From a virus, in the IMG/VR virus record IMGVR_UViG_3300035698_012907, positions 1 to 38,543 of that record: a stretch of 38,543 nucleotides of DNA; one strand, 5' to 3'. The notes under the pieces are model-generated. The model was not told where the DNA came from, did no database searches, and worked only from the letters and a program-made list of their open reading frames with translations. The position numbers and the translations under genes are program-made. Shown here one piece after another: positions 1-38,543 of this stretch; within the stretch, counting starts at the first letter, position 1, and every line of letters starts with the position of its first letter.

Positions 1-2
1 AT

Positions 3-254
3 TCAACAGCAGCACCAGCAACTGCTTTAGCTCAGAAGGAAGTTATAATAACAGAACAAATGATAGATACACAGCAAAAATGGTTTGAAGTTGATTTGGA
101 TATTAGTGAGATGAGAAGTAGAAGACAGGGGAAAATAAATCCTGATATTATATGGGTTACATTAGAATGTACATCTAGACCTGGGACTTCTAATGTTTAT
201 GGTATAGATGTGGCAGCTTATTATACTATGTGGTCAAACGGTTCGCATTTATAA
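3..254 (+). CDS. C-terminal end of an unidentified protein, cut by the window edge
   Basis: The reading frame is open from the left edge, so the true start lies outside the window. The first in-frame ATG, at 60, has no ribosome-binding site, and the residues before it (an Ala/Thr/Pro-rich stretch) read as normal coding sequence. The visible part is about 83 residues and ends in a Tyr/Trp/Ser-rich tail (MWSNGSHL). No motif allows a function to be named. It lies 10 bp upstream of the next gene on the same strand and probably belongs to the same late operon as the portal gene. Confidence 0.6.
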   Translation, partial: STAAPATALAQKEVIITEQMIDTQQKWFEVDLDISEMRSRRQGKINPDIIWVTLECTSRPGTSNVYGIDVAAYYTMWSNGSHL

Positions 255-264
255 AGGGAATATA

Positions 265-699
265 ATGGCAACTAAAAGAGATAGACAGAATATAGATGAT
301 ATTTTAACTTTTATTGTAATTAAAAAGTTAATGACACCTATTGTTAAAACTTCGGCTTTTAAGAATAAATTAGTTGATGTTACAGGAAAAGTTATTAAAA
401 GTCCTGTAACACCAGATGAAAAGCAGGCATTAACAACATTTGATCGTTTTATATTTAAGCTTAGAAGATTATTAGGTTCTAAATTAACACAATTACGACG
501 TTTTATGTATGTACAGACTTTAGGAAATGATTTTTATAATAAAATTATTGCTAGAGGTAGTGTAGAAAATAGAGCTGAAATAATAAAAATTAGAAAAGAT
601 GTTAGTAAATTAGCTGAAAAATATGATATGGGATTTGATGATTTTTTAGTTGGAATGTTAAATGAAGATTTAAGAGAGGATAATATAAATGCCATCTAA
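265..699 (+). CDS. hypothetical protein, 144 aa
   Basis: The start chosen is the ATG at 265, preceded by a Shine-Dalgarno-like AAAGGGAA; a longer in-frame version from 208 would overlap the previous gene heavily and lacks a binding site. The protein is basic and helix-rich, starting MATKRDRQNIDD, with no membrane segment or recognised domain. Its last codons overlap the next start by 11 bp, so the two are probably translationally coupled. Its position just before the portal cluster makes a virion or head-assembly role possible, but that is inference only. Confidence 0.6.
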   Translation: MATKRDRQNIDDILTFIVIKKLMTPIVKTSAFKNKLVDVTGKVIKSPVTPDEKQALTTFDRFIFKLRRLLGSKLTQLRRFMYVQTLGNDFYNKIIARGSVENRAEIIKIRKDVSKLAEKYDMGFDDFLVGMLNEDLREDNINAI

Positions 700-1039
700 T
701 ATTATTAAAAGTTTTGCTGATAAAACAGGTAAATCTGTCAAGTCTGTGGAAAAGAAATGGGATTCTGCTAAAGTTATTGTAAAGAAAGAATATCCTAAAG
801 TTGATAATGATTCTGATAAATATTGGTCATTAGTAACAGGTACATTAAAGAAGATGTTAGGTATGGATGAAGGTGAGGCTACTAATACATTATCTACTAT
901 TGGAAGTACTACAAATAAAGTGAGTAATCCTAATAGTTATAAATACTTCAAGAAGGTTAGTAAAGTGTTAAAAAGAAAGAAGAAGAAACAAAATGAAACT
1001 GTATTAGATAGATTGGATGATATTATTAAAGGGTATTAA
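689..1039 (+). CDS. small conserved phage protein of the SFA-KTGKSV type, 116 aa
   Basis: Begins MPSNIIKSFADKTGKSVKSV and continues with a W-x6-K-x4-EYP pattern and LVTGTLKKMLGM. I recall this signature (a helix with KTGKSV, then a second short helix ending in a LKKMLG-type motif) from many tailed-phage genomes, where it is a small protein of unknown function, often close to structural genes. The C-terminus is strongly basic (a run of Lys/Arg near residues 95-100). It overlaps its upstream neighbour by 11 bp and is 2 bp from the next gene. A nucleic-acid-contacting role would fit the charge, but nothing proves it. Confidence 0.6.
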   Translation: MPSNIIKSFADKTGKSVKSVEKKWDSAKVIVKKEYPKVDNDSDKYWSLVTGTLKKMLGMDEGEATNTLSTIGSTTNKVSNPNSYKYFKKVSKVLKRKKKKQNETVLDRLDDIIKGY

Positions 1040-1041
1040 TA

Positions 1042-1575
1042 TTGGCAACGACAACAATAATAACAAGTGGAATGTTAAGAAATATAGCATCATATAAAAA
1101 ATATCTTGCTAAAACTGCTAAACAGACTAATTCGATTAAACTTGGTAGATTTTATAGTTATGTTTATAATTTTGATGTTAAGGATGTCGCATATAAAGAA
1201 TTACGATATTATGATTATCGACCTTTGTGTTATGTTTTTTCATTAGTAGAGAATGGTTTTTTAGGTCTTAATTTTCATCATTTACCTCCAATGGCTAGAC
1301 AAATTTGGTTGAATCGTATTAAAAGAATTAGTTCACCATATTTTGATAAACCTGGAGCATTTCAAATGCCTTTAATAAAATGGCCATTTGTATATAAGAT
1401 GATGATGAAATCTAAAATAGGTATACGTAGGTATAGATATAATAAGGTTTCTAATTTAAAAGTAATTGAAAGACAACATATTGGTGATACACTGAAGTTT
1501 ATATCAAAAACTTATTTCGGTGTAAATATAAATGAAATAAGAACAAGATATATTAATTATAGGTCTATAATTTAG
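1042..1575 (+). CDS. conserved phage protein of unknown function with a GFLGLNxHxLPP motif, 177 aa
   Basis: The frame starts at a TTG (1042) two bases after the previous stop; a later ATG at 1072 (residue 11) is the alternative start, and neither has a strong binding site. The central part reads YYDYRPLCYVF, then ENGFLGLNFHHLPPMAR, a pattern I recall from a widespread family in large myoviruses that lacks an assigned function. The second half is rich in Tyr, Lys and Arg. No transmembrane segment is present. It lies immediately before the portal gene, which suggests a head, neck or packaging-related role, but this is inferred from position. Confidence 0.6.
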   Translation: MATTTIITSGMLRNIASYKKYLAKTAKQTNSIKLGRFYSYVYNFDVKDVAYKELRYYDYRPLCYVFSLVENGFLGLNFHHLPPMARQIWLNRIKRISSPYFDKPGAFQMPLIKWPFVYKMMMKSKIGIRRYRYNKVSNLKVIERQHIGDTLKFISKTYFGVNINEIRTRYINYRSII

Positions 1576-1584
1576 GAGTAATGA

Positions 1585-3315
1585 ATGGCTAATTTTTTAA
1601 AAACATCTATTGAAAATGCATTTTCTAAATATTTTCGTAAACATCAAAATAATGATGAAGATAAAAGAGAAGCTGAAGTTATAGAAAATAGTCAGTCATT
1701 AGATTATGATGATGGTCGATCAAATAATAGTGCTAATAAAAATATAAACTATGTTGATTTCCAACCAGCTTTATCTTCTAAAACTGCTAGATTATCAAAA
1801 TATAGAGATATGTCATTATTTCCAGAAATAAATGAAGCTCTCGATATTATTAAAAATGATGCAATAGTATCAGATGATAAAGGTGTTATTGCTAAATTAG
1901 AAATAGATGATGGTCACAATATTCCAAAAGCAGCAGAATTACGTATTAAAGAAACATACAAATACATTTATAGTAAAGTTTTAAGTTTTAATGATACGGC
2001 AGATACTCGTTTTTTAAAATGGTTGATGGAAGCAGAAAGTTATAATGAAATTGTTTTAAATAAAGAAGGTACACATATTATTGGTATGCAACCACTTTCT
2101 TCTAGAACCATGGTTCCTGTATTTAAAACAAATAGAATTATTGGATATGTGCAATATAAAGGTGATGTTAATTATAATTTACAGAATCTTAAACAAATTC
2201 AGACATTTGAAAAAAATCAAATTGTATATAGTAGTTATGAAGAATATGGTAGAAATAAATGTGAAGTTAAAGGCTATTTAGAATATGCTATTAGAGTCTA
2301 TAATCAATTAAAGGCACTAGAGGATAGTATTATTGTATACAGGCTTGTAAGAGCGCCTGAACGTCGTGTATGGAATGTATATACTGGTAGATTATCAAAA
2401 GGTAAAGCAGAAGAATATTTAAAAGGTTTGATCAATAGATTCAAACGAAAGAATACATATGATTCTGCTACTGGTAATATTGATTCTAAACAAAATATAC
2501 AATCTATGGCAGAAGATTATTGGTTCACAAAAGATGTTGAAGGTCGTGGAACAACAGTTGATAATATGGGTGGAGGTATGCAGTTAGGTGAACTCGATGA
2601 TCTTAAATTATTTTTGAGAAAACTATATATAGCATTGAAAATGCCCAAAAGCCGATATGAAGAAGGTGGTAGTCAATATACTGCTGGTAAAATGGGTGAA
2701 GTTGAAAGAGAAGAAGTTAAGTTTGCTCGTTTTATAGAATCATTACAACGAAAGTTTAAAAATATTATTAAAGATCCTTTTATGTTGGAACTTAAATTAC
2801 GAGGTATTGATGAAAAATATTTGGATCCTAGTATATATGATATAGTATTTACAAAATCTAATTTATTTACAATATATAAAGAATTAGAATTAAATGAGTC
2901 AAAATTAGGGGTTCTTGCTACTGCTGCTGGTTATATAGCAACATTGGATAATAGAGGTCAACAAAGTTCTATATTATCAAAAGAATATGTTATGAAAAAA
3001 TTATATGGTATGAGTGATGATGAATATGAGTTGAATCAAATTTGGTTAGAAAAAGAACAAAAAGAAAATGAAATTGAAGCACAAGAGGTAGCAGATTTTG
3101 AAGCTAAAATGAATGATGAAGAAGAAGAAGGAGAAGGAGAAGAACCTTCAGATCAAGATAGCTTAACAGCAGAAAAATCACAAGTAAAAAAGGAAAAAGT
3201 TAAAAAGGATATTCCTGATAAAAATGATGATAAAAAGAAGGAAAAAGTTATTCCTGATAAAAAGAATGGGAAACCTAAAATAAAAATAAAACTTAAAAAT
3301 GATAAAAAGAAATAA
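1585..3315 (+). CDS. 20: portal vertex protein (T4 gp20-like), 576 aa
   Basis: Twelve copies of the portal protein form the ring at one capsid vertex that nucleates prohead assembly, carries the DNA channel and docks the terminase and neck. The start has a good binding site (TAGGAG, 6 bp before ATG). T4-like portal features are the N-terminal helical region around residues 65-95 (SKYRDMSLFPEINEALDII), the wing/stem region with YRLVRAPERRVW near residue 250, and the region around residues 355-370 reading KMPKSRYEEGG. T4 gp20 is 524 residues. The excess here is a low-complexity acidic then lysine-rich tail from about residue 505, with repeated KKEKV and IPDK units. The following genes (core protein, protease, scaffold, capsid) are in T4 order. 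Confidence 0.93.
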   Translation: MANFLKTSIENAFSKYFRKHQNNDEDKREAEVIENSQSLDYDDGRSNNSANKNINYVDFQPALSSKTARLSKYRDMSLFPEINEALDIIKNDAIVSDDKGVIAKLEIDDGHNIPKAAELRIKETYKYIYSKVLSFNDTADTRFLKWLMEAESYNEIVLNKEGTHIIGMQPLSSRTMVPVFKTNRIIGYVQYKGDVNYNLQNLKQIQTFEKNQIVYSSYEEYGRNKCEVKGYLEYAIRVYNQLKALEDSIIVYRLVRAPERRVWNVYTGRLSKGKAEEYLKGLINRFKRKNTYDSATGNIDSKQNIQSMAEDYWFTKDVEGRGTTVDNMGGGMQLGELDDLKLFLRKLYIALKMPKSRYEEGGSQYTAGKMGEVEREEVKFARFIESLQRKFKNIIKDPFMLELKLRGIDEKYLDPSIYDIVFTKSNLFTIYKELELNESKLGVLATAAGYIATLDNRGQQSSILSKEYVMKKLYGMSDDEYELNQIWLEKEQKENEIEAQEVADFEAKMNDEEEEGEGEEPSDQDSLTAEKSQVKKEKVKKDIPDKNDDKKKEKVIPDKKNGKPKIKIKLKNDKKK

Positions 3316-3344
3316 TTTTATAAATGTGTTGAAAGGAGATTGAT

Positions 3345-3701
3345 ATGACTATTGATAAAGAAAATGTAGTTGATGTAATTAATGTTAAAGATGATGTGGT
3401 TAATATTCCAACAGAAGATGTTGATACTAGTACTGTTGATGGTACAGAAACAGAAACAGATATAGAAGATGAATTAAATAGGGATGATTTTATTATTTAT
3501 CGTGTAGAAGATGAAAAATATGCCGAATTAGAAACTGATATTATGGCCGCTGTAGATGCTAAAATAGATACTATTGTACAGACAAAGAAAACTAATTTTA
3601 TAAATGCTATGAATGGTATTACACCAGAATTAGAAATAGAGGTAGAACCTGAAACAGTTGATGTTAATGTTGATAAAGGGGATGAAAATACAGGAGAATA
3701 A
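3345..3701 (+). CDS. acidic prohead core-like protein (gp67/68-like position), 118 aa
   Basis: A very acidic protein, dominated by Asp, Glu, Val and Thr, with no Cys or Trp and no recognised catalytic motif. It lies between portal and prohead protease, exactly where T4 keeps its small internal core proteins gp67 and gp68, and it is followed two bases later by the protease gene. The assignment as a prohead core protein rests on charge and position, not on clear sequence similarity. It is preceded by AAGGAGAT, a strong ribosome-binding site. A near-match to the late promoter box (TATAAATG at 3319-3326) lies just upstream. Confidence 0.5.
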   Translation: MTIDKENVVDVINVKDDVVNIPTEDVDTSTVDGTETETDIEDELNRDDFIIYRVEDEKYAELETDIMAAVDAKIDTIVQTKKTNFINAMNGITPELEIEVEPETVDVNVDKGDENTGE

Positions 3702-3703
3702 TT

Positions 3704-4339
3704 ATGAAGCTAATCCGAGAATATACTGATTATAATGATCTTGAAATTATTAATGAGAGTACTGATAATGGAAAGAAAAAAATGAGCATTAAAGGTCCAT
3801 TTTTAGTTGCTGAAGTAAAAAATAAAAATGGTAGGATATATAAAAATGCACTTATTGAACGTGAAATAACAAAATTTACTAATGAAAAGATTAAAAATGG
3901 AAATCCATTTGGTGAATTAGATCATGCTACGACACCACTAGTTAATGGTCAAAATATTGCTATTGCTATTGATGAATTAAAAATGGATGGTAATATAGCA
4001 TATGGTAGAGCCACAGTGTTAGATACGCCAAATGGAAGAATAGTTAAATCTGTTATGAATGATGGTTATAAATTTGGTGTTAGTAGTAGAGGTGTTGGTA
4101 GTATGAATGGCCAAAATGTTAATAATGATTATATGTTTATAACAGAAGATGTTGTAACTGATCCTAGTGCGCCTGGTGCATTTGTAGATGGTATTTTAGA
4201 AAATAGAGAATATATCATGGAAGGTAATCAGTTAGTCGAAATAGCTATTGAAAATATGGATAAAAAATTAAATAAAAAAGGCTCTAAAATAATTTTGGCT
4301 GCAATGCTTGAATTTTTAGAAGAAATAAGGAGTAAATAA
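3704..4339 (+). CDS. 21: prohead core protease (T4 gp21-like), 211 aa
   Basis: Serine protease of the herpesvirus-assemblin/T4 gp21 fold that matures the prohead by cutting scaffold and capsid after (L/I)-x-Glu. The length is nearly identical to T4 gp21 (212). The likely catalytic His is His74 in the motif PFGELDHATTP and the serine is in FGVSSRGVGSM (Ser127 or Ser128); a conserved VTDPSAPGAF follows at about 151-160. The N-terminal strand (GPFLVAEVKNKNGRIYKNAL) is typical of the family. It starts 2 bp after the acidic core gene and its stop overlaps the following start by one base (TAATG). Expected substrates, gp22 and gp23, are encoded just downstream. Confidence 0.93.
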   Translation: MKLIREYTDYNDLEIINESTDNGKKKMSIKGPFLVAEVKNKNGRIYKNALIEREITKFTNEKIKNGNPFGELDHATTPLVNGQNIAIAIDELKMDGNIAYGRATVLDTPNGRIVKSVMNDGYKFGVSSRGVGSMNGQNVNNDYMFITEDVVTDPSAPGAFVDGILENREYIMEGNQLVEIAIENMDKKLNKKGSKIILAAMLEFLEEIRSK

Positions 4340-4683
4340 TGGAAGAATTAAAATTAAATACGGTTAAAAGATTATTAGGTGAAAATGTAAATGAAGCTGT
4401 AAGAGTTGGTTCTAATATAAAATTTGAAACAACTGGTGGTGGTATATCACATATTTATATTGATGCATATGAAAGAGAAGAAGGTAAGGATGAATTATAT
4501 ATAACTAAAGTATTTATAGATCCTTATTCAGGAAATGGTATACCTAAATGGAATGGTAGTCTTACCAATATTGAAAAGAGTGAATTATATGATAATGTTA
4601 TTAAAGTATGTGAGAATGCAGCACAAGCATATGATGATGTTATAACAGTTGGATTAACTAAATTAGGACTTACAAAACAATAA
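4339..4683 (+). CDS. hypothetical protein between protease and scaffold, 114 aa
   Basis: It starts in the last base of the protease stop codon (TAATG overlap) and is therefore probably coupled to the protease. The protein begins MEELKLNTVKRLLGENVNEAV and has a mixed alpha/beta-looking sequence, without Cys or membrane segments, ending LTKLGLTKQ. I do not recognise a family. T4 has no gene of this type between 21 and 22, so it is either an additional head-assembly factor or an accessory gene. It is the last gene before the late promoter that drives the scaffold gene. Confidence 0.55.
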   Translation: MEELKLNTVKRLLGENVNEAVRVGSNIKFETTGGGISHIYIDAYEREEGKDELYITKVFIDPYSGNGIPKWNGSLTNIEKSELYDNVIKVCENAAQAYDDVITVGLTKLGLTKQ

Positions 4684-4710
4684 GTATTATTAAGTATTGC
4701 TAAGTATTAT
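4681..4710 (+). repeat. three phased 10-bp direct repeats (TAAGTATT+2)
   Basis: TAAGTATT occurs at 4681, 4691 and 4701, exactly ten bases apart (one helical turn). The first copy contains the stop codon of the upstream gene and the last runs into the TATAAATA box at 4708. Exact phasing next to a late promoter suggests a binding site or simple slippage; the sequence alone cannot tell which. Confidence 0.6.
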
Positions 4711-4715
4711 AAATA
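4708..4715 (+). promoter_or_regulatory. T4-type late promoter for scaffold gp22
   Basis: Exact TATAAATA followed by CTATT, 52 bp before the gp22 start codon and in a non-coding gap. In T4 this box is recognised by the gp55 sigma-like factor with the gp33 and gp45 sliding-clamp system. Recurrence of the same box before other late genes in this window supports the call. Confidence 0.8.
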
Positions 4716-4766
4716 CTATTGTAGATATTTTTTTAACAGAATAACAAAACAATTTTGGAGGTATAT

Positions 4767-5549
4767 ATGACAATTATGGATAAACTTAAGGATACTCTTA
4801 CTAAAGAAGATCTTAAAGAATTTGATGCAGCTGTAACAGATATGGTTACAGAGGAAGCACAGAAGAAAGCAGCAGTTATTTCTGAAATTGCTATTACAGA
4901 AAAAACTGCTGAATTAGATGATAAAGCAGAAAAATTTATTGCAGAAGAAGTAAAAAATAAAACTAAAGATCTTGCTGGAGCAGCTGTAGAAGCACAGAAA
5001 GTTTTTGAAGATGCTATGGTAATAAAATTAGATACTTATTTGGATAAAAGGATCGCTGAAAATATTAGTGATAAATTGCTCGAAAAGGTTGCTATTAATG
5101 AAACACTTGCACCAATGGTAAATCAGATTAAGAAAGTTTTTGAAGATAATCATGTTGAACTTGATTGTGAAGGTTCTAAACTTGTTGCAGAAAAAACAGC
5201 AGCTCTTGAAGATGCTAATACTAAATTAAGTGAAACTATTGCTGAAAATCTTGATATTAGTTCTAAATTAGAAACTTTTGCAATAGAAAAACTTATTACT
5301 GAAAAATCTGATGGTTTAACAGAAGAACAAATTGTTAGATTAACATCTCTTTTTGAAAATAAAAGTTTTGATGATGTAGAGTCTAAAATTGATGACTTCG
5401 TGAAAACAATTATTAGTGAAGAGAGTAAAGTTAAAACGGATAAAGCCGAAGTTATTGCTGAAGATGATGGTATTGATAATAAGAAACCTAAATTAGAAGA
5501 AAGTTATAATGAAGCAAAATTAAAGAAGATTAATAGTTTAATAGATTAA
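4767..5549 (+). CDS. 22: prohead scaffold protein (T4 gp22-like), 260 aa
   Basis: Major internal scaffold of the prohead, degraded by the gp21 protease after assembly. The start is the ATG at 4767, seven bases after GGAGG; a longer frame from the TTG at 4755 would put the ribosome-binding site inside the gene. The protein is acidic and almost wholly alpha-helical with coiled-coil character, rich in Ala, Glu, Lys and Thr, and lacks Trp, as expected of a scaffold. Several (L/I)-x-Glu tripeptides (for example ITE and IAE) are possible protease sites. T4 gp22 has 269 residues, close to this size. The position between protease and major capsid gene fits T4 order. Confidence 0.88.
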   Translation: MTIMDKLKDTLTKEDLKEFDAAVTDMVTEEAQKKAAVISEIAITEKTAELDDKAEKFIAEEVKNKTKDLAGAAVEAQKVFEDAMVIKLDTYLDKRIAENISDKLLEKVAINETLAPMVNQIKKVFEDNHVELDCEGSKLVAEKTAALEDANTKLSETIAENLDISSKLETFAIEKLITEKSDGLTEEQIVRLTSLFENKSFDDVESKIDDFVKTIISEESKVKTDKAEVIAEDDGIDNKKPKLEESYNEAKLKKINSLID

Positions 5550-5563
5550 GTTAGGTTATGTTT

Positions 5564-5571
5564 TATAAATA
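5564..5571 (+). promoter_or_regulatory. T4-type late promoter for major capsid gp23
   Basis: Exact TATAAATA followed by CTTG in the 95-bp gap between scaffold and capsid genes, 74 bp before the capsid ATG. A dedicated late promoter for the most abundant virion protein is also the T4 arrangement. Confidence 0.8.
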
Positions 5572-5644
5572 CTTGTATTAAGAGTTTTAGAGAGGCTTTT
5601 AATATGAGTTAGAAAGTATAGATGAATACACAAGGAGGAAGTAA

Positions 5645-6910
5645 ATGTATTATAAAAGAAATTTTGAAGAGATAATGAAAAAATGGAGTAACCCTGAATT
5701 AGGTAGTTTGGGTGTTGCTAATATTGAAGATGAAGTAATTAAACAAAATATGGCTAATATCTTGGAAAATCAAGATAGTAAAGATATTCACGGAAATGTT
5801 ATTGCTGAAACAAGTCAGGCAAATAACACTCTATCTAATATGGGTGGAAAAACTGATGGTGTTAGTGATACTGATGCTTATCAATTTCAGCCAATTAGTT
5901 TAGCATTAGTACGTAGAACTTTTCCTGCATTGTTTGCTAATCAAGTTGTTGGTGTCCAGTCTATGAGTACTCCAGTAGGTCTTGCATATGCATTACGTAC
6001 ATATTACAAAGATACTACTAATGAAGTTGCATGGGATGAAGTAACAAAGTATGCTGGTTATGCTGGTTCTACAAGTGGAACCTCTGCTATTCTTACTCCA
6101 AGTGGTGATACTAGTGCAACAGGTGTTAGTGCTAATATTGCTGAAGCTTGGGAAATTAGTACAGCTGGTGCATATCCTCAGATTGATATTAAGATGGATA
6201 GGCAGACTATTGAAGCTAAAACCAGAAAACTTGCTGCTACTTACAGTTTAGAAACTGCACAGGATCTTGCTGCAATGCATAATCTTAATGTAGAGCGTGA
6301 AATGGTTATGGTTCTTCAACAGGAAATTGTAGCTGAACTTGATAGGGAGTTGCTTGCTAGAATGAAAGCTACTGCTATTAATACAGCAAATGGTGGTTCT
6401 GTTATCACGGTATTGGATGTTAATACATTTGATGGTCGTTGGTCGCAGGAAAAAATTGCAACAGTTGTTACTGCAATTATACACCAGTCTCAGGAAATCG
6501 CAAGGGCAACTCGTAAGAATGCTGGTAATTTTGCTGTTGTTAGTTCTGCTATTGCAACATGTTTAATGGCCGCTCAACCTGCTTTTGTTGGTTCAACGTC
6601 TAATGTTAATGGTCAGACTACAGCGTCTTCTATTGGTACTCTTAATGGTAACATTAAAATTTATCGTGATAATTACGCGTCATCTGATTATGCATTAGTT
6701 GGATATAAAGGTCCAGGAGTTAGTGATTCTGGAATTATTTATAGTCCATATATGCAAAACGTCATGAATCGTGCTATTTCTCAGGAAGATTTTAGTCCGC
6801 GTATTGGTGTTATGAATCGGTATGCTATTACCGATTCATTGTTTGGTTCAGGAAGATACTACCGTCTTATAGGTTTTGCTAATGTAAGTTCAGTAATTGC
6901 AAGTGCTTAA
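5645..6910 (+). CDS. 23: major capsid protein (T4 gp23-like), 421 aa
   Basis: HK97-fold subunit that builds the capsid shell. It starts after a near-perfect binding site (AAGGAGGAAGTAA). The N-terminus is a helical propeptide; a likely gp21 cleavage site is after Glu55 in HGNVIAE followed by TSQANN, matching the (I/L)-x-Glu rule. Family features include PISLALVRRTFPALFANQVVGVQ at about 83-105, a peptide close to T4 gp23 in composition, and an ending with QEDFSPRIGVMNRYAITDSLFGSGRYYR typical of the C-terminal P-domain strand. T4 gp23 has 521 residues, so the inserted domain of T4 is largely missing here. A strong hairpin terminator follows immediately. Confidence 0.95.
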   Translation: MYYKRNFEEIMKKWSNPELGSLGVANIEDEVIKQNMANILENQDSKDIHGNVIAETSQANNTLSNMGGKTDGVSDTDAYQFQPISLALVRRTFPALFANQVVGVQSMSTPVGLAYALRTYYKDTTNEVAWDEVTKYAGYAGSTSGTSAILTPSGDTSATGVSANIAEAWEISTAGAYPQIDIKMDRQTIEAKTRKLAATYSLETAQDLAAMHNLNVEREMVMVLQQEIVAELDRELLARMKATAINTANGGSVITVLDVNTFDGRWSQEKIATVVTAIIHQSQEIARATRKNAGNFAVVSSAIATCLMAAQPAFVGSTSNVNGQTTASSIGTLNGNIKIYRDNYASSDYALVGYKGPGVSDSGIIYSPYMQNVMNRAISQEDFSPRIGVMNRYAITDSLFGSGRYYRLIGFANVSSVIASA

Positions 6911-6938
6911 AGATATTAGTTAAAGTAAAGATTTAAAT

Positions 6939-6971
6939 AGAAGACCAGAGAATTCTCTGGTCTTCTTATTT
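6939..6971 (+). terminator. strong factor-independent terminator after major capsid
   Basis: Perfect 28-base inverted repeat at 6939-6966 (arm AGAAGACCAGAGAA and its complement) followed by TATTTTTTAA. It closes the capsid transcript and separates it from the convergent minus-strand gene that ends at 6990. The opposite flank is also AT-rich, so it may act in both directions. Confidence 0.88.
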
Positions 6972-6989
6972 TTTAATAACGTATTAGTA

Positions 6990-7403
6990 TTAAATTAGTT
7001 TTAATATATTATCAACACCTATAGTATTGAATATTATTTTTATATTTGTTATATCATCTTCATTAATTATATTTTTTCTATTAGGTCTACCTATTAATTC
7101 TGGTATATATTTAGTTATATAACAATAATTTTTTTCTACTATGAATTGTACACCAAAGTTAGAAAATTTTTTCATATATTGTAATTCAGATTGTATCCAA
7201 TTATTACATCGTAATGTATCATTAATAACTCCTGGTGTGTGAAAGTCTTTTGGTGATATTTTTATATTTTGAGCAGATAGCAATTCAAGTATTCTTGATT
7301 TATTTTTAAACCAATAAAATTTGGTTTTGTTATTTTGGTATCTTTTAAACATTTTTATTATGAATTCTTCAATTTCTTTTCGTTTTTCTTTATTTTTAAT
7401 CAT
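6990..7403 (-). CDS. hypothetical protein, 137 aa (early island 1)
   Basis: Basic protein starting MIKNKEKRKEIEEFIIKMFKRYQNN, with a Trp/Phe-rich middle and a GRPNRKN segment near residue 112 that resembles a DNA-minor-groove contact only loosely. I do not recognise the family. It is the second gene of a two-gene minus-strand cassette: its start overlaps the stop of the 55-residue gene by one base (TAATG). The cassette is read from a sigma70-like promoter at 7618-7647 and converges on the capsid gene, with the capsid hairpin between them. It is likely an early or middle gene inserted between late genes. Confidence 0.6.
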   Translation of the reverse strand: MIKNKEKRKEIEEFIIKMFKRYQNNKTKFYWFKNKSRILELLSAQNIKISPKDFHTPGVINDTLRCNNWIQSELQYMKKFSNFGVQFIVEKNYCYITKYIPELIGRPNRKNIINEDDITNIKIIFNTIGVDNILKLI

Positions 7404-7570
7404 TATAACATCTCCAATTCTTTCATTTTTTCAATTAATAATATAAATGTTTTAAGGTCAATGTTTTTGTTTTTAATCCATTGCCATAAACAATTGTATC
7501 TGGATTTTTTATTTATATGTTTACTCAATACTTTTATAGCATCATCTATTTCATCTATTTCATATCTCAT
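7403..7570 (-). CDS. small hypothetical protein, 55 aa (early island 1)
   Basis: Short minus-strand gene starting MRYEIDEIDDAIKVLSKHIN and ending with the helix FILLIEKMKELEML. A GAGG ribosome-binding site lies about ten bases before the ATG and its stop overlaps the next start by one base, which supports translation. It is the first gene after the minus-strand promoter at 7618-7647. Composition suggests a small helical protein; function unknown. Confidence 0.55.
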   Translation of the reverse strand: MRYEIDEIDDAIKVLSKHINKKSRYNCLWQWIKNKNIDLKTFILLIEKMKELEML

Positions 7571-7617
7571 TAATATTTTTCCTCATTTAAATTTAATATT
7601 AATTTATCAACATTTTT

Positions 7618-7647
7618 AATATAACATATATCTAATTAAAAAGTCAA
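7618..7647 (-). promoter_or_regulatory. sigma70-like early promoter of island 1
   Basis: On the minus strand: TTGACT (7647-7642), 18 bp spacer, TATATT (7623-7618), with a TG one base before the -10 (extended -10). The same TTGACT...TATATT arrangement recurs at the head of the other two minus-strand islands. It lies 17 bp from the divergent late box of gp13. Confidence 0.72.
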
Positions 7648-7664
7648 GATAAATATCTATATAT

Positions 7665-7672
7665 TATAAATA
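7665..7672 (+). promoter_or_regulatory. T4-type late promoter for neck gp13
   Basis: Exact TATAAATA followed by CTATT, 20 bp upstream of the gp13 ATG and divergent from the early promoter at 7618-7647. Confidence 0.8.
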
Positions 7673-7691
7673 CTATTATATAGGAGGTATT

Positions 7692-8483
7692 ATGGCACTA
7701 ATAACCAGTGTAGTAGAATTTAGAAATTATATAAGAAGGCAATTAGGTCATCCAGTAATACAGATTGAGGTTGATGATACTCAGTTAAATGATATCATAG
7801 ATGATACTATTCAAACATTCCAGCGATATAATTATGGTGAAGGAAATTATATGGATTATTTGGTATTTACTACATCAGCAAATGTTGGTAATTATTCTAT
7901 GGATGGTTTAAATATAAATGATGTTTATGATTTGGATCTTAGTAGCGGAAATGATGGTATAAATACATTATTTAGTCCAACTCATACTATGTTATATAAT
8001 GATTGGGTAGTACAAGGTAATTATCCTGGAAATAATAGTGGTGGATATGTTGGTAATCAAAGGTTTTTGTTACCATTTGGTAGTAGACCATCTGTTGGTA
8101 TGGAACTTAGTGACTATACAATCCAAATGCAGCAATTAAAAGAGAATATAAATACGTTTGGTATTATGTATAATGTTGATTGGTTGCCTGGACGACAAGA
8201 GCTGCGTGTTACTCCTACACCAGATGTAGATGGTGTTGGGTTATTAACAGTTTATTTGAAAGAAACTGCTGCTAATCTTTATAATAATTTATTGGTTAAG
8301 AATTTGGCTGTGGCTAAATCTAAGAAGCAATGGTTTTTACATCTTTCTAAATATGGATTTGCTTTGCCTGGTGGAGGTACTATTAATGGTCCTCAATTAA
8401 TGGCAGATGCTAATGAAGAAGAAAAACAAGCTTTACTTGATATACGGGATGAAAGTTTACCTAATGATTTTTTTATGGGTTAA
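7692..8483 (+). CDS. 13: neck protein (T4 gp13-like), 263 aa
   Basis: Head-completion protein that, with gp14 in T4, forms the neck on the portal and allows tail joining. The N-terminus VVEFRNYIRRQLGHPVIQIE followed by DDTQLNDIIDDTIQTFQRY matches the T4 gp13 pattern (LKDFILRRLGAPVINVEL, then a helix with IDDAI). The C-terminal part KKQWFLHLSKYGFALPGGGT followed by NGPQLMADANEEEKQALLDI is the most conserved part of gp13-type proteins. T4 gp13 is longer (309). It starts after TAGGAGGTATT and stands alone between two minus-strand islands, with its own late promoter. No gp14 homologue was recognised in this window. Confidence 0.85.
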   Translation: MALITSVVEFRNYIRRQLGHPVIQIEVDDTQLNDIIDDTIQTFQRYNYGEGNYMDYLVFTTSANVGNYSMDGLNINDVYDLDLSSGNDGINTLFSPTHTMLYNDWVVQGNYPGNNSGGYVGNQRFLLPFGSRPSVGMELSDYTIQMQQLKENINTFGIMYNVDWLPGRQELRVTPTPDVDGVGLLTVYLKETAANLYNNLLVKNLAVAKSKKQWFLHLSKYGFALPGGGTINGPQLMADANEEEKQALLDIRDESLPNDFFMG

Positions 8484-8509
8484 TAAATGAGAATATTAAT
8501 ATAATAATT

Positions 8510-8550
8510 AAAAAAGAGGACTTTCTGAACCCATAAACAGAAAGTCCTCT
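8510..8550 (-). terminator. terminator of minus-strand island 2
   Basis: A 13-bp stem (8515-8527 AGAGGACTTTCTG pairing with 8538-8550) with a ten-base loop. On the minus strand the hairpin is followed by a run of T, the layout of a factor-independent terminator for the gene ending at 8611. On the plus strand no T-run follows, but the hairpin could still mark the end of gp13 mRNA. Confidence 0.8.
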
Positions 8551-8610
8551 GATGATAAGTGTTACGATTTACCTTTTACCTTTAAGTAAGTTTTATGATG
8601 TAAATGATTA

Positions 8611-8820
8611 CTAGTTAATAAGTTGATTTAAAAAGTTTTTTGCTGCATTATTAGCAACTTTATGAACATCTTTATGTGATAGGTTATTACCAGTTCGCCT
8701 ATATTCATCATAAAATGCCATTGCGATATTAGCTTGCCAACAATAAAAGAAATTTTCATCACTTTTTAAAGATTCTATTAATTTACCTGTAAGTGGTAGT
8801 TTTTCATTATTATTGTCCAT
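8611..8820 (-). CDS. small conserved phage protein, 69 aa (early island 2)
   Basis: Starts MDNNNEKLPLTGKLIESLK and contains FFYCWQANIAMAFYDEYRR, a Trp-Gln-Ala-Asn-Ile-Ala pattern I associate with small phage proteins of unknown function. It is preceded on the minus strand by AAGGAGA about eleven bases from the ATG. It is the second gene of a two-gene island behind the promoter at 9441-9469 and ends just before a terminator hairpin. Predicted all-helical and soluble. No function can be given. Confidence 0.6.
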   Translation of the reverse strand: MDNNNEKLPLTGKLIESLKSDENFFYCWQANIAMAFYDEYRRTGNNLSHKDVHKVANNAAKNFLNQLIN

Positions 8821-8850
8821 TTATAACAATCTCCTTTTTAAATTTTAAAA

Positions 8851-9405
8851 TTAATATAATTCTGTACTACTATTACAATCTAGAATTTTGATTTTTAATA
8901 TAATATTTTGTATAGGAATATCATCAATGTCATCACATTCTTCTAATTCTTTTTCACGGTCTCGTATAATAACCATACAATTTCCACCATGATTTTTGCA
9001 ACCCCATTTTTCAACACATAAATTACGATCTGGGGTTATACGATTAGATATTCCAGGGCAAGGGTTTATATTATTTATAACATTCCATTGTTCATCATTT
9101 ATACCTTTTATATTAAAACGTTTAAAATTAGCAAACGCATCTTTATTAGTAGAACAAAAAGATTTATCCCATATAAATATTGGTAGAATTTTTAGATCTT
9201 TGTAACCATTAAATAAGAATCTATAGTTTTTGCTAATTTTGGTAGAATTTAGAATATAATATTCTGATTCTTTAATAACTTGTTTGATAATATTATATTT
9301 ACTTTCAAACCAAGCTTGTAATTCTTCCATACCTTCTTCGCCATTAATGAAACATTCTGATAATAATGTGGTTGCATTATTAAATACTTCTTCTTTTTTG
9401 CTCAT
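8851..9405 (-). CDS. hypothetical Cys-containing protein, 184 aa (early island 2)
   Basis: N-terminal part is acidic and helical (MSKKEEVFNNATTLLSECF). The second half carries CPGISNR, then LCVEKWGCKNHGGNC near residues 128-143, a Cys/His cluster that could bind a metal ion or form a small structural zinc site. An acidic linker (EKELEECDDIDDIP) follows. The start has a strong AAGGAGC binding site. First gene of island 2, reading from the sigma70-like promoter 36 bp upstream. I do not recognise the family, and its placement with early promoters suggests host-takeover or accessory functions. Confidence 0.6.
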   Translation of the reverse strand: MSKKEEVFNNATTLLSECFINGEEGMEELQAWFESKYNIIKQVIKESEYYILNSTKISKNYRFLFNGYKDLKILPIFIWDKSFCSTNKDAFANFKRFNIKGINDEQWNVINNINPCPGISNRITPDRNLCVEKWGCKNHGGNCMVIIRDREKELEECDDIDDIPIQNIILKIKILDCNSSTELY

Positions 9406-9440
9406 AAAAGCTCCTTTAAATTTAATATTAATTTATACTT

Positions 9441-9469
9441 AATATAATACCAAACTAAATAAAAGTCAA
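9441..9469 (-). promoter_or_regulatory. sigma70-like early promoter of island 2
   Basis: On the minus strand TTGACT (9469-9464), 17 bp, TATATT (9446-9441). This is close to the consensus spacing. It is divergent from, and only 8 bp away from, the late box at 9478. Confidence 0.75.
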
Positions 9470-9477
9470 GTTCATAT

Positions 9478-9485
9478 TATAAATA
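9478..9485 (+). promoter_or_regulatory. T4-type late promoter for gp15
   Basis: Exact TATAAATA followed by CTTTT, 30 bp before the gp15 start and back to back with the early promoter of island 2. Confidence 0.8.
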
Positions 9486-9515
9486 CTTTTAAGAAAACTT
9501 AAATAAAGGTATGAT

Positions 9516-10349
9516 ATGAATATATATTACTATCCAAAAACAATAGAAAATGTTACTACTTCCTTATTAAATTTATGGAATGATTTTGTTATCCGTAGAT
9601 ATGATGATAATGGAGTTTTAGTAAAAGAGAGAAAGGTTCCAATAACATTTGGTCCAATGACAAAAGCTTATTCTTCTAAATTAGAACAAGATAGTGGTCA
9701 AAAATATTATACGATGTTGCCTAGGATGGCACTTACATTAAATAATATTAGTTTTGATGCAAATAGGGCTAGAGGTAATAATGAGGAACGGCTTTGGTTA
9801 GAAACAGTAATAAATTTAGATACTAATAAAACATTAAGTTCAGATTATCAACCAACACCGTATAATTTTGAATATACTTTGGGGATAGAAAGTGTTTCAA
9901 TAAAAGATTTTTTTCAAATAGTAGAAAATTTTTTGCCTTATTATAATAAGAAAGTATATTTAAGATTAAAAGAATTTCAAGATATTAATGTCGAAAGAGA
10001 TTTACCTGTTACTATTGGTGATGTACCACTTGAATATATGGATGAAATGCAAGATACTGATAGAAGAACTATTGAATCTAAAATAAGTGTTATTGTTGAG
10101 GGGTGGTTATATAAACCAGTAGAAATTGCTAAGATAGTATCTGTTATTAATAGTAGATATTTTACTGGTGATTTACTTAATTATACTAGTGCTGGAGATC
10201 CTATAAGTGCTGATAATGTATGGGTTGCTAATTATCATACAAGTGGTGCTACTGAAACAAGTGCATATCCACCAAGTTCTACTTATGATCTAAGTGGATA
10301 CACTAATGATACCAGTGCAACAGCTTGGTTTAGTGATAAGATATTATAA
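9516..10349 (+). CDS. 15: tail sheath stabiliser and completion protein (T4 gp15-like), 277 aa
   Basis: In T4, gp15 caps the finished tail as a hexamer, holds the sheath and presents the surface that joins the head. Shared features in order: an early RR-Y segment (NDFVIRRYDDNG), VPITFGPMTKAY near residue 47 (T4: VPITYASKEHF), YYTMLPRMALTLNNISFD (T4: VETILPRINLHLVDFSY), YQPTPYNFEYTL (T4: YNPSPIKMIYEL), DFFQIVENFLPYYNK (T4: DDMFQIVEQILPYFQ), and VIVEGWLYKPV near 197 (T4: EVNGWMYPPV). Length 277 against 272 in T4. The C-terminal 60 residues are Ser/Thr/Tyr-rich and not conserved. A bidirectional terminator follows. Confidence 0.88.
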   Translation: MNIYYYPKTIENVTTSLLNLWNDFVIRRYDDNGVLVKERKVPITFGPMTKAYSSKLEQDSGQKYYTMLPRMALTLNNISFDANRARGNNEERLWLETVINLDTNKTLSSDYQPTPYNFEYTLGIESVSIKDFFQIVENFLPYYNKKVYLRLKEFQDINVERDLPVTIGDVPLEYMDEMQDTDRRTIESKISVIVEGWLYKPVEIAKIVSVINSRYFTGDLLNYTSAGDPISADNVWVANYHTSGATETSAYPPSSTYDLSGYTNDTSATAWFSDKIL

Positions 10350-10376
10350 AAAGAGGGCTTTATGCCCTCTTTCATT
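10350..10376. terminator. bidirectional terminator between gp15 and island 3
   Basis: Stem AAAGAGGGC (10350-10358) and GCCCTCTTT (10364-10372) with a five-base loop, flanked by A-run upstream and T-rich sequence downstream. It can therefore end both the gp15 transcript and the minus-strand transcript of island 3. Confidence 0.82.
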
Positions 10377-10413
10377 CTATTCTTGTATGGTTTGAAAATC
10401 TATATTAATGCTT

Positions 10414-10557
10414 TTATTTGTTTTCTAGAAAATATTTTTCAGCATTATTTAATGGTATATACTTTTAAATAAATGCTTTAAATAATTTTTGGTAATTAAT
10501 ACATTTATGTGTATAAATAAGTTTCATATCATTATTTTTTGGTATTTCACGCAAACA
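10414..10557 (-). pseudogene. decayed coding remnant behind the 72-aa Cys-rich gene
   Basis: On the minus strand the frame of the 72-residue gene continues after its stop for about 30 codons (CLREIPKNNDMKLIYTHKC...) to a second stop, and a shifted frame then reads KYIPLNNAEKYFLENK to a stop at 10414. Codon-like composition across a stop and a frame change suggests an eroded gene end. The rest of this 185-bp gap shows only AT-rich sequence. Confidence 0.3.
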
Positions 10558-10776
10558 TTAATTATCACAACAACTATATTCTTTATAATATTTACAATCT
10601 CCTTTATTAATACTGTGACATAACTTATTATAATTTATATCACCAGTAATAGGATTTGTTGTTGTAAATAAACTACAATAGTATAGTGTATTACAATAAG
10701 TGGTTGTATCATCTTTTACACAATAAATACAATTTTTACATATTGTTATAATTTTTTTCTTTTTATTCCAAAACAT
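10558..10776 (-). CDS. small Cys-rich protein, 72 aa, paralogue of the gene at 11774-12118
   Basis: Begins MFWNKKKKIITICKNCIYCV and ends INKGDCKYYKEYSCCDN. Eight Cys in 72 residues suggest zinc binding. Both ends are shared with the 114-residue gene at 11774-12118 (MFWNKKK-ITICKN and INKGDCKYYKEYSCC), and the DNA under the second motif is almost identical, so one arose by duplication of the other. This copy is shorter and stops directly after the SCC motif, where the paralogue continues for about 40 residues; it may be truncated. Binding site AAGGAGA before the ATG. Last gene of island 3. Confidence 0.6.
   Translation of the reverse strand: MFWNKKKKIITICKNCIYCVKDDTTTYCNTLYYCSLFTTTNPITGDINYNKLCHSINKGDCKYYKEYSCCDN
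10562..10614 (-). repeat. 53-bp duplicated segment, copy A
   Basis: Matches 11898-11950 with about two differences over 53 bases. It encodes the INKGDCKYYKEYSCC end of the 72-residue gene on the minus strand. Near-identity at DNA level shows a recent duplication or gene conversion inside the island. Confidence 0.8.
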
Positions 10777-10788
10777 TGTTTTCTCCTT

Positions 10789-11076
10789 TTAATCTCTTGG
10801 TATAAATGGTGTCATTAAATCAAAATCGTCATTTTCTAAATAAATTCCATTTTTAGTGGCTTTAGTAATAAAACAGTCTATACATAAACTACCTCCACCA
10901 GTATCATTTACACTCATAACATCTTCCCATATATCATCTTTTACATTCCACATAATATTAAGACAATGACCACATTTTTTACATGATTCATATTTCCATG
11001 TTATTATATCTTTAAAATTAAAAGCATATTTTAACCTTCTTAAAAATCTTTTTAATATTAATGTATAGTGTACCAT
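10789..11076 (-). CDS. small zinc-ribbon-like phage protein, 95 aa (early island 3)
   Basis: After a basic N-terminal stretch (MVHYTLILKRFLRRLKYAFN) come two Cys pairs: CKKCGHC near residues 33-39 and LCIDCF near 74-79, the layout of a zinc ribbon. Between them lies MWNVKDDIWEDVM. I recall phage proteins with the order CxxCG, W-V-D-D-x-W-x-x-V, LC-x-x-CF; their function is unknown. Its start overlaps the stop of the upstream YD-repeat gene by one base, so the two are likely co-translated. Confidence 0.6.
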   Translation of the reverse strand: MVHYTLILKRFLRRLKYAFNFKDIITWKYESCKKCGHCLNIMWNVKDDIWEDVMSVNDTGGGSLCIDCFITKATKNGIYLENDDFDLMTPFIPRD

Positions 11077-11774
11077 TATTTCTCCTTATATGTAACATTC
11101 ATAATAGCACCAATATTATCTTGTATTTGTATAAGTTTACCATTTTCATTATATTTGTATTTCCATGTTAAAATCTTTTCATCTGAATCTTTTTCCCATA
11201 TCATATTATTATTTTTATCATATTTCCATTCATATTCATTATATAAAGTTTTATACCATATTTTATTATTGTTATTATCATATTTCCATTCTTTTATATT
11301 ATCATTAAAATCTTTTTGCCAAATCTTATTATTATTTTTATCATATTTACATTCATAAATATTACCATATGAATCTTTTTCCCATATCTTATTATTATTT
11401 TCATCATATTTATATTCAGTAATATCATCATATGAATCTTTTTCCCATATCTTATTATTATTTTCATCATATTTATATTCAGTAATATCATCATATGAAT
11501 TGTTATACCAAAGTATATTATTATTTTCATCATATTTATATTCACTAATATTACCATATGGATCTTTATACCATATTAAGTTACCATTATTATCATATTT
11601 GAATTTATTATTATGATTTTTTATTATAGAGTTTATTGTTTTTACATACTTATCATAATTACCTTTTATTATTATTGTGTCTGTATCTAATGGTAACCCA
11701 AAATTATTTTCAAAAAAAGTAATACCATCACCATCCATATCATATTCTTTTAATATTTCTTTTGTTATTAACAT
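11076..11774 (-). CDS. YD/RHS-type repeat protein, 232 aa (early island 3)
   Basis: The first 55 residues (MLITKEILKEYDMDGDGITF...) form a separate helical N-terminal region. From about residue 57 to 229 there are roughly eight tandem 21-residue units of the form EYKYDENNNKIWEKDSYDDI, the pattern of YD (RHS) repeats, which build beta-strand shells in RHS toxins and other surface proteins. The units are highly alike also in DNA (63-bp period), so the array is evolving by recombination. No C-terminal toxin domain follows: the protein ends soon after the last repeat. It overlaps both neighbours by one base (TAATG-type coupling). Role unknown; a cytoplasmic early protein with an RHS-like array is unusual. 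Confidence 0.75.
   Translation of the reverse strand: MLITKEILKEYDMDGDGITFFENNFGLPLDTDTIIIKGNYDKYVKTINSIIKNHNNKFKYDNNGNLIWYKDPYGNISEYKYDENNNILWYNNSYDDITEYKYDENNNKIWEKDSYDDITEYKYDENNNKIWEKDSYGNIYECKYDKNNNKIWQKDFNDNIKEWKYDNNNNKIWYKTLYNEYEWKYDKNNNMIWEKDSDEKILTWKYKYNENGKLIQIQDNIGAIMNVTYKEK
11085..11606 (-). repeat. tandem 63-bp repeat array encoding YD repeats
   Basis: About eight units with a 63-bp period on the minus strand. The two central units (around 11380-11490) are nearly identical in DNA, and the outer ones are more diverged. Unit boundaries follow the protein repeat EYKYDxNNNxIWxKDxYxxI. Confidence 0.75.
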
Positions 11775-12118
11775 TATTTCTCCTTTTCTAATTGTTTATT
11801 AATAAAATGTTGTTGTTGTGTTTCGTTGGCGAGAATTGTATTGCAGTTATCACATACATATCTGTTATACATTGTAGGAATAGATGTTATGTTGGTATTA
11901 TTACAACAACTATATTCTTTATAATATTTACAATCTCCTTTATTAATATTTTCACATTTTATATTATCAAGATTCATATTACCTGTAATAATGTCTAATG
12001 TTTTAAATACACCACAGATGTTCTTTATTTTAGTATAATAATATCTGTGTTTGTATATTTCTATATAATGAATAAAATTTTTACATATTGTTATATTTTT
12101 TTTCTTGTTCCAGAACAT
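11774..12118 (-). CDS. Cys-rich protein, 114 aa, paralogue of the gene at 10558-10776
   Basis: Begins MFWNKKKNITICKNFIHYIE, contains INKGDCKYYKEYSCCNN at about residues 58-74, then a C-terminal part with YVCDNCNTILANET, a CxxC that with the preceding Cys could bind zinc. The last residues are polar (QQQHFINKQLEKEK). It shares both of its first two motifs with the 72-residue gene of the same island. The ATG follows AAGGAGA. It overlaps by one base the neighbours on each side, making a tightly packed operon. Function unknown. Confidence 0.6.
   Translation of the reverse strand: MFWNKKKNITICKNFIHYIEIYKHRYYYTKIKNICGVFKTLDIITGNMNLDNIKCENINKGDCKYYKEYSCCNNTNITSIPTMYNRYVCDNCNTILANETQQQHFINKQLEKEK
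11898..11950 (-). repeat. 53-bp duplicated segment, copy B
   Basis: Partner of 10562-10614, about two differences over 53 bases, encoding the INKGDCKYYKEYSCC motif of the 114-residue gene. Confidence 0.8.
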
Positions 12119-12417
12119 TATTTCTCCTTTGACCCATATTTAATTATTGATTTAACACCTAATAACATTTTTTTCTTAGCCGAAGGATTAGCTGAATGCA
12201 CTGAAATTTTTGGAGATTGGAAGTTTTCTGTAATAACAGCTTCCTCAATCCATAGAATAACATCATATCCAGTACCATGACTATCATCCCCTAAATCGTG
12301 ATCTAGGCTAATTTCTGTTATTGTATTGGTTTTTAATAAGGCTATTGCTTCTTCTGGCCATTTAACTAATATCCAGCCATCAGGCGGAATTCTTTCATCA
12401 TCTAGATATACTTTCAT
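12118..12417 (-). CDS. cyclic-phosphate-processing receiver-like protein, 99 aa
   Basis: Starts MKVYLDDERIPPDGWILVKW and contains the acidic cluster EISLDHDLGDDSHGTGYDVI near residues 35-54 and HSANPSAKKKM near 78-88. This order (LDDER, W-P-x-E-A-I, SLDHDLGDD, GTGYDV, HSAN) is that of the small receiver-like family described as cyclic-phosphate-processing receiver domains, a CheY-like fold that keeps the acidic pocket. The family is frequent in phages and bacteria; its biochemical activity is, to my knowledge, not firmly shown. It overlaps both neighbours by one base in island 3, so it is probably expressed early. Confidence 0.72.
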   Translation of the reverse strand: MKVYLDDERIPPDGWILVKWPEEAIALLKTNTITEISLDHDLGDDSHGTGYDVILWIEEAVITENFQSPKISVHSANPSAKKKMLLGVKSIIKYGSKEK

Positions 12418-12665
12418 TAGTTTTCCTCTTCTATTTTACGTTTAAAAATACAATCTCTAAGATCATTACGAGTCATAATATCACACATATCATCCACAAA
12501 TTCTTTGCATTCATAATAACATATAACACTTAATTCATGTTGAAAATTTTTTGGTTGATTTTTATGGGCGACTAATATATCAAATTTTTCAAAACATGGT
12601 TCTATTTCTGTATATAAATCATCTATATCTATTAATGTTGATTTTTTATTAATTCTTGTATTCAT
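12417..12665 (-). CDS. hypothetical protein, 82 aa, first gene of island 3
   Basis: Acidic small protein starting MNTRINKKSTLIDIDDLYTE, with Cys-containing helices (CYYECKEFVDDMCDIM, then NDLRDCIF). The ATG is five bases after AAGGA on the minus strand. It is the promoter-proximal gene of a six-gene minus-strand operon in which successive genes mostly overlap by one base. No family recognised. Confidence 0.55.
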   Translation of the reverse strand: MNTRINKKSTLIDIDDLYTEIEPCFEKFDILVAHKNQPKNFQHELSVICYYECKEFVDDMCDIMTRNDLRDCIFKRKIEEEN

Positions 12666-12711
12666 AATATTCCTTTATTTTAAATATCAATAATATCATT
12701 AATTCCTACTT

Positions 12712-12741
12712 AATATAATATATAGTTAAATAAAAAGTCAA
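12712..12741 (-). promoter_or_regulatory. sigma70-like early promoter of island 3
   Basis: On the minus strand TTGACT (12741-12736), about 18 bp, TATATT (12717-12712). The same -35 and flanking A-run occur at the other two islands. It is divergent from the late box at 12760. Confidence 0.7.
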
Positions 12742-12759
12742 GTGTAATCTTATTAAAAA

Positions 12760-12767
12760 TATAAATA
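12760..12767 (+). promoter_or_regulatory. T4-type late promoter for terminase genes
   Basis: Exact TATAAATA followed by GTTGT, 42 bp before the start of the small terminase reading frame. Confidence 0.8.
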
Positions 12768-12809
12768 GTTGTGTAGATGCTATAATTGAACCTATAAAGG
12801 AATTTGAAA

Positions 12810-12947
12810 ATGGAAAATAATGATAATATAGATCCAGAAAAAGAAATATTTAAAAATTTAGATGATAGTTTAGATGTTGATTATGAAAGAGAGGTATTTG
12901 AAGCTGAATCTAAATTACAACAAATAGAAGAAAAAAGAATGAGTTAA
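12810..12947 (+). CDS. 16: small terminase gp16-like, N-terminal reading frame (45 aa)
   Basis: An acidic 45-residue frame starting MENNDNIDPEKEIFKNLDD behind AAAGGAA, with a late promoter upstream. It ends at TAA 12945-12947, but the -1 frame is open from 12914 and runs without a break into the 13004-13381 frame. A change of frame at the six-A run 12931-12936 (GAA AAA AGA) would give one protein of about 190 residues. T4 gp16 has 164 residues with a comparable acidic N-terminus before its DYG motif. It is either a programmed -1 shift or slippage at the A-run, a one-base assembly or sequencing deletion, or a true separate small gene. Confidence 0.55.
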   Translation: MENNDNIDPEKEIFKNLDDSLDVDYEREVFEAESKLQQIEEKRMS

Positions 12948-13003
12948 TATCTATTGTAGAAAGTACAAGTTCTAGAGATATAACATTACAAGATTATGGC
13001 TTT

Positions 13004-13381
13004 ATGAATACTGAGCTGAAATCTTTAATATCTAATACTACTAAAGTATTAGATATTCTTTTTTGTCAACTAAAAGTCGGGGCACCAAGTCGTGCTTTTG
13101 AAGTGTATTCTACTCTAACAAATAGTGTAACATCCCAATTAAAAGAACTTAGAGAACTAAATAAAACTTTATTGGATATGGTATCTAAAACAGAAACTCC
13201 ACAATCAAATTCTAATATTCAAATGACTGCTATACAATTAGCAGATCTTATAAATTCAGCTAAAGATAATTCGGAATTAAATGAAATTAATGCAGAATTT
13301 AATGTAGTTGATGATGTTGATAAGAAAGATGATAAGAAAGATGATAAGGGGGATGTTAAAATGGATGGTAAAAATGTATAA
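13004..13381 (+). CDS. 16: small terminase gp16-like, C-terminal part (125 aa from the first ATG)
   Basis: The small terminase binds DNA and regulates the gp17 packaging motor. The segment LQDYGFMNTELKSLISNTTK...APSRAFEVYSTLTNSVTSQLKELREL follows T4 gp16 (DYGVVRRNMHFQQQ...[29 protein letters not shown]). The region upstream of the ATG at 13004 in the same frame (coding back to 12914) still belongs to the similarity (LQDYGF lies before the ATG), and no ribosome-binding site precedes 13004, so the real protein probably begins at 12810 in another frame. The C-terminus is an Asp/Lys-rich tail. It overlaps the next gene by 8 bp. Confidence 0.8.
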   Translation: MNTELKSLISNTTKVLDILFCQLKVGAPSRAFEVYSTLTNSVTSQLKELRELNKTLLDMVSKTETPQSNSNIQMTAIQLADLINSAKDNSELNEINAEFNVVDDVDKKDDKKDDKGDVKMDGKNV

Positions 13382-14222
13382 GAAAAATGCTAATTTAAGA
13401 AGTGCTGGTGAAGTTATTGAACATACACCAGAAATGTTAGAAGAGTATATTAAATGTAAAGAAGATATTATTTATTTTGCTGAGACATATGTTCTTATAA
13501 ATTCTATAGATTGGGGTAAACATAAGATAATATTGATAGATTACCAAAAACAATATTTATTGAAATTAATCGATCAGAATGAAGAAAATATAATAGTAGC
13601 TAAACCTAGACGAACCGGATGTATAATAATATCTATGATTTATTATTTGCATAGGATGTTATTTAATTCAGATTTACATATTGTAATAGCTACACCTAAA
13701 ATGAATTCAACTATTTTGATATTAGATGTATTAAAGCAAATGTATGAGTTTCTACCATTATGGTTACAATGTGGAGTTGAGGTTTGGAATTCACAATTAA
13801 TTAAATTGGAAAATAATAGTATTGTTATTGCTTTATCAGTTGCTAGTGGAGATAGTTCGGTAAGAGGTATGAGAATAACTGATTTATATTTAGATGAGTT
13901 TGCTTATGCTAGGTTAGAATATGCTAAAGAATATATTGATATAGTATTTCCTGTTATAATGTCAAATAAAAATAAAATTGTTGTTACAAGTACTCCAAAT
14001 TATGAATATGATGATAATGGCATGATGAATCCTTTTTATGAATTATGGTTGAAATCCATTGATAACAATTCCGGATTTACTCCATATAGAATGTATTGGG
14101 GTCAAATATATGATCGTGATAAGCAATACAAAACCAATATGATTAAAATGATTGGAATTAAGAATTGGAATCGTGATATGGAATGCTTGGGATATGAGTT
14201 AGCAAAGAAGAAGATAAATTAA
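13374..14222 (+). CDS. inactive paralogue of the large terminase ATPase domain, 282 aa
   Basis: The start is the ATG at 13374 (MYKKNANLRSAGEVIEHTPE), aligned with the start of the true terminase at 14335 (MYQKNQNLRAAGEIVEYTPE). The two run parallel through IKCKEDIIYFA, DYQK, HRMLFNSD, LPLWLQ, DLYLDEFA (Walker B, Asp174-Glu175) and TSTPN (coupling motif). Walker A is destroyed: PRRTGCII at 78-85 instead of PRQMGKTT, so the essential Lys is Cys and the Thr is Ile. The alignment runs to the intein insertion point (MEC against FEC) and then stops. It cannot bind ATP in the usual way; a regulatory or structural role, or decay, are the options. A -1 frame continues after the stop. Confidence 0.85.
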   Translation: MYKKNANLRSAGEVIEHTPEMLEEYIKCKEDIIYFAETYVLINSIDWGKHKIILIDYQKQYLLKLIDQNEENIIVAKPRRTGCIIISMIYYLHRMLFNSDLHIVIATPKMNSTILILDVLKQMYEFLPLWLQCGVEVWNSQLIKLENNSIVIALSVASGDSSVRGMRITDLYLDEFAYARLEYAKEYIDIVFPVIMSNKNKIVVTSTPNYEYDDNGMMNPFYELWLKSIDNNSGFTPYRMYWGQIYDRDKQYKTNMIKMIGIKNWNRDMECLGYELAKKKIN

Positions 14223-14335
14223 GAGATATTGAAATAGAAGAGTGTGGTATTTCTGTTTATCATGTTAAAGAACAAGATTATTATGATAATTTGGATAAAG
14301 TAGTTTTGGGTTGTCTTGATTTTCGGGAGGAATAA
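14198..14335 (+). other. open -1 frame extending the terminase paralogue to the TerL start
   Basis: After a TGA at 14195 the -1 frame is open for 45 codons (VSKEEDKLRDIEIEECGISV...) and ends with TAA 14333-14335, which overlaps the ATG of the next gene as TAATG. No plausible start codon or binding site begins it, so it looks like the tail of the paralogue reached by a -1 shift, for example at A-AAG (14204-14207), or like the result of a one-base deletion. It does not resemble the terminase nuclease domain. Confidence 0.45.
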
Positions 14336-15225
14336 TGTATCAAAAAAATCAGAATTTACGAGCAGCTGGTGAGATAGTCGAATATACTCCTGAGATGGTT
14401 GCCAAATATATTAAATGTAAAGAAGATATTATTTATTTTGCATCTCATTATTGTTATATAATAACAATTGATTATGGTAAAATATTAATTCCATTAAGAG
14501 ATTATCAAAAAAGATTTTTAAAAGTGTTAATTGATACACCTGATAATAAGAAAAATATTTTAGCGATGTTACCTAGGCAAATGGGAAAAACTACATTATC
14601 AACTATTTATTTAGTTCATAGAATGTTGTTTAATTCTGATAAAAATATAGCTATTCTTGCTAATAAGCAGATTACATCAACAGAAATTATGGGTAAAGTT
14701 AAGATGATGTATGAGATGCTTCCTTTATGGTTACAACAAGGTGTAATTGATGGTGGTTGGAATAAACAGACAATATCATTAGAAAATGGTACAAAGGCAA
14801 TATCTGCATCTACTGCATCTACTGCGATTCGTGGTATGGCAATATCAGATTTATATTTGGATGAATTTGCATTTGTACCAACTGGAGTTGCAGATGAATT
14901 TATGGCTTCAGTATATCCAACTATTATATCTGGTAAGACATCTAAAATTATTATTACATCAACACCAAATGGGATGAATGCATTTTATCATTTATGGAGT
15001 GATGCAACAAAGGGTAAAAATAATTATTATCCTGTTAAAGTACATTGGAGAGAAATAGAAGGTCGTGATGATGAATGGAAAGAATCTGTAATAAGAGATA
15101 TCGGAATAGTAAAATTTACTGCTGAATTTGAATGTTGTGATAAAAATACTATAATAAGAGTAAAAAATAAATATACAGATGAGATAATAGAAACTACAAT
15201 TGGAAATTTTTATAATGAATTATAA
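14335..15225 (+). CDS. 17: large terminase ATPase half fused to N-terminal split-intein fragment, 296 aa
   Basis: N-terminal half of the gp17 packaging motor: adenine/Q-type region DYQKRF near 57-62, Walker A PRQMGKTT (80-87), Walker B LYLDEF (173-178, Asp176-Glu177) and coupling motif TSTPN (208-212). After FTAEFE266 the sequence turns into an intein N-fragment beginning CCDKNTIIRVKNKY (residues 267-296): Cys1 followed by N-T at positions 5-6, as in intein block A. The frame then stops, so this gene encodes N-extein plus a 30-residue Int-N. It starts behind GGGAGG. Trans-splicing with the product at 15514-16677 would yield the full terminase. It overlaps the HNH gene by 11 bp. Confidence 0.92.
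   Translation: MYQKNQNLRAAGEIVEYTPEMVAKYIKCKEDIIYFASHYCYIITIDYGKILIPLRDYQKRFLKVLIDTPDNKKNILAMLPRQMGKTTLSTIYLVHRMLFNSDKNIAILANKQITSTEIMGKVKMMYEMLPLWLQQGVIDGGWNKQTISLENGTKAISASTASTAIRGMAISDLYLDEFAFVPTGVADEFMASVYPTIISGKTSKIIITSTPNGMNAFYHLWSDATKGKNNYYPVKVHWREIEGRDDEWKESVIRDIGIVKFTAEFECCDKNTIIRVKNKYTDEIIETTIGNFYNEL
15133..15222 (+). other. N-terminal fragment of an atypically split intein (30 aa)
   Basis: Begins with Cys (TGT at 15133-15135) and ends at the stop. Choosing the first of two adjacent Cys as residue 1 puts N-T at 5-6, where block A has D-T, and restores EFE-CKFLGSS across the splice, the usual T4-like sequence EFECEFLGSS. The very short N-half matches the layout of the Ace Lake TerL split intein (about 25 + 104 residues), as I recall it. 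Confidence 0.85.
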
Positions 15226-15529
15226 GTGTAGATTTCCTAATTGTGGTTATAAAACATCTGATAGGTCACAGATAGATTTACATCATATTATACCTATATC
15301 ATTGGGTGGAACAGATGATAAATATAATAAGATATTGTTATGCCCTAATCATCATAGAAGGATTTATGTGCCTAATATAATATCTGGTACTCATATGGTG
15401 AATGCTAGTAATAAGATAGAGTTATTAGGATATTTGCTTTCTTCATCAGGTGTTTTATTAGAATATAAGATTTTTGATGGTGATATGTGTTTATATAAAA
15501 TTGAGGGGTCAAAATGGGATCAAAAATGA
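15215..15529 (+). CDS. free-standing HNH endonuclease inside the split intein locus, 104 aa
   Basis: Start chosen at the ATG 15215 (MNYKCRFPNCGYKT); a TTG at 15200 is an alternative. Motifs in order: CRFPNC zinc-type Cys pair, DLHHIIPISLGGTDD (first His pair of the HNH motif), NKILLCPNHHRRI (Asn and last His). Such small HNH enzymes cut DNA at a specific site and promote homing of the element that carries them; here the likely target is an intein-free terL allele. It overlaps the Int-N gene by 11 bp and the Int-C gene by 16 bp, so all three are probably translated from one message. It is not fused to either intein half. Confidence 0.85.
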   Translation: MNYKCRFPNCGYKTSDRSQIDLHHIIPISLGGTDDKYNKILLCPNHHRRIYVPNIISGTHMVNASNKIELLGYLLSSSGVLLEYKIFDGDMCLYKIEGSKWDQK

Positions 15530-15858
15530 AATTAAATAATAATTGGTTGATAGATACACCAGAGGGTTTTGTTGATTTTTCTGGTGTTCAGATAATAGAA
15601 GGATCTAAGATATGGTTTCATATTATATTAGAAAATAAATCATATATAAAATGTAGTCCTAATCATTTATTTGTTATAGATGAGATTGAAATGACGGCAT
15701 TGGATCTTATACCAGGAATGGTGTTACAGACTAAGATAGGTTTTGAAAAAATAATAAGTGTAGATTCATATAAAAAAGAAGGTAAGTCATTATTTGATGT
15801 TGTTGGTGTTGATAATACAAGTAGTTGTTATTATACTAATGATATTGTGAGTCATAAT
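15514..15858 (+). other. C-terminal fragment of the split intein (115 aa)
   Basis: Contains IDTPEGFVDFSGVQ, a block-B-like His in KCSPNHLF (His51), and the block F/G end LFDVVGVDNTSSCYY-TNDIVSHN followed by Cys (TGT at 15859-15861) as the +1 residue. The terminal His-Asn and the following Cys are the residues needed for Asn cyclisation and ligation. It is similar in length and order to the Ace Lake TerL Int-C as I recall it. It lacks an endonuclease domain. Confidence 0.9.
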
Positions 15859-16677
15859 TGTAAATTTTTAGGTAGTTCTAATACATTAATAGATGGTGAA
15901 GTTCTTGAACGATTAGAAACATGTGATCCAATAGCTATTAAATATAATGGTGTGTTTCAGATATATGAACATCCAGTTCCTGGTCAAATGTATATCCTTG
16001 GTATAGATAGCGCTGAAGGTACAGGTCTTGATAGTTCAGTAATACAAGTTTTAAGAATTAAATCAGAATTTGATATTCAACAAGTTGCAATATATAGATG
16101 CGATGATATAGATCCACATGCATATCAAGAAGTATGTATTGGAATTAGTAGATTTTATAATGAAGCATATATGATGTTAGAAAATAATAATGTTGGGAAT
16201 ATTGTTGGTGAAGGTATATGGTATGATTATGAATACGATAAAATATTAAATTGTGATGCGAAAGGTATTGGAATTCGTTCAACTAAAAAGACTAAATTAG
16301 CAGCTAATATGTTATTAAAACGATATATTGAAAATGGTTGGTTAGGGATTGTAGATAAAAATACAATATATGAAATTAGTTTATATACAGAAATTGCACC
16401 AAATGTTTTTAAGGCAGGTAAACATGAACATGATGATTGTGTTACATCATTATTATGGGGGGTATATTTTCTTACAACTGTTTATTTTGATGGTAAAAAT
16501 ACAGATGTTAAAATAATAGATTCTAAATTTAAATTAGAAGTTGATGATAATTCTATATGTGCTATTATTGATGATGGTTGTGATGAAGGTTGTGATGAAG
16601 GTTGTGATAAGGAAATTGATGATATATCTACATTATATGATGATGATAATTTATGGAGTTCTACTGAGTGGCAATAA
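15514..16677 (+). CDS. 17: C-terminal split-intein fragment fused to large terminase nuclease half, 387 aa
   Basis: Residues 1-115 are Int-C; the C-extein starts at Cys116 (CKFLGSSNTLID, the conserved T4-like sequence). The nuclease domain has an RNase H-like metal site: Asp165 in LGIDSAEGTGLDSS, Glu223 in YMMLENNNVG and Asp307/308 in EHDDCVTSLLWG. The C-extein is 272 residues, so spliced terminase would be 266 + 272 = 538, against 610 in T4. The tail ends with a short repeat (DEGCDEGCDKEIDD). The start ATG 15514 is preceded by GAGGGG at good spacing and overlaps the HNH gene. Without splicing neither half can package DNA, so the intein must be active if the phage is viable. Confidence 0.92.
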   Translation: MGSKMKLNNNWLIDTPEGFVDFSGVQIIEGSKIWFHIILENKSYIKCSPNHLFVIDEIEMTALDLIPGMVLQTKIGFEKIISVDSYKKEGKSLFDVVGVDNTSSCYYTNDIVSHNCKFLGSSNTLIDGEVLERLETCDPIAIKYNGVFQIYEHPVPGQMYILGIDSAEGTGLDSSVIQVLRIKSEFDIQQVAIYRCDDIDPHAYQEVCIGISRFYNEAYMMLENNNVGNIVGEGIWYDYEYDKILNCDAKGIGIRSTKKTKLAANMLLKRYIENGWLGIVDKNTIYEISLYTEIAPNVFKAGKHEHDDCVTSLLWGVYFLTTVYFDGKNTDVKIIDSKFKLEVDDNSICAIIDDGCDEGCDEGCDKEIDDISTLYDDDNLWSSTEWQ

Positions 16678-16695
16678 TTAACTTTAATAAAGGAT

Positions 16696-16703
16696 TATAA
16701 ATA
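16696..16703 (+). promoter_or_regulatory. T4-type late promoter before the small genes preceding sheath
   Basis: Exact TATAAATA followed by CTATG. The ATG at 16706 is only 3 bp after the box, so a transcript starting in the usual place would begin at or after this codon. Confidence 0.65.
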
Positions 16704-16705
16704 CT

Positions 16706-16849
16706 ATGGAAGTCAAGACGCTTTTAAATGTTTTAGAGGGTATGATAAGTGAAGATTTTGATCCTAAGAAAAAGAAACGATTAGCTAATAAGATTAAAAA
16801 TGGTAAGATAGTTAGAATTAAGGATTTGGCTAAGAAGGTTGGAATATGA
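16706..16849 (+). CDS. small basic protein, 47 aa
   Basis: Reads MEVKTLLNVLEGMISEDFDP, then a Lys-rich helical segment KKKKRLANKIKNG and KDLAKKVGI. It ends in an ATGA overlap with the next gene. The first ATG lies too close to the late box at 16696 to be well placed in a late mRNA; the next in-frame ATG at 16742 (residue 13) has GAGGGT almost touching it. The real start is therefore uncertain. Read-through from the terminase operon could supply the longer form. Function unknown. Confidence 0.5.
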   Translation: MEVKTLLNVLEGMISEDFDPKKKKRLANKIKNGKIVRIKDLAKKVGI

Positions 16850-17289
16850 AATTTAAAGAATATTTAGTAGAGATTACTAAAAGAAAATTATTATCTAATA
16901 CTGATAAGAAACGAATAGAACAAGCAGTTAAAAAAATGAGTGCTAAACCACCAAAAATAACTGAACTTGATAGTGGATTAGAAAGATTAGAGTATAATGT
17001 TAAAATGACACCACCAAGATTATCTACTGAAAAAAGAAATCATAGAGGATATATTGATTATGATCCTAAAACTAAAAATATAGAAAATATGTATTGTGAT
17101 TGTAATGATTGGTCGTATCGTTTATGGTCACCAATGGTAAAAGCAGGATTGGCTACGTGGGAACAACCAAAATTATATAAAAAACGACAATCATTTACCA
17201 ATAATAAAAAAAATACTATTATTACGAATCCTAAAAATATTAAATATGTATGCAAACATTTAGCTGCTGTTTTGATAGGATATTTTTAA
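16846..17289 (+). CDS. SWIM-like zinc-binding phage protein, 147 aa
   Basis: Basic N-terminal helices (KRKLLSNTDKKRIEQAVKKM), then RGYIDYDPKTKNIENMYCDCNDWSYRLW near residues 68-94 and YVCKHLAAVLIGYF at the end. The CxC...CxH spacing is that of a SWIM-type zinc site. I recall phage proteins with W-S-Y-R-x-W/F and C-K-H-L next to tail-sheath or terminase genes, annotated only as structural or hypothetical. It starts in an ATGA overlap with the small basic gene and is the last gene before the sheath promoter. A virion role is inferred from position. Confidence 0.6.
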   Translation: MKFKEYLVEITKRKLLSNTDKKRIEQAVKKMSAKPPKITELDSGLERLEYNVKMTPPRLSTEKRNHRGYIDYDPKTKNIENMYCDCNDWSYRLWSPMVKAGLATWEQPKLYKKRQSFTNNKKNTIITNPKNIKYVCKHLAAVLIGYF

Positions 17290-17292
17290 TAT

Positions 17293-17300
17293 TATAAATA
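17293..17300 (+). promoter_or_regulatory. T4-type late promoter for tail sheath
   Basis: Exact TATAAATA followed by GTTAT, 36 bp before the sheath start codon, which has its own AGGAGG site. Confidence 0.8.
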
Positions 17301-17336
17301 GTTATATAATAAAATCGAAATAAATTAGGAGGAGAT

Positions 17337-19052
17337 ATGGGACAAAAATATAGTACCCCAGGTGTATATAGTAAGGAGATAGATAGGTCAGAAGTTATAT
17401 CTCCAGTAGGGACATCTGTTGGTGGGATAGTCGTAAGAGCACCACAAGGTCCAGTTAATAGAATAGTTTCTATTACTACAGATAAAAATTATATAGATAT
17501 GTTTGGTAAACCAGTTTTTACATCTGGAACATCTGTTGCTAATCCAGAAGTACCTGAATATGGATATGGAAGTTATGCGGCTATATCATTTTTACAAGAA
17601 TCTGATGGTTTGTATGTATATAGAGTAGCAGACACTGGTGATTTGTATGCAACTGTATCATATGCAACATCTGGAGCAACAACAACATCTGGTATTCAAG
17701 CGGATATCGCACCAACACAGTTAGATAAAATTGATGAAATTGGTAGTTTAGATGGTGCTATTAGAGATGTTATTATGTTTGGTCCATTAGGTCCAGGTAC
17801 AGATGGTAATAATATCGCTACTTCAATAGAAGTTTTAGCTTCTGGTAGTGATTGGAGATATCAATATGATGATTATACTAAAGTTAGTGCCTGGCCTGTA
17901 GATAGTGACGCTATTGCTAAAAAGATTGTTAAGGTTAATGTATATAGGAAAACAGATACTCAATCCTGGGCAGAAATAAGTGCTACATCAATAGCTGAAG
18001 AAACATATTATGGATCTATTACATCAGAAGTTGATGGTAATAATAATCAACTTAAATTAACAGAACTTATTAATGGTAATTCACAATATGTTTATTCTGT
18101 TATTAATGCTAATGGTGGAGAATTTGATATTGATAATTTTGTTAATTCTAGTGAATTAACAGCATTAACAGGTGGTACTAAAGTAGCTAGTACAGGTTTA
18201 ACATCTACTACAGGTTGGAGCTTTTTTAAAGAAAAAGAAGATGTTATGGTTAATATTTTAATAGGAACATCTTATAATACTGCATATAAACAAGCTATTG
18301 ATGCTGTTATTAATTATAGAAAAGATTGTGTAGCAGTTGGACAAAGTGGACAAATTAGTGATAAGACTGTTACTCAAGTTCTTGCTGCAGAAGCGTATGG
18401 GTATGTTATAGCATCTTATACATGTTTATATGCAGGTTGGGATTTAATTTATGATCAGTATAATGATAGAAAGGTATATTTACCTAAATCTATTCAAGGT
18501 GCTGTTATTATGGCTAGAACAGATTCTGTGGCTAATGTTTGGAATTCACCAGCTGGTCAAACTCGTGGTATTATAAGTGCCTTAGATCAAAATAAAGTGT
18601 GGAATAAAACAGAAATAGGACAGTTATATGATAGGAATATTAATACTAGTAGATTATTTAAGAGTATTGGCAATGTAATGTGGGGACAAAAAACAGCTCA
18701 ACAAAAGAAAAGTGCTGTAGATCGTATTAATGTTCGTAGAGTATTGTTATTTATAGAATCAACTGTTGAAGAAGCATTACGGCCTTTTGTATTGGATATT
18801 AATAATACAGCTAAAAATAGATTGAGAATTTGGAGTATTATTAATAGTTTTATGGAAGGTTTACAGGCAGAAGGGGGTGTTATTGATTATGATGTTGTTT
18901 GTGACGATAGTAATAATACAGCGCAAGTTATTGATAATAACCAGCTTAATGTAGATTTATATGTGATGCCACCAAAAACGGTTGAATTTATAAGTTTACA
19001 AACAATAGTAACATCATCTGGTGTTAGTTTATCAGAATTAACAGTAAGATAG
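17337..19052 (+). CDS. 18: tail sheath protein (T4 gp18-like), 571 aa
   Basis: Contractile sheath subunit that surrounds the tube and shortens on infection. The N-terminus YSTPGVYSKEIDRSEVISPV, then TSVGGIVVRAPQGPVNRIV, is the hallmark start of the family, with LFGKP-like region at MFGKPVF (residue 60). The conserved C-terminal domain is present: DRINVRRVLLFIESTVEEAL, then RPFVLDINN and later FMEGLQAEGGVIDYDVVCDD, ending in strands for the neighbour handshake. T4 gp18 is 659 residues; the shorter length reflects a smaller protease-resistant outer domain. It starts seven bases after AGGAGG and is followed by a hairpin and the tube gene. Confidence 0.95.
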   Translation: MGQKYSTPGVYSKEIDRSEVISPVGTSVGGIVVRAPQGPVNRIVSITTDKNYIDMFGKPVFTSGTSVANPEVPEYGYGSYAAISFLQESDGLYVYRVADTGDLYATVSYATSGATTTSGIQADIAPTQLDKIDEIGSLDGAIRDVIMFGPLGPGTDGNNIATSIEVLASGSDWRYQYDDYTKVSAWPVDSDAIAKKIVKVNVYRKTDTQSWAEISATSIAEETYYGSITSEVDGNNNQLKLTELINGNSQYVYSVINANGGEFDIDNFVNSSELTALTGGTKVASTGLTSTTGWSFFKEKEDVMVNILIGTSYNTAYKQAIDAVINYRKDCVAVGQSGQISDKTVTQVLAAEAYGYVIASYTCLYAGWDLIYDQYNDRKVYLPKSIQGAVIMARTDSVANVWNSPAGQTRGIISALDQNKVWNKTEIGQLYDRNINTSRLFKSIGNVMWGQKTAQQKKSAVDRINVRRVLLFIESTVEEALRPFVLDINNTAKNRLRIWSIINSFMEGLQAEGGVIDYDVVCDDSNNTAQVIDNNQLNVDLYVMPPKTVEFISLQTIVTSSGVSLSELTVR

Positions 19053-19061
19053 ATAATTAAT

Positions 19062-19090
19062 ATTGACAGGAAATAATATTTCCTGTCAAT
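19062..19090 (+). terminator. hairpin between sheath and tube genes
   Basis: Perfect 12-bp stem (ATTGACAGGAAA at 19062-19073 with 19079-19090) and a five-base loop, in the 57-bp gap. No T-run follows, so it may be an mRNA-stabilising or processing hairpin and not a true terminator. The tube gene has no TATAAATA box of its own. Confidence 0.6.
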
Positions 19091-19109
19091 TAAAACATAG
19101 GAGGTAAAA

Positions 19110-19661
19110 ATGAAATTTGCTATTGAATCAAGAGCCAAGAACATGGCTGATATACAATTGGCTTATAGATGGGAATTACAATTTCCTGATATAAATAAAG
19201 TAGTTGGTGATTTATTTGATGATGAACCACTTATTATTAGATGTAGAAATGTAACAATTCCTGGTATGAGTAATGAGGTAATAGAATCATATTTTATGGG
19301 TAGTGTACAAAGATATCCTGGTAAGACTAAATTTACACCTGCAATAGAAGTTATGTTTGAGGAAACTCAAGATATGGTAATATCTAAAGCATTACAGAGT
19401 TGGAATGATCAGATATATACAGCTGATCCAGATTCTGAAAATGCTGGTTCTGCTGGTGGTTTATCTAAACGAGATGGTCAAAGTATTGATGCTTATCTTA
19501 AACTTTATAGAGCTAATAATGATGATACAAGTAAGATGTTTAGGCTTTATAATGTATTTCCTTCGAATGTTGCTGATGTTAGTCTTGATTATGCTGTTAG
19601 TGATAGTGTGAAATATGCTGTTACTTTTAATATTGATTTTTTTAAGTTAATGGATTCTTAA
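19110..19661 (+). CDS. 19: tail tube protein (T4 gp19-like), 183 aa
   Basis: Hexameric rings of this beta-sandwich protein build the inner tube. Typical family features: YRWELQFPDINK early, a loop IIRCRNVTIPGMSNEVIESY near residues 46-65 and the C-terminal strands FRLYNVFPSNVADVSLDYAV followed by SVKYAVTFNIDFF. T4 gp19 is 163 residues. The start follows AGGAGGTAAAA; an internal ATG at residue 12 is less likely. It lies directly after the sheath gene, as in T4, and two diverged tube-fold paralogues follow downstream. Confidence 0.92.
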   Translation: MKFAIESRAKNMADIQLAYRWELQFPDINKVVGDLFDDEPLIIRCRNVTIPGMSNEVIESYFMGSVQRYPGKTKFTPAIEVMFEETQDMVISKALQSWNDQIYTADPDSENAGSAGGLSKRDGQSIDAYLKLYRANNDDTSKMFRLYNVFPSNVADVSLDYAVSDSVKYAVTFNIDFFKLMDS

Positions 19662-19670
19662 GGGGATTGT

Positions 19671-19904
19671 ATGAATTTTAAAGAATATAAAAAAAGTTTG
19701 TTGGAAGTAGCTCAAACTTTTACTGGGAATACAACAGAAGTCGGTAATCATTTTCATACATATAAAGTAGATGTTAGAGGGGATGGTGAAACAGATGTTG
19801 TTAATAAGCATAAACATGTTATTCAGGGTTGGGTAGTTATAACTGGAGATACTCATGTTCATGATTTATTACTTGATACCGATCAACCAAAAGCTAATAA
19901 ATAG
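19671..19904 (+). CDS. His-rich small protein, 77 aa
   Basis: The first helix is MNFKEYKKSLLEVAQ; the rest has eight His in the pattern HFHTY, HKHVIQGW and THVHDL, which would suit metal binding. I recall phage proteins with HxH-Y-x-V-D-x-x-G-x-G-x-T and H-x-H-x-I segments near tail genes, of unknown role. It is preceded by a GGGG-containing site 4-5 bases before the ATG. It lies between the tube gene and its first paralogue, followed by a long perfect palindrome. A structural or tail-tip metal-binding role is possible but not shown. Confidence 0.55.
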   Translation: MNFKEYKKSLLEVAQTFTGNTTEVGNHFHTYKVDVRGDGETDVVNKHKHVIQGWVVITGDTHVHDLLLDTDQPKANK

Positions 19905-19909
19905 AATAT

Positions 19910-19937
19910 ATGGCAGTAATAAATTTATTACTGCCAT
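19910..19937 (+). terminator. perfect 28-bp palindrome between the His-rich gene and tube paralogue
   Basis: ATGGCAGTAATAAA and its exact complement, 19910-19937. It would form a 12-14 bp hairpin. No clear T-run follows. It may be a weak terminator, an mRNA 3' end protector or a protein-binding site. Confidence 0.55.
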
Positions 19938-19964
19938 TTAACAAGTAATAAGGGAAGTTCTAAT

Positions 19965-20486
19965 ATGGCTAATTTCACACTGATGGGTCGTGCTGCAAAA
20001 ATTGCCGATCCACAACGAACGTGGATGTGGGAACTATCAATTCCTAATAATCCTATTAATACTGTACAAGAAGAAGATATAACATTACGTTGTAAGATAA
20101 GCGCTTTACCAAATAGGGCAATAGAACCTGTAGAAACATTTTTTTTGGGAAGGAAACAATTGTTTCCTGGTAGAACGACTTTCACAAATAATTTAGTTTT
20201 AACATTTGAAGAGACTGAAGATTTAAAGATAGGTCTTTGGTTAAATGCTTGGATGGAAAAAATAGAAGGTTTAAGAACTGGTGTTGGTGATTATAAAGAT
20301 AAAAAAGATATAGCAGTTGATATGCATTTATTAATGTATAGAACAACAGGTGAATTGATGAGAAGTAAAATTGTTTTTTATCAAGCATTTCCTATAATAA
20401 AGGAAGATGTGACATTAGATTATAGTTCTAGTGAATCCGTTAAATATGCGGTAACATTTGGTTTTGATGATTGGATGTTTGAATAA
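19965..20486 (+). CDS. tail tube-fold paralogue 2 (gp19 family), 173 aa
   Basis: Shares the gp19 plan: RTWMWELSIPNN early, ITLRCKISALPNRAIEPVET loop near 44-63, FLGRKQLFPGRTTF, and the end YQAFPIIKEDVTLDYSSSES followed by VKYAVTFGFDDWMFE. Compared with the first tube gene, the loop and final strands align well, while the middle differs. Possible roles are a tube variant at one end of the tail, a tail terminator, or a second tube subunit. It has a weaker binding site (AAGGGAAG). It is closely followed by a third paralogue with its own late promoter. Confidence 0.8.
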   Translation: MANFTLMGRAAKIADPQRTWMWELSIPNNPINTVQEEDITLRCKISALPNRAIEPVETFFLGRKQLFPGRTTFTNNLVLTFEETEDLKIGLWLNAWMEKIEGLRTGVGDYKDKKDIAVDMHLLMYRTTGELMRSKIVFYQAFPIIKEDVTLDYSSSESVKYAVTFGFDDWMFE

Positions 20487-20510
20487 AACATTATCTAGGC
20501 ATTACCAAAT

Positions 20511-20518
20511 TATAAATA
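20511..20518 (+). promoter_or_regulatory. T4-type late promoter for the baseplate-proximal tail operon
   Basis: Exact TATAAATA followed by CTTTT, 18 bp before the ATG at 20537. The genes from 20537 to 31224 follow on the same strand with small gaps or overlaps and no other exact box in the gaps. Confidence 0.8.
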
Positions 20519-20536
20519 CTTTTAATAGGAGGTATT

Positions 20537-21211
20537 ATGCCAAAGGGTGTTAATAAGTTAGAACTTAAGGGGTATTATAGTGGTAAAGATATTCTTAAGT
20601 CTATACAATTAAGTTATAAATTTTATGTAACATTTTTAGATAATGCAATACGTAATAGAAAGTTAATATCAGAAATTGGTATGATGCCATTTATAAAAAA
20701 TTGGCATGTTCTTAATGTTAGTATCCCTACATACGTATTTAAGAAAGAAAGTCAGAAATATGGACCAATGGTTAAAACTATACCTGTTATAGATCATGAT
20801 GGTTTTGATATAAAAATAACTTTTGAAGAAGATAGTTATGGAACTATTGCATATTTTATAAATTGGCTACAAAGAAAAATAGTTAGACAAGATGGTATGT
20901 ATAGAAATCAAGTTGATAATAGAATAGATAATTTAAATATAGAAATAGAAGATGAGCGTGGTGTTCCAGTAGGATTTTTTAATTTTAGAGATGTTTATTA
21001 TTTGGCTTCTGGTGAAGTTACATATGATTATAGCACAAATGAAAGTATAAAATATGAAGTAACATTTGGTGCAGATTATGTAAGTACACTACCAGTTAAA
21101 AGTCCTGATGCCAATATTGCTAGAGTAACAACTGCTATTGGATTGGGACAAAAAGCTGCAAGAAAGACATTAGGTGGTTTTGCTAGAAGTGCTAGTAGAA
21201 TATTGAAATAA
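20537..21211 (+). CDS. tail tube-fold paralogue 3 with C-terminal extension, 224 aa
   Basis: Recognisable gp19-type core: FYVTFLDN near residue 29, NWHVLNVSIPTYVFKKESQK as the family loop, and the end VYYLASGEVTYDYSTNESIK followed by YEVTFGADY. A basic, Gly/Ala-rich extension of about 40 residues (VTTAIGLGQKAARKTLGGFA...) is added at the C-terminus. The core has the size of a tube subunit but is longer in the middle. It could be a specialised ring linking tube and baseplate, in the manner of gp54/gp48, or a tail completion factor; the sequence does not decide. Good binding site AGGAGG. Confidence 0.7.
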   Translation: MPKGVNKLELKGYYSGKDILKSIQLSYKFYVTFLDNAIRNRKLISEIGMMPFIKNWHVLNVSIPTYVFKKESQKYGPMVKTIPVIDHDGFDIKITFEEDSYGTIAYFINWLQRKIVRQDGMYRNQVDNRIDNLNIEIEDERGVPVGFFNFRDVYYLASGEVTYDYSTNESIKYEVTFGADYVSTLPVKSPDANIARVTTAIGLGQKAARKTLGGFARSASRILK

Positions 21212-21226
21212 TATAGGAGAATTGAA

Positions 21227-22039
21227 ATGAAAGTTGAAGATATTAAAGAAGATGTTGTTTTAGATTCTGTTAAAGAACAGTCTAAGGTTATACCAAAAAA
21301 ATCAGAAGGTATTGTTGTTAAATCAGAAGAGAATTATTTTCCGGTTGATGATATACCATCTAAATATAAGATGTATCCAGAAGGAACTAAAATAATTGGA
21401 AGACCCTTAAAAGTTTTAGAATGTAAGAAACTTGCTAATATTAATAGTAGTAATGTTAATTATGTGATAAATGAAATACTTAGATCTTCTATTAAAGGTA
21501 TTAGAGTTGAAGATATTTTAACTGGTGATAAACTTTATCTTATTTTTTGGTTAAGAGCTAATACATATAGAGAGAGTGGATATGAAATAGATTTTATTTG
21601 TCCAAAATGTAATAAAGAAAGTAGTTATGAGTTTGGTTTGGATATGTTAGAGATTAATGATTTAGGTGAATTTGAAGATTCGGTATTATTAAGTGATAGT
21701 ACTCTTATTAATACTAAATTAACAACTATTGCAGATGAAGAAAAACGTGATAATTTTGTTACAAAATATGGTGTGATGATTAAAGATATTGATGAAGAAA
21801 TTGTAGAAGAAGCAATTCAAATAACAGCTATTAATGGTAAGGAATTGAGTCTTTATGAAATATATAATTATTTGATAGAATCACCACAGATATATACACA
21901 AATACATAGTCATTTAGAAAAACAAAGTTTTGGTATATTACCAATTATGAAAGTAGGTTGTGATGCTTGTGGGGGCGATGTGCCAATTGGCATTACGTTT
22001 CGAGGCCAAACGTTTCTTCCCACTTATAGAGGCAGATAA
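21227..22039 (+). CDS. tail assembly chaperone / gp26-like baseplate factor, upstream frame, 270 aa
   Basis: The protein has an acidic start, a helical middle (RPLKVLECKKLANINSSNVN) and a zinc ribbon made of FICPKCNKESS (near 124-134) and VGCDACGGD (near 244-252). This layout resembles gp26-type proteins found before the tape measure in T4-like phages. The gene lies directly before an overlapping second frame and the tape-measure candidate, the position of tail-assembly chaperones G/GT. At 21971 the sequence GGGGGCGA occurs in phase with a -2 shift into the overlapping frame. Unshifted it ends FRGQTFLPTYRGR; shifted it would make a 330-residue fusion. Confidence 0.75.
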   Translation: MKVEDIKEDVVLDSVKEQSKVIPKKSEGIVVKSEENYFPVDDIPSKYKMYPEGTKIIGRPLKVLECKKLANINSSNVNYVINEILRSSIKGIRVEDILTGDKLYLIFWLRANTYRESGYEIDFICPKCNKESSYEFGLDMLEINDLGEFEDSVLLSDSTLINTKLTTIADEEKRDNFVTKYGVMIKDIDEEIVEEAIQITAINGKELSLYEIYNYLIESPQIYTQIHSHLEKQSFGILPIMKVGCDACGGDVPIGITFRGQTFLPTYRGR

Positions 22040-22217
22040 AATACTGGAGATAAGTTATGAACTTGCTAAATTTTTTAATTGTAGTCCCTTCGGATTTGAT
22101 GATGTTGATTTTTTTGAATTTAATTGGATGTATGAAAAACTTATTACTGATATGGAACAACAAAAACCTGGAAACCAACAAAGCATAATGGCATTAGCTA
22201 ATATGATGGGACAATAA
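21960..22217 (+). CDS. tail assembly chaperone extension reached by -2 frameshift, 80-85 aa
   Basis: The frame is open from a GTG at 21960, but the more likely entry is a ribosomal -2 shift at 21971-21978, giving ACGG-AMCQLALRFEAKRFFPL and then IEADKILEISYELAKFFNCS, FGFDDVDFFEFNWMYEKL. Such a helical extension with RFFPLIEAD and a FDD-W-M-Y motif I recall as the C-terminal part of T4-like chaperone/baseplate proteins. It overlaps the upstream frame by 80 bp and ends 1 bp before the next start. An internal start is possible at the ATG 21978, though no good binding site precedes it other than the GGGGG itself. Confidence 0.7.
   Translation: MMLVGAMCQLALRFEAKRFFPLIEADKILEISYELAKFFNCSPFGFDDVDFFEFNWMYEKLITDMEQQKPGNQQSIMALANMMGQ
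21971..21978 (+). promoter_or_regulatory. candidate -2 ribosomal frameshift site GGGGGCGA
   Basis: In the upstream frame this reads GGG GGC GAT. After a -2 shift the ribosome continues GCG ATG TGC, which is exactly the frame of the 21960-22217 extension. The same octamer is, as I recall, the -2 slippery site of the phage Mu tail-assembly chaperone genes. Confidence 0.72.
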
Positions 22218-22218
22218 A

Positions 22219-23703
22219 ATGGCGAATAAACCGATAAGAAATGCTAAAGATATAGCTGATGATATGCCTGTTACACCTAAATCTAAAAAGGGATTTTTGC
22301 GTGTTAAAGATGTTGCTACAGAAGCTGCTGTTAGTAGTTCTTTAACATTAAAAAAGATTTTAGATGTTAATAGTAAAATGGGAAAATCTATTCTTAGTGG
22401 TTTTGGTGGTAAAGGTATATTTGGTGGTTTAGCTAGTTTTTTTGGATCTGATAGTTTTTTAAAGGTTATGGGTGTAGCTGGTGTTGCTTTTTGGTCAGGA
22501 TCTAATATATTTAAATTAATAGATTCTGTTAAAGAATTAATATCTAGTAATGAGAACGCTAAACGAATTGGTGAAGCTACTACATCATCTCTTGTTGCAG
22601 GTGCAGATAAACAGTCTAAAAGAATGAATCTTACTATTGAGCAATCTGCTATTAATAAACAATTAACAACAGAAACTAAAGATTTAATAGATTCATTAAG
22701 TGAGGCTAATAGAAAAGGTACAACTAGTATACTTAGAACAACTGTTGGTATATTAGCAGAACCAACAAGATGGCTTGCTAAAGGATTTGCTAAATTAACA
22801 AAAAATCAAGAATTAGCTAGTGAAATGACGGCTAAAAAAGTTAGTGATGTTCTTGATGAGGTAGTTACAGGAATAGAATTACGAAAAATATCTAAAAAAT
22901 ATGATATACCAACTGCTGGTGTTAGTAATGTTGATACTGAAAAGAGATTATATGATGAATTAGCTTTTAAGCAAAATCAAAGAAGAAATATGTTAGTAGA
23001 TTGGGGTGGTAAAGGAACTAAAGTTAGTAATGTTAAACCTAATGATAGTTCTGATATTAATTCTGGTGTTATTAATATTAAAGATATGATAAAAGAAAAT
23101 GAAGGTTTTAGAGAAAAATCATATCCAGATGCACATGGTAGATCGATTGGGTTTGGTCATTTTATTAAAAAGGGTGAAGATGAATTATTAAAAGGTAAAA
23201 TAACTAGAGGAAAGGCTGTTAAATTATTTGAAGCGGATTATAAAGATGCAGAAAAAAATGCTAGAAAATTCCCTGGATTTAATAAATTAAAACCTGGAGC
23301 TAAAGCTGTTGTTATAGATATGATGTATAATATGGGATATGACCGTTTTAATCCAAAAAAATGGAAAAATCTTGCTAGAGGTGTATCAACACAAAATTAT
23401 GGTTTAATATCAAAATCTATATCTAGTTCATTATATAGCACTCAAGTTCCAGATAGGGCAGCTAAAAACAAAGGTATATTAAGAGATAATGATATATCTT
23501 TGATGTCAACACCAACACAGCAAGTTGCTGATAATGGCGCTATATCTAAAAAACATGTTCCTACTATTGATAATGGTATTAATAAGTTTCTTGGTATATT
23601 TATAAAAGAAATGGGACAATTAGGCGGTATTATTAAAAGATCATTAGAACAAAATAAAATTGAATTTGTTAGTAGAACTATTATAAATGATAAAAAGAAT
23701 TAG
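22219..23703 (+). CDS. tape measure candidate with embedded T4-lysozyme-like domain, 494 aa
   Basis: Directly behind the chaperone pair, the place of the tape measure. Residues 50-110 include a Gly-rich, hydrophobic stretch (ILSGFGGKGIFGGLASFF, then FLKVMGVAGVAFW) typical of tape-measure membrane segments. From about 285 to 390 a GH24 muramidase domain is visible: Glu295 in KENEGF, Asp304 in SYPDAHG, Ser309 in RSIGFGH (T4 lysozyme has Glu11, Asp20, Thr26), later DMMYNMG. The enzyme would cut peptidoglycan during DNA entry. If it is the tape measure, 494 residues predict a short tail, about 70-75 nm at 0.15 nm per residue. It starts after a one-base gap. Confidence 0.75.
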   Translation: MANKPIRNAKDIADDMPVTPKSKKGFLRVKDVATEAAVSSSLTLKKILDVNSKMGKSILSGFGGKGIFGGLASFFGSDSFLKVMGVAGVAFWSGSNIFKLIDSVKELISSNENAKRIGEATTSSLVAGADKQSKRMNLTIEQSAINKQLTTETKDLIDSLSEANRKGTTSILRTTVGILAEPTRWLAKGFAKLTKNQELASEMTAKKVSDVLDEVVTGIELRKISKKYDIPTAGVSNVDTEKRLYDELAFKQNQRRNMLVDWGGKGTKVSNVKPNDSSDINSGVINIKDMIKENEGFREKSYPDAHGRSIGFGHFIKKGEDELLKGKITRGKAVKLFEADYKDAEKNARKFPGFNKLKPGAKAVVIDMMYNMGYDRFNPKKWKNLARGVSTQNYGLISKSISSSLYSTQVPDRAAKNKGILRDNDISLMSTPTQQVADNGAISKKHVPTIDNGINKFLGIFIKEMGQLGGIIKRSLEQNKIEFVSRTIINDKKN

Positions 23704-23711
23704 GAGATATA

Positions 23712-24686
23712 ATGGCAGATATAACATCAAATTTAAATAAATTTGATACATTAAATGTATTTAATAAATCTTCCTATAAAAAGGCTGTTGATCCTTATAA
23801 GGGTGCATATGGAATTGTTATTACTCCAAATGCTAATAGAACCTTGAGTGGTAAGAAAGATGTTGGTATAAATGGTGTGTTAAAAAATAATTTTCAGTTT
23901 TCTATGAAATCAGATTGGCAATCATTAGGTTTAGATAGTAAAATGACTGGTATGACACCAAATTCTAATTTATTAAAAGCTATTGTGGCTGATATTGGTG
24001 TTGTGGCTAAAGGCGCACATTTAGCTGGAGCTTCGGTTACTAATTCTGGAATGTTTACTAAAAAATATTATAATAATAGTGGTTGGTTGGTTATAAATCC
24101 TGAATTTAGAGTTATGCATTGGAGTGGTAATAAAAATAATTGTGTTAGAGCAGCATATGCTTTATTATCTATGAGTTTACCTAGAATTAATGGTAGTCTC
24201 ACCGTAGAAGAAGCTTTAGGTAGTGCTATATCAAAAGAAGATTTATCTAGTATAAAAAATGCTGCTAATAAATTAGCTAGTATGGGAGCACAGGCATTAG
24301 ATGGTATCGTAGAAGCTGGAGAAGTAGTTGCTGGTGCATTAGGTGTCCCAAAACATTATGTTGAGCTTGTTGGGAAATTAGCTAGTGCTACAGGAAAAGC
24401 TGGAGCTGCTATTGGTTCTGGAATTACCGGAGAACTATTATCAGCTCAAGTAAATTTAACAGAGGCGCCAAGTCCAGTTGATGTTAAAATAGGAAATTAT
24501 TTTAATATTAAGAATATGGTAATTGAAGATGTTCAGGTTGAATTTTCAAAAGAAATGTGTGAGAATGGGCCTTTATATGCTGATTTTACAATGGCTTTAA
24601 GTAGTAGAGAAGCATATGTATTGACTCAAGATGGTATTCCAGGTTTTAGTGTACAACAGCCAACATCTAGAGTTAATTTAACATAG
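23712..24686 (+). CDS. baseplate tail-tube junction protein (gp48/gp54-like), 324 aa
   Basis: Contains a tail-tube-like beta segment at the end: YFNIKNMVIEDVQVEFSKEM, then CENGPLYADFTMALSSREAY, the pattern of gp48/gp54-type proteins that sit on the hub and start tube polymerisation. The middle (residues 165-240) is Ala/Gly-rich and helical. T4 gp54 has 320 residues and gp48 has 364. Only one gene of this type was recognised, so it may do the work of both. It lies 8 bp after the tape measure candidate and before the gp53-like gene. Assignment is from motif and position. Confidence 0.7.
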   Translation: MADITSNLNKFDTLNVFNKSSYKKAVDPYKGAYGIVITPNANRTLSGKKDVGINGVLKNNFQFSMKSDWQSLGLDSKMTGMTPNSNLLKAIVADIGVVAKGAHLAGASVTNSGMFTKKYYNNSGWLVINPEFRVMHWSGNKNNCVRAAYALLSMSLPRINGSLTVEEALGSAISKEDLSSIKNAANKLASMGAQALDGIVEAGEVVAGALGVPKHYVELVGKLASATGKAGAAIGSGITGELLSAQVNLTEAPSPVDVKIGNYFNIKNMVIEDVQVEFSKEMCENGPLYADFTMALSSREAYVLTQDGIPGFSVQQPTSRVNLT

Positions 24687-24696
24687 GGAGATCATA

Positions 24697-25023
24697 ATGT
24701 CTCGTTGGAACAGAACAAATTTTTATGATTCAGCAGAAGTTGATAATAAAATAGAAATAGATTTATTAACTAATTATTATAATTTATATTTTAAAATAAT
24801 TAGACCTATTAATTTTTATACAATTACAAGAGCTGATATACAAAGACCTGATCTTATAAGTATTAAAACATTAGGGGATCAAAGATATTGGTGGATAATA
24901 GCTAAATTAAATCAGATAGATGATATATGGAATGATTTAATTCCTGGTGATATTATAAGTATTCCTAATATACAAGATATTGATGATTTTTTTGTTTCAG
25001 CACGTAAAAAGAGAAATAATTAA
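24697..25023 (+). CDS. 53: baseplate wedge protein (gp53-like), 108 aa
   Basis: Reads MSRWNRTNFYDSAEVDNKIE, later RPDLISIKTLGDQRYWWIIA, then KLNQIDDIWNDLIPGDIISI with P near the end. The order YW-W-I-I, N-x-I-x-D-x-x-x-x-L-x-P-G and I-x-I-P is the signature of the short gp53/LysM-like wedge proteins (compare P2 gpX). T4 gp53 is longer (196). The stop overlaps the next start by one base. It would join the wedge to the hub in the baseplate inner ring. Confidence 0.8.
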   Translation: MSRWNRTNFYDSAEVDNKIEIDLLTNYYNLYFKIIRPINFYTITRADIQRPDLISIKTLGDQRYWWIIAKLNQIDDIWNDLIPGDIISIPNIQDIDDFFVSARKKRNN

Positions 25024-26186
25024 TGGCTATTGATGATACAAGTTATAGACAAAATTTTTATTGTAAAATAAAAATTAACGATTTAGAATTAATACCATCT
25101 AATATTATTAATTGTTCTATTAGACAATGGGCCTTTGATGTATTACCAAGATTAGAATTAACAATAATGGATGATGGTGTTTTGTCAGAATATAAAGTTT
25201 TAAATGATGAAACAAAAATAGAATTTCTGATTGGTAAGAATCCAGATGATGATAATATGATAGATGTTAGTTTTGATTATGAAAATAGCACTACTGATAT
25301 TGTAGGTGATAATAAATATATTATTATAACAATAACAGGATTTCTTAGTACTACATTTGCTTTTTCTCCTGTATATAATAGAGCATTTTCTAATAAATCT
25401 AGTATTGATGTAATACAAAGTATTGCATCTGATATGGGTCTTAATTATAGACAGCCTATATCTTTTAGTACATCAGATATTATGAATTGGATGCAAATAA
25501 ATTTAAATAATATTGATATGATTAAAGAGTGTGTTAAAAGAGGATTTAAACCAAATGACACTTTATTTGCATATGCTGATATTAAAGGAAATTTAAATGT
25601 TAGTTCATTAAAAACAGCAGTTGATTCTAATACTGTTATAAAAGCTAAATATAGTTTATCAAATACAGATACAAATAAGTTAGATGATATTGATAAAAAA
25701 ATATTATGGTTTAATACATATGATATTGTTAATTTTAGTAATTATTTCAATAAGAAAGGTGGTTATGGATCAAGAGCAGATTATTATGATTTAACTCAAA
25801 ATAAGAGTATTGAAATTACTGAAGATTATCACCCATTTATGGATAATAGTAGTAAATCTAATTCTGAAATATCAAAACGAATGGTATTTGGTACTTTAAA
25901 TAATCAAAATGTATTTGATGATTATTTTAGAGCACAAATGCAAAGTTTATATTTTAGACAAACTTTTTTTAATAAATCAGTAGTTATAAATATTAATGCA
26001 TTAGGAGTTGTTGATTTAATGGATAAAGTTGATGTTCAAATTCCATCTATGATAGATAGTATTAATGATGTTTATAGTGGTGAATATATTGTTGGTGGAA
26101 TTTTATTAAATATGGTAAAAGGTAATGTATTAAAGAAAAGACTTTGCTTATATAGAACTGGAACAAATAAATCAGGATTGAATTAA
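25023..26186 (+). CDS. 27: baseplate hub protein (gp27-like), 387 aa
   Basis: Central hub trimer that connects tube and spike. Length 387 against 391 in T4 gp27. Beta-rich, with an early segment NFYCKIKINDLELIPSNIIN and RQWAFDVLPRLELTIMDDG that is typical of hub tube-like domains, and a C-terminal strand pattern YSGEYIVGGILLNMVKGN. The spike gene follows 2 bp later, as expected for a hub/spike pair. No catalytic motif. The call rests on size, beta-rich pattern and order; individual T4 residues are not strongly conserved. Confidence 0.78.
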   Translation: MAIDDTSYRQNFYCKIKINDLELIPSNIINCSIRQWAFDVLPRLELTIMDDGVLSEYKVLNDETKIEFLIGKNPDDDNMIDVSFDYENSTTDIVGDNKYIIITITGFLSTTFAFSPVYNRAFSNKSSIDVIQSIASDMGLNYRQPISFSTSDIMNWMQINLNNIDMIKECVKRGFKPNDTLFAYADIKGNLNVSSLKTAVDSNTVIKAKYSLSNTDTNKLDDIDKKILWFNTYDIVNFSNYFNKKGGYGSRADYYDLTQNKSIEITEDYHPFMDNSSKSNSEISKRMVFGTLNNQNVFDDYFRAQMQSLYFRQTFFNKSVVININALGVVDLMDKVDVQIPSMIDSINDVYSGEYIVGGILLNMVKGNVLKKRLCLYRTGTNKSGLN

Positions 26187-26188
26187 TT

Positions 26189-26959
26189 ATGAATACAGAT
26201 ATTAATAATAAATTAAAATTAAATGATGATGTAAATAGATTATTACAAGAAGTTTTGGATAAAATAGAAAATCCTAAATGGGATAATATTTACACCGGTA
26301 AAGTTGTTAATGTAGATGATCCTGATAAATTAGGTAGAGTTACTATTAGAGTTTTTGGTGTATATGGTGATGAAATAAAAGATAAAGATTTACCATGGGC
26401 TACTCCAGATCAAACTTTTGTAGGATCTAAAATGGGTAATTTTATAGTTCCACCAAAAGGTGCATTAGTACGTATATATTTTGATAATAATGATATATAT
26501 CTACCAATATATACTAGTAAAGCTATTGATAAAAATAATTTGAGTTCTAAGAGACTTACTAATTATCCTAAAAATATGATATTATTTGAAACTGATGAAG
26601 GTGATAGTTTAGAATTAAATAGACAAACAAAAAATTTATTATTTACTCATAATAGTGGAGTAACTATAGAAATAAAAAAGAATAAAAATTTTATGATATC
26701 ACAAGGTGGTCCAACCGGTGCTTCTATTGAAATGGCAAGTAATAAAGCAATTACTATTGATCAAGGTGGTCCAACTGGTGCTTCTATTGAAATGACACCA
26801 ACTGGAACAATTAATATACAAGCTGGACCTTTATCACCAATTAATCTTGGTGGAGCTAAAGCAGTTATGGCGTGTCCGGATATGCAATCGTGTATTATTA
26901 CAGGTGCTCCATTAGCAATTGGAACATTAATTCCAGGGAGTCAAGTAAATGTCCCATAA
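26189..26959 (+). CDS. 5: baseplate central spike (gp5-like) without lysozyme domain, 256 aa
   Basis: After a helical start, an OB-fold reads YTGKVVNVDDPDKLGRVTIR, VFGVYGDE, DLPWATPDQTF and PPKGALVRIYF, the classic gp5/VgrG N-terminal domain. The C-terminal part has a beta-helix-like repeat (QGGPTGASIEM twice with a 20-residue period) and ends with GLN-type strands (ALAIGTLIPGSQVNVP). T4 gp5 is 575 residues with a lysozyme domain between these two; here none is present. A lysozyme domain occurs instead in the tape-measure candidate. It overlaps the fibre gene by 11 bp. Confidence 0.85.
   Translation: MNTDINNKLKLNDDVNRLLQEVLDKIENPKWDNIYTGKVVNVDDPDKLGRVTIRVFGVYGDEIKDKDLPWATPDQTFVGSKMGNFIVPPKGALVRIYFDNNDIYLPIYTSKAIDKNNLSSKRLTNYPKNMILFETDEGDSLELNRQTKNLLFTHNSGVTIEIKKNKNFMISQGGPTGASIEMASNKAITIDQGGPTGASIEMTPTGTINIQAGPLSPINLGGAKAVMACPDMQSCIITGAPLAIGTLIPGSQVNVP
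26702..26795 (+). repeat. 60-bp tandem repeat in the spike gene
   Basis: CAAGGTGGTCCAAC-GGTGCTTCTATTG occurs at 26702 and 26762, exactly 60 bp apart, encoding QGGPTGASIEM twice. It extends the spike beta-helix by one 20-residue turn unit. Confidence 0.75.
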
Positions 26960-29900
26960 TTATAGAACTAACGATTATAGAGAAATAACTGCACTAGCAT
27001 TGGATACTTTAAGTGGTAATTACGGGTTTAATTTTGAAGTGATGCCTAGTCATAAAGTATATGAAATGGCAGTCGCTATTAATGATGGCCAACGAATTAG
27101 TGTGCCTGTTAGAGGCGATGATGGTAGATCTATTAGAATTACAGATTATGATGTTAATATAGATGCTAGAAGTAGTTTAAATTTAATAATAGAATCTATT
27201 GCTGGTAATGTAATGGATTGGGTTACAACAAGTGCCGATTTTAGTATTAGTGGAATGGGAGTTGGTAATAAAGGTTATTTAACAGAATTTATTACTAGTG
27301 CAACTATAGGTAATTCTCCAATATATAATGATGATGGTACTATTAGAATATATAATAGTAGTGTTCAATTAAAATTAGGTGAAAATGCTAATAGTATAAC
27401 AAATTTTGAAGTTACCGATGGATATTTAGATATTACTACATATGGATTTACGGTAAATGATACACAATCAGTTAGTGGTATTAGTATTGATGGTCTATTT
27501 ACAACAAATAGTGATTCAATATTAATGTCAGAAAAGGCTATCAAAACATATGTCGATGTTAATGGTGATATGGGTGGAACATTAACATCTGGTTATATAC
27601 CATATGCTATTGATGTAAATGAATTAGGAGATTCTTCAATATATAATGATGATGGAAATATAGTAATAGGTGCCACATCAACATCTGATAAATTAGAAGT
27701 AGTTGGAGACTTAAGAGTTAATATTAGTGGTGGTAGTAATAGTGGGTATATGAAATATGATACCACAAATAAAGTATTGGAATTAACATCAAATGTTGGA
27801 GATTTTGGTGAGCAATTAACATTAATGACATCAGCAACAAGTGGTGATGATCTTCCAGTGCATTTTACTGGTGTTGAAGATGGATCATTAAATATAGAAG
27901 TTGGTGATGGTGAAGATGGTATAGTTAAAATATATGGTGAGACTGATAATTTAAGTACTGTAAAAAATATGTTACAAATACATAATTTATCTACAGGTTT
28001 AGCTCCAGAAGTTGGTATGGGAGTTGGAATAGGTTTACATATGGAATGGGAACATTCACCACCTATAAAGATGGGAGGAATATCTTCTTTTTTTGTAAAC
28101 CATCAAGCAATACCTCCAAATAATGATTCAATAGCAACAGATTTATATGTTGGTGAGAGTGTACCATTACGGTTACATGATAGTAATGGTTATTTTAAAC
28201 CTGCCTATTTAGCAGAATTTTTTGGTGGTATAGAGGTAGCAGAAAATTTGGCATTAGCAGAAAGTAGTGGGCCGACTACACCTAATGCTAATTATGGATA
28301 TTTATATACAAAAAGTAATCATGCTTTGTATTATACAGATGGTGCTGGTTTAGAATCAAATTTAGTTCCTTCTGTATTAATCCAAACTTTTGCGGAATTA
28401 CAATTAGTGGTTAGTGATGCTAGACATGAATTAGAAATTGTTATTGAAAATGAAATTGTTATTTCTAGTAATTTGGTAATTCCAAATAATTTTAATTTAA
28501 ATTTTTTATCAGATGGTCAATTTACAGTAGATGCTGGAATCTCATTAACAGTTCCTCATTCATATAATTATCCACTTAAATTAATATTTGATGTGACAGC
28601 TGCTAGTTCTGCTATTACGTTTAGTTCTAGAGGAGATTTATATCCACAATGGTTTGGAGCTATGTTTAATGGGACACGTGGAGGAGCTGGAACTAATGAT
28701 ACTCCAGCATTACATTTATGTTTTGCTGCAGCAGTGGCTTCTGGTAGTAGTAATGTAGTGTGTAAAAGGTTTAGTACTTCTAATTATATCAGAATTCACA
28801 CAACTTTAACTATTCCGCGCAATATCTCATTTATTATGGATAGAAAATTAAATTTAATTTATACAGGAAGTAATAACACGGCTGGATGTGTAGTAATTGG
28901 TAGTTCAACATTAGGAACTTCAGCAAAATATAGAATAAGTGTAACTAATAGAGCTACATCTAATTGGGTTTATGATGCTAATATTGGGATTACTGTTTAT
29001 AATAGTAGTAAATCAGATTTTGAAATAAATGTTGGGTATCATACAATTGGAGTTAGATTTATCGCTAATGCTTTACCTGTGGCACATAATAAAGTTTTAA
29101 TTAGGGCTATTAGTAGTTGTAGAATAGGTATTGATTTATATTGCATGGGATTACAAGGTGTTATTAATTCTAATATATTTACAGGTGGTTTAATATCATG
29201 TTCTGAAGTTACTAATAACGGTACTGATCGTTATGGTGTTAGGATGATATCATCAGATGGTTTATATAAAAAATCTAATAATAATGTTTTTCATGGTACT
29301 TCTTTTCAGTTAGGTCAAGATGCTGCTCATGATGCTATACCAATTTTGATTGAAGATGGTGAAATGAATAGTTGGTATGATATACGTACAGATTTTTGTG
29401 GTAATTCTTCTAATCGTAATCTTACATGTATATGTAATAATAATTCAGCTGAAAATAGAATTAGAGTAGGATATGGAACTGGTAATTTGATTGAAGATAA
29501 TTCTTTATATCCATCTAATGTATTAAATTTAGCTAGGACAATAAAAAATCAAAATATTTTAGATGTGGTTTTTAGAAAACAAAGGCTTATTGATATAATA
29601 AGAAATAATAATGGTAAAATAAGTGTTCCTGGAATGTATTGGATTGATTCAACTGTTGGAGCTAAAACTTCAGATATTACAACAGCATCAATAACTATTG
29701 GAACTGATTATTTACAACTACCTAGCACACTTGGATTAGGTGTAACTGTAGATACTAGAATACAAAAAGAATTTATAATTCAAGCTTCTACATTAGACGG
29801 TTATCCTGGTAGGTTACGATTTAGACCATATGATACTAGTGGAGTTTTTCTTGATAATACTGATCCTGATATTCCTGTTGTTAGGGGTAATATATTTAGT

Positions 29901-30737
29901 TCGACCCAGTATATTGGTGTAGCTTTTGGGTCTTGTTGGGTACAGGGATCGGATGATACACAGGATTATTTTGTAAAATGTAATAGTAATGTAGAATCTA
30001 TGGATATTTTTATAACTGGAAGTACTGCTGATATAAGATTAATTGGCCTTGAAATAAAATCAGTAGAGCATGCACCTGTTTATAATAATTATGAAAAGGG
30101 GTATGCTATTGTAGATGATGGAGAAAATGTAGTAATAGGAGGTACATCTACTACAGAAAAATTAGATGTCCGTGGTAATTTATTTGTATCTGCAGATGAT
30201 GGGGAACGAGATGATGATTGGGTTGGAGAGTTCTATAATCAAGAAGCAACAGATGGTAGAAGTTATGGAGTATATATACAGGCTGGAAGTACTTCAGGTG
30301 ATTCTGCATTATTAATTAAAAATCATGATGCTGTTAATACAATATTAGATATAAAGGGTGGTGGATCTATAGGAATTGGAACAAGTTCTCCCGATATATA
30401 TAATTTTGCTGCTAGAAATCTAGTGGTATCAGATACTGGTGGCAATGCTGGAATAACAATAGTATCGTCTACAACAGATTCAGGTAGGATATATTTTGCT
30501 GATGGTACAGGATTAGCGGCATATGAGGGTTACGTGACATATGATCACAGTTTAAATTCCTTGAATTTTGGTACTAATAATACACTTAGAATGTCAATTG
30601 ATTCTAGTGGAAATGTTTATATACCATATATGCCTAGTGGTGCGACTCAAGTTGCTTCTGGAGTAGGTATAAATAAGTTATGGCGAACTAGTAGTCATGC
30701 AACTTTACCAGATAATGTGGTTATGATAGGAGCATAA
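26949..30737 (+). CDS. large tail fibre / tailspike protein, 1262 aa
   Basis: The N-terminal 200 residues probably anchor to the baseplate. Around residues 475-640 a pectate-lyase-like beta-helix entrance is seen: repeated beta segments, then LYPQWFGAMFNGTRGGAGTN with TPALHLCFAAAV, the usual start of such tailspike domains, followed by parallel beta-helix-like strands. Repeated motifs SIYNDDGNIVIGATSTSDKL near residue 230 and DDGENVVIGGTSTTEKLDVR near 1055, plus SIGIGTSSPD, are modular fibre sequences. It would bind or cut host surface polysaccharide. No obvious self-cleaving S74 chaperone end is present. It begins inside the spike gene and is followed by a glycosyltransferase-like gene. Confidence 0.8.
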   Translation: MSHNYRTNDYREITALALDTLSGNYGFNFEVMPSHKVYEMAVAINDGQRISVPVRGDDGRSIRITDYDVNIDARSSLNLIIESIAGNVMDWVTTSADFSISGMGVGNKGYLTEFITSATIGNSPIYNDDGTIRIYNSSVQLKLGENANSITNFEVTDGYLDITTYGFTVNDTQSVSGISIDGLFTTNSDSILMSEKAIKTYVDVNGDMGGTLTSGYIPYAIDVNELGDSSIYNDDGNIVIGATSTSDKLEVVGDLRVNISGGSNSGYMKYDTTNKVLELTSNVGDFGEQLTLMTSATSGDDLPVHFTGVEDGSLNIEVGDGEDGIVKIYGETDNLSTVKNMLQIHNLSTGLAPEVGMGVGIGLHMEWEHSPPIKMGGISSFFVNHQAIPPNNDSIATDLYVGESVPLRLHDSNGYFKPAYLAEFFGGIEVAENLALAESSGPTTPNANYGYLYTKSNHALYYTDGAGLESNLVPSVLIQTFAELQLVVSDARHELEIVIENEIVISSNLVIPNNFNLNFLSDGQFTVDAGISLTVPHSYNYPLKLIFDVTAASSAITFSSRGDLYPQWFGAMFNGTRGGAGTNDTPALHLCFAAAVASGSSNVVCKRFSTSNYIRIHTTLTIPRNISFIMDRKLNLIYTGSNNTAGCVVIGSSTLGTSAKYRISVTNRATSNWVYDANIGITVYNSSKSDFEINVGYHTIGVRFIANALPVAHNKVLIRAISSCRIGIDLYCMGLQGVINSNIFTGGLISCSEVTNNGTDRYGVRMISSDGLYKKSNNNVFHGTSFQLGQDAAHDAIPILIEDGEMNSWYDIRTDFCGNSSNRNLTCICNNNSAENRIRVGYGTGNLIEDNSLYPSNVLNLARTIKNQNILDVVFRKQRLIDIIRNNNGKISVPGMYWIDSTVGAKTSDITTASITIGTDYLQLPSTLGLGVTVDTRIQKEFIIQASTLDGYPGRLRFRPYDTSGVFLDNTDPDIPVVRGNIFSSTQYIGVAFGSCWVQGSDDTQDYFVKCNSNVESMDIFITGSTADIRLIGLEIKSVEHAPVYNNYEKGYAIVDDGENVVIGGTSTTEKLDVRGNLFVSADDGERDDDWVGEFYNQEATDGRSYGVYIQAGSTSGDSALLIKNHDAVNTILDIKGGGSIGIGTSSPDIYNFAARNLVVSDTGGNAGITIVSSTTDSGRIYFADGTGLAAYEGYVTYDHSLNSLNFGTNNTLRMSIDSSGNVYIPYMPSGATQVASGVGINKLWRTSSHATLPDNVVMIGA

Positions 30738-30738
30738 T

Positions 30739-31224
30739 ATGTTTATCGGACAAGCATGGCATAAAGATGGTGATATACCTATAGATATACAACAAAGTAT
30801 TATTAAAATGCAACAATATTGTGATGATATGAATATTGAGTATAGATTTAGACGATTTGCTGGTGGTTTGACAGTGAAAGATTGTGTTGTTGCGAGTGAT
30901 ACTTTTAGAAATTATTGGGCTATTGAAGACCCTCAATTGTTATGGGCTGATTGTGATGTTGAGTTTAATGATAAAATTCCTAATTTTATTGGTACAAAAC
31001 CTTATTTTGCTGAAGTGGATAATGGTGGGTGGTGCAATGGTATTTTTTATGCAAATGGCAACTCTCATTTTTTTGATCAGCTTCAAAGATTAGGTGAGCG
31101 AAGAAAGATAACTAATAGATATTTTTGGACTAGTGCTATTATGAATATTAGGGGACCTATAGTTGAGCCTTTTCCAAAAATTTATAGTCATCCTTTTTTG
31201 ACTACAAGAAAGAAAGAAAAGTAA
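30739..31224 (+). CDS. glycosyltransferase-like protein, 161 aa
   Basis: Starts MFIGQAWHKDGDIPIDIQQS and contains LLWADCDVEFN near residue 70, a D-x-D type metal-binding motif with hydrophobic residues before it as in small GT-A-fold transferases, and later WCNGIFYANGNSHFFDQL. Such patterns suit capsular-polysaccharide or sugar transferase proteins found beside phage fibre genes. It is short for a complete enzyme (161 residues), so it may be a minimal domain or degenerate. It starts 1 bp after the fibre stop and is the last gene before the next late promoter. A role modifying the fibre or host surface is inferred. Confidence 0.5.
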   Translation: MFIGQAWHKDGDIPIDIQQSIIKMQQYCDDMNIEYRFRRFAGGLTVKDCVVASDTFRNYWAIEDPQLLWADCDVEFNDKIPNFIGTKPYFAEVDNGGWCNGIFYANGNSHFFDQLQRLGERRKITNRYFWTSAIMNIRGPIVEPFPKIYSHPFLTTRKKEK

Positions 31225-31250
31225 TAAGAAATAGTATAATATTATGTAAT

Positions 31251-31258
31251 TATAAATA
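31251..31258 (+). promoter_or_regulatory. T4-type late promoter for wedge operon
   Basis: Exact TATAAATA followed by GTTAT in a 74-bp gap, 40 bp before the start at 31299. It drives the gp25, gp6 and fibre genes downstream. Confidence 0.8.
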
Positions 31259-31298
31259 GTTATGAATTGAAATGTTTAATTTTATTTTGGGGACTTGA

Positions 31299-31766
31299 AT
31301 GGAAAAGATTACGAAGGGACAGATTTTTGCAATTGGTAATACATTAGAAAAAATTGGTAAGATTGAGGATTTAGATACTATTTTAGCATATGGTATAGCT
31401 AAAAATATGTTTAAGATTCAAGAAGAATTTGAAAGTTTAAAGACATTGGCAAAATCTTGTTTATTAGAAGAAGAAAGATTAACTATTTGTAATACATATT
31501 GTGAAAAAAATGAAAATGGTGAACCGATTCTTATTGATAGTGATAAGGGGAAAAAATATAATATAGATACTAATAATGAAGATTTTGTAACAGAAATACA
31601 AGCATTAGCAGCTAGACAAAAAGAAGAATATAAAAAATTAATTAGTATTATGGAAGAAGAGGTTGATGAACAGCCTAATTTTTATAAGATTCCTATAACA
31701 GCTTTTCCAAAAAAAATAAGTGTAAATGAGATTAAAATATTATTTTCTCTAATTAAAGAGGATTAA
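31299..31766 (+). CDS. hypothetical tail-cluster protein, 155 aa
   Basis: Starts MEKITKGQIFAIGNTLEKIG, with helical segments FKIQEEFESLKTLAKSCLLE, CNTYCEKNENGEPILIDSD and ALAARQKEEYKKLISIMEEE, ending VNEIKILFSLIKED. The form (two helices, a loop naming its ligand-like residues, then a long helix) resembles DUF1617-type small phage proteins, though I am not confident. It is the first gene after the late promoter at 31251 and 1 bp before gp25, so it could be a wedge-assembly chaperone. Function is not visible in the sequence. Confidence 0.55.
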   Translation: MEKITKGQIFAIGNTLEKIGKIEDLDTILAYGIAKNMFKIQEEFESLKTLAKSCLLEEERLTICNTYCEKNENGEPILIDSDKGKKYNIDTNNEDFVTEIQALAARQKEEYKKLISIMEEEVDEQPNFYKIPITAFPKKISVNEIKILFSLIKED

Positions 31767-31767
31767 A

Positions 31768-32154
31768 ATGGCATTAACAGCAGAATATTCGGATCATTAT
31801 GCAAAAGATATATCTAAGAATATTATTAAAGGTGGTGAACTTTTTGACACTGAGGTTATTTCACAGAGTATTGAAATGATAATACTTACCATGTTTGGTG
31901 AAAGACTTTTTAAACCACAATTTGGTTCTGCAATATGGTTAACGCTTTTTGAAGATTTTACTGTTGCTAATGGAGAAAAATTAATTGATGGTATAGTAGC
32001 TTCAATTAAAAAATATGAAGATAGAGTACGAGTTATAGAATCTGCTATTTCATTGGATATGAAACAAGATGAGCACGCATTAAAAATAAGTTTGCCTTAT
32101 GTCATACTTAGATCTGGTCAGGTTAGTTATTTCAAAAAGAAAATATTTGTATAG
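31768..32154 (+). CDS. 25: baseplate wedge protein (gp25-like), 128 aa
   Basis: Sheath-initiator wedge component with an inactive lysozyme-like fold (GPW/gp25 family). Length 128 against 132 in T4. Typical pattern: FDTEVISQSIEMIILTMFGE, RLFKPQFGSAIWLTLFEDF near residues 50-70, and later RVRVIESAISLDM. The first part of the family motif, L-x-T-x-x-G-E-R-x-x-x-P-x-F-G-S, is easy to see. It lies just before gp6, its partner in the wedge, as in many contractile phages. Confidence 0.9.
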   Translation: MALTAEYSDHYAKDISKNIIKGGELFDTEVISQSIEMIILTMFGERLFKPQFGSAIWLTLFEDFTVANGEKLIDGIVASIKKYEDRVRVIESAISLDMKQDEHALKISLPYVILRSGQVSYFKKKIFV

Positions 32155-32163
32155 GGGATATAG

Positions 32164-34989
32164 ATGGCTTCAGAAACTGATATAAAAAAGCAATTATTAA
32201 AAAATAAATTGCTTAAAACAAAGAATTTTTTGAATTGGACTGATCTTACATATGAAGATATAGTAGACCGTATTAATGATAAATTGAGTGAAGATCCAAA
32301 TTTTGATAATTTTAGAGAATCTGAATTAGCACCAACAATGTTAGAGATGTTTGCTGGTATCGCAGATTTATTAAATCATAATATAGAAAGAAGAGCAGAA
32401 GAAACAGGATTTAGCACATCTAAATTAAAATCATCTAAGATATTGAATGCTAGAAATTTATCATATGATATTATTAGACCTATTCCTGGAAATTGTAGAA
32501 TTAAAATGGTTTTAACTGGTGACATCAGCAGTGATACACATACGGCTGGTGATCTTATTCAGATACCACAATATACTAAATTTGTTGGTGAAAATAAAGA
32601 TTTATTATTAAAGAAAACATTTAAATATACATTATTAGAATCTGATATTGATCAAGGTGCTGATTTTGAAAAAGAAATAAGTGTTAATGAAGTTTTAGGT
32701 GAATATGAAGATAGTACAATTTCTTTGCTTCAAGGTACTATTAAATTTGTAAAAATAACAGGACTTGAAAATAATCAAGTAAATCAGAATTTTCAAGTTT
32801 ATAGAGTAACAGATAAAACATTTTCAAATATATATGGTGTAGAAGATTATAGTGGTAATTTAACTAAAATTGGTATTGGTGAAAGTGCAGGTGTTGCTTT
32901 TAATTCTGATAATATTTTTAATATAGATCGTAGATCCTTATTAAAACAAGAATATATAGAAGGCTATGATTTTAATGTTGAAATCAATTCACCTGAGAGA
33001 GTATGTGTTGTTAGAACTTCTATTGATGAGGGTACTGAAATACTTTTTGGTGATGATACATATGCAGCAAAAGGTATAACAAGTACTAGTGAAATACTTT
33101 GGATACAATATTTAAGTACATTAGGTTCTAAAGGTAATAAAACAGGAATAATAGGAAATGATTTAACAATATCTAAAGATATTACAACATCTACAGGAGC
33201 TGATGTTAGTTCTAATATTAGTTTTAAATTTAGTTCTAATTTAGTTCAAGGTGCCGATATACAAAGTAATGATAGTATAGAAAATAGTGCTCCTGCAATA
33301 TTTTATAGTTTGGATAGAGTTGTTACAAAAGGTGATTATGAAGCTTTTTTAAAAAGTTTAACTTCACCTATAGATATTAAAAATGCTATTGTATGGGGTG
33401 AACAAGAAGAAGTTGATGCATTAAAAACAAGTGCTGCTGAAGGTAATGAAGATGCTACTGCTATTAAAAAATTATTTAATACTGTTTTATTTTCTGTATT
33501 AGGATCTTTATATGATATTAGTGAAGAATTAACTGAATATCAACCAAATACATATTATAATGATATTGTATTAGATGAAGATTATGATGATAATCAATTA
33601 CCATCTCAAAATTATATGACAATATTAGCATCACAAGAAGTTGTAAAACAGATAAAATATCAATTAGATGCTAATACTAATTTTGATGAAGATAGTAAAT
33701 ATCAAACAATTATAGGAGAAACAATAACAGAAAATTGGTATACATTTGTTTCGTTATATAATCCTCTTACAATTGGAGTTGATTTTGTTGGTGTTGATGA
33801 TCAGATAAAATTAGATGAAATAAATTTAAGTGCATATAGTGATTATAGTGATATAGCAACAAATATACAATCTCAATTATTAGCATTATCAGGTGACACC
33901 TTTCCTGGTTTCACAAGTGCTGCTACATATTATGAAGATAGTAGATTTAAAATTGCATTAACAGCATCTGATAATGATTATACTATTAATACAGTATATG
34001 ATAATAATAGTTTAACATCAGCCGATAATTGGTTTGTTAGTAGTGCTGCTAATATTATAGGATTAAATGAAGGTGCATATCATAATGTAAGTCTTGTTAA
34101 TCCAGCATTTAAATATAGCGAAAAGATAGATATAGTTGTTAAAAAGTTGGCAGATAGATCACCAATAACAATTAAAAATGTTTATATTTCTCCTATTATA
34201 CAAGATTTTAATATTAATGGTACAATTTATTCTTCATTATTAGTAGATAAAGATACTTTACATACTAATATTAAAAATACTATTTATTCATGGCTTGATG
34301 ATAATGCTGATTTTAATGTGGATATATATAAATCTAAATTAGTTGAACTTGTAGAAAGTTTTCCAGATGTACAACGAGCTGATATTAATATAGAACCTAA
34401 AATTATTGAATTAACAGATGGTAAAACATCACATTTAGATTTAATAAATATTCAAAATTATTTACATCCATTATTACGAACTTGGGATGGTAATATACAG
34501 ATATCATTATTTATTCAATATGAATTAGATAGATATTTAAATGCTAATAGTATCGCGTCTGATATTGACGGTAAATGGGTAGATCAAAATAATCATAAAG
34601 TATATCCTGGTTTAACAACTACTGAAGGAACAGATGTTGTAATAGATAATAGATATTGGGGTGGTGGTATAACAGAAAGAAGTTTTTATTATGATTTAAT
34701 AAAATCATTAATAACTGATTTTACAACTAATAAAGTTGCTATTGGACAAAAAGATGGTTTATATTTTTATGAACATCCAGATTTTTATTCTATAGTTAAT
34801 GATATTCATAAAGATCTTATGTATATTATTAAATATAATATGTTAGATTATAATGGTAATATTAGTATACAATATAGTACGTCTACTGTAAATAGTACAG
34901 TTTTAACAGAAAAAATTATAGGCGGATATACATTAGGAAATGAAGCCATACAATTAATTATGAATACTAATATGGTATATGGGGTGTAA
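32164..34989 (+). CDS. 6: baseplate wedge protein (gp6-like, Baseplate_J family), 941 aa
   Basis: Long wedge protein that links with its neighbours into the inner ring. Typical start: NFLNWTDLTYEDIVDRIND..., ELAPTMLEMFAGIADLLNHNIE, RRAEETGFSTSKLKSSKILN; the middle has GTEILFGDDTYAAKGITS and the Baseplate_J-type SAPAIFYSLDRVVTKGDYEA; the end is YSTSTVNSTVLTEKIIGGY. T4 gp6 has 660 residues, so a 250-300 residue insertion exists, seemingly in the region 425-640, where the sequence is Asp/Asn/Ser-rich with repeating beta strands. It follows gp25 by 9 bp and precedes the two fibre-like genes. Confidence 0.9.
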   Translation: MASETDIKKQLLKNKLLKTKNFLNWTDLTYEDIVDRINDKLSEDPNFDNFRESELAPTMLEMFAGIADLLNHNIERRAEETGFSTSKLKSSKILNARNLSYDIIRPIPGNCRIKMVLTGDISSDTHTAGDLIQIPQYTKFVGENKDLLLKKTFKYTLLESDIDQGADFEKEISVNEVLGEYEDSTISLLQGTIKFVKITGLENNQVNQNFQVYRVTDKTFSNIYGVEDYSGNLTKIGIGESAGVAFNSDNIFNIDRRSLLKQEYIEGYDFNVEINSPERVCVVRTSIDEGTEILFGDDTYAAKGITSTSEILWIQYLSTLGSKGNKTGIIGNDLTISKDITTSTGADVSSNISFKFSSNLVQGADIQSNDSIENSAPAIFYSLDRVVTKGDYEAFLKSLTSPIDIKNAIVWGEQEEVDALKTSAAEGNEDATAIKKLFNTVLFSVLGSLYDISEELTEYQPNTYYNDIVLDEDYDDNQLPSQNYMTILASQEVVKQIKYQLDANTNFDEDSKYQTIIGETITENWYTFVSLYNPLTIGVDFVGVDDQIKLDEINLSAYSDYSDIATNIQSQLLALSGDTFPGFTSAATYYEDSRFKIALTASDNDYTINTVYDNNSLTSADNWFVSSAANIIGLNEGAYHNVSLVNPAFKYSEKIDIVVKKLADRSPITIKNVYISPIIQDFNINGTIYSSLLVDKDTLHTNIKNTIYSWLDDNADFNVDIYKSKLVELVESFPDVQRADINIEPKIIELTDGKTSHLDLINIQNYLHPLLRTWDGNIQISLFIQYELDRYLNANSIASDIDGKWVDQNNHKVYPGLTTTEGTDVVIDNRYWGGGITERSFYYDLIKSLITDFTTNKVAIGQKDGLYFYEHPDFYSIVNDIHKDLMYIIKYNMLDYNGNISIQYSTSTVNSTVLTEKIIGGYTLGNEAIQLIMNTNMVYGV

Positions 34990-34992
34990 TAA

Positions 34993-36708
34993 ATGGCAGA
35001 TTTTTATGTGGATTTTGATATTACAGGAGCTGGTGGTAGAAGTGGAACATCTGCTGATCCATTAACAATGGGTGATTTTGCAACAAAAGTATCATTGATA
35101 GCTAATGCTGATGAAACTTTTTATTGTAAGGGTACTGGTGATTATAATGTAAGAGTTGGTCCAATTAATACAGAATTTTTTGCTAGTGAAACATCAAGTG
35201 CTAATTTACCTATTATGAAAGCATGGGATAGAGAATTATATGGTCCTTGGAGACTTAAAAATACAGGAAATAAAATAACATTTAGATCTGGAATTTTTGA
35301 GGATGGTATTATATACGGTGAAAATATTGTAATAGATAGTGGTAATAATAGTAATATAAATTTAAATAATATGATTATTATTTCGGATACATCTATTTTT
35401 AGTTATAATGATTTAAATATTGAAGGTAGTATTTTACAAACACCAAATTTTATTATATCTCAAACAAATAGTACAGATATTCCTACATTTTCAGCTACAA
35501 ATACAGTAATGGATTTTAATTTATGGAGGTATTGGACAGTATCTAAAATAGTAGTAATAACATTATTAAATTGTACATGTAATTTAAATAATTTTTTTAT
35601 AGGTGGAATACCTTATTGGCCACAAATAGATCTTACTAGTACAGAAACTAATAGTGAATGGGCATGGTCAGCACCAACATATCCAGCATGGGATGCTATA
35701 CAAGACGCTTTTGATGTGAAATATTTAAATGCTGATATTTCAACACCACCAGAACCGGGTGCTACTTATGTTAATAGTACAACTGGATTATGGGGTGAAA
35801 GTAGATATGGTATTGGTACTGGATATTTTAGTCCTAGTGCGGAAGCAGATACATATTATGTTGATGTAAATAATAGTTATATTGATAGTGGTAATGGAAC
35901 ATCAGGTCTCCCTTATAATTTTGATCAATTTAAATCTAGAATAGAAACTAGTGGTGATGCTTCAGATACAGATACTTATAAATTAAAAGGGTCATATAAA
36001 GAAATTGGTCTTTCTTTAGTTGTTGATCCAGATAAAACATTTACTATTGAAGATTGGGGTGGTAATACTGATGAAACCACATCATGGATGCTTATTGGAG
36101 ATGATGGTGTTCTTGCTGAAGCTTTAACATCAAATATAATTTTAAGTGGATGCGCATTAAAAAATGGTATAATATATAATAAGCCACATCCAACTTTTAA
36201 TTGGGGTGGGAATGTTAGTGTTAGTAGATGTTTTGATATGTTTATAGTTAATCAAGGAACTAATAGTAGTTTATCAATTAATACAGATCCAAATACTGCT
36301 AATTCTGGATTAAGTGGTTGTACGGTATATAGTGAAAATGGTTATAATTTTAATAATACTGAAATGTATTTAGTTGATTCAGTTGTTGCTAATTTAGCTG
36401 ATATAGATGGAGATGTTAATACTTATATTTATTTATATAATTGTAGTACAAATTCGACATCAGCAGATGTATTAAGTTCGTTTACAGTAACAGTTAGTGC
36501 TGATAATCAATTTGAATTTAGTGTACCAACTGATCATCCATTTTTTCCAAATTCTGATGTGTATGATTTAACATTAGATCAAATTATAAGTAATTATAAG
36601 TATGATTTACGTCCATTTGATGGTATTAATACACCGCCCCAACCTGGTAAAAATACACCAACGTTTATTGGATATGATACTGGACTTTTTGGATCAACAA
36701 GGGAATAA
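34993..36708 (+). CDS. modular beta-rich fibre or baseplate-decoration protein, two modules, 571 aa
   Basis: Made of two related modules: residues about 1-275 start ADFYVDFDITGAGG and residues about 290-571 start ADTYYVDVNNSYID. Each contains a cysteine/lysine motif (FYCKGTGDYN), and the end of each reads like TPPEPG/TPPQPG then GY-TGLWG-SRYGIGTGYF. Asn, Ser, Thr and Ile strands every 20-25 residues suggest beta-helix or beta-solenoid folding. A third module of the same type makes up the next gene, so the two genes come from duplication. The start is three bases after gp6 and there is no strong binding site. Likely a short tail fibre, receptor-binding or baseplate-attached protein. Confidence 0.65.
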   Translation: MADFYVDFDITGAGGRSGTSADPLTMGDFATKVSLIANADETFYCKGTGDYNVRVGPINTEFFASETSSANLPIMKAWDRELYGPWRLKNTGNKITFRSGIFEDGIIYGENIVIDSGNNSNINLNNMIIISDTSIFSYNDLNIEGSILQTPNFIISQTNSTDIPTFSATNTVMDFNLWRYWTVSKIVVITLLNCTCNLNNFFIGGIPYWPQIDLTSTETNSEWAWSAPTYPAWDAIQDAFDVKYLNADISTPPEPGATYVNSTTGLWGESRYGIGTGYFSPSAEADTYYVDVNNSYIDSGNGTSGLPYNFDQFKSRIETSGDASDTDTYKLKGSYKEIGLSLVVDPDKTFTIEDWGGNTDETTSWMLIGDDGVLAEALTSNIILSGCALKNGIIYNKPHPTFNWGGNVSVSRCFDMFIVNQGTNSSLSINTDPNTANSGLSGCTVYSENGYNFNNTEMYLVDSVVANLADIDGDVNTYIYLYNCSTNSTSADVLSSFTVTVSADNQFEFSVPTDHPFFPNSDVYDLTLDQIISNYKYDLRPFDGINTPPQPGKNTPTFIGYDTGLFGSTRE

Positions 36709-36711
36709 ATA

Positions 36712-37962
36712 ATGTCAGATTTTTATATAGATTTTGAAGCAGTTACTTCTGGTGATGGAACTATTGGTGATCCATGGGATGCCTCTCAATTTGATACAGC
36801 AACTAATGGTGTTAGTTGTAGTGGTAATACATATAAATGTAAAGGTATATTGGATTGGGATACCAAATATGGAACCGGAAAAGCTTTTTCGATAGGTGTA
36901 GGAAATACAATAGAAGCTGATAGACCTATTATGAAAGCTTGGGATTTAGATGTATATGGTCCATGGAGAATTCATAATATAACAGGAGATGATTTTAGAA
37001 TACATGCTTGTATTGTTCAAGATGGTATTGTAGAAGTTGATGATCATTTGTTATTTGATCCAGGCGCAACAGGAATTGGTGAAATACGAAATCTATGGGT
37101 TTATGCTGGTTATATTAGTTTTTATTCAGATGGTAGTGTTTCTAAAATTAAAGGTTGTACTACTCGTACTGGAGCTATTAAATATAATAGTACTGGTGTA
37201 ATAGCATCTTTTGAAGATAGTGTAGTAGATACACATTTTGGTTTTTCTTGGGATGGTATTGATGATACTTGTGATTTTTCTGCTGTTAATACTGCTTTTA
37301 CTGTAAGTGCTGTTGATTGTAGCGCAGCTACTATTATAGATTCTCAATTTAATTTACCTTTTCTTTATGTTCCTGATTGGGATGATGAAGAAGAAGATTT
37401 TAATACGGATATAATAAATGTTAATGTTACCACTCCTCCACAACCTGGTCAATCTCCTTATACTGGATATGAAACAGATTTATGGGGAAATAATAGAACT
37501 GGTATTGGTACTGGTTATTTCCCACAAGTTGGTCAAATAGGTGCTTTTTATTTTGGGCCATTAAAAGCCACATTGGATAATTTAGTATTAACATATGATA
37601 TACAAGATTTTAGTATAACTACTACTACTACTACTAATATAAGTACAACATTAGATGCTTTACAGTTAAAATTTACTCAATATGAATTAACATCTCATGT
37701 AATAGATGATGTGAGTATTAGTTTTGTTGGAACACCTAGGTCTGGTATATCACCATTAATAGTAGATTTTATTGCAACTGTTAAAATGAGTGTTAATACT
37801 TCATCTTTATATAAAATTACTAATTATTATTGGTATTGGGATTATGGTAATGAACCAACGGTTTATGATACAACAATAACTAATTTAGTTACACATCAAT
37901 TTACTGGTTATGCTGGACAGAAGTATGATATTAGAGTCTGTGTTAATTTAGAATCAAGATAA
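36712..37962 (+). CDS. modular fibre protein with PKD-like C-terminal domain, 416 aa
   Basis: Residues about 1-265 form a single module like those of the preceding gene (SDFYIDFEAVTSGDG, TYKCKGILDWDTK, RPIMKAWDLDVYGPWRIHN), ending in TPPQPGQSPYTGYETDLWG then NRTGIGTGYF. It then has a linker, a Thr-rich stretch (TTTTTNISTTLDAL) and a C-terminal domain near residues 330-416 with FVGTPRSGISPLIVDFIA, NYYWYWDYGNE and HQFTGYAGQKYDIRVCV, the pattern of a PKD (Ig-like) domain: a W-D-Y-G core followed by H-x-Y/F. PKD domains mediate binding to sugars or proteins. It follows the paralogue by 3 bp. Confidence 0.7.
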   Translation: MSDFYIDFEAVTSGDGTIGDPWDASQFDTATNGVSCSGNTYKCKGILDWDTKYGTGKAFSIGVGNTIEADRPIMKAWDLDVYGPWRIHNITGDDFRIHACIVQDGIVEVDDHLLFDPGATGIGEIRNLWVYAGYISFYSDGSVSKIKGCTTRTGAIKYNSTGVIASFEDSVVDTHFGFSWDGIDDTCDFSAVNTAFTVSAVDCSAATIIDSQFNLPFLYVPDWDDEEEDFNTDIINVNVTTPPQPGQSPYTGYETDLWGNNRTGIGTGYFPQVGQIGAFYFGPLKATLDNLVLTYDIQDFSITTTTTTNISTTLDALQLKFTQYELTSHVIDDVSISFVGTPRSGISPLIVDFIATVKMSVNTSSLYKITNYYWYWDYGNEPTVYDTTITNLVTHQFTGYAGQKYDIRVCVNLESR

Positions 37963-37971
37963 GAGGGAAAT

Positions 37972-38543
37972 ATGGCAATAATAAGTGCTTGTGATATTGA
38001 ATCAGAATATATAGAAATGCTTGGTGGACCAGAGCCTAGATTTGATATTGGTAGATTTGGTGGAAATCGTAAAATAAATCTTACAAATTTTTTACCGGAA
38101 TATGTTAAAACAACAGATATTTTTGCATTTACTCAATTTTTTGAAGATTATTTAAATGAAATGTATGATGGTACACCTGGATATAATATTTCGACTGAAG
38201 GATTAACATCAGCATATGGTGGAACTGGTTCTACTAGTGCTGATATAATAAGTGCTACGGAATATGGATATAATACTACTACGATTGCTTACAGTGCAAG
38301 TAATTATAATAAAATAAGTATATTAGAAAAAATATATAGAATAACAGATTTACATGATCCAGATATTATTGATATTGAATATGCTCAACATTTTGCGGAT
38401 TATTTAGGATATGATGTAAATATAAATAAAGACGATTTAATTAATACTAATGAGATAGATAAAAATAGGCAATTAAGATTTATGCTTAGAAATTTACCTA
38501 ATTGGTATAGAATTAAAACAAGTCCTAAGGCAATTAAAACAAT
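37972..38543 (+). CDS. tail/baseplate protein (gp7 or P2 gpI-like), truncated by window edge
   Basis: Starts after GAGGGAAAT at 37972 and is open to the right edge (about 190 residues). Segments NLTNFLPEYVKTTDIFAFTQ, FFEDYLNEMYDG, ISILEKIYRITDLHDPDIID, YAQHFADYLGYDVNINKDDL and LRFMLRNLPNWYRIKTSPKA look like the start of a wedge/tail protein that, as I recall, follows gp6 in many contractile phages (P2 gpI-like or a gp7 N-terminus). The motif R-N-L-P-N-W-Y-R-I-K-T-S-P-K-A-I-K is the strongest hint. The assignment is tentative because more than half of the protein may be missing. Confidence 0.55.
   Translation, partial: MAIISACDIESEYIEMLGGPEPRFDIGRFGGNRKINLTNFLPEYVKTTDIFAFTQFFEDYLNEMYDGTPGYNISTEGLTSAYGGTGSTSADIISATEYGYNTTTIAYSASNYNKISILEKIYRITDLHDPDIIDIEYAQHFADYLGYDVNINKDDLINTNEIDKNRQLRFMLRNLPNWYRIKTSPKAIKT

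Follow-up and report, generated by a model that had tools for sequence, protein, structure and literature searches.

The question raised by this locus is how ribosomes might enter a second open frame that overlaps the end of a T4 gp26-like tail gene in a viral DNA stretch of 38,543 nucleotides (IMG/VR record IMGVR_UViG_3300035698_012907; the whole stretch analysed is referred to as the window). The second frame is open from 21957/21960 to 22217 and stands in a +1/−2 relation to the zero frame of the gp26-like gene; the original prediction had it entered by a −2 shift of the phage Mu type at the octamer GGGGGCGA. Comparison of the site with its relatives makes it very probable that the shift is instead +1, at one of two UUU_C sites, and that it yields a G/GT-like pair of short and long tail chaperones. 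The features of the locus are given in Table 1.

Table 1. Features of the gp26-like gene and the overlapping frame (window coordinates).
Feature	Position	Strand	Remarks
gp26-like tail-assembly-chaperone gene, zero frame, 270 aa (putative short form, G-like)	21227..22039	+	PF12322, PHROG 150
ATG in overlapping frame, possible independent start	21963..21965	+	weak upstream AGTAGG at 21952-21957
GGGGGCGA octamer, phase GGG GGC GAT	21971..21978	+	encodes Gly-Gly after CxxC of zinc ribbon; not supported as shift site
Candidate slip site 1, ACG TTT CGA (UUU_C, +1)	21995..22003	+	UUU at 21998-22000
Overlapping +1/−2-frame segment (T-like); 71 codons long for a shift at site 1	22002..22217	+	+1-frame homologue in L184
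Candidate slip site 2, ACG TTT CTT CCC (UUU_C, +1)	22010..22021	+	UUU at 22013-22015
Zero-frame stop TAA, end of short form	22037..22039	+	
Next gene, lysozyme-domain tail protein, tape-measure position	22219..23703	+	PF00959 7.9e-8, PHROG 7/430

The zero-frame ORF belongs to the family PF12322 (T4_baseplate; E = 1.9e-10, 41.2 bits, Pfam gathering score 24.5) and matches the baseplate hub family PHROG 150 at 3.7e-13. The AlphaFold model of its product (pLDDT 85) was matched by Foldseek to phage baseplate hub and gp26- and gp51-like predicted folds; profile and fold searches against solved structures gave no convincing match. The gene is flanked by the sheath/tube genes on one side and by a long tail gene on the other, and the corresponding tape-measure position in many relatives is occupied by tape-measure, glycoside-hydrolase or other long tail genes. 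A second frame overlapping between the tube and tape-measure genes, as in a G/GT pair, was found in the window and in its relatives; gene position and family together point to a chaperone function. Elsewhere in the window (GC content 28%), the terminase large subunit appears to be in three pieces within 13308-16677 (13308-14222, 14335-15225 and 15514-16677), which may reflect introns, inteins or frame breaks; the tail-tube family PHROG 45 is matched by three adjacent ORFs within 19110-21211 (19110-19661, 19965-20486 and 20537-21211); and a 1262-aa ORF of the baseplate region (26949-30737) matches no PHROG family.

Relatives were collected by tblastn of phage records, which gave gp26-like genes in phages of Thermus, Streptococcus, Acinetobacter, Rhizobium, Vibrio, E. 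coli, Pseudomonas, Flavobacterium, Bacillus, Listeria and other hosts, and by three scans of viral contigs with sheath alignments (80 loci each, some contigs repeated); scans with a single protein, gp26 or capsid protein, had hardly any yield. The set obtained by profile searches comprises 148 complete gp26-like genes including that of the window, 126 of them non-redundant. After the zero-frame stop, the +1/−2 frame remains open for at least 25 codons in 100 of the 126 non-redundant genes (median 42 codons); the median for the −1 frame is 11 codons. Both a +1 frame of at least 18 codons after the stop and a UUU slip codon in the overlap are present in 106 of the 126. In no database record fetched for these relatives are the two frames joined, and in many of the records the second has no annotation. 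The huge phage LR756500 (L020) carries, besides its +1-frame segment, a small separate ORF resembling the T-like segment (3535-3714). It is extremely improbable that the overlap in the window is due to chance or to a sequencing artefact (a miscounted G run) and gives no second product: homopolymer runs are error-prone, but the overlap is family-wide, the zero frame aligns with that of the closest relative (L184, 43% identity in gp26) both before and after the run, and the +1 segments of the two are homologous.

The octamer was confirmed at its predicted place and in its predicted phase, the zero frame around it being TGT GGG GGC GAT GTG; it is unique in the window, 0.05 copies being expected from whole-window dinucleotide shuffles (one copy in 5 of 100 shuffles). 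A −2 shift does lead from it into the overlapping open frame, giving ACGG-AMCQLAL as predicted, and a +1 shift would enter that frame equally. The resemblance to Mu held for the letters: the Mu record AF083977, which annotates a verified −2 frameshift, contains the identical octamer. It did not hold for phase and mechanism. The reading phase in Mu is CGG GGG CGA, which lets GGG slip perfectly onto GGG; in the window the octamer is one base out of that phase, and by the pairing rules a −2 slip would carry the tRNAGly of GGC onto GGG and leave G opposite G in the wobble position. In favour of such a Mu-like slip (expected peptide VGCDACGGAMCQLALR) are the eight identical letters, the correct frame relation and a G run that is unusual in a genome of 28% GC; besides the imperfect pairing, it is opposed by the distribution of the octamer, found in 1 of the 148 gp26-like genes, namely the window's own, and replaced in L184 by GGA GGT TTT with the overlapping frame still kept. 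The fusion would moreover lose the second strand of the zinc ribbon (residues 251-255 in the AlphaFold model), whose codons follow the octamer and precede the UUU_C sites. A Mu-type −2 shift at the octamer was rejected for its wrong phase and its lack of conservation, and is considered very unlikely.

The same G run could be used in the other direction, by a +1 slip of tRNAGly on GGG_G followed by GCG ATG (expected peptide VGCDACGAMCQLALR). Here GGG would re-pair perfectly with GGG, and the codon order, GGG (3.9 per 1000) and then the rare GGC (1.6 per 1000), is favourable; against this stand the loss of the G run in L184 (GGA GGT) and the finding that the +1 frame is closed nine codons or fewer upstream of the UUU slip in 50 of the 106 relatives, which rules out a shift at the octamer-equivalent position in those genes. 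Very little probability is therefore left to a +1 shift at the G run, and the octamer is not supported as a shift site in either direction.

The overlap regions of the relatives contain conserved slip codons that differ between clades. In class A (53 genes), the Pro-Phe pair of the overlap is encoded with TTT in 53 of 53 cases, mostly as CCC TTT CGT. The codon before TTT is CCC (40), CCG (9), CCT (3) or CCA (1); the codon after it is CGT (30), CGA (7), CGC (5), CAA (4) or one of a few others, and wherever Arg follows Phe it is encoded by CGN (42 of 42). From the codon usage of each locus, the probability of TTT throughout is 10^-14.5 and that of CGN for every Arg 10^-17, values that overstate the certainty, the sequences being related and not independent. 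Outside the gp26-like gene, ORFs of these loci use TTT CGN for Phe-Arg in 34 of 258 cases (13%) and within Pro-Phe-Arg in 0 of 8. Class B (37 genes) has TTT TTT TGG CCT in 29 genes and TTT CTT TGG CCT in 3, with at least 50 codons of the +1/−2 frame after the stop; the CTT variants permit +1 slipping on UUU_C and offer no good re-pairing for −2. Class C (13 genes: L258, L259, L261, L262, L263, L264, L267, L268, L269, L272, L129, L118 and L116) has, near the stop, a run of the form T TTT TTT or T TTT TTC; the −1 frame of these genes extends for 42-98 codons and the +1 frame for no more than 20. The joint occurrence of a −1 slippery run and a long −1 frame in class C suggests that the direction of the shift has changed within the gp26-like family. 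In each clade the overlap thus contains a conserved slippery site, UUU_C, UUU_UUU_UGG or U_UUU_UUU, as would be looked for in a G/GT pair, and the second ORF lies in the frame that goes with the type of site, as programmed frameshifting would lead one to expect. Five relatives do not fit this scheme (L088, L091, L108, L248 and L266). In L091 and L108 the +1 frame extends for four codons or fewer after the gp26-like stop and the −1 frame for about 50-70 codons, which may stem either from an error in the sequence or from a genuine change of direction.

The window itself has two UUU_C sites, whose starts lie 27 and 42 bases downstream of the octamer's first G, and both are kept in L184, from which the octamer has gone: ACG TTT CGA GGC CAA ACG TTT CTT CCC in the window is aligned with GTG TTT CGC AGC GAT TTC TTT CTT CCC. 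The position of site 1 is occupied by TTT CGC in L184, by CCC TTT CGT in L022 and L023, and by CCC TTT CGA in L247, L250, L251, L253, L257 and L271; it combines a zero-frame UUU_C, CGN in the A site and an open +1 frame, as in influenza PA-X, and its CGA codon is rare in the window genome (2.8 per 1000). Site 2 is UUU_C without CGN. Its TTT CTT CCC is identical in L184; the same position reads TTC TTT CGT CCC in L007, TTT TTT CGC CCG in L172 and TTT TTT CTT CCC in L165, where the +1 frame does not open until 12 codons before the stop. The +1-frame products of the window and L184 align well from site 2 onward (FFP.I..D...EI) and poorly before site 1. At both sites of the window the E-site codon is ACG, as opposed to the preferred CCC/CCG of class A, and no 3' RNA structure in the window was significant against shuffles (z +0.6 and +1.3). 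On sequence grounds, the chance that the slip occurs at site 1 (UUU_CGA) is put at about even, and site 2 (UUU_CUU) is a somewhat weaker candidate.

The second frame could also be a separate gene that starts on its own (at ATG 21963 after AGTAGG, ATG 21978 or GTG 21960) and is never fused. Start codons are present in the overlap, and in some deposited relatives the second frame is annotated as a separate hypothetical protein; however, an ATG with an SD-like sequence is rightly placed in only 9 of the 106 relatives, the +1 frame of L184 has no ATG equivalent to that at 21963, and the fixed TTT CGN or TTT TTT TGG codons would be left unexplained. An independent start of the second frame was accordingly rejected as not general, and a separate gene in the window is judged unlikely. 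The original prediction had regarded relatives that lack the octamer and have a usual start for the second frame as evidence against it: the octamer is indeed missing, and the start with its SD-like sequence is confined to the 9 relatives just mentioned.

The preferred reading, a +1 shift at UUU_C, would operate as follows. Normal reading of the gp26-like gene would give the short chaperone of 270 aa; at low frequency, a +1 slip on UUU before C would give a longer one of about 329 aa, the peptidyl-tRNAPhe re-pairing from UUU to UUC and translation continuing in the overlapping frame to 22217. Both products would retain the full zinc-ribbon N domain, and the long form would gain a C-terminal segment; the second zinc-ribbon strand being encoded between the octamer and the UUU_C sites, only a shift at UUU_C keeps this strand in both. 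By analogy with G/GT, the pair would coat the tape measure and recruit tube subunits. That ribosomes slip here, at what rate, and in classes A and B by +1 and not by −2, we infer from the sequences compared. The tryptic junction peptides expected for the window phage are VGCDACGGDVPIGITFEAK for +1 at site 1 and GQTFFPLIEADK for +1 at site 2. The idea of a frameshifted G/GT-like pair ahead of the tape measure in a T4-like phage is supported by the comparison, and its −2 direction is not.

A review finds G-T frameshifting to be widely conserved among long-tailed phages, T4 being excepted (PMC5009743), and T4-like phages have been described as the exception to the rule (PMC5009743; likewise Vladimirov 2022, as cited in PMC10885494). 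The gp26-like family indicates that relatives of T4 do frameshift, mostly by +1 and at a motif fitting the class of UUU_C stimulators that was predicted from influenza PA-X (PMC3498833), and provides a wide natural set of bacterial +1 sites from phages of hosts ranging from Thermus to Pseudomonas; according to PRFect (PMC10885494), no general motif of forward frameshifting has been identified so far. In the literature searched, no paper links gp26-like genes to frameshifting, although some frameshifting relatives may already be mentioned in Vladimirov 2022.

Among known systems, the lambda-type G/GT tail assembly chaperones (Xu, Hendrix and Duda 2004, as reviewed in PMC5009743) likewise have a short and a long form, made from frames that overlap immediately before the tape-measure gene, with a direction of shift that varies among phages; in contrast to them, the present gene belongs to the T4 gp26/PF12322 family with a zinc ribbon, and its motif is UUU_C (+1) or UUU_UUU_UGG. 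With the −2 frameshift of phage Mu gp41 the window shares the letters of the octamer and the frame relation (+1 equals −2 modulo 3), and differs in the octamer phase and in that the octamer is not kept among its relatives. The site itself resembles that of influenza A PA-X, where +1 shifting at UCC_UUU_CGU was demonstrated from the junction peptide and a class of UUU_C +1 stimulators was predicted (PMC3498833): a P-site slip on UUU_C, an A-site CGN and a preference for a particular E-site codon are common to PA-X and to the class A consensus CCC_UUU_CGU, whereas the genes are unrelated and the ribosomes of the phage case are bacterial.

T4 itself has two genes, gp26 and gp51, where the window has one gene and an overlapping frame, and the protein family is the same: gp26 and gp51 match the family profile at 2e-7 and 4e-6, the best of 200 shuffles reaching 0.13. 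The C-terminus of gp51 was rejected as a homologue of the T-like segment, their score not exceeding that of shuffled sequence. In some T4-like phages, according to Vladimirov, Gautam and Davidson (Virology 2022, as quoted in PMC10885494), the mechanism is not frameshifting and the short and long chaperones have a gene each; we infer these genes to be gp26 and gp51. Taken over the family, a programmed +1 shift at a conserved UUU_C, most often CCC_UUU_CGU, appears likely to be the source of the chaperone pair in a large part of the T4 superfamily, with sister clades using UUU_UUU_UGG (+1) or a −1 heptamer; gp26 and gp51 of T4 would then be two paralogues that have taken the place of frameshifting.
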